Origin: Maribacter cobaltidurans
GTDB taxonomy: Bacteria > Bacteroidota > Bacteroidia > Flavobacteriales > Flavobacteriaceae
Assembly: GCF_002269385.1 (NCBI RefSeq)
Contig: NZ_CP022957.1
Coordinates: forward strand, 62,001-126,000
Length of the DNA: 64,000 bases
Direction of reading: 5' to 3'
The notes beneath the pieces were generated by a model, which saw only the letters and a program-made list of their open reading frames with translations, had not been told where the DNA came from and ran no database searches. Positions within the stretch are counted from its first letter, which is position 1; each line of letters opens with the position of its first letter. The translations under genes were made by a program, and so were the position numbers. This document shows, piece by piece, positions 1 to 64,000 of the stretch.

Positions 1-392
1 GCAGTAGACCAGATGAACTGGAGTATGTATTGGAAAACATTCCAGAGCTGGTCATTAAACCCGTTGACGAAGCCGGGGGATACGGAATTTCCATAGGTAA
101 TAGACTATCAGAGAAAGAAATTGAAGAGGTAAGAAAACAGGTCAAGGAAAATCCCAGGAAATATGTTGCCCAACCTATAATGTCACTATCCGTTCATCCT
201 ACTTACATAGACGATACCGAGTCTTTTGAACAACGCCATGTAGACCTTAGAACCTTCACCATTTTGGGTAAAGACAAAGAATTTGTTCTTAAAGGTGGTC
301 TTACCAGGGTGGCCCTTAGAAAAGGAAATTTAATAGTAAATTCCTCCCAAGGAGGTGGATCTAAAGACACTTGGGTCTTAAAAAAACAATAA
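1..392 (+). CDS. Circularly permuted ATP-grasp protein (COG2308), C-terminal part
   Basis: The reading frame is open to the left edge (in frame from base 3), so this is the last ~130 residues of a longer protein that starts outside the window; the TTG at base 30 is an internal Leu codon. The visible part has the closing motifs of DUF404/DUF407 circularly permuted ATP-grasp enzymes: KPVDEAGGYG, an Arg/Asp-rich RHVDLRTF strand, and a GGLTRVALR then NSSQGGGSKDTWVL end. The family is thought to ligate an amine to a carboxylate using ATP, but its substrate is unknown. The next gene starts 4 nt later and a transglutaminase follows, the usual three-gene set for this family. The family call is firm; the function is inferred from the family. 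Confidence 0.9.
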   Translation, partial: SRPDELEYVLENIPELVIKPVDEAGGYGISIGNRLSEKEIEEVRKQVKENPRKYVAQPIMSLSVHPTYIDDTESFEQRHVDLRTFTILGKDKEFVLKGGLTRVALRKGNLIVNSSQGGGSKDTWVLKKQ

Positions 393-396
393 ATAC

Positions 397-1344
397 ATGC
401 TAGCAAGAGTAGCCAACAATCTTTTTTGGATGGGACGTTATATTGAACGTTCCGAACATATTGCGCGTTATATGAACGTCAACTATTTTTCCTCTCTGGA
501 TGCACCCAACCACATTTCACAGGACAGACAATTTGTACTTAAGTCCATGCTCTTTATGGTTGGGGAAACAACAAAAAACACAGATGATTTTTTAAAGGAA
601 GAGGAGGTTCTTTACAAAATAGGTGTGGATCCAGAATTCCCCTCTTCCATATTGAACAATGTTAGATATGCCAGGGAGAACGCGAACAGTGCAAGAGACT
701 TGATTTCAACCGAATTGTACGAATCCATCAATAAATTTTATCATTTTGTACTCAACTATCCCAAAGAAATTTTTGTAAAAAGTGGACTTCATGATTTTAC
801 TACCAATGTTACGGAGATGAGTGCAATACTCCGGGGAAAGATACGTGGTACCTTATTACATGATTCCGTTTATGCCATAATTATGATGGGTGTAAACATA
901 GAAAGGGCCACTCAAATCACCAGGATCATCAATTCCAAATACAAAGATGCCCTTATGGCCCAAGGCAGCTATGAGGACGCATTTACAAAAAGTTTTGAGT
1001 GGACCACACTCTTAAAATGTGCCGAATCATATGACATGATGAGAAGATATTACAAAAAAACCCCTACCAGTATTTCTACCTTGGAATTTTTGATTCTCAA
1101 CCCCAACTGTCCTAGATCTGTGATGAACGCCCTGAATCAATTCTACAAACATGTGAAAATCCTGAATCCGGAAAGAAGATATAATAAGGAATCCACTGCT
1201 TTTCTTATTGGCCGGGTACGAGCAGAATATGAATTTAAATATATAGAGGAAATTGAGCAGGACATCAAATCCTTCATCGGGAATATCCTTGGAAGTCTCG
1301 ATGAAATAAGCAATAAGGTAGACGAAGAGTTTTTTAACTATTAG
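397..1344 (+). CDS. Alpha-E domain protein (DUF403, COG2307)
   Basis: A 315-residue, mostly helical protein that opens with the family signature LARVANNLFWMGRYIERSEHIAR. Length is normal for the stand-alone alpha-E family. It has no signal peptide or membrane segment and should be cytoplasmic. The ATG lies 4 nt after the stop of the ATP-grasp gene, so the two are almost certainly co-translated. Alpha-E proteins nearly always accompany a circularly permuted ATP-grasp and a transglutaminase-like protein, and are proposed to take part in making or modifying a small peptide. No catalytic residues are established for the family, so the role is inferred from neighbours only. Confidence 0.9.
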   Translation: MLARVANNLFWMGRYIERSEHIARYMNVNYFSSLDAPNHISQDRQFVLKSMLFMVGETTKNTDDFLKEEEVLYKIGVDPEFPSSILNNVRYARENANSARDLISTELYESINKFYHFVLNYPKEIFVKSGLHDFTTNVTEMSAILRGKIRGTLLHDSVYAIIMMGVNIERATQITRIINSKYKDALMAQGSYEDAFTKSFEWTTLLKCAESYDMMRRYYKKTPTSISTLEFLILNPNCPRSVMNALNQFYKHVKILNPERRYNKESTAFLIGRVRAEYEFKYIEEIEQDIKSFIGNILGSLDEISNKVDEEFFNY

Positions 1345-1359
1345 TATGACCAAATAGCA

Positions 1360-1367
1360 TACTTTTG
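1360..1367 (+). promoter_or_regulatory. Candidate -7 promoter box TACTTTTG
   Basis: The box matches the Bacteroidota -7 consensus TAnnTTTG and ends 8 nt before the ATG of the transglutaminase gene. No clear -33 TTG lies at 19-23 nt upstream. If used, it gives the third gene of the cluster its own transcript with almost no leader. Confidence 0.4.
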
Positions 1368-1375
1368 CTTCCAAG

Positions 1376-2242
1376 ATGTCAAAAGAATATACGGTTACCT
1401 ATAGGTCAGAGAATGTTTATGAAGAATGGGTAGACGATGCCTATTGGCAGTTTTTAATACTCCCCTTGGAGAACAGTACCCAGGAACTGGTGGAAAAGGA
1501 TTTCTCAAATTCCATACATGCCATAAATCAATACTCTATAAATGGTTTCGGCTTTAACAGTATAAAGGTCCATCCCAAAAAAAGGTTTAAGGAAATATCC
1601 TTTGAAGCGACATTTAAGGTTTTAAAGTTAGAAAGTGAAGAGATAAAAGAATTTTCTAAAACCGAAATAAAAAAATCCATTGAAGAAATCAACACTCTGG
1701 AGTTTAAAATAAATTTTGAAAGATTTCTAAAATCTACCCGTTTGACTCTTTTACCAAAATTGGAAACTCCATTATTTCAATTTAATACCAATACTTCGTT
1801 ACTTGAAAACCTTAAACTTTTAAATAATTGGATACATGGATTCTTAAAGTATAATGCGGGAGTCACCGACATTACTACAACCCTCGACAAAGTTTTGTCC
1901 CAAAAATCTGGAGTTTGCCAGGATTTTGCGCATCTGTTTTGCTCCGTTTGCAGAAAAAATGGTATCCCTGCAAGATATGTTTCCGGTTATCTCAATCATG
2001 AAAACGGGTACCTGGGAGATTCCCAAATGCATGCTTGGACGGAAGCCTATCTCCCTAACTACGGATGGCTAGGCTTTGATCCCACCAACAATATACTGGC
2101 AAACGCCAATCACATAAAAGTAAGTCATGGCAAAGATTATAATGATTGTTCTCCCTTAAAAGGAGTGGTGTACTCCCATGGAAATCACAAAACCGGCCAT
2201 TCCGTTGTAGTAAAGAGTAATCAACAACAGATACAACAATAA
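1376..2242 (+). CDS. Transglutaminase-like cysteine protease family protein (COG1305)
   Basis: A 288-residue protein. Residues 1-120 form the bacterial transglutaminase N-terminal beta region and about 130-260 the transglutaminase-like core. The catalytic triad is visible: Cys181 in SGVCQDFAH, His219 in QMHAWTEAYLP and Asp235 in GFDPTNN. Such proteins cleave or form amide bonds; in this gene context (ATP-grasp, alpha-E, transglutaminase) the enzyme is presumed to process the product of the ATP-grasp ligase. There is no signal peptide. A 31-nt gap with a possible -7 box separates it from the alpha-E gene. Confidence 0.92.
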   Translation: MSKEYTVTYRSENVYEEWVDDAYWQFLILPLENSTQELVEKDFSNSIHAINQYSINGFGFNSIKVHPKKRFKEISFEATFKVLKLESEEIKEFSKTEIKKSIEEINTLEFKINFERFLKSTRLTLLPKLETPLFQFNTNTSLLENLKLLNNWIHGFLKYNAGVTDITTTLDKVLSQKSGVCQDFAHLFCSVCRKNGIPARYVSGYLNHENGYLGDSQMHAWTEAYLPNYGWLGFDPTNNILANANHIKVSHGKDYNDCSPLKGVVYSHGNHKTGHSVVVKSNQQQIQQ

Positions 2243-2304
2243 TCCATTTAGACTTATTCCATTTTGGAAAAAAAGAATATTACTTTTACCAAAAATTATC
2301 AAAT

Positions 2305-3406
2305 ATGATAGTAACTACAGACCATTACAAAGGTCTTATTGATCGCCTTGGTGCGTTAAGGAGGTATCTTTGACATTGATGCCAAACTTATTGAAATAGA
2401 AAACGAACAGGAGAAAACCTTGGCTCCAGACTTTTGGGACAATCCCCAAGAGGCACAGGCACATATGAAATTTATCCAATCCAAAAAACAATGGGTGGAT
2501 GATTTCAACGAGGCCAAAACGATGGTAAACGATCTAGAAGTACTGATCGAGTTTCTTCAAGAAGGGGAAGTGTCCGAAGAGGAGGTTGAAAGCCAATATG
2601 ACAAGGCCGTTAACGCTTTGGAAAAAATGGAGTTCAAGAATATGCTATCCGAAGAGGGCGATGAACTCCCTGCCGTGCTTCAGATTACAGCGGGTGCCGG
2701 AGGTACGGAAAGTTGTGACTGGGCCGCAATGCTCATGAGAATGTACATGATGTGGGCGGAGAAAAACAAGTACAAGGTTAAGGAACTCAACTTTCAGGAA
2801 GGTGATGTGGCGGGAATAAAAACGGTTACCTTGGAAATTGACGGAGAATATGCATTCGGATGGTTGAAGGGTGAAAATGGCGTTCATAGATTGGTGCGCA
2901 TTTCTCCTTTTGATAGTAATGCCAAAAGGCATACCTCCTTTGTCTCCGTTTATGTCTATCCTTTGGTAGACGATAGTATTGAGGTAGAGGTAAACCCTGC
3001 TGACATTACCATTACCACGGCAAGATCCAGTGGTGCGGGGGGACAGAATGTAAATAAGGTGGAAACCAAGGTACAGCTGGTCCACCATCCTACTGGCATT
3101 CAAATTTCTTGTTCAGATTCCAGAAGTCAGCATGACAATAGGGCAACCGCTATGAAGATGTTGAAATCACAACTTTATGAAATAGAGCTGCGTAAAAAAA
3201 TGGAAGCCCGACAAGAAATTGAATCCTCTAAAATGAAAATTGAATGGGGCTCACAGATTAGAAATTATGTGATGCATCCATACAAGTTGGTCAAAGATGT
3301 AAGGACTGCCGAAGAAACAGGTAATGTAGATGCCGTAATGGACGGAGAAATAGATGCTTTTCTAAAAGCCTATTTAATGATGATGGGACAAAAAGAAGAA
3401 GAATAA
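2305..3406 (+). CDS. prfB: Peptide chain release factor 2, expressed by programmed +1 frameshift
   Basis: RF2 ends translation at UGA and UAA. The gene is in two frames: ATG at 2305 runs 22 codons to an in-frame TGA (2371-2373), and the rest is read in the +1 frame from GAC at 2372, giving 366 residues. In the joined product the SPF stop-codon-reading motif is near residues 200-202 and the GGQ catalytic motif near 245-247, in [12 protein letters not shown]. The TTG at 2420 is not the start; it would remove the first 38 residues. An ArsC-like gene follows 18 nt later. The joined reading is strongly supported by the slippage site. Confidence 0.96.
2359..2374 (+). promoter_or_regulatory. prfB +1 frameshift site
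   Basis: The sequence AGGAGGTATCTTTGAC has an internal Shine-Dalgarno-like AGGAGG, a 3-nt spacer, then the slippery CTT followed by UGA C. This is the RF2 autoregulatory site: when RF2 is scarce the ribosome slips from CUU to UUU and continues. It is notable that the SD-like element is kept in a phylum that seldom uses SD for initiation. Confidence 0.95.
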
Positions 3407-3424
3407 TCAGCAAATAAACCAAAA

Positions 3425-3769
3425 ATGATTACCATATACCACAATCCTAGATGTAGAAAATCAAGGGAAGGCCTCCAAATTTTGGAAAATTCTGGCAAGG
3501 AGTTTGAAGTACGGAAATATCTAGAGGATGTTCCAACAATAGAAGAACTTCGTCAAATACTTAAGTATTTAAACATTCCAGCGGAAAAACTGGTAAGAAA
3601 AAACGAGTCCATCTGGAAAGAGGAATATAAAAACAAAGAACTTTCGGAAGAAGAAATTATCAATGCCATGCTGCTTCATCCAAAACTAATTGAAAGACCG
3701 ATAGTTATAAAAGATAACGAAGCCGTTATTGGTAGACCTCCAGAAAACATTGAGCAACTCATATCCTAA
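3425..3769 (+). CDS. arsC: ArsC/Spx-family reductase (glutaredoxin-dependent arsenate reductase type)
   Basis: A 114-residue thioredoxin-fold protein of the ArsC family. Cys10 in IYHNPRCRKSRE is in the position of the catalytic cysteine. The three Arg contexts used for the oxyanion in arsenate reductases can be traced (LVRKNE, LIERPIVI and IGRPPE). Enzymes of this type reduce arsenate to arsenite with glutathione and glutaredoxin, but many family members in Bacteroidota lie outside any arsenic operon, as here, so the physiological substrate is uncertain. It begins 18 nt after prfB and probably shares its transcript. Confidence 0.82.
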   Translation: MITIYHNPRCRKSREGLQILENSGKEFEVRKYLEDVPTIEELRQILKYLNIPAEKLVRKNESIWKEEYKNKELSEEEIINAMLLHPKLIERPIVIKDNEAVIGRPPENIEQLIS

Positions 3770-3853
3770 ATTAATCCTAATGGATGGTCCAATCATTAAC
3801 AAATAATTAACCAAAGCCGTTTAAACCTAAGTCCAATTTTACAATCTAATACT

Positions 3854-4363
3854 ATGAAAAGTACTATAAAATTGAATCGTTTCAGCGTATTTCTAATGAC
3901 CCTTTTTCTTTTTGCCGGGACCGAAGCCTTTAGCCAATATGGCTATGGATATGGCGGTTACGGATATGGAAGGGGGTACGGATATGGCCGTCAAAGAAGT
4001 GCCATACCACAAGTACAGGAAACACCAAAGGAAGAAGAACCTAAAACTGCTGAAGAGTTGGTGGATGGTGAGATGCCCTCCATTACCGAAGCATTGCAAC
4101 TCAACGAATTTGAAACTGCAATACTAAGTTCAATATTGAAAAAGTACGTTCAAGAAAGAATCGAGGCCCAGATTTTAAAACTTCCGCCAGAAAAAATGCG
4201 TGAAGTATATGAAAATATAACACTTAGGCAAGACGAAGAACTAAAGTCGAGTCTTCCTTTGGAAAAATACGAAGCCTTTGTAGAACTCCAAAAAAATGGG
4301 GTAGCCAAGACTTTAAAGAAGAACAAAAAAGAAAAAAAGAAAAAAAAGAAGAACAAAAACTAA
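3854..4363 (+). CDS. Secreted Gly/Tyr-rich protein with poly-Lys tail, unknown function
   Basis: A 169-residue exported protein. A signal peptide covers about residues 1-27 (hydrophobic FSVFLMTLFLFAG, likely cleavage before QYGYGYG). A Gly/Tyr repeat follows (about 28-46, mostly YGYG units with Arg), then a Pro/Glu linker, a helical domain (about 65-150) and a Lys-rich tail of about 20 residues. The helical part recalls small flavobacterial proteins encoded beside outer membrane receptors, but I do not recognise a named family. The receptor gene starts only 4 nt after its stop, so the two are made together. The basic tail may bind polyanions; that is a guess. Confidence 0.75.
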   Translation: MKSTIKLNRFSVFLMTLFLFAGTEAFSQYGYGYGGYGYGRGYGYGRQRSAIPQVQETPKEEEPKTAEELVDGEMPSITEALQLNEFETAILSSILKKYVQERIEAQILKLPPEKMREVYENITLRQDEELKSSLPLEKYEAFVELQKNGVAKTLKKNKKEKKKKKKNKN

Positions 4364-4367
4364 ACCT

Positions 4368-6890
4368 ATGAGAAAACTTTTCCCGTTACTCCTACTTTTA
4401 TTTACTTTACAACCCATTTTAAGTCAAAGACCAGAAGGAGGACCAGGGAACGGTTCAGCCCCTGTAACAATCTCGGGTATCGTATTGGACCAAGAGACCA
4501 ATCAACCCTTGGAATATGCCACTTTAGTTCTTCAAAGCATAGATAATCCAGATAAAGTAACTGGTGGAATAACAGATATTGATGGTAAATTTTCAGTTGA
4601 AACCGCCCCTGGAAAATATAATGCTCGTATAGAATACATCTCCTATAAAACGAAACAATTACCCAACCAGACATTCACAAAATCCACCGACTTAGGAACA
4701 ATAAAATTGGCCTTGGACGTAGCCCAACTAAACGAAGTGGACGTTGTTGGTGAACGTACGACCGTAGAAGTAAGACTCGATAAAAAAATCTATAATATAG
4801 GAAAAGATCTCACCATAAGCGGAGCCACGGTAAGCGATGCACTAAACAATGTACCATCGGTAAATGTGGATGTCGATGGGGCCATTAGCCTTAGAGGTAA
4901 TGAAAATGTTAGAATACTCATCAACGGAAAACCTTCTGCCCTAGCAGGGTTTGGTTCCACGGATGCCCTTAGACAATTGCCAGCAGATGCCATTGAAAAA
5001 GTAGAGGTGATTACAAGTCCTTCCGCCAGATATGATGCCGAGGGTACTGCGGGTATTCTAAACATCATTTTAAAGCGTGAAAAAACACTTGGTTTTAATG
5101 GTTCAGTAAACGTTTATGCCGGTCATCCCACCAATGCAGGTGCTACGGTCAATGCCAATTTGAGAACGGATAAATTTAATTTCTTTACTACCGTTGGCTA
5201 TAGAAAAAGGACAGGCCCAGGAAATGCCTTTTTTGATAATAATTATTTTTCAAGAACCTCAACGGATGATGGAGGAAACACAATTATAACAGAACCTGAA
5301 TTTTCAAGAATAATTGAGGATAGGGATTATGAAAGGAACAATGAGGGCTACAACCTAAATTTAGGTGCAGAATATTTCTTCAACGAAACCTCATCGGTGA
5401 CCGGTACTTTTTTTAAGCGTATTTCGGATGGTACGGACATTACGAACATTGTTTCCGAGCGTTATAAAAGTACATTGGACAATGAAACCTTTAGGAAGGA
5501 AGTTGAAAACGAAGATGACAAAAACTGGCAATTCTCATTGAATTATCAAAACAAATTCGATAATGAAGGTGAGGAACTTACTGGTGCCTTTCAATATTCA
5601 GAAGGAGACGAAGACCAATTCACACTTTATGATGAGAGTATTACCATACCTACTAACGATTTAATCTCTAGGCAGAACCTTAATGAGACCCAAAAGCAAA
5701 ACGACATTCTGCTACAGGTGGATTATGTACTGCCCATTGGCGAAGATTCCCAGTTTGAGATAGGATACCGAGGAAATTTTGAGGAAGAAACAAACACCTA
5801 CAGCGTAGAAGATTTTGAAATTACATCGGGGGTCTTTGTTCCTAATATTGATTTATCCAATGATTTCACTTTTTATCAAGATGTTAATGCCTTTTACACT
5901 CAATATGGTAGTAAATTGGGTAAAAAGTTCTCTTTTTTGACAGGGCTTCGGTTAGAAAACACAAGGTTAACAGGTATTCTTAATTCGGAAAGTGACTTTC
6001 TTCAGGAATTTGCCGGTGAGATAGACCTTAATTTCAAGAAAAATTATTTGGGTCTCTTTCCTACCGCAAACTTAACATATGAAATTGCGGAACGTGAAAA
6101 TATCACCTTAGGTTATAACCGACGGATTAACAGACCCAGAGGTTGGTTCTTAAACCCCTTTCCTTCCCTGACCAGTAGAACCAATGTTAACCAAGGAAAT
6201 CCAGATTTGGACCCTGCTTATTCGAATACTTTTGATATTGGATATTTGAAGCGATGGGACAAGACCACACTTACGTCTTCCATCTACTATCAAAATGAAA
6301 CAAATTCTTTTGAACGGGTACAGGAAAGCACGGGTTTATTTACATCTGACGGTATTGAAATCATAAGATCCATTCCATTTAATCTAGCTACCAACATTAG
6401 GATTGGTGCAGAAAGTAGCCTCATGTACAACCCCAACAGAAAAATGAGGTTTACCGGAAGTTTTAATATTTTCCAATTTAAATCGGAGGGTAGTTTTAAT
6501 GGTCAGGAATTAGGAACTACAAATACTAGCTGGTTCGCTAGATTTAATTCCAAAATAACCCTGCCGGCAAAAATAGACTGGCAGACCAATTTCTTCTATA
6601 TGGGACCAAGGGCCAACGCTCAGACCAAATCGAAGTCCATGTACGGTCTCAACCTTGCCTTTAGTAAAGATATCCTAAAAGATAACGGAACGATTTCATT
6701 AAATGTCCGTGACCTCTTCAACACATTTAAAAGAAGGTCGTATACGGAAACTCCCTTTTTCACTTCGGATAGTGAATTTCAATGGAGGGTGCGTCAAATT
6801 ACCGTTTCTTTCATGTACCGTATCAACGAACAAAAGAAAAGAGGAAGACCTCAGAGAAATGATGACGAGGATGAGGAAGAAGGTTTCTAA
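4368..6890 (+). CDS. Outer membrane beta-barrel family / TonB-dependent receptor-like protein
   Basis: An 840-residue outer membrane protein. Order of parts: signal peptide (1-19, cut before QRPEGG), a CarboxypepD_reg-like domain (about 30-120, with ITDIDGKFSV), a TonB-plug region (about 130-225, with NVRILINGKPSA and ITSPSARYDAEGTAGILNI), then a long barrel of aromatic, alternating strands to about 820 and an acidic C-terminal tail. This is the architecture of the outer_membrane_beta-barrel family (PF14905) of Bacteroidota. The ligand cannot be told from the sequence; there is no SusD partner and no iron gene nearby. It is preceded at 4 nt by the Gly/Tyr-rich secreted protein and ends at a strong terminator. 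Confidence 0.9.
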   Translation: MRKLFPLLLLLFTLQPILSQRPEGGPGNGSAPVTISGIVLDQETNQPLEYATLVLQSIDNPDKVTGGITDIDGKFSVETAPGKYNARIEYISYKTKQLPNQTFTKSTDLGTIKLALDVAQLNEVDVVGERTTVEVRLDKKIYNIGKDLTISGATVSDALNNVPSVNVDVDGAISLRGNENVRILINGKPSALAGFGSTDALRQLPADAIEKVEVITSPSARYDAEGTAGILNIILKREKTLGFNGSVNVYAGHPTNAGATVNANLRTDKFNFFTTVGYRKRTGPGNAFFDNNYFSRTSTDDGGNTIITEPEFSRIIEDRDYERNNEGYNLNLGAEYFFNETSSVTGTFFKRISDGTDITNIVSERYKSTLDNETFRKEVENEDDKNWQFSLNYQNKFDNEGEELTGAFQYSEGDEDQFTLYDESITIPTNDLISRQNLNETQKQNDILLQVDYVLPIGEDSQFEIGYRGNFEEETNTYSVEDFEITSGVFVPNIDLSNDFTFYQDVNAFYTQYGSKLGKKFSFLTGLRLENTRLTGILNSESDFLQEFAGEIDLNFKKNYLGLFPTANLTYEIAERENITLGYNRRINRPRGWFLNPFPSLTSRTNVNQGNPDLDPAYSNTFDIGYLKRWDKTTLTSSIYYQNETNSFERVQESTGLFTSDGIEIIRSIPFNLATNIRIGAESSLMYNPNRKMRFTGSFNIFQFKSEGSFNGQELGTTNTSWFARFNSKITLPAKIDWQTNFFYMGPRANAQTKSKSMYGLNLAFSKDILKDNGTISLNVRDLFNTFKRRSYTETPFFTSDSEFQWRVRQITVSFMYRINEQKKRGRPQRNDDEDEEEGF

Positions 6891-6910
6891 AAAGATACCA
6901 TCACAAATAA

Positions 6911-6941
6911 AAAAGGGGAAGCAAATGCTTCCCCTTTTTTT
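6911..6941. terminator. Bidirectional Rho-independent terminator
   Basis: The hairpin GGGGAAGC / GCTTCCCC with a 4-nt loop is flanked by A-runs on the left and T-runs on the right, so it can work on both strands. It lies between the receptor gene (+) and the 57-aa membrane protein gene (-). Confidence 0.88.
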
Positions 6942-6953
6942 AGTCTATATATT

Positions 6954-7127
6954 TTAAGCTTGCCTAGCAGCCCTTTTCTTTTCTCGTCTTTCCTTTAAGA
7001 GTTCTCTAATGTTACCAAATAACCAATACGGAACTACAAAAGTTAATAAGAAAATCATTAACCAAAAACCTATGGTAAGAATGGTCAAAAAAGCTAAAAA
7101 TCCTAAATATTGGTCAAACTCGAACAT
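6954..7127 (-). CDS. Small 57-aa membrane protein, unknown function
   Basis: Reading the minus strand from the ATG at 7127 gives an uninterrupted 57-codon frame ending in TAA at 6954. The product begins MFEFDQYLGFLAF, has one long hydrophobic stretch (about residues 8-38, possibly two short membrane helices) and ends with a very basic tail (ELLKERREKKRAARQA). The positive-inside rule puts the tail in the cytoplasm. Codon use and the strong terminator just after the stop support a real gene. I do not recognise the family. Confidence 0.75.
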   Translation of the reverse strand: MFEFDQYLGFLAFLTILTIGFWLMIFLLTFVVPYWLFGNIRELLKERREKKRAARQA

Positions 7128-7235
7128 AATTTTAATTTTTACGCTTCAAAGATAGTCCGAAAAACATACATTTTGCAAATCAAAATTAAAAAAATATTTA
7201 AGCCCCTTAGAAGTTTAAAAAATAAGGCAAACCCC

Positions 7236-7243
7236 TAAATTTG
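7236..7243 (+). promoter_or_regulatory. fumC -7 promoter box TAAATTTG
   Basis: This is an exact TAnnTTTG match ending 21 nt before the fumC ATG. The -33 element is weak. Confidence 0.55.
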
Positions 7244-7264
7244 TTAATCTAAAAATTTAACATC

Positions 7265-8662
7265 ATGAGTTATAGAATAGAGAAAGATACTATGGGTGAG
7301 GTAAAAGTGCCCAAAGAAAAGTATTGGGGCGCACAAACGGAACGCTCTAGAAATAATTTTAAAATCGGCCCATCGGCCTCCATGCCGCTCGATATTGTTT
7401 ATGGTTTCGCTTATTTAAAAAAATCGGCGGCCTATGCTAACTGTGAACTTGGCGTACTATCGGAATCCAAAAGGGATTTGATTGCTCAGGTCTGTGATGA
7501 GATTTTATCCGGTAAACATGATGACCAATTTCCTTTGGTCATATGGCAAACTGGATCGGGAACCCAAAGTAATATGAATGTCAATGAAGTTATTGCCAAT
7601 AGGGCCCATGAAATTGCAGGTAAGGTCATTGGTGAAGGAGAAAAAACCATTCAACCGAACGACGATGTTAACAAGTCCCAATCTTCTAACGATACGTTTC
7701 CAACGGGAATGCATATTGCAGCTTATAAAAAAATTGTAGAAACTACTATTCCGGGAGTCAAACAATTAAGGGATACCCTGGATCAAAAAGCGAAGGAGTT
7801 CAAGGATGTTGTAAAAATAGGCCGTACCCATTTAATGGATGCCACTCCCCTAACCTTGGGACAGGAATTCTCCGGATATGTCTCCCAGTTAGACCATGGA
7901 CTTAAGGCTTTAAACAATACGCTGGACCATCTTAACGAGTTGGCTTTGGGTGGAACCGCCGTAGGGACAGGTTTAAATACTCCTGAAGGATATGATGTGC
8001 TCGTGGCAAAATATATTGCCAATTTCACAGGATTACCCTTTAAGACTGCGCACAACAAGTTCGAGGCTCTGGCAGCACATGATGCCATAGTAGAAAGTCA
8101 TGGGGCATTAAAACAATTGGCCGTTTCCTTGAACAAAATCGCCAATGATATTCGAATGATGGCTTCCGGACCACGTTCAGGAATTGGAGAAATCATTATT
8201 CCTGCCAACGAACCCGGTAGTTCCATTATGCCCGGAAAGGTAAATCCAACCCAATGTGAGGCCTTGACCATGGTCTGTGCCCAAGTGATGGGTAACGATG
8301 TAGCCATTTCTGTAGGGGGTACACAAGGACATTATGAACTTAACGTATTTAAGCCTTTAATGGCGGCCAATATTCTACAATCAGCTCAATTGCTTGGTGA
8401 TGCTTGTAAAAGTTTTGAAGAGCACTGTGCCGCAGGTATAGAACCTAACCGTGAGGTTATAAAACAATTATTGAACAATTCCTTGATGTTGGTAACGGCT
8501 TTGAATACCAAAATCGGGTATTATAAAGCTGCCGAAATTGCCAATACGGCCCATAAGAATGGAACAACCCTAAAAGAGGAGGCTATTAACTTGGGTTATG
8601 TAACGGCAGAGGAATATGACGAATGGGTAAAACCTGAAGATATGGTAGGAAGCCTAAAATAA
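7265..8662 (+). CDS. fumC: Class II fumarate hydratase
   Basis: A 465-residue cytoplasmic enzyme that interconverts fumarate and malate in the TCA cycle. The family signature [11 protein letters not shown] is at about 318-328, with [11 protein letters not shown] (140-150) and [13 protein letters not shown] (96-108) forming the active site. Length is the usual one for iron-independent FumC. The ATG is preceded by a good -7 box and the gene ends at a strong terminator, so it is probably a single-gene transcript. Confidence 0.97.
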
Positions 8663-8680
8663 ATATAGCACCTAAAAATA

Positions 8681-8711
8681 AAAAGGGCGGTCCAATATAG
8701 ACCGCCCTTTT
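8681..8711. terminator. Bidirectional Rho-independent terminator
   Basis: A 12-bp perfect stem (AAAAGGGCGGTC with its complement) around a 7-nt loop CAATATA, with A-run and T-run on either side. It serves the convergent fumC (+) and coiled-coil membrane protein (-) genes. Confidence 0.9.
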
Positions 8712-8731
8712 ATATTTAATGGATAGTGTTA

Positions 8732-9619
8732 TTATTTCAAGGTGAACTTGGAAGTTCCCAATAATTTAAGTTGGTCGTCATAAACATTGACCATGTAATT
8801 TCCATCTTGGAAATCATTTCCTGGCTTATTTATATAATCGCAAACATCCAAGGCCTTATTTTCATAATAGAATTCAGTAGCCTTACTGTAAGTAATAGAG
8901 GCTCCTTCTTCATTAGTTTTAGAGAAACTCTCACCCATCACATTTCCTTGTGGGTCCAATACTTCCAAATAAAACTCCCTATCACCTGCTTGGGCAATTA
9001 CGTTATCCGCAACCGTGAAACAGATTTTAAATTTATCAGTAGCCCTAGCTCTCTGTGTAGAAACCAACTTACCACTATTACGCTCTTTTACGGCGTCAAC
9101 ATTAAACTTTGAAAGGTTCAGTGCAGAACCTTTGGCAACAGCATCTGCCAACTGGGTATTCTGTACAACCAAAGAATCATTAAAAACAGTTTGCTTTTCC
9201 AATTCCACGTAAGTACTGTCACGTTGCATGGCAATCATAGTGTTAGAACGCGTCAAAGAATCAACCTGCTTTAACAACTGCTCTCTTTCCGCCTTAAGCA
9301 CACCTACCTGTCTTCTATATCTTGACAATGCAGAAATATCTGCCTTCATCGTTTTTACGGAATCAATATATTTTGCAATATTGTCCCTAGCAGAAACCAA
9401 TTCTTCATTGGTAGCATTGCTTTCCAAAATAGCCTTGTCGTATTCTGATTTTAAGCTATTCAAATCTTCAACAACCAATTCTTTCTCTTTGGTAAGAACG
9501 GTTTCTGTCTTTTTCTTATCCTGATAAAGACTAACAGTGTAAATAATAGTTCCTAGAAGCACAACTCCCAGTAATGCCGCTAAGACCTTCAATCCATTGT
9601 TGTTTTTTGTTTCAGTCAT
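8732..9619 (-). CDS. Membrane-anchored coiled-coil protein, unknown function
   Basis: A 295-residue protein with a short cytoplasmic N-terminus, one membrane helix (about 11-31, LKVLAALLGVVLLGTIIY), a long coiled coil (about 35-160, rich in Lys/Glu/Leu and Asn) and a C-terminal beta-rich domain (about 195-295) outside the membrane with CFTVADN and FYLEVLDPQGN strands. Proteins of this shape are common in Bacteroidota and are sometimes mislabelled as chromosome partitioning proteins because of the coiled coil; there is no ATPase motif. Function unknown. The 169-nt gap upstream holds only AT-rich sequence, and no promoter box could be assigned. Confidence 0.75.
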   Translation of the reverse strand: MTETKNNNGLKVLAALLGVVLLGTIIYTVSLYQDKKKTETVLTKEKELVVEDLNSLKSEYDKAILESNATNEELVSARDNIAKYIDSVKTMKADISALSRYRRQVGVLKAEREQLLKQVDSLTRSNTMIAMQRDSTYVELEKQTVFNDSLVVQNTQLADAVAKGSALNLSKFNVDAVKERNSGKLVSTQRARATDKFKICFTVADNVIAQAGDREFYLEVLDPQGNVMGESFSKTNEEGASITYSKATEFYYENKALDVCDYINKPGNDFQDGNYMVNVYDDQLKLLGTSKFTLK

Positions 9620-9788
9620 AATGTAATATTTAATTAATCTTGTTGATTTTCAACTTAAGCGTTTGTTTGTATCATTCTATATACGTATAGAACTCGATTT
9701 TAGATTTTTTAATGTTAAATTATTTTAAATCACCATTTAAAGCCTAACTTGTTTTTATATTTTTAAGGGTTGGCCAATCCTAATAAAC

Positions 9789-10247
9789 ATGTTGAAAATA
9801 GTGGGGTTCAAAGCAAAGTACAAGGAAGTTTTTAAGGACTTAAATATAGCTTGGCTAAAACGTTTTTTTTATGTGGAAGATAAAGATTTTGAATTGCTCG
9901 ATGAAAGTGAAAAACATATCCTTCAAAAAGGCGGATATATTTTTATAGGATTATGGCACAAAGAGCCAGTAAGTTGCTATGCACTGATTAAACGAAAAGG
10001 TGGAATATTCGAGCTTGGTAAGATGGCCGTCAATGAAAATTTTCAAGGCTTAAAAATCGGTCAACAAATGCTTGTCCACGCTATTGATTTTGGAAAAAGG
10101 AACCGTTGGAAAAAAATCGAATTGTACTCAAGCACCAAGTTGGATACGGCTATTCACATTTACAAAAAATACGGATTTAAGGAGGTGATTCTGGAAAATA
10201 ATTCGCCATATGCACGATCCGATATAAAAATGGAACTAATACTTTAA
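9789..10247 (+). CDS. GNAT family N-acetyltransferase
   Basis: A 152-residue single-domain acetyltransferase. The acetyl-CoA binding core is visible: ELGKMAVNENFQGLKIGQQML carries motif A with the QGLKIG loop, followed by KIELYSSTKLDTAIHIYKKYGF. The substrate is unknown. The metallo-hydrolase lipoprotein gene follows after 10 nt, probably in the same transcript. Confidence 0.88.
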   Translation: MLKIVGFKAKYKEVFKDLNIAWLKRFFYVEDKDFELLDESEKHILQKGGYIFIGLWHKEPVSCYALIKRKGGIFELGKMAVNENFQGLKIGQQMLVHAIDFGKRNRWKKIELYSSTKLDTAIHIYKKYGFKEVILENNSPYARSDIKMELIL

Positions 10248-10257
10248 AATCATAAAT

Positions 10258-11079
10258 ATGAATAATAGAAATTTACTTGTAATATTATTTTTTTCGGTAA
10301 CTCTTTTGTTTTCATGTAAAGACAATAAAAATAAAGATGTTGATTCTGTCCCATCGTACAATTCCGAAGCAAACATTCCACCCCCGCCTCCACCCCCTGT
10401 ATTAGATAATAAGTTAAATGTTGTGCCCATAGAACATGCAACAGCTGTATTGCAGTGGGGAGACATTACCGTATATGTAGATCCTACAGAAGGAGCAAAG
10501 GCCTTTGAAGGTCAAGATGACCCCGATTTAATTCTAATTACTGACATTCACGGAGATCACCTCAATGTAGAAACCTTACAAGAGCTGAATACAGAGGATG
10601 TTACCATTGTAGTTCCGCAAGCCGTAGCCGATCAATTACCCGAAGTGTTCAACTCCCAATTGAAAATTTTAAACAATAGGGAAAACACGGAAATTAAAGG
10701 AATTAAAATTGAGGCTATCCCTATGTATAACTTGAGGGAGGAAGCTAAGGATTTTCATGTAAAGGGAAGAGGAAATGGGTACGTGCTTAACTTGGGAGAC
10801 CAAAGGGTTTATTTTTCTGGTGACACTGAGGACATTCCAGAAATGAGAAATCTTCAGAATATAGATAAGGCTTTTGTTTGTATGAACCTGCCATATACCA
10901 TGACTGTAGAAAGCGCTGCTTCTGCAGTACTTGATTTTAAACCTGCCCAAGTTTATCCCTATCATTACAGAGGTAGGCCAGATGTAAGCGATGTGGAAAA
11001 ATTCAAGAAATTGGTCAATGAAGGAAATCCAGAAATAGAAGTTGTTTTGCTGGATTGGTACCCCAATGCAGATTATTGA
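10258..11079 (+). CDS. MBL-fold metallo-hydrolase lipoprotein (UlaG-like)
   Basis: A 273-residue lipoprotein: signal peptide with lipobox LFSC (Cys20), a Lys/Asp linker and a run of seven prolines (41-47), then a metallo-beta-lactamase fold of the UlaG/YtnP-like type. Metal ligands are seen in TDIHGDHLN (His98, Asp100, His101), in YFSGDTED and in YPYHYRG. It should act as a hydrolase anchored in the cell envelope; the substrate is unknown. It lies 10 nt after a GNAT gene and ahead of two M16 peptidase genes, likely one operon. Confidence 0.87.
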   Translation: MNNRNLLVILFFSVTLLFSCKDNKNKDVDSVPSYNSEANIPPPPPPPVLDNKLNVVPIEHATAVLQWGDITVYVDPTEGAKAFEGQDDPDLILITDIHGDHLNVETLQELNTEDVTIVVPQAVADQLPEVFNSQLKILNNRENTEIKGIKIEAIPMYNLREEAKDFHVKGRGNGYVLNLGDQRVYFSGDTEDIPEMRNLQNIDKAFVCMNLPYTMTVESAASAVLDFKPAQVYPYHYRGRPDVSDVEKFKKLVNEGNPEIEVVLLDWYPNADY

Positions 11080-11157
11080 GCCAAAAATGTAACAATGCCA
11101 ATAAAAATAAGTCTTACAAAGTGTAAAACCTTCAAAAACAAAAAAAATCAAAACTAC

Positions 11158-12555
11158 ATGAAATTAAAAACTAGCATGCTTTTTCTTTCGGTTGTTCTTC
11201 TTACCGCAATAGGCTGCGGGGACAAAACGGAAAAAGAAAGTGAAGAGGTAGCCCAGTTTAAGGTGCCTGTGGAATATTATACCTTGGACAATGGGCTCAA
11301 GGTTATTCTGTCCCAAGACAAAACTTCGCCCACGGCCATTGTTGCCGTTTACTACAATATCGGGTTCAGGATAGAACCTAAGGACCGTACCGGTTTTGCC
11401 CATTTATTTGAGCACATGATGTTCCAAGGTTCACAGAATATGGGGAAAATGGAATTCATTAAGCTGGTACAGGAGAACGGCGGTGTCCTGAATGGTTCTA
11501 CCCGATTTGATTTTACGAATTATTTTGAGATTGTCCCCTCCCATAAACTGGAGACCATGCTTTGGGCCGAAGCCGATCGCATGCGGGGACTGGACATCAC
11601 GCAGGATAACTTAACCAACCAACAAGGTGTAGTTAAGAACGAAGTAAAAGTGAACGTGCTTAACCAGCCTTATGGGGGGTTCCCTTGGTTGGATATGCCC
11701 CAATATGCCAACACAAATTGGTATAATGCGCATAACTTTTATGGTGACCTGGAAGATTTGGATGCCGCTAGTTTAGAGGATGTGACCAGTTTCTTTAAAA
11801 CCTATTATGCTCCTAACAACGCTGCACTATCGGTTGTGGGGGATTTTGACATGGAAGAAACAAAAGCCTGGATACAAAAGTATTTTGGGAATATCCCATC
11901 TTCTGAACTACCCGAAAAACCGGATATTTCAGAACCCAAACAAACTGAGGAAAAATCATTTGTAAAGGATGATCCTTTGGCAAACAAACCTGCTATAGCC
12001 TTGGCCTATCATATGCCGGAGAGGAACTCAAAGGAGTACTTTGCCATGGGGCTTTTGGACCAGATACTGGTTCAGGGGGATAACAGTCTGTTGGCCCAAA
12101 AGCTGGAAAAGGAAAAGGGATTTACTTCGAACGTAAGCGGAGGAATAAATTATTTGGGCAATATGTTCAACTACCAAGGTCCAATGGTTTGGATGTATGA
12201 TTTAACGTATGACACGGACACATCGCAAGAAGAAATCTTAAGCGCTATTGATGAAGTCATGAACGGGTTAAAGGATTCTGTTGATCAAAAAATGATCGAC
12301 CAGGCCATCGTAAAAATTAGATCACAATTGTATGACGACATTGGTGGAACATTTGGATTGGGAAGGGCAGATTTATTGGCCTCCTTTGCATTGTTTGATG
12401 ATAATCCTGCAAGGATAAACACTTTGGAAGACTCCTTTAAGAAAATCACCCCGGAAATCGTCAAAAAAACTATCGACGAATACCTTACGAAAACAAACAG
12501 AACCGTTTTAACGGTTAATCCACTTTTGGCAGAAAACGATAAAACTCAATCCTGA
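11158..12555 (+). CDS. M16 family zinc peptidase lipoprotein (catalytic subunit)
   Basis: A 465-residue protein from the ATG at 11158; an upstream in-frame ATG at 11095 would add 21 residues ahead of a clear lipoprotein signal peptide (Cys20 in LTAIGC), so it is rejected. The inverted zinc motif HxxEH is intact: HLFEH at 82-86, in GFAHLFEHMMFQG, with the distal Glu in GVVKNEVK. M16B enzymes degrade short peptides inside a clam-shell chamber. Its stop overlaps the start of a second M16 gene (TGATG), the usual pairing of catalytic and non-catalytic halves. Lipidation suggests a periplasmic face. Confidence 0.92.
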   Translation: MKLKTSMLFLSVVLLTAIGCGDKTEKESEEVAQFKVPVEYYTLDNGLKVILSQDKTSPTAIVAVYYNIGFRIEPKDRTGFAHLFEHMMFQGSQNMGKMEFIKLVQENGGVLNGSTRFDFTNYFEIVPSHKLETMLWAEADRMRGLDITQDNLTNQQGVVKNEVKVNVLNQPYGGFPWLDMPQYANTNWYNAHNFYGDLEDLDAASLEDVTSFFKTYYAPNNAALSVVGDFDMEETKAWIQKYFGNIPSSELPEKPDISEPKQTEEKSFVKDDPLANKPAIALAYHMPERNSKEYFAMGLLDQILVQGDNSLLAQKLEKEKGFTSNVSGGINYLGNMFNYQGPMVWMYDLTYDTDTSQEEILSAIDEVMNGLKDSVDQKMIDQAIVKIRSQLYDDIGGTFGLGRADLLASFALFDDNPARINTLEDSFKKITPEIVKKTIDEYLTKTNRTVLTVNPLLAENDKTQS

Positions 12556-13940
12556 TGAAACACTTTATTTTATACATAATCGTCCTATGTTCTTCCATTG
12601 GAATTTCGGCACAAGAAAAAGAAATGCCACCAAAAGGGGGAGAGCCAAAGAATTTCGCACTACCGGAAAAGGAAATAGTTTCGTTTGACAACGGACTCAC
12701 TTTGGTCATGATTCCTTATGGTTCAATTCCGAAAGCAACTATTCGTTTTAGTGTAAAGACAGGGAATATTGACGAAAACGAGAACCAAGTCTGGTTGGCG
12801 GATCTTTTGGCCGACCTATTGGAAGAAGGAAGCACTACAAAAACAAGCAAACAAATTGCCGATGAGATGGCCGGTATGGGAGGAAACCTGAACATAGGTG
12901 TCGGCCTTCATACCTCCTCCATTAGCAGTTCCGTACTTTATGAATTCGCTCCCGAAGCTATTAAGGTCATGGCAGATGTCCTTAAAAATCCGAAATTCCC
13001 AGAATCAGAATTAGGACGATTAAAAGATAATATGAAGCGTGATTTATCCGTCAGGTTATCTCGCCCGCAAGCACAGGCCAGTAGAGACTTTTATGCAACC
13101 ATTTATCCGGACCATCCCTATGGAAGAGTCTATCCTACGGATGAGATGATAGATTCCTATACCGTAGAGGACATCAAAGCTTTTTATGACGGTCATTTTG
13201 GAGCTTTAAGGACCACGGTTTATGTCGCTGGAAATTTTGATAGCAACGCCGTTAAAACTGCCGTTGAAAATTCCTTGGGCGATTGGAAAAAGGGTACAGA
13301 GGCAGAATACAACGTTGCTGAACCCATGACGTCCAGTGAAATCAAAATTATAGACCGTCCTGATGCTCCACAATCCACTATCTATTATGGGTTGCCCACC
13401 GTAGGTCCATCAGATGATGATTATATAGCTCTGGACGTAACCAATTCTATATTGGGAGGTTCTTTTGCCTCCAGGATTACCAGTAATATTAGAGAGGACA
13501 AGGGATATACCTATTCACCCTACAGTAGTTTGGACACCAACTATAAGAGCGGCGTTTGGTATGAATCTGCAGATGTCACCACGGAACACACAGGTGCCTC
13601 CTTAGCAGAAATCCAGAAGGAAATCAAGCGCTTACAAGAAGAACCACCTACCCAAGAAGAATTGGATGGTATCATTAATTATGAATCGGGAATATACGTG
13701 CTACAAAACTCAACCCCTAATGGCATCATAGGTCAGTTGATATTTTTGGACACCCACGATTTGGATGAATCCTTCCTTACCAATAAGGTGAAAAACATGC
13801 ACGCCATTACACCTGAAAAAGTCCAGGAAATGACTCAAAAGTATATTAAGCCGGAAAACATGACCTTAATAGTTGTGGGAGATAAGGCCAAGATACAGGA
13901 CCAAGTCATGGAAACGGTTCAAAAACCTTTAAAGCAGTAA
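12555..13940 (+). CDS. M16 family peptidase-like protein (non-catalytic partner)
   Basis: A 461-residue exported protein with a signal peptide (cut after ISAQ, residue 20). It has the M16 fold, but the zinc motif is degenerate: the HxxEH position reads D87-L-L-E90-E91, so both zinc-binding His are missing. The substrate-binding R/Y-type segment is kept (SRITSNIREDKGYTYSPYSS). In two-subunit M16B proteases one partner supplies the zinc and the other these residues. The overlap TGATG with the catalytic gene predicts coupled translation and a heterodimer. A strong terminator follows. Confidence 0.9.
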   Translation: MKHFILYIIVLCSSIGISAQEKEMPPKGGEPKNFALPEKEIVSFDNGLTLVMIPYGSIPKATIRFSVKTGNIDENENQVWLADLLADLLEEGSTTKTSKQIADEMAGMGGNLNIGVGLHTSSISSSVLYEFAPEAIKVMADVLKNPKFPESELGRLKDNMKRDLSVRLSRPQAQASRDFYATIYPDHPYGRVYPTDEMIDSYTVEDIKAFYDGHFGALRTTVYVAGNFDSNAVKTAVENSLGDWKKGTEAEYNVAEPMTSSEIKIIDRPDAPQSTIYYGLPTVGPSDDDYIALDVTNSILGGSFASRITSNIREDKGYTYSPYSSLDTNYKSGVWYESADVTTEHTGASLAEIQKEIKRLQEEPPTQEELDGIINYESGIYVLQNSTPNGIIGQLIFLDTHDLDESFLTNKVKNMHAITPEKVQEMTQKYIKPENMTLIVVGDKAKIQDQVMETVQKPLKQ

Positions 13941-13950
13941 AATGACAATA

Positions 13951-13982
13951 AAATGGGGCGAAAATTTTCGCCCCATTTTTTA
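13951..13982. terminator. Rho-independent terminator
   Basis: A perfect 14-bp palindrome (AAATGGGGCGAAAA with its complement) followed by a T-run ends the M16 operon. Because it is symmetrical it may also stop ettA transcripts from the other strand. Confidence 0.88.
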
Positions 13983-14064
13983 TTCGACTTTAGGTCAACT
14001 CTTTTCCCGTAATTTTTTTTGGGAAGACAATTAAATAATTCCCAAAAATCTCTCGATGAGGGTT

Positions 14065-15756
14065 TTATCTAATCAATTTTTTATATTTGATACGTTTGGG
14101 CATCAAATCACCCCCAAGTCGTTTTTTCTTGTTCTCCTCATAATCTGAGAACGATCCCTCAAAGAAATACACCTCAGAATCCCCTTCAAAGGCCAATATA
14201 TGGGTGCATATACGATCTAGGAACCACCTATCGTGCGATATAACAACAGCACAACCCGCAAAATTTTCTAAACCTTCTTCCAGCGCCCTAAGGGTATTAA
14301 CATCCAAATCGTTCGTTGGCTCATCCAAAAGCAATACGTTTCCTTCCTCTTTCAAGGTCATAGCCAAATGCAAGCGGTTTCGTTCCCCTCCAGACAACAT
14401 ACTCACCTTTTTGTTCTGCTCACTTCCAGAAAAGTTGAATCGACTCAAATATGCACGAGAATTCACCTGTCTACCGCCCATCATAATCAGTTCCTGCTCG
14501 TCGCTGAAGTTCTGCCAAATGGTCTTTTCAGGGTCGATATTGGAATGACTCTGGTCCACATAGGCAATCTTTGCTGTATCGCCGACAATGAACTCTCCTT
14601 TATCGGGAGTTTCCTCACCCATGATCATTCTGAAAACTGTGGTCTTACCGGCTCCGTTAGGTCCAATAATACCTACGATACCCGCCTGAGGTAATTTAAA
14701 GTTCAAATTCTCATATAGCAATTTATCGCCAAAGGCTTTGCTGACACCTTTGGCTTCAATGACATTGGTTCCCAAACGTGGTCCGTTGGGAATATAGATT
14801 TCCAGCTTTTCGTCCAGTTGTTTTTGATCCTGGCTCATCAACTTGTCATAATTTTTAAGTCGGGCCTTTTGTTTGGTCTGTCTTCCCTTAACACCTTGCC
14901 TTACCCATTCCAACTCACGTTCCAGGGTCTTTTGACGCTTGGATGCCGTTTTGTTTTCTTGGGCCAATCGTTTTGATTTTTGATCTAACCATGAAGAATA
15001 ATTGCCCTTCCAAGGTATACCCTCTCCCCTATTCAATTCCAAGATCCAACCAGCAACATTATCCAAGAAATATCTGTCATGGGTTACGGCGATTACCGTT
15101 CCCTTGTATTGTGCCAAATGATGCTCCAACCAATGTACGGATTCCGCATCCAAATGGTTGGTAGGCTCATCCAGAAGTAAAATTTCAGGTTCTTGAAGCA
15201 ACAAGCGACAAAGGGCTACTCTTCGTCTTTCTCCTCCGGATAATACCGATATCTTTTTATCACCTTCTGGGGTTCGCAAGGCATCCATGGCTATTTCCAA
15301 TTTGGTATCCAATTCCCATGCGTTGGAAGCATCAATTTTATCCTGAAGAGTGGCCTGCTTGTCCATCAACCTCTGCATCTTGTCCGCATCCTCATAGACT
15401 TCTGGAAGCCCGAACATATCGTTGATTTTGTTATACTCGTCCAGAATCGCCACGGTTTCCGAAACGCCTTCTTTTACGACTTCCAAAACCGTCTTACTTT
15501 CATCCAATTCAGGTTCCTGCTCCAAATACCCCACGTTATATCCCGGGGAGAAAACTACATCACCCTGAAAATTTTTATCTACTCCCGCAATGATTTTTAA
15601 CAAGGTAGATTTACCCGAACCATTAAGTCCAAGAATACCAATTTTGGCACCATAAAAAAAACTTAGATAAATATCCTTTAGAACGGGGGTATTAGCCGTT
15701 TTAAAGGTCTTAGTGACTCCGGACATTGAAAAAATGACCTTCTTATCGTCTGACAT
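14065..15756 (-). CDS. ettA: Energy-dependent translational throttle protein EttA (ABC-F)
   Basis: A 563-residue soluble ABC-F ATPase with two nucleotide-binding domains and no membrane segment. Walker A motifs are GLNGSGKST (about 43-51) and GPNGAGKTT in the second half; signatures are LSGGERRR and LSGGERNR; Walker B is LLLDEPTNHLD and LLLDEPTNDLD. The linker between the domains contains the basic KGRQTKQKARLKNYDKL segment of the P-site tRNA interaction motif. EttA binds the ribosomal E site and gates the first elongation step according to ATP/ADP. The length and full-length similarity distinguish it from Uup or drug-resistance ABC-F proteins. Confidence 0.93.
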   Translation of the reverse strand: MSDDKKVIFSMSGVTKTFKTANTPVLKDIYLSFFYGAKIGILGLNGSGKSTLLKIIAGVDKNFQGDVVFSPGYNVGYLEQEPELDESKTVLEVVKEGVSETVAILDEYNKINDMFGLPEVYEDADKMQRLMDKQATLQDKIDASNAWELDTKLEIAMDALRTPEGDKKISVLSGGERRRVALCRLLLQEPEILLLDEPTNHLDAESVHWLEHHLAQYKGTVIAVTHDRYFLDNVAGWILELNRGEGIPWKGNYSSWLDQKSKRLAQENKTASKRQKTLERELEWVRQGVKGRQTKQKARLKNYDKLMSQDQKQLDEKLEIYIPNGPRLGTNVIEAKGVSKAFGDKLLYENLNFKLPQAGIVGIIGPNGAGKTTVFRMIMGEETPDKGEFIVGDTAKIAYVDQSHSNIDPEKTIWQNFSDEQELIMMGGRQVNSRAYLSRFNFSGSEQNKKVSMLSGGERNRLHLAMTLKEEGNVLLLDEPTNDLDVNTLRALEEGLENFAGCAVVISHDRWFLDRICTHILAFEGDSEVYFFEGSFSDYEENKKKRLGGDLMPKRIKYKKLIR

Positions 15757-15817
15757 AGAAAATAGTAATTAGTAGTTAGTGATTTGAATGATTGGTTAGT
15801 GAATAATATTCTGTGAC

Positions 15818-15842
15818 TAGCCTTTAGCCTTTAGCCTTTAGC
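15818..15842. repeat. Short tandem repeat (TAGCCTT)x3
   Basis: Three head-to-tail copies of the 7-mer TAGCCTT and a partial fourth lie in the 145-nt gap between ettA and the 60-aa membrane protein gene. Similar TTAG words occur around it. It is too short to assign a role. Confidence 0.7.
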
Positions 15843-15901
15843 GAAGAGATACAATAACTCTGAACTTTTTCCTTTACCTTAATAACCCTTAGCGGTTAGA
15901 A

Positions 15902-16084
15902 TTAAACCCTACCTTTCAGTGCATTGAACACCCATGCGATAGCAAAAAAACCGATACCTACCGAAGCAAATCCCCATCCAGCTACCTCATCATATCTAAA
16001 AGCCCCTAGTCCAATTAAAAGCAACCCAACCAAAATCATGATAAACGTGGCCCATGCCAAAACAGTGTTCTTATTCATTCCCAT
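15902..16084 (-). CDS. Small 60-aa two-helix membrane protein (CAL67264-like)
   Basis: A 60-residue protein with two hydrophobic helices (about 8-28 and 36-55) joined by a polar turn (FRYDEVAGWG) and a basic C-terminus (NALKGRV). It resembles the flavobacterial small membrane proteins I remember as the CAL67264 family; I am not certain of the match. Two starts are possible, ATG at 16084 or at 16078, the second giving MNKNTVLAWA. Function unknown. Confidence 0.7.
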   Translation of the reverse strand: MGMNKNTVLAWATFIMILVGLLLIGLGAFRYDEVAGWGFASVGIGFFAIAWVFNALKGRV

Positions 16085-16157
16085 CTCTTCCTTAAGTTTT
16101 TAGCGAACTTCAAATATCGCAATTTTTAAGACGTACTTCCAATTTTACGCGGGATTA

Positions 16158-17132
16158 TTATTGCTCAAACGGAAATTTTATACCCGTTTTTGATCGAATG
16201 GAATCCATCAAGTAAATTAAATCCAAACTATTCTGATGGCTCCATAGGTCGCTCTCCAATTTTCCTGCTGCCAAACATTGATGTACCTCTTCAATCTCAT
16301 GTCCATATCCCTTACCAATTTTAGACAGTTCAACAGTTGTGGATTCGTTGCCCTTGACCAAGGTATAACTTGTAGCCTCATGCCACCTAGGGTTAATAAA
16401 GATACTTCCGGCACTTCCCGAAATCTCACTGCGCATATCGGTATTCGAAGTAAGTCCGCTATACAGCAGTGCTTGGGCATTTGGATAATCAAAGATCATA
16501 CTGCATTGTTTCTCCACACCGGTTTCATGGAAATGCACCTTAGCCATAATATCCGAAGGCATTCCTAAGAATAAATAAGAAAGAAAAATGGGATAGATAC
16601 CTATATCCAAAAGCGATCCCCCAGCCAAATCCGGATTCAATAATCGACCATCCTCCTCCCTATCCAAGGCATAAAATGCAAAGTCGGAATACAAGTGGCC
16701 TACTTCTCCAATTTCCCCAGAGTCGATTAAATTTTTCACCGCTGTTATCGTAGGATTAAATCTGGACCAGAGGGCTTCCATTAAAAAAACCTTGTTCTCT
16801 TTAGCCGTCTGAATCATCCTTTCCACCTCGTCTTTGTTGACTCCCATAGGTTTTTCACACAGTACGTGCTTCCCCGCTTTCAAGGCTTGTATGGTCAAGG
16901 ATACATGGCCAGTATGTGGAGTAGCAATGTAGACGACATCTACGGTATCGCTTTCAAACAATTCCCCATAACTTCCAAAGGCATGGGGAGCCCTGTAGAC
17001 ATCCGCAAATTCCTGGGCTTTATCCAGACTCCTTGAACCTACGGCCATTAGTTTGCCACCTGAAACCAATTCTAAATCCTTTGAAAAAGTGTGCGCTATT
17101 TTACCGGCTCCTACTATTCCCCATCTAACCAT
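16158..17132 (-). CDS. Gfo/Idh/MocA family NAD(P)-dependent oxidoreductase
   Basis: A 324-residue cytoplasmic dehydrogenase. The N-terminal Rossmann fold has WGIVGAGKIAHTF (residues 4-16), and the family signature CEKPMGVN is at about 92-99, with Lys in the catalytic position. The C-terminal half is the GFO_IDH_MocA alpha/beta domain, with the metal-free GGSLLDIGIYP motif. It resembles the trans-1,2-dihydrobenzene-1,2-diol / sugar dehydrogenase branch; the substrate is not determinable. It is divergent from the acyl-CoA carboxylase gene. Confidence 0.88.
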   Translation of the reverse strand: MVRWGIVGAGKIAHTFSKDLELVSGGKLMAVGSRSLDKAQEFADVYRAPHAFGSYGELFESDTVDVVYIATPHTGHVSLTIQALKAGKHVLCEKPMGVNKDEVERMIQTAKENKVFLMEALWSRFNPTITAVKNLIDSGEIGEVGHLYSDFAFYALDREEDGRLLNPDLAGGSLLDIGIYPIFLSYLFLGMPSDIMAKVHFHETGVEKQCSMIFDYPNAQALLYSGLTSNTDMRSEISGSAGSIFINPRWHEATSYTLVKGNESTTVELSKIGKGYGHEIEEVHQCLAAGKLESDLWSHQNSLDLIYLMDSIRSKTGIKFPFEQ

Positions 17133-17190
17133 AGTTTTATATTTTGTTTAGAGTTTACCCAAATTTAACTCCTTATCTTTAGCCTAGGAA

Positions 17191-18834
17191 ATGAAATTGG
17201 ACAGAATGGATTTAAAATTCAATCAAAACGAAGACAAAAACAAACTGCTTTTATCCGAATTACGTAAAAAGCTCGCGCAGGTGCATCTTGGTGGTGGCAA
17301 GGAAAAAATCGCCAAACAGCACGATCAAGGAAAGTTGACGGCCAGGGAACGTATAGATTATCTTCTTGACCCAAAATCCGAGCAATTGGAGATTGGAGCT
17401 TTCGTAGGGGACGGTATGTACGAGGAACATGGTGGTTGCCCATCTGGGGGCGTAGTCGTTAAAATCGGGTATGTTAAAAAAAGGCTTTGTATTGTAGTCG
17501 CCAATGATGCTACCGTGAAAGCGGGAGCATGGTTTCCCATTACGGCAAAGAAAAATTTAAGGGCACAAGAAATTGCCATAGAGAATAAACTTCCAATTAT
17601 ATACTTGGTGGATAGTGCAGGGGTCTATCTACCCATGCAGGATGAGATTTTTCCCGATAAGGAGCATTTTGGCCGAATTTTTAGGAACAATGCCATTATG
17701 AGCAGTATGGGCATCACCCAGATTTCAGCTGTCATGGGAAGCTGCGTAGCCGGTGGAGCCTATTTGCCCATCATGAGCGACGAGGCACTTATAGTGGACA
17801 AAACAGGTAGTATTTTCCTAGCTGGAAGTTATTTGGTGAAAGCTGCCATAGGGGAAAGCATCGATAATGAAACGTTGGGAGGAGCTACTACCCATTGTGA
17901 GATAAGTGGTGTTACGGATTACAAATCGAAAGACGATAAAGATGCCTTGGATACCATAAAGAACATTATGGATAAAATCGGGGAATTTCCCGTTGCCGGA
18001 TTCAATCGTTCCAAAGTGATAAAGCCAAAAGAGAATCCTGAAGATATCTATGGAATACTACCCGGTTCAAGAACCGAGCAATATGATATGATGGAAATCA
18101 TCAAAAGATTGGTGGACGATTCTGAATTTGAACCTTATAAAGATGGTTATGGACAGACCATAATAACAGGGTATGCCCGAATTGACGGGTGGGCCGTGGG
18201 TATCGTTGCAAATCAGAGAAAAGTAGTAAAAACAAAAAAGGGTGAAATGCAATTTGGCGGGGTCATTTATTCCGATTCGGCGGATAAGGCCACCCGATTC
18301 ATTGCCAATTGTAATCAGAAAAAAATCCCTTTGGTCTTCCTACAGGATGTTACAGGATTTATGGTGGGTAGTAAAAGCGAACATGGAGGGATTATTAAAG
18401 ATGGGGCCAAAATGGTAAATGCCGTTAGTAATTCCGTCGTTCCCAAATTCACGGTGGTTATTGGAAATAGTTACGGTGCCGGTAATTACGCTATGTGCGG
18501 CAAGGCCTATGACCCCAGATTGATTGTTGCTTGGCCCAGTGCAGAACTGGCCGTAATGAGTGGTAACTCGGCTGCCAAGGTACTTTTACAAATTGAAACG
18601 GCCTCTTTAAAAAAGAAAGGCGAGACCATAACCGAGAAAAAAGAAAAGGAACTCTTTGATAAAATAAAACAGCGGTATGACAATCAGGTTTCGCCCTATT
18701 ATGCAGCTTCCCGACTTTGGACCGATGCGGTTATAGACCCAAAAGATACTAGAAAATGGATTTCCATGGGCATTGAGGCCGCCAATCATGCACCCATTGA
18801 AAAACCTTTCAATATGGGGGTGTTGCAGGTTTAA
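17191..18834 (+). CDS. Biotin-dependent acyl-CoA carboxylase, carboxyltransferase (beta) subunit
   Basis: A 547-residue carboxyltransferase with both crotonase-like halves. The N-half has GGVVVKIGYV and VDSAGVYLPMQDEIFPD; the C-half has the GGIIKDGAKM and NSYGAGNYAMCGKAYDP oxyanion loops. DKEHFGRIF and GSCVAGGAYLPIMSDE resemble the 3-methylcrotonyl-CoA carboxylase beta branch more than propionyl-CoA carboxylase, so a role in leucine or acyl-CoA catabolism is likely. No biotin-carrying alpha subunit is adjacent. The ATG at 17191 is close behind TATCTTTA; the ATG at 17206 is an alternative. Its stop codon interlocks with that of the convergent plug protein gene (shared TTAA), and degraded copies of its last ~80 bp recur downstream. 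Confidence 0.88.
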   Translation: MKLDRMDLKFNQNEDKNKLLLSELRKKLAQVHLGGGKEKIAKQHDQGKLTARERIDYLLDPKSEQLEIGAFVGDGMYEEHGGCPSGGVVVKIGYVKKRLCIVVANDATVKAGAWFPITAKKNLRAQEIAIENKLPIIYLVDSAGVYLPMQDEIFPDKEHFGRIFRNNAIMSSMGITQISAVMGSCVAGGAYLPIMSDEALIVDKTGSIFLAGSYLVKAAIGESIDNETLGGATTHCEISGVTDYKSKDDKDALDTIKNIMDKIGEFPVAGFNRSKVIKPKENPEDIYGILPGSRTEQYDMMEIIKRLVDDSEFEPYKDGYGQTIITGYARIDGWAVGIVANQRKVVKTKKGEMQFGGVIYSDSADKATRFIANCNQKKIPLVFLQDVTGFMVGSKSEHGGIIKDGAKMVNAVSNSVVPKFTVVIGNSYGAGNYAMCGKAYDPRLIVAWPSAELAVMSGNSAAKVLLQIETASLKKKGETITEKKEKELFDKIKQRYDNQVSPYYAASRLWTDAVIDPKDTRKWISMGIEAANHAPIEKPFNMGVLQV

Positions 18835-20576
18835 TTGGAAACCAAGTTTGTTCCATTGGACACCGTGAACAACTGTTGGTTCACGTTCTTGGTCATCAAC
18901 TTGAATACCTTGATTTCCGCAGTCTGGGACGCTTTGCCATAATTATGGTATATAGTCGCCTTTAGGTAGGTAGGGGTCAAACTTTTATTACCAAGATAAT
19001 TTACATTTACCTGCCAGGATCCCTCAAAGGAATCATATATCAATTGCTCGGTAACGGAATACCCCACTTTCTTTTCATCGTATATTCGCTCGGCATTATC
19101 CGTTAATGTATGGTTCCATTTGAAATATTGGTTCTCGGGATGCACAAATTGTAGCTCGAACTCCGCCTCGCTATCTGCCCATTCGAACACGAGCCTCGTA
19201 CCCTTAAAGTCATCCTCCATGGCATATTTACGTAGATTTTTCTTCGACATCAGGTTGCCGCCTTCAAGGGCGATTAGGTTGTTCATTTCCAACCCCATTA
19301 AATTGGAAAACGTTCCCTGTTCATCGCTCATAAAACCACTTTCCAAAAGATATTCATAGCGCGTGTACAGATCCAGTGCTTTTTGGTAATCCCCGATCTG
19401 CCTGTAGCTTTCCGCCAAATCGAAATAGGACTGGCCATAATTGGGCCTTAAAACAAAAACATCCAAGTAGAGTTCGTTGGCCTTTTCATATTCCTGAAAA
19501 CTGTCATAAACGTAGGCCAAGGACTTAAGAGCCAACGGATTATTGTTAAAACGGTCAAAATGTTGTTCAACCAGGCTTTCAGCGAATTTTTTGTTTTTTA
19601 GCTCCATAAAATAACGGTAACTATCTATCAAATAATAAAATGACCCTGAATAATTGTACAGATAATTTTGAAAGACCGCTTCCGCTTCCTCTGCATTTTT
19701 ACTGGCATAAAGCTCCTTAAGGTAATCCGGGGCCCCTTCCATAAGCTTTTGTTGGGTAACCGCGCTGTTGTCGTAAAAATTATTGCGCAGCTTTGACTGA
19801 TCTACCAGGTCCTTATCGTATTTCGGAGCTGATAGGGTATTGATAACTACTACACCGTTTGATCCTGGCATCCCATATTTGGACGTAGCACTTGAACCAA
19901 CAAGAATAGACATTCTTTTTATAGAAAATGCACTTAGCCACATAGGAATATTGGTAAAAACTTGACCGTCAATATCAAAAATAGCACTATTACCTTGCAA
20001 AAAGGAAGACGATCCTCGGGTAAAAACGGCCCCATCACCAGTTATGCAATCTCCTTTGACCAAAACTCCAGGAAACCTAGACTTAAGTAGTTCTAAAATG
20101 CAAGCATCAACGGGCATGAGCTGATCTTTTGTTAGAACTCTTTCAACGATTCCTGAACTTTCTGAATCCATAATTCCATGAGTAGTCCTTATCAAAAACT
20201 TGTTGGTATCATACTCCTTCTCAAGCTCTTTCTGGGATTTTAACCTACGTGTTTGTTTGGTCACAGTAACCTCGTCCAATTGTTCGGTTTTTGGATACAT
20301 GGTGATGTTGAGAATACGGGTAATGTCCTCTACCAAGATTTCTACACTTTGCATGCCAATGTGAGAGAAGATGATCGTTTCGCCTTTTTGTGCCTCGATA
20401 CTAAAACTTCCCTTAGCATCCGTAATTGCCGTATTGAATGTAATGGATGTAGAAACAGCCACATCGGACATGGGTGCCGAATTGTCTCTTACCGTTCCCT
20501 TGATTGTTTTCAAACCCGTTTGTTGTGCAAGAGATATCAATGGAAGAACCAATAATACTAGTAGTAACTTTTTCAT
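18831..20576 (-). CDS. Exported CarboxypepD-like / barrel-less TonB-plug / TPR / DUF2135 protein, copy 1
   Basis: A 581-residue exported protein. Parts in order: signal peptide (1-18, cut after LAQ), CarboxypepD_reg-like domain (about 22-100), TonB-plug-like domain (about 140-255, with AIFDIDGQVFTNIPMWL then SATSKYGMPGSNGVVVINT), a helical segment with tetratricopeptide-like repeats (about 290-430), and a C-terminal beta-sandwich that I identify by pattern as DUF2135/YfaP-like (about 455-570). There is no beta-barrel, so it cannot be a normal receptor. A Cys pair (C-x17-C) lies in the plug. It is the most diverged of three near-identical copies and sits tail-to-tail against the carboxylase gene. 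Function unknown. Confidence 0.8.
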   Translation of the reverse strand: MKKLLLVLLVLPLISLAQQTGLKTIKGTVRDNSAPMSDVAVSTSITFNTAITDAKGSFSIEAQKGETIIFSHIGMQSVEILVEDITRILNITMYPKTEQLDEVTVTKQTRRLKSQKELEKEYDTNKFLIRTTHGIMDSESSGIVERVLTKDQLMPVDACILELLKSRFPGVLVKGDCITGDGAVFTRGSSSFLQGNSAIFDIDGQVFTNIPMWLSAFSIKRMSILVGSSATSKYGMPGSNGVVVINTLSAPKYDKDLVDQSKLRNNFYDNSAVTQQKLMEGAPDYLKELYASKNAEEAEAVFQNYLYNYSGSFYYLIDSYRYFMELKNKKFAESLVEQHFDRFNNNPLALKSLAYVYDSFQEYEKANELYLDVFVLRPNYGQSYFDLAESYRQIGDYQKALDLYTRYEYLLESGFMSDEQGTFSNLMGLEMNNLIALEGGNLMSKKNLRKYAMEDDFKGTRLVFEWADSEAEFELQFVHPENQYFKWNHTLTDNAERIYDEKKVGYSVTEQLIYDSFEGSWQVNVNYLGNKSLTPTYLKATIYHNYGKASQTAEIKVFKLMTKNVNQQLFTVSNGTNLVSN

Positions 20577-20684
20577 CTGTTATTATTTATTATTTATAAC
20601 GGCCATGCTTCGACTTCGCATAGCACAAGTATCTAATTCGCCAATGATAATCTCGACATAAAGATTCGGAATGACTTATTTCAT
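20577..20684. mobile_element. 108-bp insert at the start codon of copy 1, REP-like seed
   Basis: Copies 1 and 2 carry the same 108 bp between their start codon and the ancestral upstream sequence (ACCGATTGATTTAGTG), which in the third copy touches the start codon directly. The insert is bounded by TTTCAT on both sides (20571-20576 and 20679-20684), as for a target duplication, and contains CTTCGACTTCGCATAG near its left end and ATTCGGAATGAC at its right end, words typical of REP-like repeats in Bacteroidota. It codes for nothing. Confidence 0.55.
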
Positions 20685-20902
20685 AACCGATTGATTTAGT
20701 GTATTAAAGTTATGCAATAAAAGGATTGATACGCAGAACAATTCAATAATTTACAAATAATGAAAAGTCTTAATCTTCCTTTTAACGGCACCTAATTTCG
20801 ATTTGAAAGTGCTCCTGAACATTTGTTGGGGATTTCAATGGGGCATCGAAGCTGCCAATCATGCACCTATTTAGATACCATTTAGCATAGGGGTTTACAA
20901 GT
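20685..20902. repeat. Duplicated spacer with a decayed carboxylase-gene 3' end
   Basis: This spacer is homologous over its length to 22754-22978. The part at 20828-20906 aligns with the last ~80 bp of the acyl-CoA carboxylase gene (18755-18834), including the words GCCAATCATGCACC and GGGGTTTACAAGTTTA, but has lost the reading frame. It marks one edge of the duplicated unit. No gene is present. Confidence 0.75.
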
Positions 20903-22645
20903 TTAGTTGGAAACTAATTCTGCATTATTGAACACATTGAATAAATGCTGATTGACGTTCTTGGTCATCAACTTGAATACCTTGATTTCCGCAGTCTGGG
21001 ACGGTTTGCCATAATTATGGTAAATCGTCGCTTTTAGGTAGGTAGGGGTCAAACTTTTATTACCAAGATAATTTACGTTCACCTTCCAATCCCCCTCAAA
21101 GGAATCATATATCAATTGCTCGGTAACGGAATACCCCACTTTCTTTTCATCGTATATTTGCTCCGCGTTATCCTTTAATGTATGGTTCCATTTGAAATAT
21201 TGGTTATCGGGATGCACGAATTGTAGCTCGAACTCCGCCTCGCTATCCGCCCATTCGAACACGAGCCTTGTACCCTTAAAGTCATCATCCAGGGCATATT
21301 TACGTAGATTTTTCTTTGACATCAGATAACCGCCCCTAAGGGCTATAAGGTTGTTCATTTCCCAATTCATCAAGTTTGAAAATTCCCCTCGCTCATCGCC
21401 CACAAACCCGCTTTCCAAAAGGTAATCAAAGCGCGTGTAAAGGCCCACCGCTTTTTGGTAATCCCCGATCTGCCTGTAGCTATTTGCCAGATCCAAATAG
21501 GACTGGCCATAGTTTGGCCGTAGTATGAAAACTTCCTTGTACAGCTCATGTGCCTTTTCATATTCCTGAAAACTCTCGTAAACATAGGCAAGGGACTTGA
21601 GGGCCACGGGATTATCGTTAAAACGGCCAAAATTCTCCCGGATCAGACCTTCCGCAAATGTTTCGTTTTTTCGATCCATAAAATAGCGGTAACTGTCCAC
21701 CAAATAATAAAAAGACCCCGAGTATTTGGGTAGGTAATCTTGAAAGACCTTTTGCGCTTCCCCCACGGTCGTACTCGCATGGAGCTCCGTAAGGTAATCC
21801 GGTGCCCCTTCCATAAGCTTTTGTTGGGGTACCGCACCGTTGTCGTAAAAATTGTTGTTCAATCTTGCCAGATCTACCTGGTCCTTATCGTATTGGGGAC
21901 CTGGAATTGTATTGATTACCACTACCCCTCCAAATGCTTCCATTCCATATTTTACTAGCGAACTAAAACTTTTTAAGACAGCCAGTCTTTTGATCATAGT
22001 ATCATTTAGCCAAATAGGGGCTTCGGTAAAGATTTGACCATCAACGTCATAAATGGCTGGTCTAGGACTTGAAAAAGAAGTAGTTATACGCATCCAAATT
22101 GCTCCACCATTGAGACAATCTCCACGAACTATGACACCCGGAATTCTATATCTAAGCAACTCTAATACGCAAGATCCTGTAGGAATAATTTGGTCCTCGG
22201 TAAGCATATATATATTTGCTGCTCCTATATCAGGATTTATAATTCCATAAGCGGTCCTGATTAAACGCTTATTGGTTGTATACTCCGCCTCAAGCTCCCT
22301 CTGCGATTTTAATTTTCTTGCCCGTTCGGTCACCGTAACCTCGTCCAACCGTTCCGTCTTGGGATACATGGTAATGTTTAGAAAACGGGTCACTTCCTCT
22401 ACCCTAATTTCCACGGGTTCCATGCCCATATAGGTAAAGGTAATGGTCTCCCCTACTTCGGCCTCTATGGAATACTCTCCATTGGAATCCGTTACCTCCT
22501 TATTATTCGTAAGCGACGTAGATACGACAACATTGGGCATGGGTTCGGAATTGTCGCTGACCGTTCCCTTGATTGTTTTCAAACCATCTTCTTGTGCCAT
22601 TGAAGCCAATGGAAGGACCAATAATACTAGTAGTAACTTTTTCAT
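20903..22645 (-). CDS. Exported CarboxypepD-like / barrel-less TonB-plug / TPR / DUF2135 protein, copy 2
   Basis: A 580-residue protein with the same order of parts as copy 1: signal peptide (cut after SMAQ), CarboxypepD_reg-like domain, plug-like domain (AIYDVDGQIFTEAPIWL; KYGMEAFGGVVVINT), TPR-like helices, DUF2135-like C-terminal domain (GTRLVFEWADSEAEFELQF then VNVNYLGN and TIYHNYGKPSQTAEI). Against copy 3 it differs at about 2 positions between residues 19 and 135, about 43 of ~120 in the plug, and about 5 over the next ~150, so the plug has diverged alone. The Cys pair C-x17-C is kept. Function unknown; periplasmic or surface location follows from the signal peptide only. Confidence 0.8.
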   Translation of the reverse strand: MKKLLLVLLVLPLASMAQEDGLKTIKGTVSDNSEPMPNVVVSTSLTNNKEVTDSNGEYSIEAEVGETITFTYMGMEPVEIRVEEVTRFLNITMYPKTERLDEVTVTERARKLKSQRELEAEYTTNKRLIRTAYGIINPDIGAANIYMLTEDQIIPTGSCVLELLRYRIPGVIVRGDCLNGGAIWMRITTSFSSPRPAIYDVDGQIFTEAPIWLNDTMIKRLAVLKSFSSLVKYGMEAFGGVVVINTIPGPQYDKDQVDLARLNNNFYDNGAVPQQKLMEGAPDYLTELHASTTVGEAQKVFQDYLPKYSGSFYYLVDSYRYFMDRKNETFAEGLIRENFGRFNDNPVALKSLAYVYESFQEYEKAHELYKEVFILRPNYGQSYLDLANSYRQIGDYQKAVGLYTRFDYLLESGFVGDERGEFSNLMNWEMNNLIALRGGYLMSKKNLRKYALDDDFKGTRLVFEWADSEAEFELQFVHPDNQYFKWNHTLKDNAEQIYDEKKVGYSVTEQLIYDSFEGDWKVNVNYLGNKSLTPTYLKATIYHNYGKPSQTAEIKVFKLMTKNVNQHLFNVFNNAELVSN

Positions 22646-22753
22646 CTGTTAATATTTATTATTTATAACGGTCATGCTTCGACTTCGCATAGCACGAGTA
22701 TCTAATTCGCCAATGATAATCTAGATATAAAGATTCGGAATGACTTATCTCAT
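22646..22753. mobile_element. 108-bp insert at the start codon of copy 2, REP-like seed
   Basis: This is the second copy of the 108-bp insert described at 20577-20684, with a few base changes. It was inherited with the gene when the unit duplicated. The right-hand flank reads TCTCAT. Confidence 0.55.
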
Positions 22754-22978
22754 TAACGATTGATTTATTGTCTACTTAGTAGAAAGTTACGTAATAAATG
22801 GATTGATACGTAGAACAATTCAATAATTTACAAATAATGAAGAGTCTTAATCTTCCTTTTAACGGCACCCAATTTCGATTTTTAAGAGCTCCTGGACATT
22901 TATTGGTGGATTTGCTGCCAACCATGCACCTATTGAAAAGCCATTTAATATGAAGGTTGCAGGTTTAGCACAACCTAA
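22754..22978. repeat. Duplicated spacer with a second carboxylase-gene 3' echo
   Basis: Homologous to 20685-20902. Bases 22905-22967 are a better preserved copy of the carboxylase 3' end: translated in frame they still read close to AANHAPIEKPFNM, as in the real gene. No gene is present. Confidence 0.75.
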
Positions 22979-24100
22979 TTAATCCGCACGGTGCATAAGG
23001 GCATTGGCAAATTGCTGATCATTGATTTTCAATGCAGTATTTTCAAAACCAGGTTTCGTAAAAAATATGATGTCGTTTTTCTTTGCATGAATCTGATATC
23101 GGCCAGTTTGGTCGGAAATCGTCATTTCCTTTGTTCTTTTATTATAGACATTAACATTGGAAATCATCTGTCTATCATATATAGTAAATCCTGATAACAT
23201 TTTAAGTTCCCTTTCTTTTTTGTCAAGTCTCTTTTCTCGTTTGGCAGCTTCCTTTTGCGTAACCAAAAGTGCAGTTTCTAAATAAAAGGCCATATTCAAA
23301 TCTGAAATTTTTTCCCAACCATCTTGACTTGCGTATCTTATATATGACCCCTGATTATTGCTAGACGCCGCCAATACAAGAGCAACAGGATTCTTATCAT
23401 ACTGTTGAACAAGTTCCAATGAAACAAAAAAATCATCACTTACATAAATTTCATAAGGTTCTAAATCAACCTTTACAATCAGCTCATGTTTTTTCAAGGT
23501 ATGAAGAATATTTTTTTGGGAACCATTGAGATTTGCACCTGGAATATCACCATCCCTATAAACGTTTACACGTAAAAGCAAACTATCTGAAGGGTTGGCC
23601 AAAACTTCAAATTCCAATGATATTAATTTTCTTTTTTCCTTATCAGTGACAATTCTTGTGGCCATTTCAGCGCCCAAGGCCATATTATCTTTCCAATAAC
23701 CAAAATTATCAGGACTATAATTTCTATAACCTATATAATCAGAAACCTGAACCAAATCATTTCCATAAACCTCAACTTCGTTTAATACAATATTTTCAGG
23801 ACTCATAGATATAATAGATTGCCCATCAACTCCATTGGTAAGTTGCGATATGGGAATTTTAACGGTTTGATAGCCTAACGATGAAATCTGGACAATTTCA
23901 GATTGGGATATTTCCTTAGGGATCATAAAATTGAAATTACCTGATTCATCAGATGTTGTTCCAACTCCTTTTTTTAAAACCCCGATGTTTACGAAAGGTA
24001 TGGTTTCCTTAGTTTTTTTGTCAATTATTATACCTGTAACCTCTTGTTGTGCCATTGAAACCAATGGAAGAACGAACAAAAGAAAAAGCCACTTTTTCAT
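22979..24100 (-). CDS. Exported CarboxypepD-like companion protein (373 aa), unknown function
   Basis: Signal peptide (1-18, cut after SMAQ), CarboxypepD_reg-like domain (about 19-110, with TSDESGNFNFMIP), a middle beta-rich domain (about 125-275, with NPSDSLLLRVNVYRDGD and PYEIYVSDDFFVSLEL), then a second CarboxypepD-like unit (about 300-373) that stops early. The same order forms the N-terminal half of the 882-aa protein at 26107-28755. It starts 10 nt after the stop of copy 3 and so is in its operon. It is bounded by CAGGTTTA (22960-22967) and CAGGCTTA (24106-24113), which suggests it was inserted at the tail of that gene. Function unknown. Confidence 0.75.
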   Translation of the reverse strand: MKKWLFLLFVLPLVSMAQQEVTGIIIDKKTKETIPFVNIGVLKKGVGTTSDESGNFNFMIPKEISQSEIVQISSLGYQTVKIPISQLTNGVDGQSIISMSPENIVLNEVEVYGNDLVQVSDYIGYRNYSPDNFGYWKDNMALGAEMATRIVTDKEKRKLISLEFEVLANPSDSLLLRVNVYRDGDIPGANLNGSQKNILHTLKKHELIVKVDLEPYEIYVSDDFFVSLELVQQYDKNPVALVLAASSNNQGSYIRYASQDGWEKISDLNMAFYLETALLVTQKEAAKREKRLDKKERELKMLSGFTIYDRQMISNVNVYNKRTKEMTISDQTGRYQIHAKKNDIIFFTKPGFENTALKINDQQFANALMHRAD

Positions 24101-24110
24101 AAATACAGGC

Positions 24111-25853
24111 TTAATTAGAAACCAAGTTTGTTCTATTGGACACAGTGAACAACTGTTGGTTCACGTTCTTGGTCATCAACTTGAATACCTTGATTTCCGC
24201 AGTCTGGGACGGTTTGCCATAATTATGGTAAATGGTCGCTTTTAGGTAGGTAGGGGTCAAACTTTTATTACCAAGATAATTTACATTTACCTGCCAGGAT
24301 CCCTCAAAGGAATCATATATCAATTGCTCCGTAACGGAATACCCCACTTTTTTTTCATCGTATATTCGCTCGGAGTTATCCTTTAATGTATGGTTCCATT
24401 TGAAATATTGGTTATCGGGATGCACGAATTGTAGCTCGAACTCCGCCTCGCTATCCGCCCATTCGAACACGAGCCTTGTACCCTTAAAGTCATCCTCCAG
24501 GGCATATTTACGTAGATTCTTCTTGGACATCAGGTTGCCGCCTTCAAGGGCTATAAGGTTGTTCATTTCCCAATTCATCAAGTTTGAAAATTCCCCTCGC
24601 TCATCGCTCATAAAACCGTTTTCCAAAAGATATTCATAGCGCGTGTACAGATCCAGTGCTTTTTGGTAATCCCCGATCTGCCTGTAGCTATTTGCCAGAT
24701 CTAAATAGGACTGGCCATAATTGGGTCTTAGGATAAAGATTTCCTTGTACAGCTCATGGACCTTTTCATATTCCTGAAAACTCTCGTAAACATAGGCAAG
24801 GGACTTGAGGGCCACGGGATTATCGTTAAAACGGCCAAAATTCTCCCGGATCAGACCTTCCGCAAATGTTTCGTTTTTTCGACCCATAAAATAGCGGTAA
24901 CTGTCCACCAAATAATAAAAAGACCCAGAGTATTTGGGTAGGTAATCTTGAAAGACCTTTTGCGCTTCCTTCACGGTCGTACTCGCATGGAGCTCCGTAA
25001 GGTAATCCGGGGCCCCTTCCATAAGCTTTTGTTGGGGTACCGCACCGTTGTCGTAAAAATTGTTGCGCAATCTCGCCAGATCTACCTGGTCCTTATCGTA
25101 TTGGGGACCGGAAAGCGTATTGATTACCACTACTCCTCCAAACCCCTGCATACCATATTTTGCCGTCGAACCAAAACCTTTTAAGACAGCCAGTCTTTTA
25201 ATTGAAGTAACATTTAGCCAAATAGGGGGATTGGTTAAGATTTGACCATCAACGTCATAAATGGCCGGTCTCCTTAATATTAAAGAAGTTGCTGTGCGGA
25301 CCCAAACATTTCCGCCATTGAAACAATCGCCTGTAACCGTAATACCCGGAAATCGAGACCTAAGAACCTCTAAAAAACAAGACGCAAAGGGTGTAATTTG
25401 GTCTTCATTTAACATATTGATACTCCCAGAGGCCATATCCGTATCCATAATTCCATAAGCGGTCCTGATCAAACGCTTATTGGTTGTATACTCCGCCTCA
25501 AGCTCCCTCTGAGATTTTAATTTTCTTGCCCGTTCGGTCACCGTAACCTCGTCCAACCGTTCCGTCTTGGGATACATGGTAATGTTTAGAAAACGGGTCA
25601 CTTCCTCTACCCTAATTTCTACGGGTTCCATGCCCATATAGGTAAAGGTAATGGTCTCCCCTACTTCGGCCTCTATGGAATACTCTCCATTGGAATCCGT
25701 AACCTCCTTATTATTCGTAAGCGACGTAGATACGGCAACATTGGGCATGGGTGCGGAATTGTCGCTGACCGTTCCCTTGATTGTTTTCAAACCATCTTCT
25801 TGTGCCATTGAAGCCAATGGAAGAACAATCAATAGAAACAACAACTTTTTCAT
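24111..25853 (-). CDS. Exported CarboxypepD-like / barrel-less TonB-plug / TPR / DUF2135 protein, copy 3
   Basis: A 580-residue protein of the same architecture as copies 1 and 2 (signal peptide cut after SMAQ; plug with AIYDVDGQILTNPPIWL and KYGMQGFGGVVVINT; TPR-like helices; DUF2135-like end). It is a mosaic: residues 18-400 outside the plug are almost those of copy 2, while the last ~170 residues follow copy 1 (LDLYTRYEYLLE, GSWQVNVNYL and QQLFTVSN). Its upstream region lacks the 108-bp insert, so ACCGGTTGATTTAGTG abuts the ATG. The 373-aa companion gene follows 10 nt after its stop. Function unknown. Confidence 0.8.
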   Translation of the reverse strand: MKKLLFLLIVLPLASMAQEDGLKTIKGTVSDNSAPMPNVAVSTSLTNNKEVTDSNGEYSIEAEVGETITFTYMGMEPVEIRVEEVTRFLNITMYPKTERLDEVTVTERARKLKSQRELEAEYTTNKRLIRTAYGIMDTDMASGSINMLNEDQITPFASCFLEVLRSRFPGITVTGDCFNGGNVWVRTATSLILRRPAIYDVDGQILTNPPIWLNVTSIKRLAVLKGFGSTAKYGMQGFGGVVVINTLSGPQYDKDQVDLARLRNNFYDNGAVPQQKLMEGAPDYLTELHASTTVKEAQKVFQDYLPKYSGSFYYLVDSYRYFMGRKNETFAEGLIRENFGRFNDNPVALKSLAYVYESFQEYEKVHELYKEIFILRPNYGQSYLDLANSYRQIGDYQKALDLYTRYEYLLENGFMSDERGEFSNLMNWEMNNLIALEGGNLMSKKNLRKYALEDDFKGTRLVFEWADSEAEFELQFVHPDNQYFKWNHTLKDNSERIYDEKKVGYSVTEQLIYDSFEGSWQVNVNYLGNKSLTPTYLKATIYHNYGKPSQTAEIKVFKLMTKNVNQQLFTVSNRTNLVSN

Positions 25854-26106
25854 AACCGGTTGATTTAGTGTTTATCATGTAAGAAGTTACGCAATAAAAT
25901 GATATGTCCAAAGAAATGATTCATGTATTAATAAGTATTTAACAGTATTTTTATTGTTTCTAATAGTGTTACTATTAATTTAAACTGTCGTTTATCCTCA
26001 AGTAGTACATTAAAAGTTTCAGAAACGCTATGAAAGATTTAATATAGGTGATGCCCCTTTAATTTTGGAGTAAGCAAAAGTTCCCTTTGGCATCCATTGA
26101 AAAAAA
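25854..26106. other. Spacer upstream of copy 3
   Basis: The first ~50 nt are homologous to the upstream regions of copies 1 and 2 without the 108-bp insert; the rest is AT-rich and unique. At 26090-26104 there is a 15-nt word with one mismatch to the carboxylase tail (GCATCCATTGAAAAA), perhaps a last remnant of the duplicated unit. No gene or clear promoter box was found. Confidence 0.5.
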
Positions 26107-28755
26107 CTAATATCCTAGTTTTTCAGACTTGTTGATGGACCCTAATGGGATTTCCAAAAGTTCACGATTGACATTCTTAATATCCATCCTAAAAATATGT
26201 ATGGCGTCTTTTTGACTTTCGGTTCCATAATCCGTACTTACAGTGATTTTTAAATAGGTAGCCAACCCAGACCTGTTCCCTTTATAAAGGCAATTAATTT
26301 TCCACGTACCGTTATCCCCATAGATAAAGAAATCCTTACTGGTATATCCTTTTGACACTAGACTTTCGCCCAATTTTCCATCATTTGCGTTGGCCCATAA
26401 ACTTAGCAAATTGTTGTTGTCTATAAATTGAAAGTCCAATTCAGCCGTATCATCATTCCATTCCAAAAGAATCCTAATTCTGTCTTCATCCACATTCATT
26501 AGATTTGAAAGGGGAATATCCACTTCAGATTCCTTTATGTCCAATAGTGTTTTAACCTCAGTATTGACAACCTGCTGTAAGGCTTCGGGCGGTTTTGAAA
26601 AATAGCCCTCCTTGTTTAAATTATAGTACTTAGCATACAAATTCTTACCCCTTGCCTCCATACCGTTCGAGCTATAGGCATGGGCCAAATCTCTATACGA
26701 TTGCGGAGAATTCGATTTCAAAACAAATAGTTTTTTATAAATCTCAACAGCTAGCTCACTACCGATATACTTATCCAGCAAAAAGGCCAAGGACTTAAGA
26801 TAGGTGCCATCACTTTTAAACATAACCATACTTTTGTTTAATAATTGGTCTGTAAAGCTCTCCTCTTTCCAAAATTCCAAGAAGTAGTTTAAAGCATCAA
26901 TATTAAAATTGGCATTGGTTCCATACTTCGGTTCATACGTATTGTATATTGTCTGGGCCTCTTCAATATTTTTGGAAGCATAGATTTCCTTTAAAAAATC
27001 TGGCCAATTGCGCCGTGCCTCCTCTTCGCTAATGGCCTTTACCATCTCTGGTTTTTTAATTTTAGCATTACCATTTGTAGGCAAAAAGTTCCCAGACTTC
27101 GTATTTATAATTATTACACCTGCGTTACCTATGGACCCATATTTTGCTACCGCGGCCATGCCAGAAAGTACCGCAATACGTTTCACTTGAGACACATCTA
27201 TAAAATTGGGAAAATTAGGTACTATATGCCCATCAACCTCATAAACGGCAGGTTTTCGATTGGTAGAACCTGATTGTCTCAAATAGATATCAATAGTGCC
27301 TCCAAATAATTCATTGTCCCTAGTTGCAAAACCGGTAATTTGACCTCTTATTAAATTCACAAGGTTTGTCGCCCCATTTTTCGCCCCTGTTGAAAATTCA
27401 CTCTCATCCAAAATTTGCATGTCATACCCTTGGGACTCCTTACTATAGATACCAAAGGATGTTTTTATAATGTCTTTATCCACATCATAATCCCTAAACA
27501 ATTCTTCTTGTGTTCTTTTTTTCTTTCCAGAACTAGTTACAGTAACTTCTTCCAATTCAAAGACCTGTTCCTCAAGTGCTACGTTAATGGCAAAAGTTGT
27601 TTCCAATACGGTTCTAAGCTCACTTTGCATAGGAGGATAGGAGAATTCCAATTGGTCCCCAACTTTGGCCTTTATGGTATATCTACCGCTCTCATCAGTA
27701 GTGGTTACCTCTTTCGATAATAGATTTTGAACTTTTACCCCCCGCACCTTTTCGCCTTCTTTAAACACAAACCCACTAACCATACCAATATTCCTACCCA
27801 TACCTTGTAGTAATTGCTCACTAGAATAGTTAGATACTAAGTTTTCCTCTAACAATACTACATCCTCTTCATCTTCTGATTCTTCCAATAATGAAGTACT
27901 TAAAAAATATGTCAAGGCATCTTTTGGATGCCTTTTCCAATTCCCCTGACTTGCATACCTTCGAAAGGAGACCCCTGGCCTATCGTCCCCTGCAACTATA
28001 AGTCCATGTTCATTACCATAGCTTTTGATAAGCTCTATACCAATACTAAAATCATCATGTACGATAATATTGTATGGCCTTAAATCTACCCCTACCTTTC
28101 CTTTTTTTGTCTTTATGGTATAAAAAATATTCTTTGAGATAAGTTTACGTTCAGGGACTATAGTTTTACCATCATAGATATTAATGCGCACTAACAGACT
28201 ATCTGACTTGTTTTCCAAAATATAAAAGTAAAAGGTATTCAGCTGTCGTTCCTTTTTGGAAACATAGATTTTAGTGACTAGTTCACCTCCAAGTGCTCCT
28301 TTTCCCTCCCAAGAACCAATCTTTGACTTTCCCACATTAGAATATCCAACCATTTTTTCGGTCTTGTTCCTTCTTTTCCTTTTATCTGCGGTTAAAACTA
28401 CCTCATTTAAACTAATGATTTCCGGTTCCAATTTTACTTCAAAAAATTTAGGCAACCTTAGTACCTCCGTAAATGGTATTCTATATTCCTTGTAGGCAAG
28501 AGAGGATATTTTTAGGGTATCATTCTCTGTTAGTAAAGTTGAATCAAATGAAAAGTTAAAAGTGCCATCTTCCTCAGATACGATTCCAAGGCCACGTTCT
28601 ATAAAGCCTATGTTCACATAGGGCAAAGGAAGTCCCGTGTCCGCATCCGTTACGGTTCCCTTTATAACGGTTTGACCGATAATGATTCCATGGAACATTA
28701 TGACAAGCAATGTCAAGGCCCATAGTTTTCGGCTAATTTCGAATTTCCGTTTCAT
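26107..28755 (-). CDS. 882-aa fusion of the companion and plug/TPR/DUF2135 architectures
   Basis: An exported protein with a signal anchor or signal peptide (about 10-28). Residues ~30-330 match the 373-aa companion family (CarboxypepD_reg-like, then a middle domain with ENKSDSLLVRINIYDGK and PYNIIVHDDFSIGIEL). Residues ~345-882 match the 580-aa family: second CarboxypepD-like unit, plug (AVYEVDGHIVPNFPNFID; KYGSIGNAGVIIINT), TPR-like helices, DUF2135-like end (RILLEWNDDTAELDFQF). The Cys pair of the plug found in the short copies is absent. The fusion shows that the two separate gene types act together. It begins 30 nt after the M24 peptidase gene and may share its transcript. Function unknown. 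Confidence 0.8.
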   Translation of the reverse strand: MKRKFEISRKLWALTLLVIMFHGIIIGQTVIKGTVTDADTGLPLPYVNIGFIERGLGIVSEEDGTFNFSFDSTLLTENDTLKISSLAYKEYRIPFTEVLRLPKFFEVKLEPEIISLNEVVLTADKRKRRNKTEKMVGYSNVGKSKIGSWEGKGALGGELVTKIYVSKKERQLNTFYFYILENKSDSLLVRINIYDGKTIVPERKLISKNIFYTIKTKKGKVGVDLRPYNIIVHDDFSIGIELIKSYGNEHGLIVAGDDRPGVSFRRYASQGNWKRHPKDALTYFLSTSLLEESEDEEDVVLLEENLVSNYSSEQLLQGMGRNIGMVSGFVFKEGEKVRGVKVQNLLSKEVTTTDESGRYTIKAKVGDQLEFSYPPMQSELRTVLETTFAINVALEEQVFELEEVTVTSSGKKKRTQEELFRDYDVDKDIIKTSFGIYSKESQGYDMQILDESEFSTGAKNGATNLVNLIRGQITGFATRDNELFGGTIDIYLRQSGSTNRKPAVYEVDGHIVPNFPNFIDVSQVKRIAVLSGMAAVAKYGSIGNAGVIIINTKSGNFLPTNGNAKIKKPEMVKAISEEEARRNWPDFLKEIYASKNIEEAQTIYNTYEPKYGTNANFNIDALNYFLEFWKEESFTDQLLNKSMVMFKSDGTYLKSLAFLLDKYIGSELAVEIYKKLFVLKSNSPQSYRDLAHAYSSNGMEARGKNLYAKYYNLNKEGYFSKPPEALQQVVNTEVKTLLDIKESEVDIPLSNLMNVDEDRIRILLEWNDDTAELDFQFIDNNNLLSLWANANDGKLGESLVSKGYTSKDFFIYGDNGTWKINCLYKGNRSGLATYLKITVSTDYGTESQKDAIHIFRMDIKNVNRELLEIPLGSINKSEKLGY

Positions 28756-28785
28756 GCCCTCAAAATAAATAATTTTCAGAAACCT

Positions 28786-30132
28786 CTAATTCCCCTGATG
28801 CCCTTTTACCCTGGGAATCAACAACAATTCTGTTTGCCTGCCATTCACATACCTAAAACCATCTTGACCATAAAAGCCCGCTTCCTCCAACATGATTCGA
28901 ATGTCCCGCTCCCACTGAGGAATTGTAACCGTAGTGTTCAATTCAATGGCATACACCGTATTCGGGTTTAAGGGGTAGTTTTCACCATCGTCTTTCATAA
29001 CTCCTCCTTGACTATCCCACATACCTATGGTGGTGCCGGCGGAATGTCCGTACATTCCAAGCGGATGTGTATAAATGGAAGGCCTTAATCCAGCCGCCTT
29101 TGCTTCGGCAAGTGATTTCGCAAGTATCTCATTTCCCGTCCTTCCGACAATCATATTACTGGTCAAGAAATCCTGTACTTTATTCCCATCTTTAAGTCCG
29201 TTTACCAAAAAATCCGGAGCTTTCTTTTCTTCAGGCTTCAAAACATAAGCCAATTCTTGACAATCCGTATTCAAACGCAGATACGTGATCCCAAAATCAC
29301 AATGCAGCAAATCGCCAGGAAGGATGACCATCTCGTCAGGTTTATCAGAAAACGAATAAAATTCAGAATTCTGGTCAGCACTACTACGTTGTACATCTAC
29401 CGTAGGATGAAACCATGTTTCCAAACCTAAATCCGTAACCTTTTGGCGCATCCACCAGACCACATCGGAAGTCGTGGTTATGCCTGGAGTAATCACTTTT
29501 TCAGAGAAGGCCTCGGCAATGATGTCATGAGTAATATCCACCAATTGATTGTAGATTACCATTTCACGCTCCGTCCTAGTCTCTATCCATCGAACGGCCA
29601 ATTGTTCCGCGGATACTACTTTTGAAGTGAATTTTTTGGGTAAATTGGCCATAAAGGCATCATAATCGGTTTTATCCAATCCGTCTGCAATGTTATGGTC
29701 CTTGGAATAGTTGAGCCCAATTCGCTTTGGGTTTCTTTCCGAAATCAACTCCATCAATCGTTTCCACTGGTCCGGTTGCTTTTCCTTTTCCCAAGCTGAT
29801 TCAATATTTTTTCCCACGTTGTAACGAGCTACTGCCAATTTTTCAATAGTGTTCTTGCTCTTGTCCCTATAAAATAAAAGAATAGTCCTTCTTCTTGCAT
29901 TCAACCAGGTGGCTGGTAACATGGTGCGCAGGACCGGGTCCTCATTATATTCCCTGGATATCACTACCCACATATCGATGTTCGCGGCATCCATGAGTTT
30001 TGGCAAAAGGTTATTGAAACGGTCATCAAGGATTTCATCTACAACTTTTGCACGTTCTTGTTCATTTAAAATTCTTTGTGCATTAAGATTAAATGCGAAG
30101 CATAAGATCAAAAAGAATAAAGTTCTTCTCAT
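28786..30132 (-). CDS. Exported M24 family metallopeptidase (Xaa-Pro aminopeptidase-like)
   Basis: A 448-residue protein with a signal peptide (1-18, cut after NLNAQ), a creatinase-type N-terminal domain and a pita-bread M24 domain. Metal ligands can be traced: Asp in LLHCDFGITY, Asp in RLNTDCQEL, His in THPLGMYGHSAGT, Glu in AIELNTTV and the late Glu in MLEEAGF. The family removes N-terminal residues ahead of proline; here it would act in the periplasm. It follows menE by 18 nt, so it is probably transcribed with menC-CPBP-menE. Confidence 0.87.
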   Translation of the reverse strand: MRRTLFFLILCFAFNLNAQRILNEQERAKVVDEILDDRFNNLLPKLMDAANIDMWVVISREYNEDPVLRTMLPATWLNARRRTILLFYRDKSKNTIEKLAVARYNVGKNIESAWEKEKQPDQWKRLMELISERNPKRIGLNYSKDHNIADGLDKTDYDAFMANLPKKFTSKVVSAEQLAVRWIETRTEREMVIYNQLVDITHDIIAEAFSEKVITPGITTTSDVVWWMRQKVTDLGLETWFHPTVDVQRSSADQNSEFYSFSDKPDEMVILPGDLLHCDFGITYLRLNTDCQELAYVLKPEEKKAPDFLVNGLKDGNKVQDFLTSNMIVGRTGNEILAKSLAEAKAAGLRPSIYTHPLGMYGHSAGTTIGMWDSQGGVMKDDGENYPLNPNTVYAIELNTTVTIPQWERDIRIMLEEAGFYGQDGFRYVNGRQTELLLIPRVKGHQGN

Positions 30133-30150
30133 ATTAGTAATTGGTATTTG

Positions 30151-31227
30151 TTAATTATTTAATGCCTTTTTCAAGGTTAGGTCTCGTTGTATTTTTCCAG
30201 TATCGGTTCTAATAAACTCCTTAAGATAAACTATATTTTTAGGACGTTCGTAAGGTTCCAAACTATGTACTGAATTTAAATCTTTTATTTTGATTTCATC
30301 TGGGTTGTCCGTTTCAAGGACTAGAATTAATTTTTGTCCCAACACCTTATCCTCTATAGCCCCAATCATAAAAGGCCTATTCAAAAAGGATTGCAATTTA
30401 CCTTCTACAATCTCTGGAAACAATTTTATTCCTCCAGAGTTAATCGCGTTGTCGTATCTTCCCAACCATATAAATTCAGTGTTCGAAAGTAATTCCACCA
30501 TATCATTGGTTACTATTTTTTCCAAAGACACTTTAGGTGCCTCTATCACTAAACATCCCCTTTCATCCAATGAAAAATGTACATTGGGCAATGCCTGGAA
30601 AGGTTGTTGTTCAGGTTTTGAGACAATTTCCCTTATGGCCACGTGAGTGATAGTTTCCGTCATGCCATAGGTCTCATAAGCTTTCATTCGCCTTTGTGAC
30701 AATTTATTCCTTATTTCATTCGATAATCGGGCTCCGCCTACAATGAGCTTATCAATACGTTCAAGCTCTTCCAAAGAAGCTTGGACCTGCAATGGGACCA
30801 TAGCACAGAAATCAAAGGTTTTGGATTTTTCAACTCTTTGTAATGGTTTGGAGTTTGGTTCAGTGATATGAATATCCAGTCCCAATACCAAAGCACGTAC
30901 CATCATCATCTTTCCTGCAATATATTCACAGGGCAAACAGAGTAAACAGACATTTCCTGAAAACAAATTGAAATATTCGCCCGTTGCTCGAGCACTGTTC
31001 CGCATATGCTCTTTGAGTAGGGTAATCGTCTTTGGTTTACCTGTTGAACCTGATGTTTTTACAAAGATATGATCGGTTGGCGATATCCAATCCAACAGAA
31101 AATTACCAATACTTTCCTGATAAGGCTTCCCTTCTTTTATAAAGCTATAGGCCACTTCAGACAGTTCATCTTTGGAAATGGGTATCCCATTTATTTTAAA
31201 ATTGGGATGCACCTTTGAAAACGTCAT
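30151..31227 (-). CDS. menE: o-Succinylbenzoate-CoA ligase (AMP-binding)
   Basis: A 358-residue adenylate-forming enzyme, shorter than the ~450-550 of many MenE proteins but the normal size for flavobacteria, where the N-terminal part is reduced. The P-loop-like motif FVKTSGSTGKPKTITL is at about 56-71, followed by YETYGMTETITHVAI and GRYDNAINSGGIKL. It activates o-succinylbenzoate to its CoA ester in menaquinone synthesis. The identification rests on the family pattern and on the menC gene two genes upstream. The gap to the CPBP gene is 2 nt. Confidence 0.87.
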   Translation of the reverse strand: MTFSKVHPNFKINGIPISKDELSEVAYSFIKEGKPYQESIGNFLLDWISPTDHIFVKTSGSTGKPKTITLLKEHMRNSARATGEYFNLFSGNVCLLCLPCEYIAGKMMMVRALVLGLDIHITEPNSKPLQRVEKSKTFDFCAMVPLQVQASLEELERIDKLIVGGARLSNEIRNKLSQRRMKAYETYGMTETITHVAIREIVSKPEQQPFQALPNVHFSLDERGCLVIEAPKVSLEKIVTNDMVELLSNTEFIWLGRYDNAINSGGIKLFPEIVEGKLQSFLNRPFMIGAIEDKVLGQKLILVLETDNPDEIKIKDLNSVHSLEPYERPKNIVYLKEFIRTDTGKIQRDLTLKKALNN

Positions 31228-31229
31228 GC

Positions 31230-32165
31230 TTATAGATTGTTTTCCTGGGCCAGAAATTCTTCCTTTTCCAATACCTTACCCGTCAGCCTTTCTTTCCAGT
31301 TCGTCCATTTGTATTTTTTTGACAACACAAATAAAATTAGAGGGAAAGTAACAAAAACAGAAATTAGCATTTCTTGGACTATGTCACCTGTTGCACTCTC
31401 TGCTGTATTTCTAAATAACGAATCTGCCTGAATTGCCGACCAATCGGAGGTAACCAACAAAGCCGCCATTAGGTTATTACCAAGGTGAAACCCAAGTGCC
31501 AATTCCAATCCATCGTCCATTAAGGTCATTATACCCATTAATAAACCAAAACCGATGTATAAAACCATAGTTATATAACCCATTTCAGCGACTTCTGGAT
31601 TTGCAGAATGCATCAATCCAAACATTATTGAAGTTAACAGTAATGGGAACCATTTGTTTTTTACTAAAATTCCAATCTGTTGCATTAGATAACCTCTAAA
31701 AAGATACTCCTCGAAACCAATTTGAAATGGGAAGAGAATTAAGCTTACAACAACTAAAACCAGAAATTTTAGTGGTTTAAAATTCCATTCAATATCAACC
31801 GGGTTTATAAAATACCCTACCGCAAAAAAAACCAAGGTGAGGAGAATTGTTAACCCTGTAGAAAAAAGAACTCTTGAAAAGTCTATTTTATTTCTTGCCG
31901 TCGTCAAGGAAATAAAGCTTCGCTTGTGCAAAAAAACAACCATTAAAATCAAGACAAGTAATAGAAATATAAACGGTGCAAGGTTAGAAACAAGATTTAC
32001 GATGGGAGGTAATTTCTTCATCAACTCATAGGTCTTCTCTAAATCCTCGGGAGAAATCATCAAAAAAAAGATGAAATTCACAATAAAAATCCCCGTACTG
32101 ATTAGGACTGTCAAAATGACCTTCCAAGCTGCATTATCGCCTTTATATGCCTGTTCTATATACAT
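31230..32165 (-). CDS. CPBP family intramembrane glutamic endopeptidase
   Basis: A 311-residue integral membrane protein with about eight hydrophobic segments. The conserved motifs are present: EExxxR as EEYLFRGYL, FxxxH as FGLMHS and HxxxN-type HLGNNLMA. CPBP (CAAX/bacteriocin-processing) proteases cleave within or near membranes; targets in Bacteroidota are unknown. The start overlaps the end of menC by 10 nt and menE follows after 2 nt, so it is part of the men operon, an arrangement often seen in flavobacteria without a known reason. Confidence 0.9.
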   Translation of the reverse strand: MYIEQAYKGDNAAWKVILTVLISTGIFIVNFIFFLMISPEDLEKTYELMKKLPPIVNLVSNLAPFIFLLLVLILMVVFLHKRSFISLTTARNKIDFSRVLFSTGLTILLTLVFFAVGYFINPVDIEWNFKPLKFLVLVVVSLILFPFQIGFEEYLFRGYLMQQIGILVKNKWFPLLLTSIMFGLMHSANPEVAEMGYITMVLYIGFGLLMGIMTLMDDGLELALGFHLGNNLMAALLVTSDWSAIQADSLFRNTAESATGDIVQEMLISVFVTFPLILFVLSKKYKWTNWKERLTGKVLEKEEFLAQENNL

Positions 32166-33208
32166 AAATTCAATATTAAATTATTTTCCCAGATATTTTC
32201 CCTGTTATAATACAGCCCCCCTTTTTTTACTTCTAACGGACTTTCAAAATTATTGGTGAACAACGCTCCTGTTCCCAATCCTTGTGGCATTATATTGTTT
32301 AAGGTGGCCGTCCATTGGGCAATGGCATTTAAACCTATATTACTTTCCAGAGCACTGGTTATCCACCATCCAATTTGGTATTTTTCGGCCAAATCTATCC
32401 ATTCCCTGCTTCCCCCAAAACCTCCTACCAAACTGGGCTTTAAAATAATGTACTGCGGTTCTATTTTTAACAACAACTCTTCCTTTTCTTTCAACGTGTT
32501 TACACCAATCAATTCCTCGTCCAAAGCAATTGGCAAGGGTGTATTTTGGCAAAGCCCCCTCATAGCCTTCCAATTTCCCTGCTTTATAGGTTGCTCTATG
32601 GAATGAAGGTAAAACTGCGCAAGTTCATTCAACTTGTCCAACGCCTCATCAGGAGAAAATGCCCCATTGGCATCGACTCGAAGTTCTATTTCATCACAGG
32701 AAAAGTCCTTGCGTATGGATTCCAACAAAGACAATTCTTCCCTATAATCGATTGCTCCTATCTTCATTTTGATACACGAAAAACCCTGTTCCAGTTTTTC
32801 CTGGATTTGCTCCTTCATGTACCCGGTATCTCCCATCCAAATAAGACCGTTGATAGGTATTGGTTTGTTTTCAAAAAGAAAGGAGGTTTGAAAAAGTTCA
32901 AATGGATTTTCACTTTCCAATGATAAATAAGCTTGTTCCAATCCAAACTGGATACTGGGAAAATCCAACAATTCTTGCAAAAGTACCGACTTGTCTAAGT
33001 GAATGTTATCCTCGACCCATCTACACTTTTCTTCATATTCCGGAACGTCATCATAGCTTAGCCCCCTAAAAAGACCACATTCACCTATTCCCGACTTTCC
33101 ATCCTCCTCCAAAATCAAGAACCATGTTTCCTTTATCCTTAAAGTACCGCGAGAAGTTCCACTGGGTCGCTTGAAATTAAGTATGTACTTTTTGAAACTT
33201 GCTTTCAT
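32156..33208 (-). CDS. menC: o-Succinylbenzoate synthase
   Basis: A 350-residue enolase-superfamily enzyme from the ATG at 33208 (MKASFKKYILNFKRP). A longer frame to 33382 adds 58 residues that have no family character and would overlap the divergent SDR gene, so it is rejected. Superfamily residues are seen: the KxK of CIKMKIGAI, Asp in RVDANGAFSP, Glu in SIEQPIKQG, Asp in IALDEELIG and Lys in ILKPSLVGG. It dehydrates SHCHC to o-succinylbenzoate in menaquinone synthesis. First gene of the menC-CPBP-menE-M24 run. Confidence 0.9.
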   Translation of the reverse strand: MKASFKKYILNFKRPSGTSRGTLRIKETWFLILEEDGKSGIGECGLFRGLSYDDVPEYEEKCRWVEDNIHLDKSVLLQELLDFPSIQFGLEQAYLSLESENPFELFQTSFLFENKPIPINGLIWMGDTGYMKEQIQEKLEQGFSCIKMKIGAIDYREELSLLESIRKDFSCDEIELRVDANGAFSPDEALDKLNELAQFYLHSIEQPIKQGNWKAMRGLCQNTPLPIALDEELIGVNTLKEKEELLLKIEPQYIILKPSLVGGFGGSREWIDLAEKYQIGWWITSALESNIGLNAIAQWTATLNNIMPQGLGTGALFTNNFESPLEVKKGGLYYNRENIWENNLILNLCI

Positions 33209-33307
33209 CTTAAATCCAGAATCGTTTTGTTCAACACAAAATCCTTTACTCTGATTTAAGTTGAATCCTTCAAATTTAGTTATATTTTGACATTCAATAA
33301 AGAAACC

Positions 33308-34102
33308 ATGAAGAGTATAAAGGATAAGATAATTTGGATTACCGGGGCTTCTTCGGGAATTGGTGAGGCCCTTGCATATCAACTCAATGAGATAGGTGCC
33401 AAACTAATAATATCGGCCAGAAGAATAACCGAATTGGAGCGTGTAAAAAACAAATGTACGTATCCGGAAAACGTTGCTATTCTTTCTTTGGATTTGGGCA
33501 ATTTTAAAGATTTGGAACTAATGCCAAAGAAGGCCCAGTACTTTTATGGAAGTATCGATATCCTCATCAATAATGGTGGTATTAGTCAGCGCTCCTTAAT
33601 CAAGGATACATCATTTGAAGTATTTCAAGAAATGATAAACATCAATTACTTGGGAACCATACAATTATCCAAGTCCTTGCTTCCCTATTTTATCGAGAAA
33701 AATACAGGTCATTACGTAACCATTACCAGTCTAATGGGTAAATTTTCCTCCCCCTATCGATCTGGTTATTGTGGTTCAAAACATGCCCTGCACGGATTCT
33801 TTGATTCCTTGAGAATGGAACATGAAAGTGATAATATTGACGTTACCCTCGTCTGCCCGGGATTCGTTCAAACAAATATTTCTAAAAATGCCTTGGTGGG
33901 AGATGGAAGTACCTCCGGTTCGAACGACAATGCCACAAAAAATGGAATTTCCGCAGAAGACTGTGCCAAAAAAATAATTAAGGCGATACAGAGGAAAAAC
34001 TTTGAGGTATATATTGGCGGAAAGGAAAAATATGGTATTTACCTTAAAAGATTTTTTCCCAAGCTTTTGCACAAAATTGTTCTTAAAAGCAAGGTTAGGT
34101 AG
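33308..34102 (+). CDS. SDR family oxidoreductase
   Basis: A 264-residue short-chain dehydrogenase. ATG at 33308 is preferred over the TTG at 33287, which adds only seven residues. The Rossmann motif ITGASSGIGEAL is at about 9-20; NNGGISQRS and the catalytic YxxxK (SGYCGSKHAL, with Ser in TITSLMG) are in place. Members with this C-terminus (KYGIYLKRFFP) are of the DltE / retinol-dehydrogenase-like group; the substrate is unknown. It is divergent from menC and ends 3 nt before the convergent histidine kinase gene. Confidence 0.9.
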   Translation: MKSIKDKIIWITGASSGIGEALAYQLNEIGAKLIISARRITELERVKNKCTYPENVAILSLDLGNFKDLELMPKKAQYFYGSIDILINNGGISQRSLIKDTSFEVFQEMININYLGTIQLSKSLLPYFIEKNTGHYVTITSLMGKFSSPYRSGYCGSKHALHGFFDSLRMEHESDNIDVTLVCPGFVQTNISKNALVGDGSTSGSNDNATKNGISAEDCAKKIIKAIQRKNFEVYIGGKEKYGIYLKRFFPKLLHKIVLKSKVR

Positions 34103-34105
34103 GGC

Positions 34106-36073
34106 TTACTTAAAGTGAAACCAAAAACGGACTCCTTCTGCCGTCCTATCCGTGTTTAGTGTAGTTTGCAATTGATTGGCAAGTCGATTCATCAAACGGA
34201 TACCCATGGAGGAATTGGCCCTTTCGTCAGAATCTTCTGGAAGTCCAACACCATTGTCCGTATATTCAAAAAAACCTTCCTGTCCTTGTATTTTTCTGAG
34301 ATGTATATAGATCTTGCCATTTTCCTCATCATGTGGAAAGGCATATTTAAAAGAATTGGAGACTAGTTCATTAAGAATAAGTCCGAACGGAATTGCCCGG
34401 TCTATGTCCAGCTCTACACCCTCGGCATCTATGGTAATATTAATGTTATGTCCCCCTTTTTTATAAACGGATTGCACACTATTGATCAAACTCTCAATAT
34501 ATCCTTGCATTTCTATAACGGATAAGTCCTCGTTCTGATATAACTTTTGATGAATTAGTGCCATAGCTTTAACTCTACTTTTACCCTCTTCCAGAGCTAC
34601 AATGGCGGCTTTGCTTTTGGTATTTTTAGTCTGGAGGCTCAACAAACTGGAAACCATTTGGAGATTGTTCTTTACCCTATGGTGGATTTCCTTTAATAAA
34701 GAATCCTTCTCTATTAGAGAATTCTCAATAAAATGTTTTTGTTCTGCAATCAATCTTTGGTTTTTAATACTTTTTAAATAGGCATATACCAAACCGGAGA
34801 AACCTAGCAAGGTAAAAATCAAGGAAATAAAAACCAGGTTTATACGCTCGTCCTTTTCAAGAATTTCATTTCTGGATTTTTCCAAATCGGCTTTTTGCAC
34901 CTCCATCAATTTCCTAGAGTTCTCCAAATCCTGTTTTAGTACGGATTCCAACTGTTGGCTCTTGATATTGGTATCGTTTTCATCCAAGGAGTCCCTGATC
35001 CTATTGTTCTGTTTTAGGTATTCGTTGGCACTTTTAAAATCGCCGGTTCGATCATAATAGGAAGCGAATAAGCTATTTTTTTTGAGGACATTTTTAATTT
35101 TTACAGGTGTAAGATCGTTGCTCAAATAATCCGTGGCCTTCTCGTAATCGTTTAGCTGAAGGTAACATTCCGCAACTTCCAAGGTGTTTTCCACCAACTC
35201 CGTGGAAACTTTGCCCGTATTGTGCTTTTTAATCAACGATATACTTTCCTCTAAATATGGAATCGCTTTTTTATATTCCTTTAGTTGTACATAACATTTA
35301 CCAATATTTCCAAGAATTACTCCCTTTAAATGATTGCCTTCGTTAATTTCATTAGCAGTTTTCGCATTTATTATATCACTAAAATAAACGTCTATTAGTG
35401 CGTTTGCCTTATTAAAATAACTTAGGGCAGTTGGGGTTGATTTGTCCAACCGTAGATAGTTCCCAATATTGTTGTTGTAAACTGCCTGGGCATAAAAATC
35501 ACCATCCTCAATATTTTTCTTTTCCTCGGTCATATAGTCTTCCATAGCTTTTCTATGCTGACCAAGGCTAGAATAAATATCATAAAACGAAACATTTTCC
35601 GTTAGTTGCAATTCCCTTTTATACCTCCGTGTTTCAATTTGCTTATCATATAACTCCAATTTAGAATAGTCATCGTCCATAATATTAAGGATAAGCGATT
35701 TCCTTTCTATGGGGTAACCTTCCATATCATCATACAAATCTTTGGCAATAGCCAAACTCTTCTCATAATCACCCAAGTCATAATAAATTTTGGATTGGAT
35801 CAGTTGATAATCGGCCACGGCCATACTATCATTAGTCTTTTGAGAACTGTTTAAGTATACGTTTACCGTATCCAACCAATCATATGCAGAGTTTTGGTTG
35901 TATCTGTTCGAGGTATCAAAGAAAAAATCGGTACGGCTTTCGGAACTGGAAAGTTCCTTGAATTTCTGAAAGTAATTCTCGCTTTGGGATGGCACCTCTT
36001 GTGCGTTAACCCCAGAAGGAGAAAACAAAAACCAAAGCACGCCTAAATAAAGTACCAAAAAGCTTTTCTTCAT
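34106..36073 (-). CDS. TPR sensor histidine kinase (HisKA_2 type)
   Basis: A 655-residue exported-sensor kinase from ATG 36073 (MKKSFLVLYLG); the ATG at 36097 only lengthens the protein ahead of the signal peptide. Signal peptide to about residue 25, six or more tetratricopeptide-like units (about 60-365), a coiled coil, one membrane helix (about 411-432), then HisKA_2 with phospho-acceptor His (LLKEIHHRVKNNLQMV, His 464/465) and a HATPase with LILNELVSNSFKYAF and YTDNGVGLPED. It should sense an envelope signal via the TPRs and phosphorylate a response regulator, very likely the LytTR regulator encoded 335 bp upstream. Confidence 0.9.
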   Translation of the reverse strand: MKKSFLVLYLGVLWFLFSPSGVNAQEVPSQSENYFQKFKELSSSESRTDFFFDTSNRYNQNSAYDWLDTVNVYLNSSQKTNDSMAVADYQLIQSKIYYDLGDYEKSLAIAKDLYDDMEGYPIERKSLILNIMDDDYSKLELYDKQIETRRYKRELQLTENVSFYDIYSSLGQHRKAMEDYMTEEKKNIEDGDFYAQAVYNNNIGNYLRLDKSTPTALSYFNKANALIDVYFSDIINAKTANEINEGNHLKGVILGNIGKCYVQLKEYKKAIPYLEESISLIKKHNTGKVSTELVENTLEVAECYLQLNDYEKATDYLSNDLTPVKIKNVLKKNSLFASYYDRTGDFKSANEYLKQNNRIRDSLDENDTNIKSQQLESVLKQDLENSRKLMEVQKADLEKSRNEILEKDERINLVFISLIFTLLGFSGLVYAYLKSIKNQRLIAEQKHFIENSLIEKDSLLKEIHHRVKNNLQMVSSLLSLQTKNTKSKAAIVALEEGKSRVKAMALIHQKLYQNEDLSVIEMQGYIESLINSVQSVYKKGGHNINITIDAEGVELDIDRAIPFGLILNELVSNSFKYAFPHDEENGKIYIHLRKIQGQEGFFEYTDNGVGLPEDSDERANSSMGIRLMNRLANQLQTTLNTDRTAEGVRFWFHFK

Positions 36074-36407
36074 ATCATGTTCAAAACAATGGGGCAAACC
36101 TAATCAATTCATGAAAAGATAATACGTATAATCCTGTCATGAGAATTAAACCTGAATCGAGTCCGTCCAATAACCTAATATGAGGTTTATTATTGAACTC
36201 TTTTTAATCGACATTCCCAATGGATTATTAAATACCCTTATAACAAAAATATTATTTACAATCCCCTGTTGTGCGTTAATGTTGTGTAATGTCGAATTTT
36301 TGTTGTGAAGAAGCAGTTGAACGGAAAACTATTCATTTCAACTGATTTTTTAAGCACTTTATCGACAATAAAGATTGGTTGCTAGGGAATTAACCCCTCA
36401 CAATCAA
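36074..36407. other. 334-nt spacer between regulator and kinase genes
   Basis: The region is AT-rich. It holds the -7 box of the kinase gene near its left end, and a 42-codon plus-strand frame (36180-36308) that looks accidental. No hairpin with a T-run, RNA gene or repeat was recognised. Confidence 0.5.
36095..36102 (-). promoter_or_regulatory. -7 promoter box TAGGTTTG of the histidine kinase gene
   Basis: It matches TAnnTTTG on the minus strand, 21 nt before the preferred ATG (36073) of the kinase. No clear -33 TTG was found. Confidence 0.4.
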
Positions 36408-37172
36408 TCAAGAATTCATAGCAGAAATGATGAACTCTTTAAAGTCCTTGGATATAGGTATCAAGGTATTGTTGATCATAATATCCTTTGAGTTAATCGC
36501 ATCTATATGATCTACATTAACAATGTATGATTTGTGCGCCCTGTAAAACTTATTTTGGGGTAATTTCTCCAAATAATCCTTCAAGGGAGAACGAACCAAG
36601 AATTTTTTGTCAGCCGTATTCACCTCTAAATAAACATTATCGGCTTTAATAAATTGTATATCCCCAAATTGAATTCTATAGTATAGATGCTGTTTTTTGA
36701 CAAATATAGAATCCTTAAGAATAGAATTGCTCATAGGTACATCTTCATTGGAATTTGCTGAACTATTGGCAGAATTCCCAGAAGCCTGTTTTCCATATAT
36801 GAAATTGGATAAAGCAATTTCTATAGATGTATATAAGTCCTGTTGCTCAAAAGGTTTTACCAAATAACCATTTGGTTTAACGGTCTTTGCGTTTTCGACG
36901 GTGGCTCGATCCGAGTTCGAGGTTACAAAAATAAATGGAATATCATAATTTTCCCTGATGTGTTTCCCAAGATCGATACCAGTTTTGTCCGAGGCAAGAA
37001 TAATATCAATTAGGACAAGGTCTACCTGTTGGGTTTTCAACACCTCAACAGCTTGTTCATAAACGATAACATTGTCTACAATTTCATAACCAATCTCCTC
37101 CAACATAGACTGCATATCATCCGCGATGATCACATTGTCCTCTACTATAAGTATTTTAATAGGTTGTTCCAA
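36408..37172 (-). CDS. LytTR family response regulator
   Basis: A 254-residue DNA-binding response regulator: receiver domain (about 5-120) with acidic pocket VEDN, phospho-acceptor Asp56 (LVLIDIILA), Ser/Thr in FVTSNSD and Lys in LVKPFE; a Ser/Asn linker (about 130-150); LytTR domain (about 155-254) with HLYYRIQFGDI and FYRAHKSYIVNVDHIDAI. It should control genes in response to the kinase encoded just downstream. It starts 34 nt after menA and may be read from the SPOR-menA transcript as well. Confidence 0.93.
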   Translation of the reverse strand: MEQPIKILIVEDNVIIADDMQSMLEEIGYEIVDNVIVYEQAVEVLKTQQVDLVLIDIILASDKTGIDLGKHIRENYDIPFIFVTSNSDRATVENAKTVKPNGYLVKPFEQQDLYTSIEIALSNFIYGKQASGNSANSSANSNEDVPMSNSILKDSIFVKKQHLYYRIQFGDIQFIKADNVYLEVNTADKKFLVRSPLKDYLEKLPQNKFYRAHKSYIVNVDHIDAINSKDIMINNTLIPISKDFKEFIISAMNS

Positions 37173-37206
37173 AATTGTTATTGGTTTAGTGGGTTAACGT
37201 CCAAAA

Positions 37207-38115
37207 CTACGAAAAATTGTAATAACTAAAATAAAACAGCAACGCCATTAAAAAAGTACTTAATGCCAATTTTTTGAGTTCTGGATCCAGCATAGCCGGA
37301 TTTTTAATGCTTTTAACTTTTGTTGCATGGAAAATAATTGGAATAAATGCGAGTAATCCAATGTACTCCTTCCAATTATTAGCAGTGATTATCATAAACA
37401 TCAAAATTGATAAGAAGGCCACGGCCAATAATACAAGATGATATAATTTTCCGTTTAAAAAACCTATTTTAACCACAAGGGTATTTTTTCCGGACTCCTT
37501 ATCTGATTGATGGTCCCGCAAGTTATTCAGATTGAGTACAGCTGCACTTAATAGTCCAATAGCAATAGCAGGAAATAACGAACTTAAAGGAATAGTCTTT
37601 ATAAATAGAAACATACTTCCCAATACGCCCACCAAGCCAAAAAATAAGAAAACAAAAATATCACCCAGACCTTGATAACCATAAGCATTTTTCCCAATGG
37701 TATATTTTATAGCGGCCCAAATACTTAGCCCACCCAAAATCAAAAAAAAGAGTATCCAACCTAATTCGTCCCTACCAAAGGAAAAAAATAAGAGTGAAAC
37801 GACCAGTAAAACATCTATTATAATGGAAACAACTATACCCCTTTTGAGGGCCTTTCTGGATAAAAGACCACTTTGTAACATTCTTTTGGGACCTATCCTA
37901 TTTTGATTGTCAGTACCCTTAATACCATCTCCATAATCATTGGCAAAATTTGAAGTGACTTGAAATCCTATAGTCGTGAAAATGGCCAACCAAAAGATGA
38001 CCAAATCAAAATTACCATAGTAACTTGCCAATGCAGATCCAACAAGTATACCGGATATGGAAAGAGGAAGGGTTCTTAGCCTTGCGGCATTTATCCACGC
38101 CTTAAATTTGGTCAC
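37207..38115 (-). CDS. menA: 1,4-Dihydroxy-2-naphthoate polyprenyltransferase
   Basis: A 302-residue UbiA-superfamily membrane enzyme with about nine membrane helices. The two Asp-rich motifs that bind prenyl diphosphate through magnesium are present: NDYGDGIKGTDN and LRDHQSDKESGKNT. It attaches the isoprenoid chain to DHNA in menaquinone synthesis. The start codon is GTG at 38115; it overlaps the TAG stop of the SPOR gene (TAGTG), so translation is coupled. Confidence 0.92.
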   Translation of the reverse strand: MTKFKAWINAARLRTLPLSISGILVGSALASYYGNFDLVIFWLAIFTTIGFQVTSNFANDYGDGIKGTDNQNRIGPKRMLQSGLLSRKALKRGIVVSIIIDVLLVVSLLFFSFGRDELGWILFFLILGGLSIWAAIKYTIGKNAYGYQGLGDIFVFLFFGLVGVLGSMFLFIKTIPLSSLFPAIAIGLLSAAVLNLNNLRDHQSDKESGKNTLVVKIGFLNGKLYHLVLLAVAFLSILMFMIITANNWKEYIGLLAFIPIIFHATKVKSIKNPAMLDPELKKLALSTFLMALLFYFSYYNFS

Positions 38116-38717
38116 TAATAAGGGTCTTCTATTTGTACTCTTTTACCTTCTTTATAAGAAGCCACAAAAGCATCCTCAAAACCGATATCTACCAATTGCT
38201 TTCTAAAAGATTGTGCCTCTTCAAGAGTCTCAAAAGTGCCAAGCGAATAGGAATAAAATGGATTTGTTTTTACGAACAAAGTGTTGGTAAGTGCCTCTGA
38301 GGCCAAGGTAACGTTATTATCCACAAAGGACTTGACCTGAACTGAATAAATCATTTCCTTTTCAAGAAATTGCTTAGCCAAGTAAAATTCCTTAACCAAA
38401 CTCAATTCGTCATTCTGGGCTTTCAAGTTATCAATTCTGGATTTTATGGCATCCAAACTATCAATGGAAACTAGAAGATTGTTGTTTTGCTTATCCAAAG
38501 AATTGGAAGTATTCAATCCAGCGGTAAAAGATGTAAGTGCCAAACCGCCTATCAAAAAAAAGGTAGTAATTCCAGCAAAAATATTCCGCTGTATCTTACT
38601 TCTTTTAAGCTCCTTATTTTTAAATTTTATTTGATCTAAAAGCCGTTCATTGATTATTTGGGCCTTATCTATATCTTTATGCAACTCTAAAAGATCACTT
38701 TCTTCGATAAAGGGCAT
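38115..38717 (-). CDS. SPOR domain-containing membrane protein
   Basis: A 200-residue protein: cytoplasmic coiled coil (about 8-42), one membrane helix (about 46-66, FAGITTFFLIGGLALTSFTAG), a second coiled coil (about 70-110) and a C-terminal SPOR-like domain (about 125-200, with YSVQVKSF and YSYSLGTFETLEEAQSFR). SPOR domains bind denuded peptidoglycan at division sites in other bacteria. It shares a TAGTG overlap with menA. A role in the cell envelope is inferred from the domain. Confidence 0.8.
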   Translation of the reverse strand: MPFIEESDLLELHKDIDKAQIINERLLDQIKFKNKELKRSKIQRNIFAGITTFFLIGGLALTSFTAGLNTSNSLDKQNNNLLVSIDSLDAIKSRIDNLKAQNDELSLVKEFYLAKQFLEKEMIYSVQVKSFVDNNVTLASEALTNTLFVKTNPFYSYSLGTFETLEEAQSFRKQLVDIGFEDAFVASYKEGKRVQIEDPY

Positions 38718-38904
38718 ACTGTTAACTTTTTAAATCTTAATACTACACTAAATTTAAGTAAAAAAAGAGTCGGAATTACACTTCTTCCCACAACAAGGGA
38801 CAAAAATAGGATTAAAGGGAAATTATACAAAAAATAAGCTCACAATATTCAGATTAAAAAATTGAAATCCAGCATTTTAAGCTTTTTCTTACATCTAGTA
38901 TTTT

Positions 38905-39738
38905 CTATTCCACCAAACTGATACCGTCCTTTTCCAAATTAACTTTTCTTTCTTTGTACAAAGTACCCAATCCCTTTTTAAAAGTCTTCTTGCTCATTTG
39001 AAACATATCCCTAATCTCTTCGGGGTCCGACTTGTCATGAAAAGGCAAAAATCCCCCATTCTCCTTTAACACGTTATAAATCTTATTGGCAGCTGGCTCT
39101 AGAACCCTGCTTCCAAGGGGTTGTAACGATATATCTATTTTGTTGTCCTTCCTTATTTTCTTAACGCAACCTGGAATTACATCACCAATGTTTATGGTTT
39201 TAAAAACTTCATTGAAGTATACCAATCCCTTATGTTTTTCATTCACAATAACCTCCCATCCCAAGTCTGTTTGCCGGGTGACTACCAAGGTTACTTCTTC
39301 CCACTCGGTAAGATTAAGATGGTCATTGTTCAAAAACTTGTCCAATTTATTGGAAGCAACCAACCTTTGGGTCTTATCATCCAGATAACAATGGACAACA
39401 TACCATTGCCCTTGTTTCATTTTATTGCGTTGTTCCCTAAAAGGTACCAATAAGTGCTTTTCAAGACCCCAATCCATAAAAGCTCCAAACTCATTTACTT
39501 CAGCTACCTGTAATAATCTGAATTCCCCCAACATGATATCCGGTTCCAAGGTGGTAGCCACTGGTCTTTCATCATAATCCAGGTAACAAAAAACTTCAAT
39601 ATCATCACCAATCTCGTAGGTACTGGGCACATATTTATTGGGCAGAAGAACATCATTTCCACCCTCATCGCCAAGAAATAGCCCCACACTGGTATCCCTT
39701 AAAATTTTTAAATTGTTTTTTCTTCCAATCTCGATCAT
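38905..39738 (-). CDS. cvfB: S1-like RNA-binding protein CvfB
   Basis: A 277-residue protein with three S1-like beta-barrels (about 1-60, 65-130 and 145-215) and a C-terminal winged-helix (about 220-277). Motifs include NEFGAFMDWGLEKHLLVPFREQ and the family's closing KKTFKKGLGTLYKERKV. CvfB binds RNA and affects virulence gene expression in staphylococci; its role in flavobacteria is unknown. The ATG lies 4 nt after a -7 box, so its mRNA should be almost leaderless. Confidence 0.9.
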   Translation of the reverse strand: MIEIGRKNNLKILRDTSVGLFLGDEGGNDVLLPNKYVPSTYEIGDDIEVFCYLDYDERPVATTLEPDIMLGEFRLLQVAEVNEFGAFMDWGLEKHLLVPFREQRNKMKQGQWYVVHCYLDDKTQRLVASNKLDKFLNNDHLNLTEWEEVTLVVTRQTDLGWEVIVNEKHKGLVYFNEVFKTINIGDVIPGCVKKIRKDNKIDISLQPLGSRVLEPAANKIYNVLKENGGFLPFHDKSDPEEIRDMFQMSKKTFKKGLGTLYKERKVNLEKDGISLVE

Positions 39739-39742
39739 AACG

Positions 39743-39771
39743 CAAAATTAAACCAATTAAAGGTGGAACAA
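39743..39771 (-). promoter_or_regulatory. cvfB promoter (TTG-N17/18-TAATTTTG)
   Basis: On the minus strand, the -7 box TAATTTTG (39750-39743) has a -33 TTG at 39771-39769, a spacing of 18. Only 4 nt separate the box from the ATG at 39738. Confidence 0.5.
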
Positions 39772-39790
39772 TAGAATTGTCATAAAATAA

Positions 39791-39818
39791 AAAAGCTGTT
39801 TCCTAGGAAACAGCTTTT
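39791..39818. terminator. Rho-independent terminator
   Basis: A perfect 28-nt palindrome, AAAAGCTGTTTCCT with its complement, with A/T runs on both sides. It ends the DUF2853 transcript and separates it from cvfB. Confidence 0.88.
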
Positions 39819-39838
39819 ATAAATATCTGAAGATACCA

Positions 39839-40177
39839 TTAATAAACGGAAGCTTTGTTGAAATGCTTACAGAGCATATAATACACAACAGCCCTATGCT
39901 TGTTTCTATTAGCAGAGCCATACTTTTCCATTACGGATTTAATAGCATCCATTAATTGAGGCCCATCACTTAGGCCTAATTTTTTTATCAAATAATTGTT
40001 CTTTACCGTCTCAAGCTCTTTCTCATCACCTCCCGACACTTTGGAGGCGTCAAGGTTATAGATTGAAGGTCCCAAACCAACGGTTACTTTGGTAAGCAAA
40101 TCCATATCTGCAGTTTCACCAAATTTATCTTTGATGTCTGCTGCATATTTTTCAATAAGCTCGTCTCTTTTACTCAT
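39839..40177 (-). CDS. DUF2853 family protein
   Basis: A 112-residue, mostly helical cytoplasmic protein opening MSKRDELIEKYAADIK. It matches the DUF2853 family as remembered, with NKHRAVVYYMLCKHF at the end. The function is unknown. It follows menD by 40 nt and is followed by a strong terminator, a position this family often takes in flavobacterial men clusters. Confidence 0.85.
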   Translation of the reverse strand: MSKRDELIEKYAADIKDKFGETADMDLLTKVTVGLGPSIYNLDASKVSGGDEKELETVKNNYLIKKLGLSDGPQLMDAIKSVMEKYGSANRNKHRAVVYYMLCKHFNKASVY

Positions 40178-40217
40178 AATTTGTAGTGTCTTATTAAGTT
40201 AATAGTTAATATTTTCC

Positions 40218-41966
40218 CTAAGATATGAAATGAAAATAATCTGTCAAAATTTTATTGTTGATAAGCCTTGGGGTATGTATCTCCAATAGTCTAGGAAAAT
40301 CAGAGGGTTCAAAGAAATTCATCAAGGTACTCTGCAGTTCATTCTCGTCCTTTACAATAGTATATTCAAAATTGAACATCTTACATAAATTGGATGCGCT
40401 TAAAGAATGTTTGGTTTCAAAAAATCGTTCGTAGGCTTCCGTATCCTTTCGGCCTGGCAATATTCTGAAAATACCTCCTCCGCCGTTATTTATAAGTATT
40501 ATTCGAAAATCATTTCGGACATAATCATTCCATAAAGCATTTCCATCATAGAAAAAACTGAGGTCCCCAGTGACCAATAAAGTGGGTGATTGATTGTATA
40601 CAGATGCACCTACGGCCGTAGAGGTACTTCCATCTATTCCACTGGTTCCCCTATTACAATGGACCTTGAGTGATTGTTCTAAGGAAAATAACTGCGTATA
40701 CCTGATGGTTGAACTATTGGCCAAATGTAATTGAAAGTTTTCTGGAACGGATTTTAAAACTTTATCGAAAACCAAAAAATCACAAAAGGGTATTTCCTTT
40801 AAATACTTCTTTCTTTTCATTTGATATCTGTTGCGTATCCCTATCCATTTTTCCCGATAGTCAGAAGATTTCTTTTGCTCATGCCCGTAAACCGATTCAA
40901 AAAATCTATTTACAGGTATCTTAAAATGTTGACTCAAACAAAAATAAGTGTCATTGGCTTTGGTCATACCAATATGCCAATGATGTTGTGGCCTATACTC
41001 TCTTAGGAAAGCCTTGATTTTTTTAGAAACTACATGCCCTCCAAAGGTTAACAAAATTTCAGGTTTTAGATCCAAAAACAATTCCTGTCCTTCCTTACTC
41101 AATTCAATGGGTGCAAGTATAGAATCTATACTGTTGAAAAAATTGGGATGATGCAGATTGGAGGTGGTTTCCGTAAAAACGAGCACCGATGGATCCTCAC
41201 CTAATTTATTCAAAATTTCCTGCTCAAACATGTTGGGAGGATTCACCCCTACCAAAACCATTTTACGTTCTGAATTGTTCCAAGCGTCCAAAAACACTTG
41301 TGGTATATTGCCCGGATTTTCGTCTTCAACAGTGACCACCTCCGGAAGCTCCAATTGGGTTTCCTCTGTCTCGTACAAAGGCTCTTCCAAAGGAACATTT
41401 ATATGAACTGGAAGTCTATGCTGAAATGCTATTGCCAATGTTTTTTTGATTTCGGTCTCATTAAACATTTTAACATCGGTCTGAATATCTTGTAGGTTTT
41501 TCCCTTCAATCCAAGAAGGCCGATATTTTTGTATCCTTTGCGTAGCATGAACTACGTCCTGTCTTAGATTGGCGGAATATCCAATGTGCTTTTCATATAC
41601 ATTTTCCTGACGGATGGTTTGTCCGTCGCCTATATCAATTTTGTAGGAAGGTCTATCCGCCGAAATCACAATCAAGGGAATCTCACTGTAAAAAGCTTCA
41701 GCAATAGCGGGATAATAATTTAGTAAGGCACTTCCGGAGGTACACACCAAAACAACGGGCTGCTTTAAATTTTGTGCCATGCCCAAAGCAAAGAATGCCG
41801 CAGAACGCTCATCTACGATGCTAAAACATTTAAAAAAAGAATCGTTCGTAAAGGAAAGGGTCAATGGTGCATTTCTGGAGCCCGGTGAAATGACAATGTT
41901 TTTAATGTCATTGACCTGGCAATGTCCAATTATCGATTGGACCACGGGTATTATGGAATACTTCAT
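40218..41966 (-). CDS. menD: SEPHCHC synthase (2-succinyl-5-enolpyruvyl-6-hydroxy-3-cyclohexene-1-carboxylate synthase)
   Basis: A 582-residue thiamine-diphosphate enzyme of menaquinone synthesis that joins isochorismate and 2-oxoglutarate. The N-terminal ISPGSRNAPL (about 25-34), the glutamate context DERSAAFFALGMAQ and the ThDP/metal motif VTGDLSFFYDGNALWNDY are all present. Length and start match MenD. It has its own promoter immediately before the ATG, although the isochorismate synthase gene lies 50 nt upstream in the same direction. Confidence 0.95.
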   Translation of the reverse strand: MKYSIIPVVQSIIGHCQVNDIKNIVISPGSRNAPLTLSFTNDSFFKCFSIVDERSAAFFALGMAQNLKQPVVLVCTSGSALLNYYPAIAEAFYSEIPLIVISADRPSYKIDIGDGQTIRQENVYEKHIGYSANLRQDVVHATQRIQKYRPSWIEGKNLQDIQTDVKMFNETEIKKTLAIAFQHRLPVHINVPLEEPLYETEETQLELPEVVTVEDENPGNIPQVFLDAWNNSERKMVLVGVNPPNMFEQEILNKLGEDPSVLVFTETTSNLHHPNFFNSIDSILAPIELSKEGQELFLDLKPEILLTFGGHVVSKKIKAFLREYRPQHHWHIGMTKANDTYFCLSQHFKIPVNRFFESVYGHEQKKSSDYREKWIGIRNRYQMKRKKYLKEIPFCDFLVFDKVLKSVPENFQLHLANSSTIRYTQLFSLEQSLKVHCNRGTSGIDGSTSTAVGASVYNQSPTLLVTGDLSFFYDGNALWNDYVRNDFRIILINNGGGGIFRILPGRKDTEAYERFFETKHSLSASNLCKMFNFEYTIVKDENELQSTLMNFFEPSDFPRLLEIHTPRLINNKILTDYFHFIS

Positions 41967-41973
41967 CAGTGTA

Positions 41974-42005
41974 CAAAAATAATACCTCTAAACTTCATAA
42001 ACCAA
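41974..42005 (-). promoter_or_regulatory. menD promoter (TTG-N21-TATTTTTG)
   Basis: On the minus strand, -33 TTG at 42005-42003, a 21-nt spacer and -7 TATTTTTG at 41981-41974. Both boxes and the spacing match the Bacteroidota consensus. The box ends 7 nt before the menD ATG, giving a leader of only a few nucleotides. Confidence 0.65.
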
Positions 42006-42016
42006 AAGCTTAAGGG

Positions 42017-43129
42017 TTAATCCAAAAGTACTTTTAAAAGAGTCTGACTTTTGTTTTCGGTTTCCTCCCATTCCTTTTGCGGATTTGACCCCGCAGTAAT
42101 ACCTCCACCAACAAACAAAGTTGCCTTACCTGGCTCCCACATCATACAACGCAGGTTTACAAAAAGCTCTGTGGCGGTTCGGACAGACCTATATGCATTA
42201 TTTTCTTGATTTCTTGAATTTGAGTTCCTCGAAAATTCTTTTGTAAGGTTTAGTTCACCCAAAAACCCCGTATAAAATAACCGGTTATAGCTTTCATGCT
42301 CCATTATGAATTTTTTGGCCCTATCCTTTGGTATTCCACATACGGCCGATGTGGGATGTAATGACCTAATCAAACTTCCCAGCTCACCTTTTTTGAAATT
42401 TCCCGTTATTTTAGTTCTTAAATGCCATAGACGACCTGCCCTTACGGACTCTTTGACACCAATTTCTAGTTTCGTGACTTTTCCCTCCAAAACTCTTCCG
42501 ATATAATCGGTCACTAATTGTTGTTCTTCCAGTTCCTTCTCGCCCCAAGTGGGAACAGGATCTGTTCCATTGGCCAATTGAGTTCCTGCCAATGACATGG
42601 TAGTAAAAGAATTTCCGGTACTTTTTATTAAAATTTCCGGTGTGGCACCTAACCAGGTGCCAATTTTGGGATGATGCCATAAATAACAAAATGCGTTTTC
42701 ATAGGTACCGACCAATTTCATGAATATATCTATGGCCGAGGCAGAAACTGGCAACTCTTTTTTTCTGGAAACCACCACTTTTTCTATATCACCGCTATGG
42801 ATTACATCTTTGGCTTTTTCTACCATATCCACAAAGGCCCCCTTTGCAAAAACATCATCAGTAACTTCAACCGTATCCAATGTTGCCTGGATATGAGCAG
42901 GCTGAATAATTTCCTCTAGCTTTTCATCGACCTTGATTAAAATAACGGTATCATCATCATCAAAGGGTGCGAAAACAAAACCACTTTCACTGAAATCCGT
43001 AACCCCATGTAATACATCATCACTTTGAAAAATTCCATTGATTTTGGCTTCCTTTGGTTTTCTGTAGAGTACAAAAGGGAGTTGCTGCAAATAATGATCT
43101 CGTGCCTTTTCAATAAGAGAGGTTAACAT
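42017..43129 (-). CDS. menF: Isochorismate synthase
   Basis: A 370-residue chorismate-utilising enzyme. The family segments are clear: TKLEIGVKESVRAG, the SLHPTSAVCGIPKDRA active-site stretch and the C-terminal VGGGITAGSNPQKEWEETENK. It converts chorismate to isochorismate, the first step towards menaquinone (or a siderophore). Next to menD, the menaquinone role is most likely. The probable thioesterase gene ends 1 nt upstream of its ATG. Confidence 0.9.
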   Translation of the reverse strand: MLTSLIEKARDHYLQQLPFVLYRKPKEAKINGIFQSDDVLHGVTDFSESGFVFAPFDDDDTVILIKVDEKLEEIIQPAHIQATLDTVEVTDDVFAKGAFVDMVEKAKDVIHSGDIEKVVVSRKKELPVSASAIDIFMKLVGTYENAFCYLWHHPKIGTWLGATPEILIKSTGNSFTTMSLAGTQLANGTDPVPTWGEKELEEQQLVTDYIGRVLEGKVTKLEIGVKESVRAGRLWHLRTKITGNFKKGELGSLIRSLHPTSAVCGIPKDRAKKFIMEHESYNRLFYTGFLGELNLTKEFSRNSNSRNQENNAYRSVRTATELFVNLRCMMWEPGKATLFVGGGITAGSNPQKEWEETENKSQTLLKVLLD

Positions 43130-43130
43130 A

Positions 43131-43553
43131 TTATTTTTTTGGCAAGGCTATGGTGGTCAATTTACAAACAGATATTAATTGATCATCTTCATTGGTTATT
43201 CTTATATCCCAAACTTGGGTCGTTCTCCCCTTATGAATAAAGGAAGCCTTTGCAAAAACGTATCCTTCTTTGATGCTCTTAACATGGTTAGCGGAAATTT
43301 CAATCCCCCTTACAAAAAACTCAGCAGCATTTAGAAATATATAGGAAGCCATACTGCCTACACTTTCCGCCAAAGCCACCATAGCGCCTCCATGCAAAAC
43401 TCCATCTGGTTGATGCACCTTGGGGGTAACGGGCATTTTTGCTACTAAATAATCCTCGCCCAATTCCACATACACTATATCCAAGGTTTCCATTAAGGTA
43501 TTCCTGGAAGAAGTGTTGCACACCTCAAGAATCTTATCTTTGTGATCGCCCAT
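43131..43553 (-). CDS. PaaI-type hotdog thioesterase, probable DHNA-CoA thioesterase
   Basis: A 140-residue hotdog-fold thioesterase from ATG 43553 (MGDHKDKILE). A longer frame to 43655 adds a hydrophobic stretch that overlaps the divergent gene and is rejected. The catalytic pattern VHQPDGVLHGGAMVALAESVGS is that of PaaI/EntH-like enzymes. With isochorismate synthase 1 nt and menD two genes downstream, hydrolysis of 1,4-dihydroxy-2-naphthoyl-CoA (MenI role) is the best guess, but phenylacetyl-CoA-type substrates cannot be excluded. Confidence 0.82.
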   Translation of the reverse strand: MGDHKDKILEVCNTSSRNTLMETLDIVYVELGEDYLVAKMPVTPKVHQPDGVLHGGAMVALAESVGSMASYIFLNAAEFFVRGIEISANHVKSIKEGYVFAKASFIHKGRTTQVWDIRITNEDDQLISVCKLTTIALPKK

Positions 43554-43614
43554 ACTTTTTTGTGCAAAATTAAGGAATAGAAACCCAAGAGATAGAAACA
43601 AAGGCATCAGATTT

Positions 43615-44262
43615 ATGAATACCCATATAAAACAAGTACAATACCAACATACCAATTCTTATGAAACGCTCAACGAACTGGGTTCAGAAACAAAAAATGT
43701 TTGGTTGGTCTTTCATGGTATTGGCTTTTTGAGCAAATATTTCCTTAGATATTTTGATGAGTTAAATCCTTTGAAGAATTACATAATTGCCCCACAGGCA
43801 CCTTCAAAATATTATTTGAACAACCAATACAGACATGTTGGGGCCAGCTGGTTGACTCGTGTGGACAGGGAACAAGAAACCCAAAATGTTCTAAACTATA
43901 TAGAAAAAGTTATCGAAAACGAAAGTATTCCAAAACGATGTAATTTAATTGTACTGGGTTTTTCCCAAGGGGTTTCAATTGCAACAAGGCTCATTGCAAA
44001 AACAGGATTACAATGTGAAAAACTAGTTTTATATGCAGGTGGACTGCCCAATGAACTGTCCGCAAAGGACTTTAATAGTCTATTTGAAAATCAAACTAAA
44101 ATATACTCGATTGTGGGTACTGAAGATGAGTATATCAATACCGATAGACTTAAAGAGGAAAACAATAAATTAATAGAGTTATTTAAAGGTAAAGCGGAAA
44201 AAATTACATTTGAAGGCGGACACGAACTGAAAAAAGAAATTATTAATTCCCTAGCTGATTGA
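43615..44262 (+). CDS. Alpha/beta hydrolase (phospholipase/carboxylesterase-like)
   Basis: A 215-residue cytoplasmic serine hydrolase. The nucleophile elbow is GFSQGVSIATRL; the acid is likely in GTEDEYIN and the His in FEGGHELKK near the C-terminus. An oxyanion HGIGF is close to the N-terminus. Similar to carboxylesterase YpfH/ phospholipase B-like proteins. It is divergent from the men thioesterase, and the GNAT gene starts 1 nt after its stop. Confidence 0.82.
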   Translation: MNTHIKQVQYQHTNSYETLNELGSETKNVWLVFHGIGFLSKYFLRYFDELNPLKNYIIAPQAPSKYYLNNQYRHVGASWLTRVDREQETQNVLNYIEKVIENESIPKRCNLIVLGFSQGVSIATRLIAKTGLQCEKLVLYAGGLPNELSAKDFNSLFENQTKIYSIVGTEDEYINTDRLKEENNKLIELFKGKAEKITFEGGHELKKEIINSLAD

Positions 44263-44263
44263 T

Positions 44264-44815
44264 ATGGAAATTATTCTTGAAAACGAAAGAGTAAAGCTAT
44301 CGCCCCTGAACTTGGAAAATTATCAGTACTTAATTCCAGTGGCTTCCGAAAAAAAATTGGTTCAATATTCCCCATCCGATATTGAAACTCCCGAGTCTCT
44401 TAAAAAATACGTTACCCTAGCCTTGGAACACCAAGACCAAAAGTCTGCGATTCCCTTTATCATTTATGATAAAAAACTATCGAAATATGCGGGCAGTTCC
44501 AGATATATGAACATTCATTGGGGCAATAAGGTACTGCATATAGGCTCTACCTGGATTGGCAAGGAATTTCAGGGAACAGGTCTAAATGCCGAAATGAAAA
44601 AATTAATGTTGCACTATGCCTTTATGGACCTCGGTTTTGAAAAGGTGGAATTTAGAGTTGACGAACGTAACCTGAAATCTAGAAGAGCCGTTGAAAAACT
44701 AGGGTGTACCTTGGAAGGTATTTTAAGAAAGGATGTCTATCTTTTGGACGGATTTAAAAGAAACACCTGTTGCTATGGTCTTTTAAAAGAAGAATGGGAA
44801 AAGAACCCTAACTAG
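44264..44815 (+). CDS. GNAT family N-acetyltransferase (RimJ/RimL-like)
   Basis: A 183-residue acetyltransferase of the ribosomal-protein-acetylating type. The acetyl-CoA motif is WIGKEFQGTGLNAEMKKL and the family end is RVDERNLKSRRAVEKLGCTLEGILRKD. It probably modifies an N-terminal amine or another small amine; the substrate is unknown. It is co-transcribed with the hydrolase gene (1-nt gap) and its stop faces the stop of the secreted unknown protein. Confidence 0.9.
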   Translation: MEIILENERVKLSPLNLENYQYLIPVASEKKLVQYSPSDIETPESLKKYVTLALEHQDQKSAIPFIIYDKKLSKYAGSSRYMNIHWGNKVLHIGSTWIGKEFQGTGLNAEMKKLMLHYAFMDLGFEKVEFRVDERNLKSRRAVEKLGCTLEGILRKDVYLLDGFKRNTCCYGLLKEEWEKNPN

Positions 44816-44816
44816 G

Positions 44817-45737
44817 CTACTTTTCTTTTTTTTCCTGTTTGTAATAGGTAATCTTTCTGGTAACATAAGCATTTTCCGGAGTTATAATTTGCTTTACCCA
44901 ATTGCCTCCCTCTTCCTTATCATATTGGTAGATATATTCCTTTTTATCCAACAGATTGTCACCACGGGTAACTTCTTCTACCAGCATACCTTTTTCGTCA
45001 TATTCATATGAAGTCCTTATGGTAGGAATAAATTTTTTGGCAGTGGCGTCATATTCAAATTCCTGCCGCGCAAGCAACATATCCTTTTCATTAAAGACTT
45101 CCTCATACGCCTTGTTGCCTTCTCCTTTTAAAAACTCCTTGGTAAGCACGATTTTTTGATTCTCCCCATTTTTTTTCTGATAGGAGGTTCTAATCGATTT
45201 TAAGGGTACTTCGTTCAATAAATAGGTTATAGTGAACTCTCCTTTATATTTCTTGTATTCCACCAATGTTTCATCCGTACCTTCATTATTGATTCTAACC
45301 ATTTTAGTCAAATCCCCCTTATCATCATAGGTATAGACATATTGGTCCAGAAATTCCTTATCATACGAAATGATTTTTTCTGTAATCTTTCTGTTTTCAG
45401 TAGTATCCAATTCGAAAAAATGGGCAATGGAAGTACTTGGGTCAAATTTATTGTCCCTATAGGTTTCCGATCTCTTTTCAACTAAAAGACTATCCCGATA
45501 CTTATAGTAAACTACATCATAATCGGCTTCATTATAACGGGTAACGGACTTGGTCAATAATCCCTTTCGGTTAAAGTCATACTCCTCCTTGCCATACTTA
45601 GTGCTGACCAAACAAGTTTTGACACTATCCTTTAAGTCAAAATCTTCCAACGTAAAAATTCTTACTTCCTGACCAAAAACAGATAATGGCAAAACGAATA
45701 TCATCAATACTAAAACACCGATGTAGTTTTTTATCAT
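44817..45737 (-). CDS. Secreted protein, unknown function
   Basis: A 306-residue exported protein with a signal peptide (about 1-22, cut after SVFGQ). The rest is made of repeated short beta strands, many starting with a Tyr/Asp motif (EYDFNRKGLL, YTYDDKGDL, FEYDATAKK, YEYDEKGMLVEE), which recalls RHS/YD-type or MORN-like repeats. No catalytic motif is seen. Its ATG lies 4 nt after a -7 box TAATTTTG. Confidence 0.75.
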   Translation of the reverse strand: MIKNYIGVLVLMIFVLPLSVFGQEVRIFTLEDFDLKDSVKTCLVSTKYGKEEYDFNRKGLLTKSVTRYNEADYDVVYYKYRDSLLVEKRSETYRDNKFDPSTSIAHFFELDTTENRKITEKIISYDKEFLDQYVYTYDDKGDLTKMVRINNEGTDETLVEYKKYKGEFTITYLLNEVPLKSIRTSYQKKNGENQKIVLTKEFLKGEGNKAYEEVFNEKDMLLARQEFEYDATAKKFIPTIRTSYEYDEKGMLVEEVTRGDNLLDKKEYIYQYDKEEGGNWVKQIITPENAYVTRKITYYKQEKKEK

Positions 45738-45741
45738 ACTA

Positions 45742-45771
45742 CAAAATTAACTCAATTAGCTCCCCAAACAA
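45742..45771 (-). promoter_or_regulatory. Promoter of the secreted unknown protein (TTG-N19-TAATTTTG)
   Basis: Minus strand: -33 TTG at 45771-45769, 19-nt spacer, -7 TAATTTTG at 45749-45742. The ATG follows 4 nt later at 45737. Confidence 0.55.
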
Positions 45772-45786
45772 ATTACATTCCAAAAT

Positions 45787-45819
45787 AAAAAAGGAGCGAT
45801 TAAAATCGCTCCTTTTTTC
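45787..45819. terminator. dnaK terminator
   Basis: A 14-bp stem (AAAAAGGAGCGATT with its complement) around AA, with a T-run on each side. It lies about 75 nt after the present dnaK stop codon. Confidence 0.88.
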
Positions 45820-45845
45820 ATTATGAGATAGTTATGATAATCTCT

Positions 45846-45915
45846 TACTTGACTTCTTCGAAGTCTACCCTTCGACTTCGCTCAGGACGGGCTACTTGAC
45901 TTCTTCGAAGTCTAC
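45846..45915. mobile_element. REP-like 24-bp insertion with 23-bp target duplication at the dnaK stop
   Basis: The last 23 bp of dnaK (45893-45915) are repeated exactly at 45846-45868. Between the copies sits CCTTCGACTTCGCTCAGGACGGGC (45869-45892, quoted in full as 24 bases in two parts: CCTTCGACTTCG and CTCAGGACGGGC), a form of a repeat common between genes in this phylum. The seed CTTCGACTTCGC also occurs in the 108-bp inserts of the array. The stop is now TAG (45892-45894) supplied by the junction; the older one was TAA at 45845-45847. Confidence 0.75.
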
Positions 45916-47799
45916 GTCCTCAACGTTATCACCTTCGGATGCGTTACCGCTATCTGCCGTAGGCTCTCCCTGGGTTGCTCCCCCCTGTTGTGCTTCGGCC
46001 TGTGCCTTGTACATCTCTTCAGAGGCTACTTTCCAAGCTTGGTTGATTTTGTCCAAAGCAGGAGTAATAACCGCCAAATCTTTGGATTCGTAAGCCTTTT
46101 TCAATTCGGCCAATGCTTCTTCTATAGGTTTCTTCTTGTCATCGGACAATTTATCGCCAAATTCGGAAAGTTGCTTTTCAGTCTGAAAAATCATACCATC
46201 GGCCTCATTCAGCTTATCGGCAGTCTCCTTAGCTTTTTTATCGCTCTCCGCATTTGCTTCTGCTTCGGCTTTCATCTTTTTGATTTCTTCCTCGGTCAAT
46301 CCGGAAGAAGCCTCGATTCTAATATCTTGGGATTTTCCGGTTGCCTTATCGGTTGCGGAAACCTTGATGATACCATTGGCATCGATATCAAATGTTACTT
46401 CAATTTGAGGTGTTCCCCTAGGTGCTGGTGGAATTCCATCCAAGTGGAACTTTCCAATGGTTTTATTATCAGCGGCCATAGGTCGCTCACCCTGTAGCAC
46501 ATGTATTTCCACGGAAGGCTGATTATCAGCGGCAGTCGAGAATACCTGTGATTTCTTTGTAGGTATGGTCGTGTTCGCCTCGATCAATTTGGTCATTACA
46601 CTTCCCATAGTTTCGATACCTAGTGAAAGTGGTGTAACATCTAAAAGTAATACATCCTTAACATCTCCGGTCAAAACACCACCTTGTATAGCAGCCCCAA
46701 TGGCAACAACCTCATCCGGATTCACACCTTTGGAAGGCTTCTTACCAAAGAATTTTTCAACGGCCTCTTGTACGGCAGGAATTCTTGTAGACCCCCCTAC
46801 CAAAATAATCTCATCGATATCACTTTTTGAGAGTCCTGCAGATTTCAATGCTGTTTCACAAGGCTCAATCGTTCTTTTTACCAAATCGGCTATCAATTGC
46901 TCAAATTTTGATCGCGTCAAGGTACGTACCAAGTGTTTAGGACCGGATGCGGTAGCCGTAACATATGGCAAGTTGATTTCAGTCTGTGCTGAAGAAGATA
47001 ACTCAATTTTCGCTTTTTCAGCTGCCTCACGTAATCGTTGTAAGGCCATAGAGTCATCTCGTAAATCCAATCCTTCTTCCGCTTTGAACTCTTCAGCCAA
47101 CCAGTCTATTATTTTTTGATCAACGTCATCACCTCCTAAGTGGGTATCCCCATCAGTAGCCAATACTTCAAAAACACCGTCTCCTAATTCCAATATGGAA
47201 ACGTCATGTGTACCACCACCAAAGTCAAATACCACTATCTTTTGATCGGTATCCTTTTTATCCAATCCGTAAGCCAAAGAAGCCGCGGTAGGTTCATTAA
47301 TGATTCGCTCCACTGTTAGACCCGCAATTTCACCGGCTTCTTTTGTTGCCTGCCTTTGAGAGTCATTGAAGTAAGCAGGTACGGTAATTACCGCACGGGT
47401 AACATCCTGCCCCAAATAATCCTCTGCCGTTTTCTTCATTTTTTGAAGAATCATAGCGGACAATTCCTGTGGTGTGTACAAACGACCATCAATATCCACG
47501 CGCGGAGTATCATTATCACCTTTTGTAACCTTATAAGGAACTCTTTTTGCCTCTTTTTCCGACTCGGAAAATTTATTACCCATAAATCGTTTTATGGAGT
47601 AAATAGTTTTATGCGGATTGGTAACCGCCTGTCTTTTGGCAGGATCCCCAACCTTTATTTCACCGCCATCCACAAAAGCAATCACGGATGGTGTAGTTCT
47701 TTTACCTTCTGCATTTGGAATTACTACTGGCTCATTACCTTCCATCACGGAGACACAGGAGTTGGTAGTACCCAAATCTATTCCAATAATCTTACTCAT
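45892..47799 (-). CDS. dnaK: Molecular chaperone DnaK (Hsp70)
   Basis: A 635-residue Hsp70. The ATPase domain shows the three signatures [13 protein letters not shown] (near 5), [14 protein letters not shown] (near 193) and [13 protein letters not shown] (near 335). The substrate-binding domain ([19 protein letters not shown]) and helical lid follow, then a Gln/Gly linker and the conserved EDVDFEEVK end. It refolds proteins with DnaJ and GrpE, neither of which is adjacent. The 3' end has been altered by a REP-like insertion that leaves the protein end unchanged. The upstream region has a possible sigma-54-type promoter. Confidence 0.98.
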
Positions 47800-47849
47800 T
47801 TTATATGTTTTAAAATTTAAGTGCTTAATTTTTCAATCACTCTGTTAAT

Positions 47850-47866
47850 GACAAACAATATGCCAA
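47850..47866 (-). promoter_or_regulatory. Candidate sigma-54-like dnaK promoter
   Basis: Minus strand TTGGCATATTGTTTGTC resembles the -24/-12 consensus TGGCAYR-N4-TTGCW, with the final two positions off. It lies about 50 nt before the dnaK ATG. A housekeeping reading of the same sequence is also possible. Confidence 0.35.
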
Positions 47867-47877
47867 GGGATAAAAAC

Positions 47878-47890
47878 TGACAGGATGTCA
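47878..47890. promoter_or_regulatory. Inverted repeat TGACA-N3-TGTCA upstream of dnaK
   Basis: The short perfect dyad TGACAGGATGTCA sits 11 bp upstream (in dnaK sense) of the candidate promoter, between dnaK and sdaA. It may bind a regulator of either gene. Confidence 0.4.
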
Positions 47891-47937
47891 TTCTTTGTTA
47901 CACAAACCCTTTGATGTAGACCCTAAACAAATCAAAA

Positions 47938-47969
47938 TTGAAAACAATAGTTTCCTCAATCTAACTTTG
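47938..47969 (+). promoter_or_regulatory. sdaA promoter (TTG-N21-TAACTTTG)
   Basis: -33 TTG at 47938-47940, 21-nt spacer, -7 TAACTTTG at 47962-47969. Both boxes match the Bacteroidota consensus. The sdaA ATG is 29 nt after the box. Confidence 0.65.
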
Positions 47970-47998
47970 TACTTTAGTATTTGACTAGATTGAAGAAT

Positions 47999-49432
47999 AT
48001 GGCGCAAAGAGAGAGCATTAGTGTTTTTGATATGCTAAAGATTGGCATAGGGCCTTCCAGCTCCCATACTTTGGGTCCTTGGCGGGCCTCGGAAAGATGG
48101 ATTTCAGAATTAAGGAAAGATGGGCAATTTGATAAAGTAGAATCTATTACCGTCAATGTATACGGTTCACTATCCTTAACAGGTAAAGGGCACGCAACAG
48201 ATTATGCTCTAATTTTAGGTCTTCTTGGGGCTGATCCAGAAATTATTCCTGTGGAAGAAATCCACTCTTTGGTCCAAGAAGTGAAAAGCACCCAAAAACT
48301 AAATTTTGACGGGAAAAGGGCACTTGATTTCAATGTGGAAAAGGATATTATATTCCATAAAAAGTTCTTGCCTTTTCATGCCAATGGATTAAAGTTTCAG
48401 GCGTTGTTGGATAGTGGAAAAAAAATATCCAAAACCTACTATTCCATTGGAGGAGGATTTGTGGTGGTTGAGGAGCGTAAAAACGCCAAGAAAAAAAACA
48501 TGGCTTTCAATACCTTTCCTTATCCTATTGAAAATGGAAAGGAATTGTTGGAAGTTTGTAGCCAAGAATCAAAAAGTATATCGGAAATAGTTCTGGCAAA
48601 CGAAAGGTCCTTAAGAACGGATGAAGAAATTGATTATCAGATTGGCAGGGTGTGGAATACTATGCTCGAATGCATGTATACAGGTTGCCATACGGAAGGG
48701 AAACTCCCCGGAGGATTAAATGTAAAAAGAAGGGCATTTGAACTACATGAAAACCTAATGGGCGACCTCCCCTACACGAACCCTGAGGAATGGCTTCAAT
48801 CCATCAGGCAAACGGAGGTGAAATTTCGACAGATTTTACAATGGGTAAGTTGTTTTGCATTGAGTGTAAATGAAGTTAACGCCTCCTTGGGAAGGGTCGT
48901 AACAGCCCCGACCAATGGAAGCGCAGGAGTAATACCGGCCGTACTCATGTATTATTTGGTGATCGAGAACCATGCAGGTAACTTTGAACATGTAAAACAG
49001 TTCCTTTTGGTTGCCGGGGAAATAGGAAGCATATTTAAAAAGGGAGCCACCATTTCCGCCGCCATGGGTGGTTGCCAAGCAGAAATAGGGGTCTCTTCCG
49101 CCATGGCGGCGGGTGCCCTGACGGAACTATTAGGCGGAACACCGGAACAGGTCCTTATGGCAGCTGAAATTGCCATGGAACACCATCTGGGCCTTACATG
49201 TGATCCTATAGGTGGCCTGGTCCAAATTCCCTGTATTGAACGAAATTCCATGGGAGCTATCAAGGCCATCAATGCGGCGGAACTGGCCTTGGGGTCCGAC
49301 CCTTCAGAAGCCAAGGTACCCTTGGACAAAGTTGTCCAGACCATGTGGGAGACCGCCAAGGATATGAGTTCCAAATATAAAGAGACCTCTGAGGGAGGAC
49401 TGGCTGTTGGAGTATTCCTAAGCGATTGTTGA
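47999..49432 (+). CDS. sdaA: L-Serine ammonia-lyase (iron-sulfur dependent)
   Basis: A 477-residue single-chain serine dehydratase from ATG 47999; the upstream TTG at 47981 is not needed. Residues ~5-160 form the beta-type domain ([17 protein letters not shown]) and ~195-470 the alpha-type catalytic domain. The iron-sulfur Cys contexts are visible: [23 protein letters not shown] and [11 protein letters not shown]. It deaminates L-serine to pyruvate. It has its own promoter and is followed at 20 nt by the DUF294 gene. Confidence 0.95.
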
Positions 49433-49452
49433 TTGGGCAATAAGATATTATT

Positions 49453-51372
49453 ATGAAGAATCTAATTTCGGAACGTGTCGCGGATTTCCTAAAAAACTAT
49501 CCCCCTTTCAACATTATGGAAGGAAAGCTCTTGGAGGATTTATCCCAACAGGTTAGCATAGTCTATAAAGAAAAAGGAAGTTTGGTCTTTTCATTGAACG
49601 AGGAAGCACATCCGAATTTTTATGTGGTACATAAAGGAGCCATAGAACTGAACAACCCCGTTACAAAATCAATTTCGGATTATTGTGATGAAGGTGATAT
49701 TTTTGGCCTTAGACCTTTAATAGCCAAGGAGAATTACAAATTGGAAGCCCTGGCCTATGAAGAATCGATTTTATACGCCATTCCCATTGCTGCTTTTCGA
49801 CCCATTACAGAGTCGGACTCCAGAGTCTCCAATTTTCTAACTGAAAGTTTTGCCTCCAATACTAGAAACCCCTACAATCAGGCTCAAAAATTTGAAAGGG
49901 CCGGGGTAGCAACAACCATTAACGCTCAAGGAAATTTAGTAATAGATGATTTCCAACCTGTTAGATACTCCAAAAAGTTGGTGACATGCAGTCCCAGAAC
50001 CACCATACAGAAAGCAGCGGAAAAGATGACCAAAAACCGGATCGGATCCATACTCGTTTGCGATAAAGAACTACCCGTGGGTATTGTAACGGATAAAGAC
50101 TTAAGGAACAAAGTAGTTACCGGAAGTGTACCCATTACTTCCTCCGTAAAAAGTATTATGTCTGCACCGGTAATTACCTATCCTCAAAAAATTACCATAG
50201 CCCAAGCACAAATGGCAATGATGAAGAGTGATATAAGCCATTTAATACTGACAAAAGATGGAACTGCAAACAGTGAACCCGTGGGTGTGGTCTCTAAGAA
50301 CGACATCATGGTTTCCCTTGGAGATAATCCCGCAGTTATTGTTAAGGCTATAAAAAGAGCTGAAAAAATTAAGCAAATCAAGGAATTGCGTAAAAGTATT
50401 ATGATGCTCTTACATGGTTATTTGGAACAAAACCTGCCCATGGCACTTACCTCCAAAATAATATCGGAGTTGAATGACACTTGCATAAAACAGGTTATCC
50501 AAATTTCCTTGAAAAAAATGAAGTCTCCACCACCGGTGGGTTTTGCATGGCTTGCCTTGGGTAGCCAAGGCCGTGGTGAACAGTTGTTACATACGGACCA
50601 AGACAATGCACTGGTTTTTGAGGATGTTGCAGATGAAGAGCTTCCTAAGACTACGGATTATTTTTTAAAGCTTTCTCAGAAAGTTACCAAGGGTCTCCAT
50701 AAAATAGGATATGAATATTGCCCTGCCGAAATGATGGCATCCAATCCCAAGTGGTGTCTTAGCCTTAAGGAGTGGAAGAACAAACTATCCTATTGGATTA
50801 TTAATCCGGGTCCAAACGAAGTGTTAATGTCCTCCATATTTTTTGACTATAGTCTCGCCTACGGTGAACGTGATTTATTGGACCAAATGTCCGAATACAT
50901 TTTTTCCAACGTAAAAAAGTATCCCATTTTTTTGGTGCATATTGCGAACGGTGCTTTACAAAGCCCGTCACCATCAGGATTTTTTAGGTCATTTCTCGTG
51001 GAGCAAGATGGACAACATAAAGATTTCTTTGATTTAAAGAACCGGGCTTTGCGCCCCTTAATTGATGCCGCGCGCGTTTTGGTTCTATCGCATTCCGTGA
51101 AAGGAATAAGTAATACCTGGGAGCGTTATGAAAAATTGGCCGAATTGGAACCCAATAATAAGGAGCTTTATCTTGCTTGTTCATATGCCACTAAGGCCTT
51201 GTTGAAATTTAGGACCAAACAAGGTTTGCTCCATCGTGATTCCGGTCGCTATATTGAGTTGGAATCCCTCACCAAGGAAGAAAAAATGAAGTTGAAAAGA
51301 ACATTCAAGGCAATCAAGGAAATCCAGGAGGTAATATCTGTCCGTTTTAAAGTTGCTAATATTTTGGGCTGA
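49453..51372 (+). CDS. cNMP-binding / CBS / DUF294 nucleotidyltransferase-like protein
   Basis: A 639-residue cytoplasmic protein: cyclic-nucleotide-binding-like domain (about 15-120), CBS pair (about 170-290, with NRIGSILVCDKELPVGIVTDKDL), DUF294 nucleotidyltransferase-like domain (about 320-460, with LGSQGRGEQLLHTDQDNALVF, which holds the Gly-Ser and Asp-x-Asp residues) and DUF294_C (about 490-635). The order suggests a sensor of an adenine nucleotide that controls a nucleotidyl transfer, as in GlnD-like enzymes. The exonuclease gene overlaps its stop (TGATG), a pairing often seen beside acetate transporters elsewhere. Confidence 0.9.
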   Translation: MKNLISERVADFLKNYPPFNIMEGKLLEDLSQQVSIVYKEKGSLVFSLNEEAHPNFYVVHKGAIELNNPVTKSISDYCDEGDIFGLRPLIAKENYKLEALAYEESILYAIPIAAFRPITESDSRVSNFLTESFASNTRNPYNQAQKFERAGVATTINAQGNLVIDDFQPVRYSKKLVTCSPRTTIQKAAEKMTKNRIGSILVCDKELPVGIVTDKDLRNKVVTGSVPITSSVKSIMSAPVITYPQKITIAQAQMAMMKSDISHLILTKDGTANSEPVGVVSKNDIMVSLGDNPAVIVKAIKRAEKIKQIKELRKSIMMLLHGYLEQNLPMALTSKIISELNDTCIKQVIQISLKKMKSPPPVGFAWLALGSQGRGEQLLHTDQDNALVFEDVADEELPKTTDYFLKLSQKVTKGLHKIGYEYCPAEMMASNPKWCLSLKEWKNKLSYWIINPGPNEVLMSSIFFDYSLAYGERDLLDQMSEYIFSNVKKYPIFLVHIANGALQSPSPSGFFRSFLVEQDGQHKDFFDLKNRALRPLIDAARVLVLSHSVKGISNTWERYEKLAELEPNNKELYLACSYATKALLKFRTKQGLLHRDSGRYIELESLTKEEKMKLKRTFKAIKEIQEVISVRFKVANILG

Positions 51373-52022
51373 TGGGTATATTTAATAGGTCATCTACACT
51401 TCCAGAGTACTGGAACGCTTACGTAAAGACGTTCGATAAGCATTTACCTAAATTATTCCAAGAACTAACATTTGTTGTTTTAGACACTGAAACTACGGGT
51501 TTTGATAAAACTGAAGATAGAATTCTTTCAATAGGTGCTCTCAAATTAAAGAACAATCTAATACATGTCGATGATGTTTTTGATGTTTATATAGAACAGA
51601 AAAAATTTAATGAAAAAAGTATTGCCATACACGGTATTCTGAACAACAGCAAACGTGATTGTATATCCGAAGAATTGGCAATTCAAAAATTCTTGGAATA
51701 CGTTGGAAATAATGTCGTAGTGGCTCACCACGCGGGGTTTGATATAGGAATGATCAATAGCGCACTTAAGCGTTTGGGACTTCCTAAACTAAAGAACAAA
51801 TCTTTGGATACCGGAGTTTTATATAAGCAGACACTCATTAAGTCCTACCTTGTTCAACCACAAGAACATTATTCGCTGGACGATTTAGCGGAAAAGTATT
51901 CCATATCAAAAAAAGATAGGCACACCGCGCTGGGTGATGCCTATATTACAGCTCTAGCCTTCGTAAAAATACTTTCGAAGATTAAAGAAAAGAAAGTGTT
52001 ATCCCTGAAAAATTTAAGATAA
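51372..52022 (+). CDS. DnaQ-type 3'-5' exonuclease
   Basis: A 216-residue DEDDh exonuclease. ExoI is VVLDTETTGFD (Asp, Glu), ExoII is VVAHHAGFDIGM (Asp) and ExoIII is DRHTALGDAYI (His, Asp). It resembles the epsilon proofreading subunit but lacks its C-terminal polymerase-binding tail; in this pairing with a DUF294 protein it may act on RNA or signalling nucleotides. Start overlaps the DUF294 stop. Its stop directly abuts the stop of convergent purC. Confidence 0.9.
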   Translation: MGIFNRSSTLPEYWNAYVKTFDKHLPKLFQELTFVVLDTETTGFDKTEDRILSIGALKLKNNLIHVDDVFDVYIEQKKFNEKSIAIHGILNNSKRDCISEELAIQKFLEYVGNNVVVAHHAGFDIGMINSALKRLGLPKLKNKSLDTGVLYKQTLIKSYLVQPQEHYSLDDLAEKYSISKKDRHTALGDAYITALAFVKILSKIKEKKVLSLKNLR

Positions 52023-52976
52023 TCAAGAATTTTTAAGATAGGTAAGAATATTAGTTTCAATACGTTCATTGATATGCTCCGTGTCGGCCTTTACAAACTT
52101 TTCTCCAGTAATATTCTCATATAGTTCAATGTATCGCTCCGAGACGGATTCAATATAATCATCGGACATAAATGGTACTTTCTGTCCCTCTAATCCTTGA
52201 AAACCATTGGATATGAGCCATTGCCTGACGAACTCTTTGGACAATTGCTTTTGGGGTTCATTTTTATCCTGTCGCTCTTGATATCCATCTGCATAAAAAT
52301 ACCGGGAAGAATCGGGCGTATGAATTTCATCGATCAAGACAATTTCACCCTGCTTTGTTTTACCGAACTCGTATTTGGTATCCACCAAAATAAGTCCTCT
52401 TTCTGCAGCAATTTCGGTTCCCCGCTGAAACAGGGCTCTGGTATATTTTTCCAGGACCTCGTAATCTTCTTTGGATACAATTCCTCGTTTAAGGATGTCT
52501 TCTCTGGAAATATCCTCATCATGATCGCCCATTTCCGCCTTTGTAGCGGGAGTTATGATTGGAGATGGAAATTTATCGTTTTCCTTTAAACCCTCTGGCA
52601 TAGTAACCCCACAAAGCTCCCTTTTACCCGCTTTGTATTCCCTCGCCGCATGACCGGACATATATCCTCGAATGACCATTTCCACTTTAAAAGGCTCACA
52701 GGAGTGGCCTATGGCGACATTTGGGTCCGGAGTGGCCATTAACCAATTTGGAACGATATCAGCGGTAGAAGCCATCATTTTAGTTGCAATCTGATTCAAA
52801 ATCTGTCCTTTATAAGGTATTCCTTTGGGCATGACCACATCAAAGGCCGAAAGTCTATCGGTTGCTATCATGATCAGCCTATCGTCCTCTAAGGCATATA
52901 CTTCCCTTACCTTACCCTTATAAACACTTTTCTGATTGGGAAAAGTAAAATTGGTATCAAAAATGGTATTCGACAT
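52023..52976 (-). CDS. purC: Phosphoribosylaminoimidazole-succinocarboxamide synthase
   Basis: A 317-residue SAICAR synthetase of purine synthesis that joins CAIR and aspartate with ATP. The typical segments are [44 protein letters not shown] and [13 protein letters not shown]. Length is that of the longer bacterial/eukaryote-like form. It starts 5 nt after phoH and is read from the phoH promoter. Confidence 0.95.
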
Positions 52977-52981
52977 GTACT

Positions 52982-53935
52982 CTAATTTTGATGTTCAATA
53001 GTTCTATAGGCCTCAATAACCTTCTTCACGAGTTTATGGCGTATCACGTCCTTATCATCCAAATAAATAATTTCGATGCCTTCTACATTTTGGAGTATCA
53101 ATAAGGCCTCCTTAAGCCCGGAAATGGTTCGCCTTGGCAAATCTATCTGGCCCGGATCCCCTGTCAATAAGAATTTGGCATTTCTTCCCATACGGGTAAG
53201 AAACATTTTCATTTGTGCATGGGTAGTGTTCTGGGCTTCATCCAAGATGACAAAGGCATCGTCCAAGGTTCTTCCTCGCATAAAGGCCATTGGGGCAATC
53301 TGTATGGTACCGTTCTCAATATAATGGGCCAATTTTTCGGCAGGTATCATGTCCCTTAGGGCATCATATAAAGGTTGCATGTAAGGATCTAGCTTTTCCT
53401 TTAAATCACCTGGCAAAAAACCCAAATTCTCTCCAGCTTCAACAGCGGGTCTAGTCAATATAATTCTTCGCACCTGCTTTTCCTTCAAAGCTTTTACCGC
53501 CAAGGCAACCCCGGTATATGTTTTCCCGGTTCCGGCCGGACCTATAGCAAACACCATGTCGTTTTTTCTAGCGGCATCCACCAAACGACGTTGATTGACG
53601 GTCTGGGCCTTTATTAACCTGCCGCTAACCCCATGTACCAAAGTTTCTCCGCTATTTTCAGGACCATGGTAATCCTTGCCGTCATTACTGGTGAGCACCC
53701 TTTCAATGCTATTTTCGTCGAGTTTATTATACTTGATGAAATGCTCGGTGAGCATGTCAAAGCGCTTGTCAAACTCCTCCAACTGCTCCTCTTCGCCATA
53801 GGCCTTTATTTTATTACCTCTGGCTACAATTTTAAGTTTCGGAAAATATTTTTTTAGAAGTTCTATATTTTCATTTTGTTGTCCAAAAAACTCTCTTGGG
53901 CTAACTTCGGTGAGTTCTAATACGATTTCGTTCAA
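52982..53935 (-). CDS. phoH: PhoH family ATPase
   Basis: A 317-residue protein from a TTG start at 53935 ([20 protein letters not shown] follows). The longer frame to 54109 runs across the promoter region and into the divergent gene and is rejected. An N-terminal KH-like RNA-binding part (about 20-95) precedes the P-loop ATPase domain, with Walker [12 protein letters not shown] and Walker [10 protein letters not shown], as in PhoH/YbeZ. YbeZ works with the RNase YbeY in ribosome maturation; ybeY is not adjacent here. It is followed at 5 nt by purC. Confidence 0.92.
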
Positions 53936-54002
53936 ACAGTGGGATTTTGAAGATTTTAATTGGGCCAAGTTTAATTTCGCCCGGCTATTTTTTTGTTTAA
54001 TT

Positions 54003-54035
54003 TTGTATATCAAATTTAAGCAAAAATTAAGTTTG
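54003..54035 (+). promoter_or_regulatory. Promoter of the SAM-hydroxide gene (TTG-N22-TAAGTTTG)
   Basis: -33 TTG at 54003-54005, 22-nt spacer, -7 TAAGTTTG at 54028-54035; the ATG is 29 nt further. It overlaps the phoH promoter on the other strand. Confidence 0.6.
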
Positions 54036-54044
54036 CCTAACCAA
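54011..54044 (-). promoter_or_regulatory. Promoter of phoH-purC (TTG-N23-TAAATTTG)
   Basis: Minus strand -33 TTG at 54044-54042, 23-nt spacer, -7 TAAATTTG at 54018-54011. The leader to the phoH TTG start is about 70 nt. Confidence 0.55.
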
Positions 54045-54064
54045 AAACATATCAACATTGCTGC

Positions 54065-54895
54065 ATGGCAATCATTACCCTTACTACCGATTTTGGATTG
54101 AAAGACCACTTTGTTGGGGTTCTAAAAGGTTCTATTTACAGTGAATTGCCCGATGCCAAAATTGTTGATATTTCCCATAACGTGGCTCCCTTCAACATAC
54201 AGGAGTGTGCCTATATCGTTAAAAATTCCTTTAATAGCTTCCCTAAAGGGTCCATCCACATTGTAGGTGTAGACTCCGAAGCCACTCAGGAAAACCAGCA
54301 TATTGTAGTGCTCATTGACGGACATTATTTTATTAGTGCCAATACAGGAGTCATAGGACTTATTACTTCGGAAATAAAACCTGAAAAAACTGTTGAGATA
54401 AAGATACCGGATCCCATGCATGGTTCGTTTCCCGTTTTAAGTGTGTTCGTTCGCGTTGCCTGCCATATTGCCCGTGGCGGTACCTTGGAAGTAATTGGAA
54501 AACCGTTCAGCGAACTCAAGGACTTACGTGAATTTATGCCGCGAATTGTAGACGAAGGCAATAAAATAGTTGGTAGTGTCATCTATATAGACAATTATGG
54601 AAACGTGGTAACCAATATTCAAAAACACCTTTTTGAAGCCTATAGAAAAGGTCGCGAATTCGAATTGTTGGTACGCAACCACAAAATCAGAAAAATACAT
54701 AAGGCGTATACTGATATCATTGATTACAGTGTAGAAAAAAGTAAGCGAAAAGGGGACGGTGACCTTTTGGCCCTGTTCAATTCATCTGAATATTTAGAGC
54801 TGGCCATTTACAAAAGTAATCTTAAAACCGTTGGCGGAGCGGCCACATTATTAGGCTTGGATTACAGGGATACCATAATTGTAGACTTTTTATAA
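54065..54895 (+). CDS. S-adenosyl-L-methionine hydroxide adenosyltransferase (DUF62 family)
   Basis: A 276-residue protein opening IITLTTDFGLKDHFVGVLKG, the signature of the DUF62/SAM-hydroxide adenosyltransferase family, with VHIVGVDSEA, GVIGLIT and IYIDNYGNVVTNI further on. The Asp-Arg/His set used to activate water in place of chloride or fluoride is the family's hallmark. The enzyme splits SAM to adenosine and methionine; its role in the cell is unclear. It is divergent from phoH with interleaved promoters. Confidence 0.92.
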   Translation: MAIITLTTDFGLKDHFVGVLKGSIYSELPDAKIVDISHNVAPFNIQECAYIVKNSFNSFPKGSIHIVGVDSEATQENQHIVVLIDGHYFISANTGVIGLITSEIKPEKTVEIKIPDPMHGSFPVLSVFVRVACHIARGGTLEVIGKPFSELKDLREFMPRIVDEGNKIVGSVIYIDNYGNVVTNIQKHLFEAYRKGREFELLVRNHKIRKIHKAYTDIIDYSVEKSKRKGDGDLLALFNSSEYLELAIYKSNLKTVGGAATLLGLDYRDTIIVDFL

Positions 54896-55200
54896 ATATA
54901 TCCCTTGAACCGCGTAGAATGACGGTTAAGTAGTTGCATCGATTTTAAATTAATTGGTCTTGAACAAAATCCAAATCACTCTCATAGTTGATAACTCCCA
55001 ATAGGAGTTCCGTTAAATCCCTATTCAACCCCTATAAAAAGGAACTTCTTCCATCTTTGGACCACCGCATGACTGTTAATAAGTTTGTTTCCGATAAATA
55101 AGCTTTTAAAATATCTTTGTTTGATGCTAAAAGTCTTAACCTAGAGCCATTTTTAATGGTTAATGGGCTTTAGAGATTGAAACAAAATATAGAACAACCA
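54896..55200. other. 305-nt spacer upstream of dnaN
   Basis: It contains a short inverted repeat, AACTCC-CAATA-GGAGTT (54993-55009), without a T-run, and the dnaN promoter box. No open frame or RNA gene was recognised. Confidence 0.6.
55112..55119 (+). promoter_or_regulatory. dnaN -7 promoter box TATCTTTG
   Basis: An exact TAnnTTTG match, with a TTG 24 nt upstream (55085-55087), slightly wide. The dnaN ATG is about 80 nt downstream, so this gene has a longer leader than most here. Confidence 0.5.
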
Positions 55201-56319
55201 ATGAAATTTATTGTCTCCAGTACCTATTTACTAAAACAACTTCAAATATTGGGTGGTGTTATCAACAATAGCAACACGCTTCCTATTTTGGATAATTTTT
55301 TGTTTGACTTGAATAAGGACAAACTAACGGTGTCAGCCTCTGACTTGGAGACTACTATGAGTTCCGTTTTAAATGTTGACTCTGACAATGAAGGAACTAT
55401 AGCAGTTCCTGCAAGGCTTCTTCTGGATACGCTAAAAACCTTTCCAGAACAACCATTGACCTTCATAGTGGCCGATAACAACACAGTGGAAATCAGTTCA
55501 AACCATGGCAAGTATGCCTTAGCGTATGCGGACGGGGCCGAGTTCCCAAAAGCTGTGGAACTTTCCAGCCCTAGCTCAACGACGTTATTGGGCGATATTC
55601 TGGCTACTGCAATAAATAAGACCATCTTCGCTGCTGGGAACGATGATTTGAGACCGGTTATGAGCGGCGTGTTTTTTCAATTTACCCCAGAGAGTTTGAC
55701 CTTTGTGGCTACAGATGCCCACAAATTGGTAAAATATCAAAGGGAAGACGTATCCGCCTCCGAGGTGGCAGAATTCATCATGCCCAAAAAGCCTCTTACC
55801 TTATTAAAAGGAATATTGTCAGGAAGCGAGTCGGATGTATTGATAGAATATAATGACAGTAATGCAAAATTCACTTTTGATGATACGGAACTTATTTGTA
55901 GGCTAATCGATGGGAAATATCCCAATTACGAAGCCGTAATTCCAAAGGAAAATCCCAACAAACTTACGATTGCAAGAAATCAGTTTTTAAGTTCGGTTAA
56001 AAGGGTTTCGATCTTTTCCAATAAAACAACACATCAAATACGTTTAAAAATAGCTGGAGCTGAATTGAATATCTCTGCAGAGGATATCGACTACTCCAAT
56101 AAGGCTGAGGAACGATTGACCTGCTCTTATCAAGGAGACGATATGCAGATTGGGTTCAATTCAAGATTCCTTACCGAAATGTTGAACAATTTGGGATCCG
56201 ACGAAGTTTCTCTGGAAATGAGTTTACCCAATCGTGCGGGAATTTTAACACCGATAGATGGTTTGGACGAGGGGGAAAATGTAACTATGTTGGTTATGCC
56301 GGTTATGCTGAACAATTAA
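55201..56319 (+). CDS. dnaN: DNA polymerase III beta subunit (sliding clamp)
   Basis: A 372-residue clamp from ATG 55201 (MKFIVSSTYLLKQLQ); the TTG at 55177 is rejected because the clamp N-terminus begins at the ATG. Three clamp domains follow one another (about 1-120, 125-245 and 250-372), with the conserved FVATDAHKL and the end MLVMPVMLNN, as MPMR-like closing strand. It tethers polymerase to DNA. A terminator follows. dnaA is not adjacent, so this does not mark the origin. Confidence 0.96.
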   Translation: MKFIVSSTYLLKQLQILGGVINNSNTLPILDNFLFDLNKDKLTVSASDLETTMSSVLNVDSDNEGTIAVPARLLLDTLKTFPEQPLTFIVADNNTVEISSNHGKYALAYADGAEFPKAVELSSPSSTTLLGDILATAINKTIFAAGNDDLRPVMSGVFFQFTPESLTFVATDAHKLVKYQREDVSASEVAEFIMPKKPLTLLKGILSGSESDVLIEYNDSNAKFTFDDTELICRLIDGKYPNYEAVIPKENPNKLTIARNQFLSSVKRVSIFSNKTTHQIRLKIAGAELNISAEDIDYSNKAEERLTCSYQGDDMQIGFNSRFLTEMLNNLGSDEVSLEMSLPNRAGILTPIDGLDEGENVTMLVMPVMLNN

Positions 56320-56335
56320 ATACCAACCTATATAA

Positions 56336-56367
56336 GAAAAAGGGGACCAAATTTGGCCCCTTTTTTT
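56336..56367. terminator. Bidirectional terminator after dnaN
   Basis: The hairpin AAAAAGGGGACCAAA / TTTGGCCCCTTTTT has one bulged A and T-runs on both strands. It separates dnaN from the convergent DUF4870 gene. Confidence 0.85.
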
Positions 56368-56375
56368 ATTTTATA

Positions 56376-56741
56376 CTAGGAAATGAAACGAATGGTTCCA
56401 AAGTAACTGGGAGATTCCCCATTGGCGGCCTTAACTGCATTTACTATGGGCATCACAAAGGATAAAATTCCGGTGAAAATCAATAATAATATGCCGGCTC
56501 CCAATAATAAAATGGCAGGTATCCCGATAATCACATAAAGAATTAAACTTAACTGAAGATTGATAATGGCCTTGCCATGTTCGTTCATTCCAATTACGGA
56601 ATCTTTGGTACTGAGCCATATTACAAAAGGTACGATAAGCCCTCCAAAACCCGTAATATAATCCAGATATTGACTCAAATGGGCTATAATTAGTAGATTC
56701 CTATCTTCCCTAAGAGCTATATTTTGATTTACTACTTCCAT
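56376..56741 (-). CDS. DUF4870 domain membrane protein
   Basis: A 121-residue protein with three hydrophobic helices (about 18-44, 62-92 and a short third one); LIIAHLSQYLDYITGFGGLIVPFVIWL is the usual start of the DUF4870 family, and the end is ESPSYFGTIRFI. The function is unknown. It is transcribed towards dnaN with the shared terminator between them. Confidence 0.88.
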   Translation of the reverse strand: MEVVNQNIALREDRNLLIIAHLSQYLDYITGFGGLIVPFVIWLSTKDSVIGMNEHGKAIINLQLSLILYVIIGIPAILLLGAGILLLIFTGILSFVMPIVNAVKAANGESPSYFGTIRFIS

Positions 56742-56818
56742 TTTTTGATTGATTTTAAAGATGAATAACTACTTATATGACGAATAAATAGACAAATTGT
56801 TACAAAATTAAGGATAAG

Positions 56819-57229
56819 CTACACCTTTTTTTGTAGCTTTTTCAGCTTCTCGGATTCCTTAAACAGCCTATCATTTAGCTTGTCTATTTTCTTTTTTATT
56901 TTTTCAATATCCTTAGGTGAAAGTTTTCCTTTATGGATATTCCTTTCCATTTTATCTTTGAGGGAGCTTACTTGCTTTTCCATTTTGGAAATATCCTTTT
57001 TTGTAGACGAAATATCCTTTTCTAGTTTCTCGGCCTTTTTAGCCTCCTTTTCCAAACGATCTTGCTTTTTTTCTTTTTTCTGTTTTTTATTGACCTCCCT
57101 CCTAACCTTCCTTAATTCCATCCGTTCCTCTTTTCCCATAGTGTCCTGGGAATTCTCGGTTACCTCTTGTGCAGAAAGGCTAAACCCGTATAAGAATAAA
57201 AAGCAAACAAGTAAGAACACTTTTTTCAT
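56819..57229 (-). CDS. Secreted Lys/Glu-rich coiled-coil protein, unknown function
   Basis: A 136-residue protein with a signal peptide (1-20, cut after LSAQ) followed by a highly charged helical coiled coil (about 35-136) made of Lys and Glu heptads. Low complexity prevents a family call. It may bind membrane or polyanions in the periplasm; no motif supports more. Confidence 0.7.
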   Translation of the reverse strand: MKKVFLLVCFLFLYGFSLSAQEVTENSQDTMGKEERMELRKVRREVNKKQKKEKKQDRLEKEAKKAEKLEKDISSTKKDISKMEKQVSSLKDKMERNIHKGKLSPKDIEKIKKKIDKLNDRLFKESEKLKKLQKKV

Positions 57230-57291
57230 ATTTTCATCTCAATTTGGTCATCCATTGAATGTAATAATAAATACGCTCTCCTAAAAATCAA

Positions 57292-57322
57292 CTGGCAACA
57301 ACTTTCTAAATGACTATTTTTG
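57292..57322 (+). promoter_or_regulatory. mnmE promoter (CTG-N20-TATTTTTG)
   Basis: -7 TATTTTTG at 57315-57322, with a near-consensus -33 CTG at 57292-57294 and 20-nt spacing. Only 4 nt separate the box from the mnmE ATG. Confidence 0.55.
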
Positions 57323-57326
57323 CAGT

Positions 57327-58733
57327 ATGAATAGAAACGAGACCATAGTGGCTTTGGCTACGGCTTCGGGAGCTGGTGCCATTGCGGTTATTAGGGTATC
57401 TGGAAAAAATGCCATCTCCATAAGCTCGGAGCTGTTTAAGTCTGTAAGTGGAAAAAAGCTCGAAGAGCAAAAAACCCATACCATACATTTGGGCCACATT
57501 ATGGATGGCGCCCAGATTTTGGACGAGGTCTTAGTGTCCGTATTCAAGGGACCGCATTCGTATACGGGCGAAAACGTGGTCGAGATATCCTGTCATGGCT
57601 CCCCATATATACAACAGGAAATCATTCAACTGTTTTTAAGAAACGGTTGCCGAATGGCCGAAGCCGGCGAATTTACCTTGCAGGCCTTTTTAAACGGTAA
57701 AATGGATTTGAGCCAGGCAGAGGCCGTTGCCGATTTAATCGCTTCTGAAAACGCTGCAAATCATCAAATAGCCATGCAACAAATGCGAGGGGGCTTTAGC
57801 GGTGAAATTCAAAAATTAAGGGAACAGCTATTAAATTTTGCCTCGCTTATAGAATTGGAGCTTGACTTTGCGGAAGAGGACGTGGAATTTGCCGATCGCA
57901 CCCAATTTAAAGCTTTGGTCAATCGAATACAGGAGGTATTAAAAAGGTTAGTTAATTCCTTTGCCATTGGTAATGTATTAAAAAACGGTATTCCGGTGGC
58001 CATTGTAGGCGAACCCAATGTAGGCAAATCCACGCTTTTAAATGCTCTTTTGAATGAAGATCGCGCTATCGTATCGGACATTGCCGGAACCACGAGGGAC
58101 AGTATAGAGGATGAAATAACCATTAGCGGTATCGGTTTTAGATTCATAGATACAGCTGGTATCCGAGATACTGAAGATGTGGTGGAGAGTATTGGTATAA
58201 AAAAAACATTTGAAAAAATAGCACAATCGCAAGTCATCATTTTATTGGTGGATGGAAGTAACTTAAACTTGGTCGATTCCCATACCGATAAATTGTCCAA
58301 TATTCATTTGGAAGCCAATAAAATTAGAAGTACAAATCCAGAAAAGCCTTTTTTACTTTTAGTGAATAAATCCGATGTGCTTTCGGAAGAAACAAAGAAT
58401 ATCATTAAAACCGAATTGGAGGATGCCCATTTTATTTCGGCAAAAACCGGCAATGGTGTTGATGAATTACAAAACCGGTTACTTGAATTTGTGAATACGG
58501 GTGCCTTGCGAAATAATGAGACCATTGTAACCAATAGTCGCCATTACGATTCTCTCTTAAGGGCTTTGCAGGCCATAGAAAAGGTTCAAATAGGTTTGGG
58601 CGAAGACCTATCCTCTGACTTAATGGCCATTGATGTAAAGGAAACCTTATATCATTTGGGCGAAATCACCGGAGAGGTTACCAATGATGAACTTTTAGGT
58701 AATATATTCGCCAATTTCTGCATCGGGAAGTAA
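57327..58733 (+). CDS. mnmE: tRNA modification GTPase MnmE
   Basis: A 468-residue GTPase that, with MnmG, installs the carboxymethylaminomethyl group on wobble uridine 34. The N-terminal folate-binding domain (about 1-120) has TIVALATASGAGAIAVIRVSG; the GTPase domain has G1 GEPNVGKST, G3 DTAGIRDTED and G4 NKSD, with DIAGTTRD; the C-terminus ends FANFCIGK with the essential Cys. The ATG is just after a promoter box. The PHP phosphatase gene follows after 20 nt. Confidence 0.97.
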   Translation: MNRNETIVALATASGAGAIAVIRVSGKNAISISSELFKSVSGKKLEEQKTHTIHLGHIMDGAQILDEVLVSVFKGPHSYTGENVVEISCHGSPYIQQEIIQLFLRNGCRMAEAGEFTLQAFLNGKMDLSQAEAVADLIASENAANHQIAMQQMRGGFSGEIQKLREQLLNFASLIELELDFAEEDVEFADRTQFKALVNRIQEVLKRLVNSFAIGNVLKNGIPVAIVGEPNVGKSTLLNALLNEDRAIVSDIAGTTRDSIEDEITISGIGFRFIDTAGIRDTEDVVESIGIKKTFEKIAQSQVIILLVDGSNLNLVDSHTDKLSNIHLEANKIRSTNPEKPFLLLVNKSDVLSEETKNIIKTELEDAHFISAKTGNGVDELQNRLLEFVNTGALRNNETIVTNSRHYDSLLRALQAIEKVQIGLGEDLSSDLMAIDVKETLYHLGEITGEVTNDELLGNIFANFCIGK

Positions 58734-58753
58734 AACCATTTTAAACAAATTAA

Positions 58754-59497
58754 ATGTTTAGTTTTTTTACAAAGAAGAAATTTTTGATAGACTACTTAGA
58801 GGGCTTTGTGGACATTCACAACCACATTCTTCCGGGCATTGACGACGGTGCAAAAACAGTCGAAGATTCGTTAGCACTTATTAAAGGTTTTGCCGAGTTT
58901 GGCGTAACGGATTTTATCTGTACGCCCCATATCATGGAGAACTATTATCCCAATACTCCAAAAACCATTCGTAATTCCTTAATGTTGCTTCAAAATGCCT
59001 TAAAAAAGTACGATTTAAGCAAGGTATATATTGAAGCGGCTGCAGAGCACATGATAGATTCCGGGTTTGAGGGTAGGTTGGAAGAACATAAGATAATGCC
59101 ACTTGCAGATAATTATATCCTCATAGAGATGTCCTATTTACAGCCTTCTTTGAATCTATATGATATGGTAGAAAAAATTTCTGAAAATAAACTCTATCCT
59201 ATCTTGGCCCATCCTGAACGCTATAATTTTCTACACGGAAAAATCAAATCCTTTGAAGAGTTCAAAAAGAAAGGAATGCTCCTCCAATTGAACATACTGT
59301 CCGTTTCCGGATATTATGGCAAGGAGGTACAGAAGACAGCCTTATCCCTATTGGATAATAACCTGTTGGACTTTGTAGCAACGGACATCCATAACACCAG
59401 ACAGCTAACTGCTCTTAAAGAAATGGAACTTAAAGAACAGACCATAGATGTACTAAAACCTATCATCGAAAGGACGACCTATAATTTTCGAAAATAA
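58754..59497 (+). CDS. PHP-type tyrosine-protein phosphatase (CpsB/CapC family)
   Basis: A 247-residue metal-dependent protein phosphatase. Metal ligands are in VDIHNHILPGIDDGAKTVEDS, ICTPHIM, ILAHPERY and FVATDIHNT. CpsB/CapC enzymes remove phosphate from the C-terminal tyrosines of BY-kinases and so control capsule export. The matching kinase is encoded just downstream on the other strand (59704-62079), which fits. The start is 20 nt after mnmE. Confidence 0.9.
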   Translation: MFSFFTKKKFLIDYLEGFVDIHNHILPGIDDGAKTVEDSLALIKGFAEFGVTDFICTPHIMENYYPNTPKTIRNSLMLLQNALKKYDLSKVYIEAAAEHMIDSGFEGRLEEHKIMPLADNYILIEMSYLQPSLNLYDMVEKISENKLYPILAHPERYNFLHGKIKSFEEFKKKGMLLQLNILSVSGYYGKEVQKTALSLLDNNLLDFVATDIHNTRQLTALKEMELKEQTIDVLKPIIERTTYNFRK

Positions 59498-59600
59498 GGT
59501 GTACTAGGCAGTTTTAAGATAACTGGAGAAAATTCTCAAGGATTTGATTATTAAAAAATCGCAAACACCGAATTCCAAGATTTAAATAAAAAGACAAAAA

Positions 59601-59644
59601 TACCCCATTTTCAAGGCAAGCCCTGAAACGGGGTAGATTTTTTA
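59601..59644. terminator. Bidirectional hairpin terminator
   Basis: TACCCCATTTTCAAGGC pairs with GCCCTGAAACGGGGTA with few mismatches, followed by GATTTTTT, and preceded by an A-rich stretch on the other side. It separates the convergent phosphatase and kinase genes in a 206-nt gap that is otherwise empty. Confidence 0.75.
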
Positions 59645-59703
59645 CAGTAATAAATGTGGATACCCTTGATTGTAGGGCTTGGTTTATTTCTGAATATGGG
59701 TAT

Positions 59704-62079
59704 TTAAAATTTCCACCATTTCTTGGTTGTTTTGCTATAGCCATAACCATATTTTCCACCATAACCAAGATTATCCAAACTAACATCATTTACGACAAAA
59801 GAAAGATTTTTCAATTTTCCTTCTTCCTTAAGTTGAAGCGGGAATTCAACCGCTTTTGTTTCGGTAACCCCAGCTCGTGTTACATACACAAGATGGTCTG
59901 CGTACGGAGTGATTAATAAGGTATCACTTACCACCATTAAAGGGGCCGTATCTACGATAACGTAGTCGTACTTCTGCGAAACGTTATCAAATAGTTCCTT
60001 AACCCGATCGCTCATTAAAAGTTCTGCGGGGTTGGGCGGTATTTTACCGGAATAAATGACATCTATGGTATTATGATGCACCAACATGGGATTGATAATA
60101 TCGCTAACCTCAATAGATTCATTATGAATGTATTCTGTAAGGCCGGCATCCTTGTTTCGTTCCGTACGCTTCATTTTATCCACGGAGTCCCCGGTAAAAA
60201 AAGAATAAAATTTCGGATTTCTAATATCCGCACCAATTAGTAACACTTTTTTGTTGGTACTGGCCAATATCATGGCCAAATTTGTTGAAATAAAAGTCTT
60301 TCCTTCCCCGGGTACACTTGAAGTAATAAAAACCTTATTGTTCTTCCCTAATACTCCCTCTTTTTTGGATTTTATGAGATAATCCAAATTGGTTCTAAAG
60401 ATTCGTAGTGACTCAGCCAATACGGAGCGATCATCCTTTATGATTAATTTGGCGTCTTTATTGCCCAGCTTTGGAACTTCGCCCAATACTGGCACATCTT
60501 TGGTAATATCCTCAAGACTATGCTTGTTATGTATTTTATTATCCAAAAGATTTTTGGCATAAATTAGGCCAAAGGGCACTAAAAGCCCTAAAATTATAGA
60601 AGCCAAATAGGTAATGGCAGACTTTGGTTTAACGGGATTTTGTTGAACCAAATGGGCCATATCGATTACCTTGGATTTAGGAGAACTGGAAGCCATAGCG
60701 ATTTGCGACTCTTCCCGTTTCTGTAGAAGATATAAAAAGAGGGATTCCGTAGTCTGTTGTTGCCGTTCTATATCCCTCAATTTACGGGAGGTAGTAGGTG
60801 CAGAATAAATTTTGGAATTGATTCTCGACAACTGACCTGACAAATTGTTTACCTGTAATCCTAAATTTCTTTCAACCCCGGATAAACTGGATTGTATGGT
60901 CTGCTTTAGTCCTGATAATTGTTGATCTAAATTGACAATAATCGGGTTCTGTGCATCTGCACTTTTTAGCAGTCGTTTTCTTTCCAACGCCAATTCATTA
61001 TATTTAGCGGTAGCACTGGAAATGCTAGGATCTGTTAACCCAACATTGGCTGGAAGCACTTCAAAACCATTCTCCTCGGACAAATATTGGTTCATGCCAC
61101 TAGCTATGTTCAACTGCGTCCTGGCATTCTCCAATTCTTGTCTATTTGCCGCACTCAAATTGACGGCAATGTTGGATTCACTAGCCAAGTCGGTAATACC
61201 TCTTTCCGTTTTAAATTCTTGGGCATCCTGATCTACGGAACTCAACTCCGATGAAATATCCAAAATCCGTTCATTGATAAAATTAGAAGTGCGATCTGCA
61301 ATTATTTTTTTATCCTCTATGGCATTAGCATTGTATACATAAATTAACCTGTTAAGGATATCTATACTTTTTTGGGGAATGGCATCGGTTAAGGAAATGG
61401 TAATGATATTCGATTTGTCACCAGTCGCCTGAATCATTGTCTTAGCCTGGTAACCTTCTGCCACTTTAAAAATGGGGGTAATACTGACTGATAATTTTTT
61501 ACCTATATAATTTTTAAGATATTTAGCGTCAGGCGTTATGACAATGTCACCAATGGAAGTAGGTATATTTTCTCCGTAGGTATAGGATTTGAAAGGTCCA
61601 TCCTCTTCAAGACTAAAACCAAAGCTATTCTGATTGTTCGGTTCCAAAAAGAAAACCAGTTCAGATTCATTGATCAAGGAATCGCTCTCAATAAAATTCA
61701 CGTTGATCGGTCTGTCTGAATATATTTCCGAACTTTTCACATTACCAAGGACCTGGTACTTTATATTTAACTTAAGGTTTTGGACTACTTCAATAAAGTT
61801 AGATCTAGAATTTAAAATTTCTATTTCATCCTCAACCTTATTTATCCCGCCTACACCCAAAATATCCAAGTCGTTAAAGGCGGCAAGTTCAGAGGAAGCA
61901 TTCTGCTCTTCTATAATATGAATTTTGACCTGTCCCGCATACTCAGGAGTGGCATATCGCAAATATAGAAATGCCAAGAGAATACCTATAGTTCCACCTA
62001 TTACAAACCACTTCCATTTTTTGGTATATACCTTTACTACGTCTTCTATTTCCATTGTTTTGTTATCTGGTCCTCCCAT
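59704..62079 (-). CDS. Capsule/EPS BY-kinase (Wzc-like polysaccharide co-polymerase)
   Basis: A 791-residue inner membrane protein: Wzz-type domain between two membrane helices (about 24-41 and 490-515), a periplasmic coiled coil with GNVR-type region, then the tyrosine autokinase. Kinase motifs: Walker A SSVPGEGKTFIS, Walker A' VLLIGADIRNPK and Walker B YVIVDTAPLM. The C-terminal tail has a tyrosine cluster (GYGGKYGYGYSK). Autophosphorylation of this tail controls export of the polysaccharide. It follows the Wza-type gene by 43 nt and faces the phosphatase gene. Confidence 0.95.
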   Translation of the reverse strand: MGGPDNKTMEIEDVVKVYTKKWKWFVIGGTIGILLAFLYLRYATPEYAGQVKIHIIEEQNASSELAAFNDLDILGVGGINKVEDEIEILNSRSNFIEVVQNLKLNIKYQVLGNVKSSEIYSDRPINVNFIESDSLINESELVFFLEPNNQNSFGFSLEEDGPFKSYTYGENIPTSIGDIVITPDAKYLKNYIGKKLSVSITPIFKVAEGYQAKTMIQATGDKSNIITISLTDAIPQKSIDILNRLIYVYNANAIEDKKIIADRTSNFINERILDISSELSSVDQDAQEFKTERGITDLASESNIAVNLSAANRQELENARTQLNIASGMNQYLSEENGFEVLPANVGLTDPSISSATAKYNELALERKRLLKSADAQNPIIVNLDQQLSGLKQTIQSSLSGVERNLGLQVNNLSGQLSRINSKIYSAPTTSRKLRDIERQQQTTESLFLYLLQKREESQIAMASSSPKSKVIDMAHLVQQNPVKPKSAITYLASIILGLLVPFGLIYAKNLLDNKIHNKHSLEDITKDVPVLGEVPKLGNKDAKLIIKDDRSVLAESLRIFRTNLDYLIKSKKEGVLGKNNKVFITSSVPGEGKTFISTNLAMILASTNKKVLLIGADIRNPKFYSFFTGDSVDKMKRTERNKDAGLTEYIHNESIEVSDIINPMLVHHNTIDVIYSGKIPPNPAELLMSDRVKELFDNVSQKYDYVIVDTAPLMVVSDTLLITPYADHLVYVTRAGVTETKAVEFPLQLKEEGKLKNLSFVVNDVSLDNLGYGGKYGYGYSKTTKKWWKF

Positions 62080-62122
62080 AGTTGTGATAAAAATGAATTA
62101 CAGAGATTTAAGAATAGCTATA

Positions 62123-62902
62123 CTAATTTGCCCTGGTTATTAAAAGCACAGTAGAAGTAATAAGCACCGAGGCAACGGAGACCCATATAGACGCTCTATT
62201 ATCCAATGCGGAAGACGTTACAGCAGACCTATTGGGCTCCACATAAATGACATCGTTTTGGGTCAAATAATAAACGGGAGAATTTAGGGCTTCCTTATTG
62301 GTCAAGTCTATTCTGTGGTATACCTTGGTTCCATTGAAGTCCCTAATGACCATGACATTTTCACGCTTTCCCTTTATCGTAAGGTCGTTGGCTAATCCCA
62401 AAGCCTCCAAAATGGTTATTTGTTCCCCATTTACTGGGTAGGTTCCCGGTGACTTAACCTCTCCCAAAATCGTAACAGTGAAGTTTTTAAGGCGTATGTT
62501 GATAATGGGGTCCTTCAAATAAGGGGTCAACTTTTCCCGCAATATCACTTTGGTTTCCTGTGGTGATAGACCAACCACTTTCACACTTCCGATTACAGGG
62601 AAATCTATAAATCCATCCTTACTCACAATGTAGTCTATTTTTTCTGGTCTTCCCCCGGCATCCTGCACTCCGCTATATAGATTAAACGGTAAACTCGCTT
62701 CTGGGTCCAAAGTAGAAACATGTATCTCAATAAGGTCATCTACCTTGAAGGTTTGTTCGTGTGAATTTTCGGTAATTTTGGTTTCGTAGTCACCAATGCC
62801 TTGAAAATAAACAACATCCCTTTGGGAAGCACAAGAGGCCAAGCTAAAAACAATTACGATAACGAAAAATCTAAGGATTTTTGAATAATGAGGTAATTTC
62901 AT
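62123..62902 (-). CDS. Polysaccharide export lipoprotein (Wza-like)
   Basis: A 259-residue outer membrane lipoprotein with lipobox SLASC (Cys24). It has the Poly_export (PES) domain (about 45-130, with SKDGFIDFPVIGSVKV) and one SLBB domain (about 140-220, with VTILGEVKSPGTYPVNG), and ends in a hydrophobic segment (VLITSTVLLITR) in place of the larger Wza helical barrel. It forms the outer membrane exit for the polysaccharide with the BY-kinase. The dehydratase gene ends 30 nt upstream. Confidence 0.93.
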   Translation of the reverse strand: MKLPHYSKILRFFVIVIVFSLASCASQRDVVYFQGIGDYETKITENSHEQTFKVDDLIEIHVSTLDPEASLPFNLYSGVQDAGGRPEKIDYIVSKDGFIDFPVIGSVKVVGLSPQETKVILREKLTPYLKDPIINIRLKNFTVTILGEVKSPGTYPVNGEQITILEALGLANDLTIKGKRENVMVIRDFNGTKVYHRIDLTNKEALNSPVYYLTQNDVIYVEPNRSAVTSSALDNRASIWVSVASVLITSTVLLITRAN

Positions 62903-62932
62903 ATGTTAAATAGTGTTGGTATAAAACAGGTA

Positions 62933-64000
62933 TTAGGAGGTTTTGACCACTTTTAATTGCTGTATGGAATCCTCCCTTTTATCAACTTTGGAATCCAGAT
63001 CACAAAGTTTAGAATTTTGGGAAATATATTCAGGTACAATGTCTTTCATCAATTTCACGGTATTGCCGTTGAAAAACATATTCGTGATACAAAGTTCATC
63101 AATTTTGGAACGCACTCTTCGGTAATCAATTTCCCTGACTTTACTAATCTTGATTTTATCGTGATAGGTAGGAAGCGTATTCTCGCCGTTGGCCAAAAGT
63201 TCCTCATAAAGTTTTTCACCAGGTCTAAGGCCGGTTATTTTAATATCTATATCTTCAGGATATCTTAATCCGGATAGTTTAATCATATTTTTAGCCAAAT
63301 CGTATATTCTCACGGACTCGCCCATATCAAAAATGAAAATCTCACCCCCTGTTCCCATAGCTCCAGCCTCCAATACCAATTGGGATGCCTCTGGAATGGT
63401 CATAAAATAACGCGTAATATCCTTATGGGTCAATGTTAAAGGTCCGCCATGTTCAATCTGTTTTCTAAAAAGAGGAATTACCGATCCATTAGAGCCCAAG
63501 ACATTCCCAAAACGAGTCGTAATGAATTTGGTTGTTCCCTCCTGTTGCATACAACTTATGTACATTTCTGCAATACGTTTGCTTGCTCCCATGACATTGG
63601 TTGGGTTTACGGCTTTATCCGTCGAAACAAACACAAATTTCTCAACGCCATGGATCAAGGATAGGTCGGCTATGGTCTTGGTACCTGCAATATTAATTTT
63701 TATAGCCTCATAGGCATTGTACTCCATTAAAGGGACATGTTTGTAGGCGGCAGCATGAAAGACCAAATTGGGTTTATAATCCTCGAACAATTGGTTCATC
63801 CTGTTCTTGTCCCTAATATCGCCTACAATGGGTATAAAATTATGAAATCCGTTCTGCTTCAATTCTTGTTGCAAATCGTAGAGTGCGGATTCAGCTTGGT
63901 CTACTACAATCAAGGAATTGTAGTTATAATTACAGATTTGCCGTACAATTTCACTGCCAATGGACCCGGCTCCTCCGGTTACTAGGATAGTTTTATTCAA
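62933..64000 (-). CDS. CapD/WbpM-type nucleotide-sugar 4,6-dehydratase/epimerase, C-terminal part (cut by window edge)
   Basis: The frame is open to the right edge; the visible 355 residues start within the Rossmann motif ILVTGGAGSIGSEIVRQI, and the TTG at 64000 is not the real start. The active site region KFVFVSTDKAVNPTNVMGASKR gives the SxxDK...M/S-K variant of FlaA1/WbpM, with TRFGNVLGSNGSVIPLF after it. Full-length WbpM has an N-terminal membrane domain, which must lie beyond the window. It makes the activated sugar for the polysaccharide exported by the two genes downstream. Confidence 0.9.
   Translation of the reverse strand: MNKTILVTGGAGSIGSEIVRQICNYNYNSLIVVDQAESALYDLQQELKQNGFHNFIPIVGDIRDKNRMNQLFEDYKPNLVFHAAAYKHVPLMEYNAYEAIKINIAGTKTIADLSLIHGVEKFVFVSTDKAVNPTNVMGASKRIAEMYISCMQQEGTTKFITTRFGNVLGSNGSVIPLFRKQIEHGGPLTLTHKDITRYFMTIPEASQLVLEAGAMGTGGEIFIFDMGESVRIYDLAKNMIKLSGLRYPEDIDIKITGLRPGEKLYEELLANGENTLPTYHDKIKISKVREIDYRRVRSKIDELCITNMFFNGNTVKLMKDIVPEYISQNSKLCDLDSKVDKREDSIQQLKVVKTS

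Follow-up and report, generated by a model that had tools for sequence, protein, structure and literature searches.

What does a TonB plug domain do in a protein that has no barrel to close? Plugs normally sit inside 22-strand barrels, and TonB is known for opening outer-membrane transporters. The question is raised by a tandem array of five genes in a 64,000-nt stretch of Maribacter cobaltidurans DNA (GCF_002269385.1, NZ_CP022957.1, forward strand 62,001-126,000; hereafter the window, in whose numbering all positions are given). The explanation favored here, at a probability of roughly 45%, is that the array encodes soluble periplasmic TonB clients, each combining a variable N-terminal recognition part with a constant C-terminal part. 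The anatomy and ancestry of these proteins are well supported. Four points go beyond the original prediction made for this DNA: the TonB box is retained, the proteins probably derive from VIT-vWA-TPR-DUF2135 proteins, the locus is fixed, and a relative has a TonB_C domain where box and plug would be.

Anatomy and location of the array proteins

The coordinates originally given for the array proved exact. All five genes lie on the minus strand. Gene 1 (18831..20576, 581 aa) encodes a signal peptide, a CarboxypepD_reg domain (PF13715, CTD), a TonB-box-like motif, a plug (about 19824-20177), a TPR-like part and a DUF2135-type C-terminus, and the same order of parts recurs in gene 2 (20903..22645, 580 aa; plug at about 21896-22246) and gene 4 (24111..25853, 580 aa). 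In gene 4, the TonB-box-like motif RLDEVTV occupies residues 99-105 (25539..25559), the plug residues 134-250 (25104..25454) and the DUF2135-type domain residues 452-570 (24144..24500). Gene 5 (26107..28755, 882 aa) begins with a CTD, an unnamed domain termed NHmid (27841-28377) and another CTD, followed by the box motif, a plug (about 27088-27477), a TPR-like part and a DUF2135-type end; this is the domain order of NHmid-vWA relatives minus the vWA. Gene 3 (22979..24100, 373 aa) features a CTD, an L.EV.V motif, an NHmid of 190 aa (about 23201-23773) and a second CTD. The CTD-plug-TPR-DUF2135 architecture predicted for five genes is therefore found in four, while gene 3, with its two CTDs flanking the unnamed domain, shows no plug, TPR or DUF2135 by Pfam or by similarity. 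NHmid has no Pfam name, and comparison with the PDB returned one doubtful match only (E 0.0045), to a probable RNA-binding protein.

The individual domains were scored against Pfam cut-offs of 32.2 bits (PF13715), 23.9 bits (PF07715) and 22 bits (DUF2135). As anticipated, all five proteins score above the CTD threshold (42.9-71.4 bits). The plug is recognized in all but the gene 3 product, in three of the four by a family profile and under the Pfam cut-off. A direct Pfam scan gave PF07715 scores of 19.7 bits for gene 4 and 21.4 bits for gene 5, both just below the threshold, and did not list genes 1 or 2; a genome search at E 0.001 placed the gene 5 plug above it, at 26.1 bits, and did not list the other three. 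A profile built from 88 relatives matches a SusC structure with E 1e-22, its best stretch aligning residues 141-272 with SusC 123-254, which is the SusC plug, and the plug of the array proteins can thus be regarded as real. The DUF2135 C-terminus stands for the three proteins of about 580 aa in the genome search (23.2-24.8 bits; 19.2-20.9 bits in the direct Pfam scan, cut-off 22), and in gene 5, which scores only 12.9 bits, it is assigned by similarity to the other copies. TPR helices are over the cut-off in genes 2 and 4 and under it in gene 1 (best 23.7 bits); no TPR family is listed for gene 5, whose TPR-like part is likewise assigned by similarity. The predicted absence of a barrel was confirmed, with no beta-barrel family found in any of the five proteins at E up to 10, and the residues downstream of the plug form the TPR-like and DUF2135-type parts instead of a 22-strand barrel. 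Neither VIT nor vWA was found in any of the five.

Of the location originally proposed, export without a barrel and with a reused plug is supported, while placement at the surface looks unlikely because a simple lipobox pattern occurs in 2 of 207 distinct plug-DUF2135 proteins and Pfam and NCBIfam scans revealed no type IX sorting domain in the five window proteins. From their sequences, the array proteins are best read as soluble and periplasmic.

Ancestry and a fixed locus

Across the phylum, a VIT-vWA-linker-TPR-DUF2135 protein is found whose linker often carries a CTD together with a TonB box and a plug, or else what is left of them, the box and the first part of the plug. The TPR-DUF2135 part of the array is homologous to that of these Bacteroidota proteins: profile A5 matches the four plug-bearing window genes over the TPR-DUF2135 half with E 3.7e-18 to 7.5e-28. 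The kinship is also seen in a tree, which uses about one quarter of the CTD-only rows. Synteny was counted over 115 loci, with some genomes included twice. Unlike the VIT-vWA proteins, those of the window lack VIT and vWA, and the invariant acidic residues of the ancestral DUF2135-type domain appear to be replaced in them. An origin of the array from VIT-vWA-TPR-DUF2135 proteins is likely, and we infer that in Maribacter-like Flavobacteriaceae the VIT and vWA parts disappeared and tandem duplication expanded the genes at one fixed locus. DUF2135 of the YfaP type is linked elsewhere to alpha-2-macroglobulin-like proteins; among nine window proteins scanned, DUF2135 was present, no MG2 or A2M family was found, and the association seen here is with VIT-vWA proteins. 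In phage and plasmid records, no match covered 80% of the 580-aa query, and an Aureibacter plasmid match annotated as a 'VIT domain-containing protein' covers residues 321-561.

The linkers of the VIT class span all stages from a full plug to nothing. Such a series is what would be expected if the plug were a decaying passenger that serves only as a spacer, but this explanation is improbable for the array, as the tandem family keeps invariant plug residues (G203, G234, G240, N245 and T246 in 88 rows) and plug dN/dS is 0.29-0.43 in three window pairs.

The array lies between two conserved flanks that look like housekeeping genes, a carboxyltransferase gene (17191..18834, plus strand; PF01039, 485.7 bits) and an M24 metallopeptidase family gene (28786..30132, minus strand; PF00557, 36.8 bits). 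Replacement of a VIT gene by the array was rejected as a general rule, four of the sampled genomes (G018, G086, G120 and G135) having both. Of 75 syntenic loci, 17 have a gene for a CTD-plug-YfbK-type vWA protein in the stretch retrieved; YfbK_C had no match in the window's genome. These proteins (L044 and L073) share the CTD-plug module without a barrel and carry vWA and YfbK_C where the array carries TPR-DUF2135. Of 24 places outside the window's genome, 22 were taken in and two (G311 and G127) left out; L220, with no DUF2135-type match to the profile, was not counted, and G624, G752 and G859, along with weak or fragmentary matches, were left out of the relatives from profile searches. Invertible switching of the array was rejected, since no inverted repeats of at least 40 bases occur within 18700-28900. 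The flavobacterial promoter consensus is TTG-N17-23-TANNTTTG, and no instance was found upstream of genes 1, 2, 4 or 5.

Variation between tandem copies

If the plug freed from its barrel has become a recognition module, it would be expected to differ from copy to copy. In genes 2 and 4, the CTD and box differ at 6 of 342 bases and the plug at 91 of 351 (Fisher 6e-23), the plug being the block most different between the two; a scan along this pair delimits the divergent block as codons 138-237, with a z of 10.35 where 1000 permutations reach at most 4.49. A role of the plug as variable binding part finds support in this pair and a few others, but the CTD is equally variable in most of the pairs tested. 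Over all within-locus pairs, mean identity is 44% for the plug, 44% for the CTD, 46% for the TPR part and 61% for DUF2135. In six of 18 scanned pairs, picked from a longer list of within-locus pairs, the extreme is a high block that covers the plug. These six are window 4/2, window 4/1, L087_4/3, L094_5/6, L094_5/7, where the block also covers much of the CTD, and L156_7/5, whose z of 4.1 is within the permutation maximum of 4.2. In ten pairs the extreme is a low block in the C-terminal half, and in two it lies elsewhere, as a high block in the CTD with the plug as the most alike part (L094_7/4) or a high block just behind the plug (the L044 pair). Hypervariability of the plug alone in every tandem pair was therefore rejected; many tandem pairs besides genes 2 and 4 diverge over their entire N-terminal region and are even in the C-terminal domain.

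An array whose copies vary at the N-terminal end and have been homogenized unevenly might also consist of decoys or immunity-like proteins, aimed at phages or bacteriocins that use TonB-dependent receptors as their way in. This is highly improbable, given that the locus is fixed between housekeeping-like genes and that PADLOC returned nothing of note. Its best result, in which 24 residues of one protein matched with E 0.005, falls short of the model for an anti-phage defense protein, a candidate assignment that was rejected, and nothing supports the binding of 'invading proteins' that had been suggested.

Another possibility, which we regard as quite unlikely, is that the array proteins act in trans on the barrels of TonB-dependent transporters as a plug, guard or assembly chaperone, with variants fitting different barrels. 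The plug is indeed of the SusC type and its variants differ among copies, but conserved columns that read DIESI.VLKDASA in transporters are altered to NI.RIAIL..LA, and the module is also found on VIT-vWA and YfbK-type vWA proteins, for which, to our knowledge, no role in barrel assembly is known. A parallel would be BamP, a component of the Flavobacterium BAM complex (PMC12611786) that has a CarboxypepD_reg-like N-terminal domain in common with the array. However, the likeness is limited to the first 116-124 residues of the 580-aa proteins (the BamP chain has 249), and membership in the BamP family was rejected, with NF053692 scoring 30.8-47.8 bits against a cut-off of 230 and matching the CTD and adjoining residues only.

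The TonB box and a possible class of soluble clients

The best conserved of six stretches compared in an 88-row alignment is the box, LDEVxV. Every row has L at residue 100; V is found at 103 in 86 rows and at 105 in 84, and E at 102 in 79. Mean entropy over residues 99-105 is 0.82 bits, compared to 1.40-2.02 in the other five stretches. Both motif and place match the tested TonB box of SusC Bt1763. There, the box VDEVVV directly follows the same type of CTD and is unstructured by NMR, outside the folded CTD, and its deletion or change to alanine leads to a growth defect that resembles SusD deletion, which the authors took to mean that function was lost (PMC7782687). Because the Bt1763 box is unstructured after the CTD, the fold of the CTD does not explain conservation of the box in the array. 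With SusC/RagA TonB-linked proteins in general (TIGR04056; PF13715 plus PF07715), the array shares the CTD (NTE), the TonB-box motif and the plug in the same order and with clear homology; it differs in having a TPR-like part and DUF2135 in place of the barrel and some 23 additional columns that separate the box from the plug. Docking of the array proteins to TonB via this box is given slightly less than even odds.

The box also persists where the plug has been reduced. Among VIT-class relatives without the C-terminal plug half, E[VIL]V[VIL] occurs in 13 of 32 linkers (12 of 31 without L222, whose plug was missed by the pattern), in rows that are not independent, the 12 partial cases representing seven families of the draw. 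A simple pattern set the bounds of the linkers, with a default length of 300 residues where it failed, and L205, cut by a contig end, was left out. In 2000 shuffles of the linkers, a mean of 1.5 and a maximum of 7 carried the motif, and it appears in the TPR part of 1 of the 32 proteins. By eye, six (L209, L211, L216, L218, L221 and L231) keep only the box and first part of the plug. In two others (L208 and L224), nothing that follows the motif resembles a plug and the match may be fortuitous, and some reduced linkers may reflect recent decay. By pattern, 19 of the 37 VIT-class linkers lack a box, which would make TonB docking a lineage-specific trait. L.EV.V is also found ahead of NHmid in 35 of 37 NHmid-only, plug-free proteins, which are either TonB clients too or use the motif in another role.

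Both of these counts, together with the plug being the variable part in genes 2 and 4, would suit an arrangement in which the plug serves a soluble periplasmic protein as a general scaffold for binding proteins or ligands, the box is an ordinary beta-strand for some other partner and TonB is uninvolved. We consider this somewhat unlikely: the single NMR structure reported shows the motif to be separate from the folded CTD (PMC7782687), several lineages retain it without the CTD and without a whole plug, and TonB_C once occupies the same linker. The last case is L214, the only one of 38 VIT-class proteins with TonB_C, which replaces box and plug and scores barely above the cut-off (25.0 against 24.6 bits).

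In the favored explanation, a VIT-vWA-(CTD, TonB box, plug)-TPR-DUF2135 ancestor would have given rise to the tandem array by loss of VIT and vWA. If the array proteins are TonB clients, the box after the CTD would still pair with the C-terminal domain of TonB. The proton-driven ExbBD-TonB motor could then engage, and perhaps pull, these soluble proteins. TPR-DUF2135 would be the constant part that binds a partner shared by the copies, located in the periplasm or along the inner surface of the outer membrane, and pulling would release or remodel whatever the plug holds. A related idea ties vWA proteins with a YfbK-like fold to a Ton/Tol-type motor; those proposed force transducers are anchored to the inner membrane and would supply the force (PMC12204202), whereas the array proteins are predicted to be soluble and would receive it.

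No published description of such barrel-less plug proteins was found among titles and abstract openings, mostly outside subscription journals. At a minimum, receptor annotations of such genes need correcting. These proteins also hint that the TonB energy system may act on soluble proteins besides transporters; if box and plug do work in soluble periplasmic proteins, the TonB motor serves one more class of clients, and this would help to account for the large TonB sets of Bacteroidota. The arrays also supply plug variants made by nature within an otherwise constant protein, in which plug recognition in the absence of a barrel becomes testable. More tentatively, Bacteroidota may possess a class of non-transporter TonB clients, soluble or in the inner membrane, that use box plus plug or TonB_C as interchangeable couplers, with arrays diversifying the plug as a specificity module. 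It would comprise the VIT-vWA-TPR-DUF2135 proteins and their barrel-less plug descendants, the YfbK-type vWA proteins and M56/BlaR1 peptidases. In the window's genome, a BlaR1-like protein (L240) carries two TonB_C stretches and a CTD, an M56 peptidase (L158) carries half a plug, and each adjoins a gene that by eye resembles BlaI.

Domain make-up of the array and its TonB-box-like motif

The five adjacent minus-strand genes for which a barrel-less plug architecture had been predicted (18831-20576, 20903-22645, 22979-24100, 24111-25853 and 26107-28755; genes 1-5) were all recovered at these coordinates, and the architecture stood in four of them. In these four proteins a signal peptide is followed by a CarboxypepD_reg domain (CTD), a TonB-box-like motif (LDEVxV; RLDEVTV at residues 99-105 of gene 4) and a plug, behind which come a TPR-like part and a C-terminus of DUF2135 type. 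The prediction failed for gene 3 (22979-24100, minus strand), whose product comprises a CTD, an unnamed ~190-aa domain (NHmid) and a second CTD; the 882-aa product of gene 5 has the order CTD-NHmid-CTD-plug-TPR-DUF2135. As predicted, the CTD (PF13715) scored above the cut-off in 5/5 proteins, and no barrel family was matched in a Pfam scan of the array. TPR families passed the cut-off in 20903 and 24111 only. Pfam scores for the plug and DUF2135 fell slightly below or above the cut-offs, varying with the search; for the plug this was resolved by a profile of 88 family rows (A2), which matches the SusC structure (E 1e-22, best over the plug), RagA (E 4e-18) and the colicin I receptor (E 4e-5). 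By eye, the stretches upstream of genes 1 and 2 (window 20577-20902 and 22646-22978) look alike along most of their length and seem to carry ~110 additional bases that separate the start codon from a stretch found ahead of gene 4 too.

The array proteins appear to be TonB clients that are soluble in the periplasm, and we infer TonB binding, pulling, location and partners alike. The motif would be a docking site for TonB, the plug a variable recognition module and the TPR-DUF2135 part a constant site for a partner. Mean entropy in the window family is 0.82 bits over residues 99-105, as against 1.96 in the CTD, 1.85 in the stretch after the motif, 1.95 in the plug, 2.02 in the TPR part and 1.40 in DUF2135. 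The motif and its place are the same as in the SusC protein Bt1763 as described in an excerpt of PMC7782687, according to which the box is unstructured by NMR and its deletion or alanine substitution causes a growth defect resembling that of a SusD deletion. Of 37 NHmid-only proteins, 35 also carry the motif ahead of NHmid, which argues against a plug-specific role. Rival readings are a scaffold that works without TonB, proteins that act in trans on transporter barrels, and decoys. The component parts are already known; a literature search found no description of their combination.

Mosaic copies

Between genes 2 and 4, both of 580 aa, base differences amount to 4/237 in the CTD, 2/105 around the motif, 91/351 in the plug, and 37/570 and then 31/420 in two stretches behind it, with dS of 0.04, 0.09, 0.59, 0.20 and 0.24, respectively. 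A scan placed the divergent block at codons 138-237 (z 10.35 vs a permutation maximum of 4.49). Since plug dS is 0.59 vs 0.04 in the CTD, the plug was either exchanged or spared homogenisation. Plug dN/dS is 0.29-0.43 in the three window pairs, and values elsewhere are 0-0.37 (mostly 0.1-0.3); the plug is thus under weaker constraint, and dN/dS gives no sign of positive selection. That the plug is merely a spacer is another rival.

Within loci, mean pairwise identity is 44% for the CTD, 44% for the plug, 46% for the TPR part and 61% for DUF2135. Among pairs with DUF2135 identity >=90%, mean plug identity is 54% for the 6 from the same locus and 80% for the 29 from different loci. Six of the 18 pairs scanned have a high extreme block over the plug and ten a low one within the C-terminal half; in the other two it lies elsewhere, and in one of those the plug is the most similar part. 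The general rule is a variable N-terminal and an even C-terminal part; the plug is the sole variable part in a few pairs, the window's included.

Distribution and ancestry

A match at E 1e-20 occurs in 44 of the 149 Flavobacteriaceae genomes drawn. From a scan of named genomes, the best 80 of 268 relatives (75 loci) were kept, and these belong chiefly to Maribacter, Croceitalea, Croceivirga, Robiginitalea, Muriicola, Muricauda/Allomuricauda/Flagellimonas and other Flavobacteriaceae. A synteny count covered 115 loci, with some genomes entered twice: in 75 a carboxyltransferase gene lies within three genes on one flank and an M24 peptidase gene or its conserved neighbour on the other, and the remaining 40 are 9 VIT-class (VIT-vWA-linker-TPR-DUF2135), 4 NHmid-vWA-class, 13 that lie too near a contig end to be assigned, and 14 that lie elsewhere. 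Across the 75 syntenic loci, gene numbers per locus range from 1 to 6 for genes with a DUF2135-type end and from 0 to 2 for NHmid-only genes, and a CTD-plug-YfbK-type vWA gene lies within the fetched stretch of 17 (Pfam was run on two such genes); a search of the window's genome gave zero YfbK_C matches. The Maribacter halichondriae array (L105:3825-14306) seems to include broken copies whose plug, TPR and DUF2135 parts fall into different frames; array copies thus get lost as well.

The plug-TPR-DUF2135 unit is preceded by CTD only, vWA-CTD, NHmid-vWA-CTD or VIT-vWA-CTD, and VIT-vWA-TPR-DUF2135 proteins of ~1000 aa are spread across the phylum. PF09906 matches occur in 25/296 genomes, the window's included, and matches to a TPR-DUF2135 profile (A5) in 37/395 (in the class, 26/395), with some tandem-family members included. 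In a quick, unrooted tree of 129 rows in which many forks are open, a branch with SH-aLRT 100 sets the 49 VIT-class rows apart from the rest, 39/42 CTD-only rows, the window's among them, group with 7 NHmid-plug rows (SH-aLRT 99), and the majority of vWA and NHmid-vWA rows are intermediate. Two of the family draw's 11 VIT-class loci share the arrays' chromosomal place. From these N-terminal variants, the tree and the shared place we infer that VIT was lost first, vWA next, and that tandem duplication came after, the direction included. vWA proteins have been proposed as motor-driven force transducers (in an excerpt of PMC12204202); the proposal renders a TonB client of vWA descent more plausible without counting as evidence for it. 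In VIT-class proteins (A5) the DUF2135-type domain has the invariant acidic residues D199, D201 and D228, which are apparently replaced in the window family (A2); a metal site may have been lost.

Linkers and other scaffolds

The linker between vWA and TPR is highly diverse across 38 VIT-class proteins (19 + 19, one of the first 19 truncated before the VIT part). By eye, it holds the full box and plug in L201, L213, L222, L233, L238 and L239; CTD, box and no more than part of a plug in L212, L219, L235 and L237; box and first plug part in L209, L211, L216, L218, L221 and L231; plug-like fragments without a box in L202, L203, L206 and L223; and neither box, CTD nor plug-like parts in the others. 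CTD and plug were found by profile in 10/11 VIT-class proteins of the family draw (L059-L067, L070; absent in L068). The simple pattern E[VIL]V[VIL] occurs in 18/37 linkers and in 13/32 of those lacking the C-terminal plug half (12/31 excluding L222), vs a mean of 1.5 and a maximum of 7 in 2000 shuffles, a comparison that yields no probability because the 12 linkers derive from seven families in the draw. For the TPR part of these proteins the count is 1/32. Behind the motif, L208 and L224 show nothing that resembles a plug. The L214 linker carries a TonB_C domain (25.0 bits vs a cut-off of 24.6).

In the window's own genome, an M56 peptidase (52.9 bits; L158:704-2392, G000:C1:563000-567500) adjoining a BlaI-like gene (by eye) has a C-terminal half plug below cut-off (Pfam Plug 20.0 bits, TIGR04057 27.1). 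A BlaR1-like protein (weak NCBIfam matches; L240:1569-3473, G000:C1:1194000-1200500), encoded next to BlaI-like and receptor-like genes (both by eye), combines two TonB_C stretches (66.8 bits) with a CTD-like terminal part. Alongside the VIT-class linkers, box/plug and TonB_C therefore appear to be alternatives on two unrelated scaffolds in this small sample.

A 142-aa protein, lipoprotein-like by eye (L160:1927-2355), is barely more than a plug (25.1 bits, above cut-off). A hydrolase-like domain (DLH 21.4 bits) is fused to a CTD and NHmid-like end at L157:905-2839, with a sigma-factor-like gene (by eye) next after it. At L159:1769-4501 the window's genome has a receptor gene that is apparently split into a 406-aa frame and a frame of at least 476 aa that reaches the stretch end.
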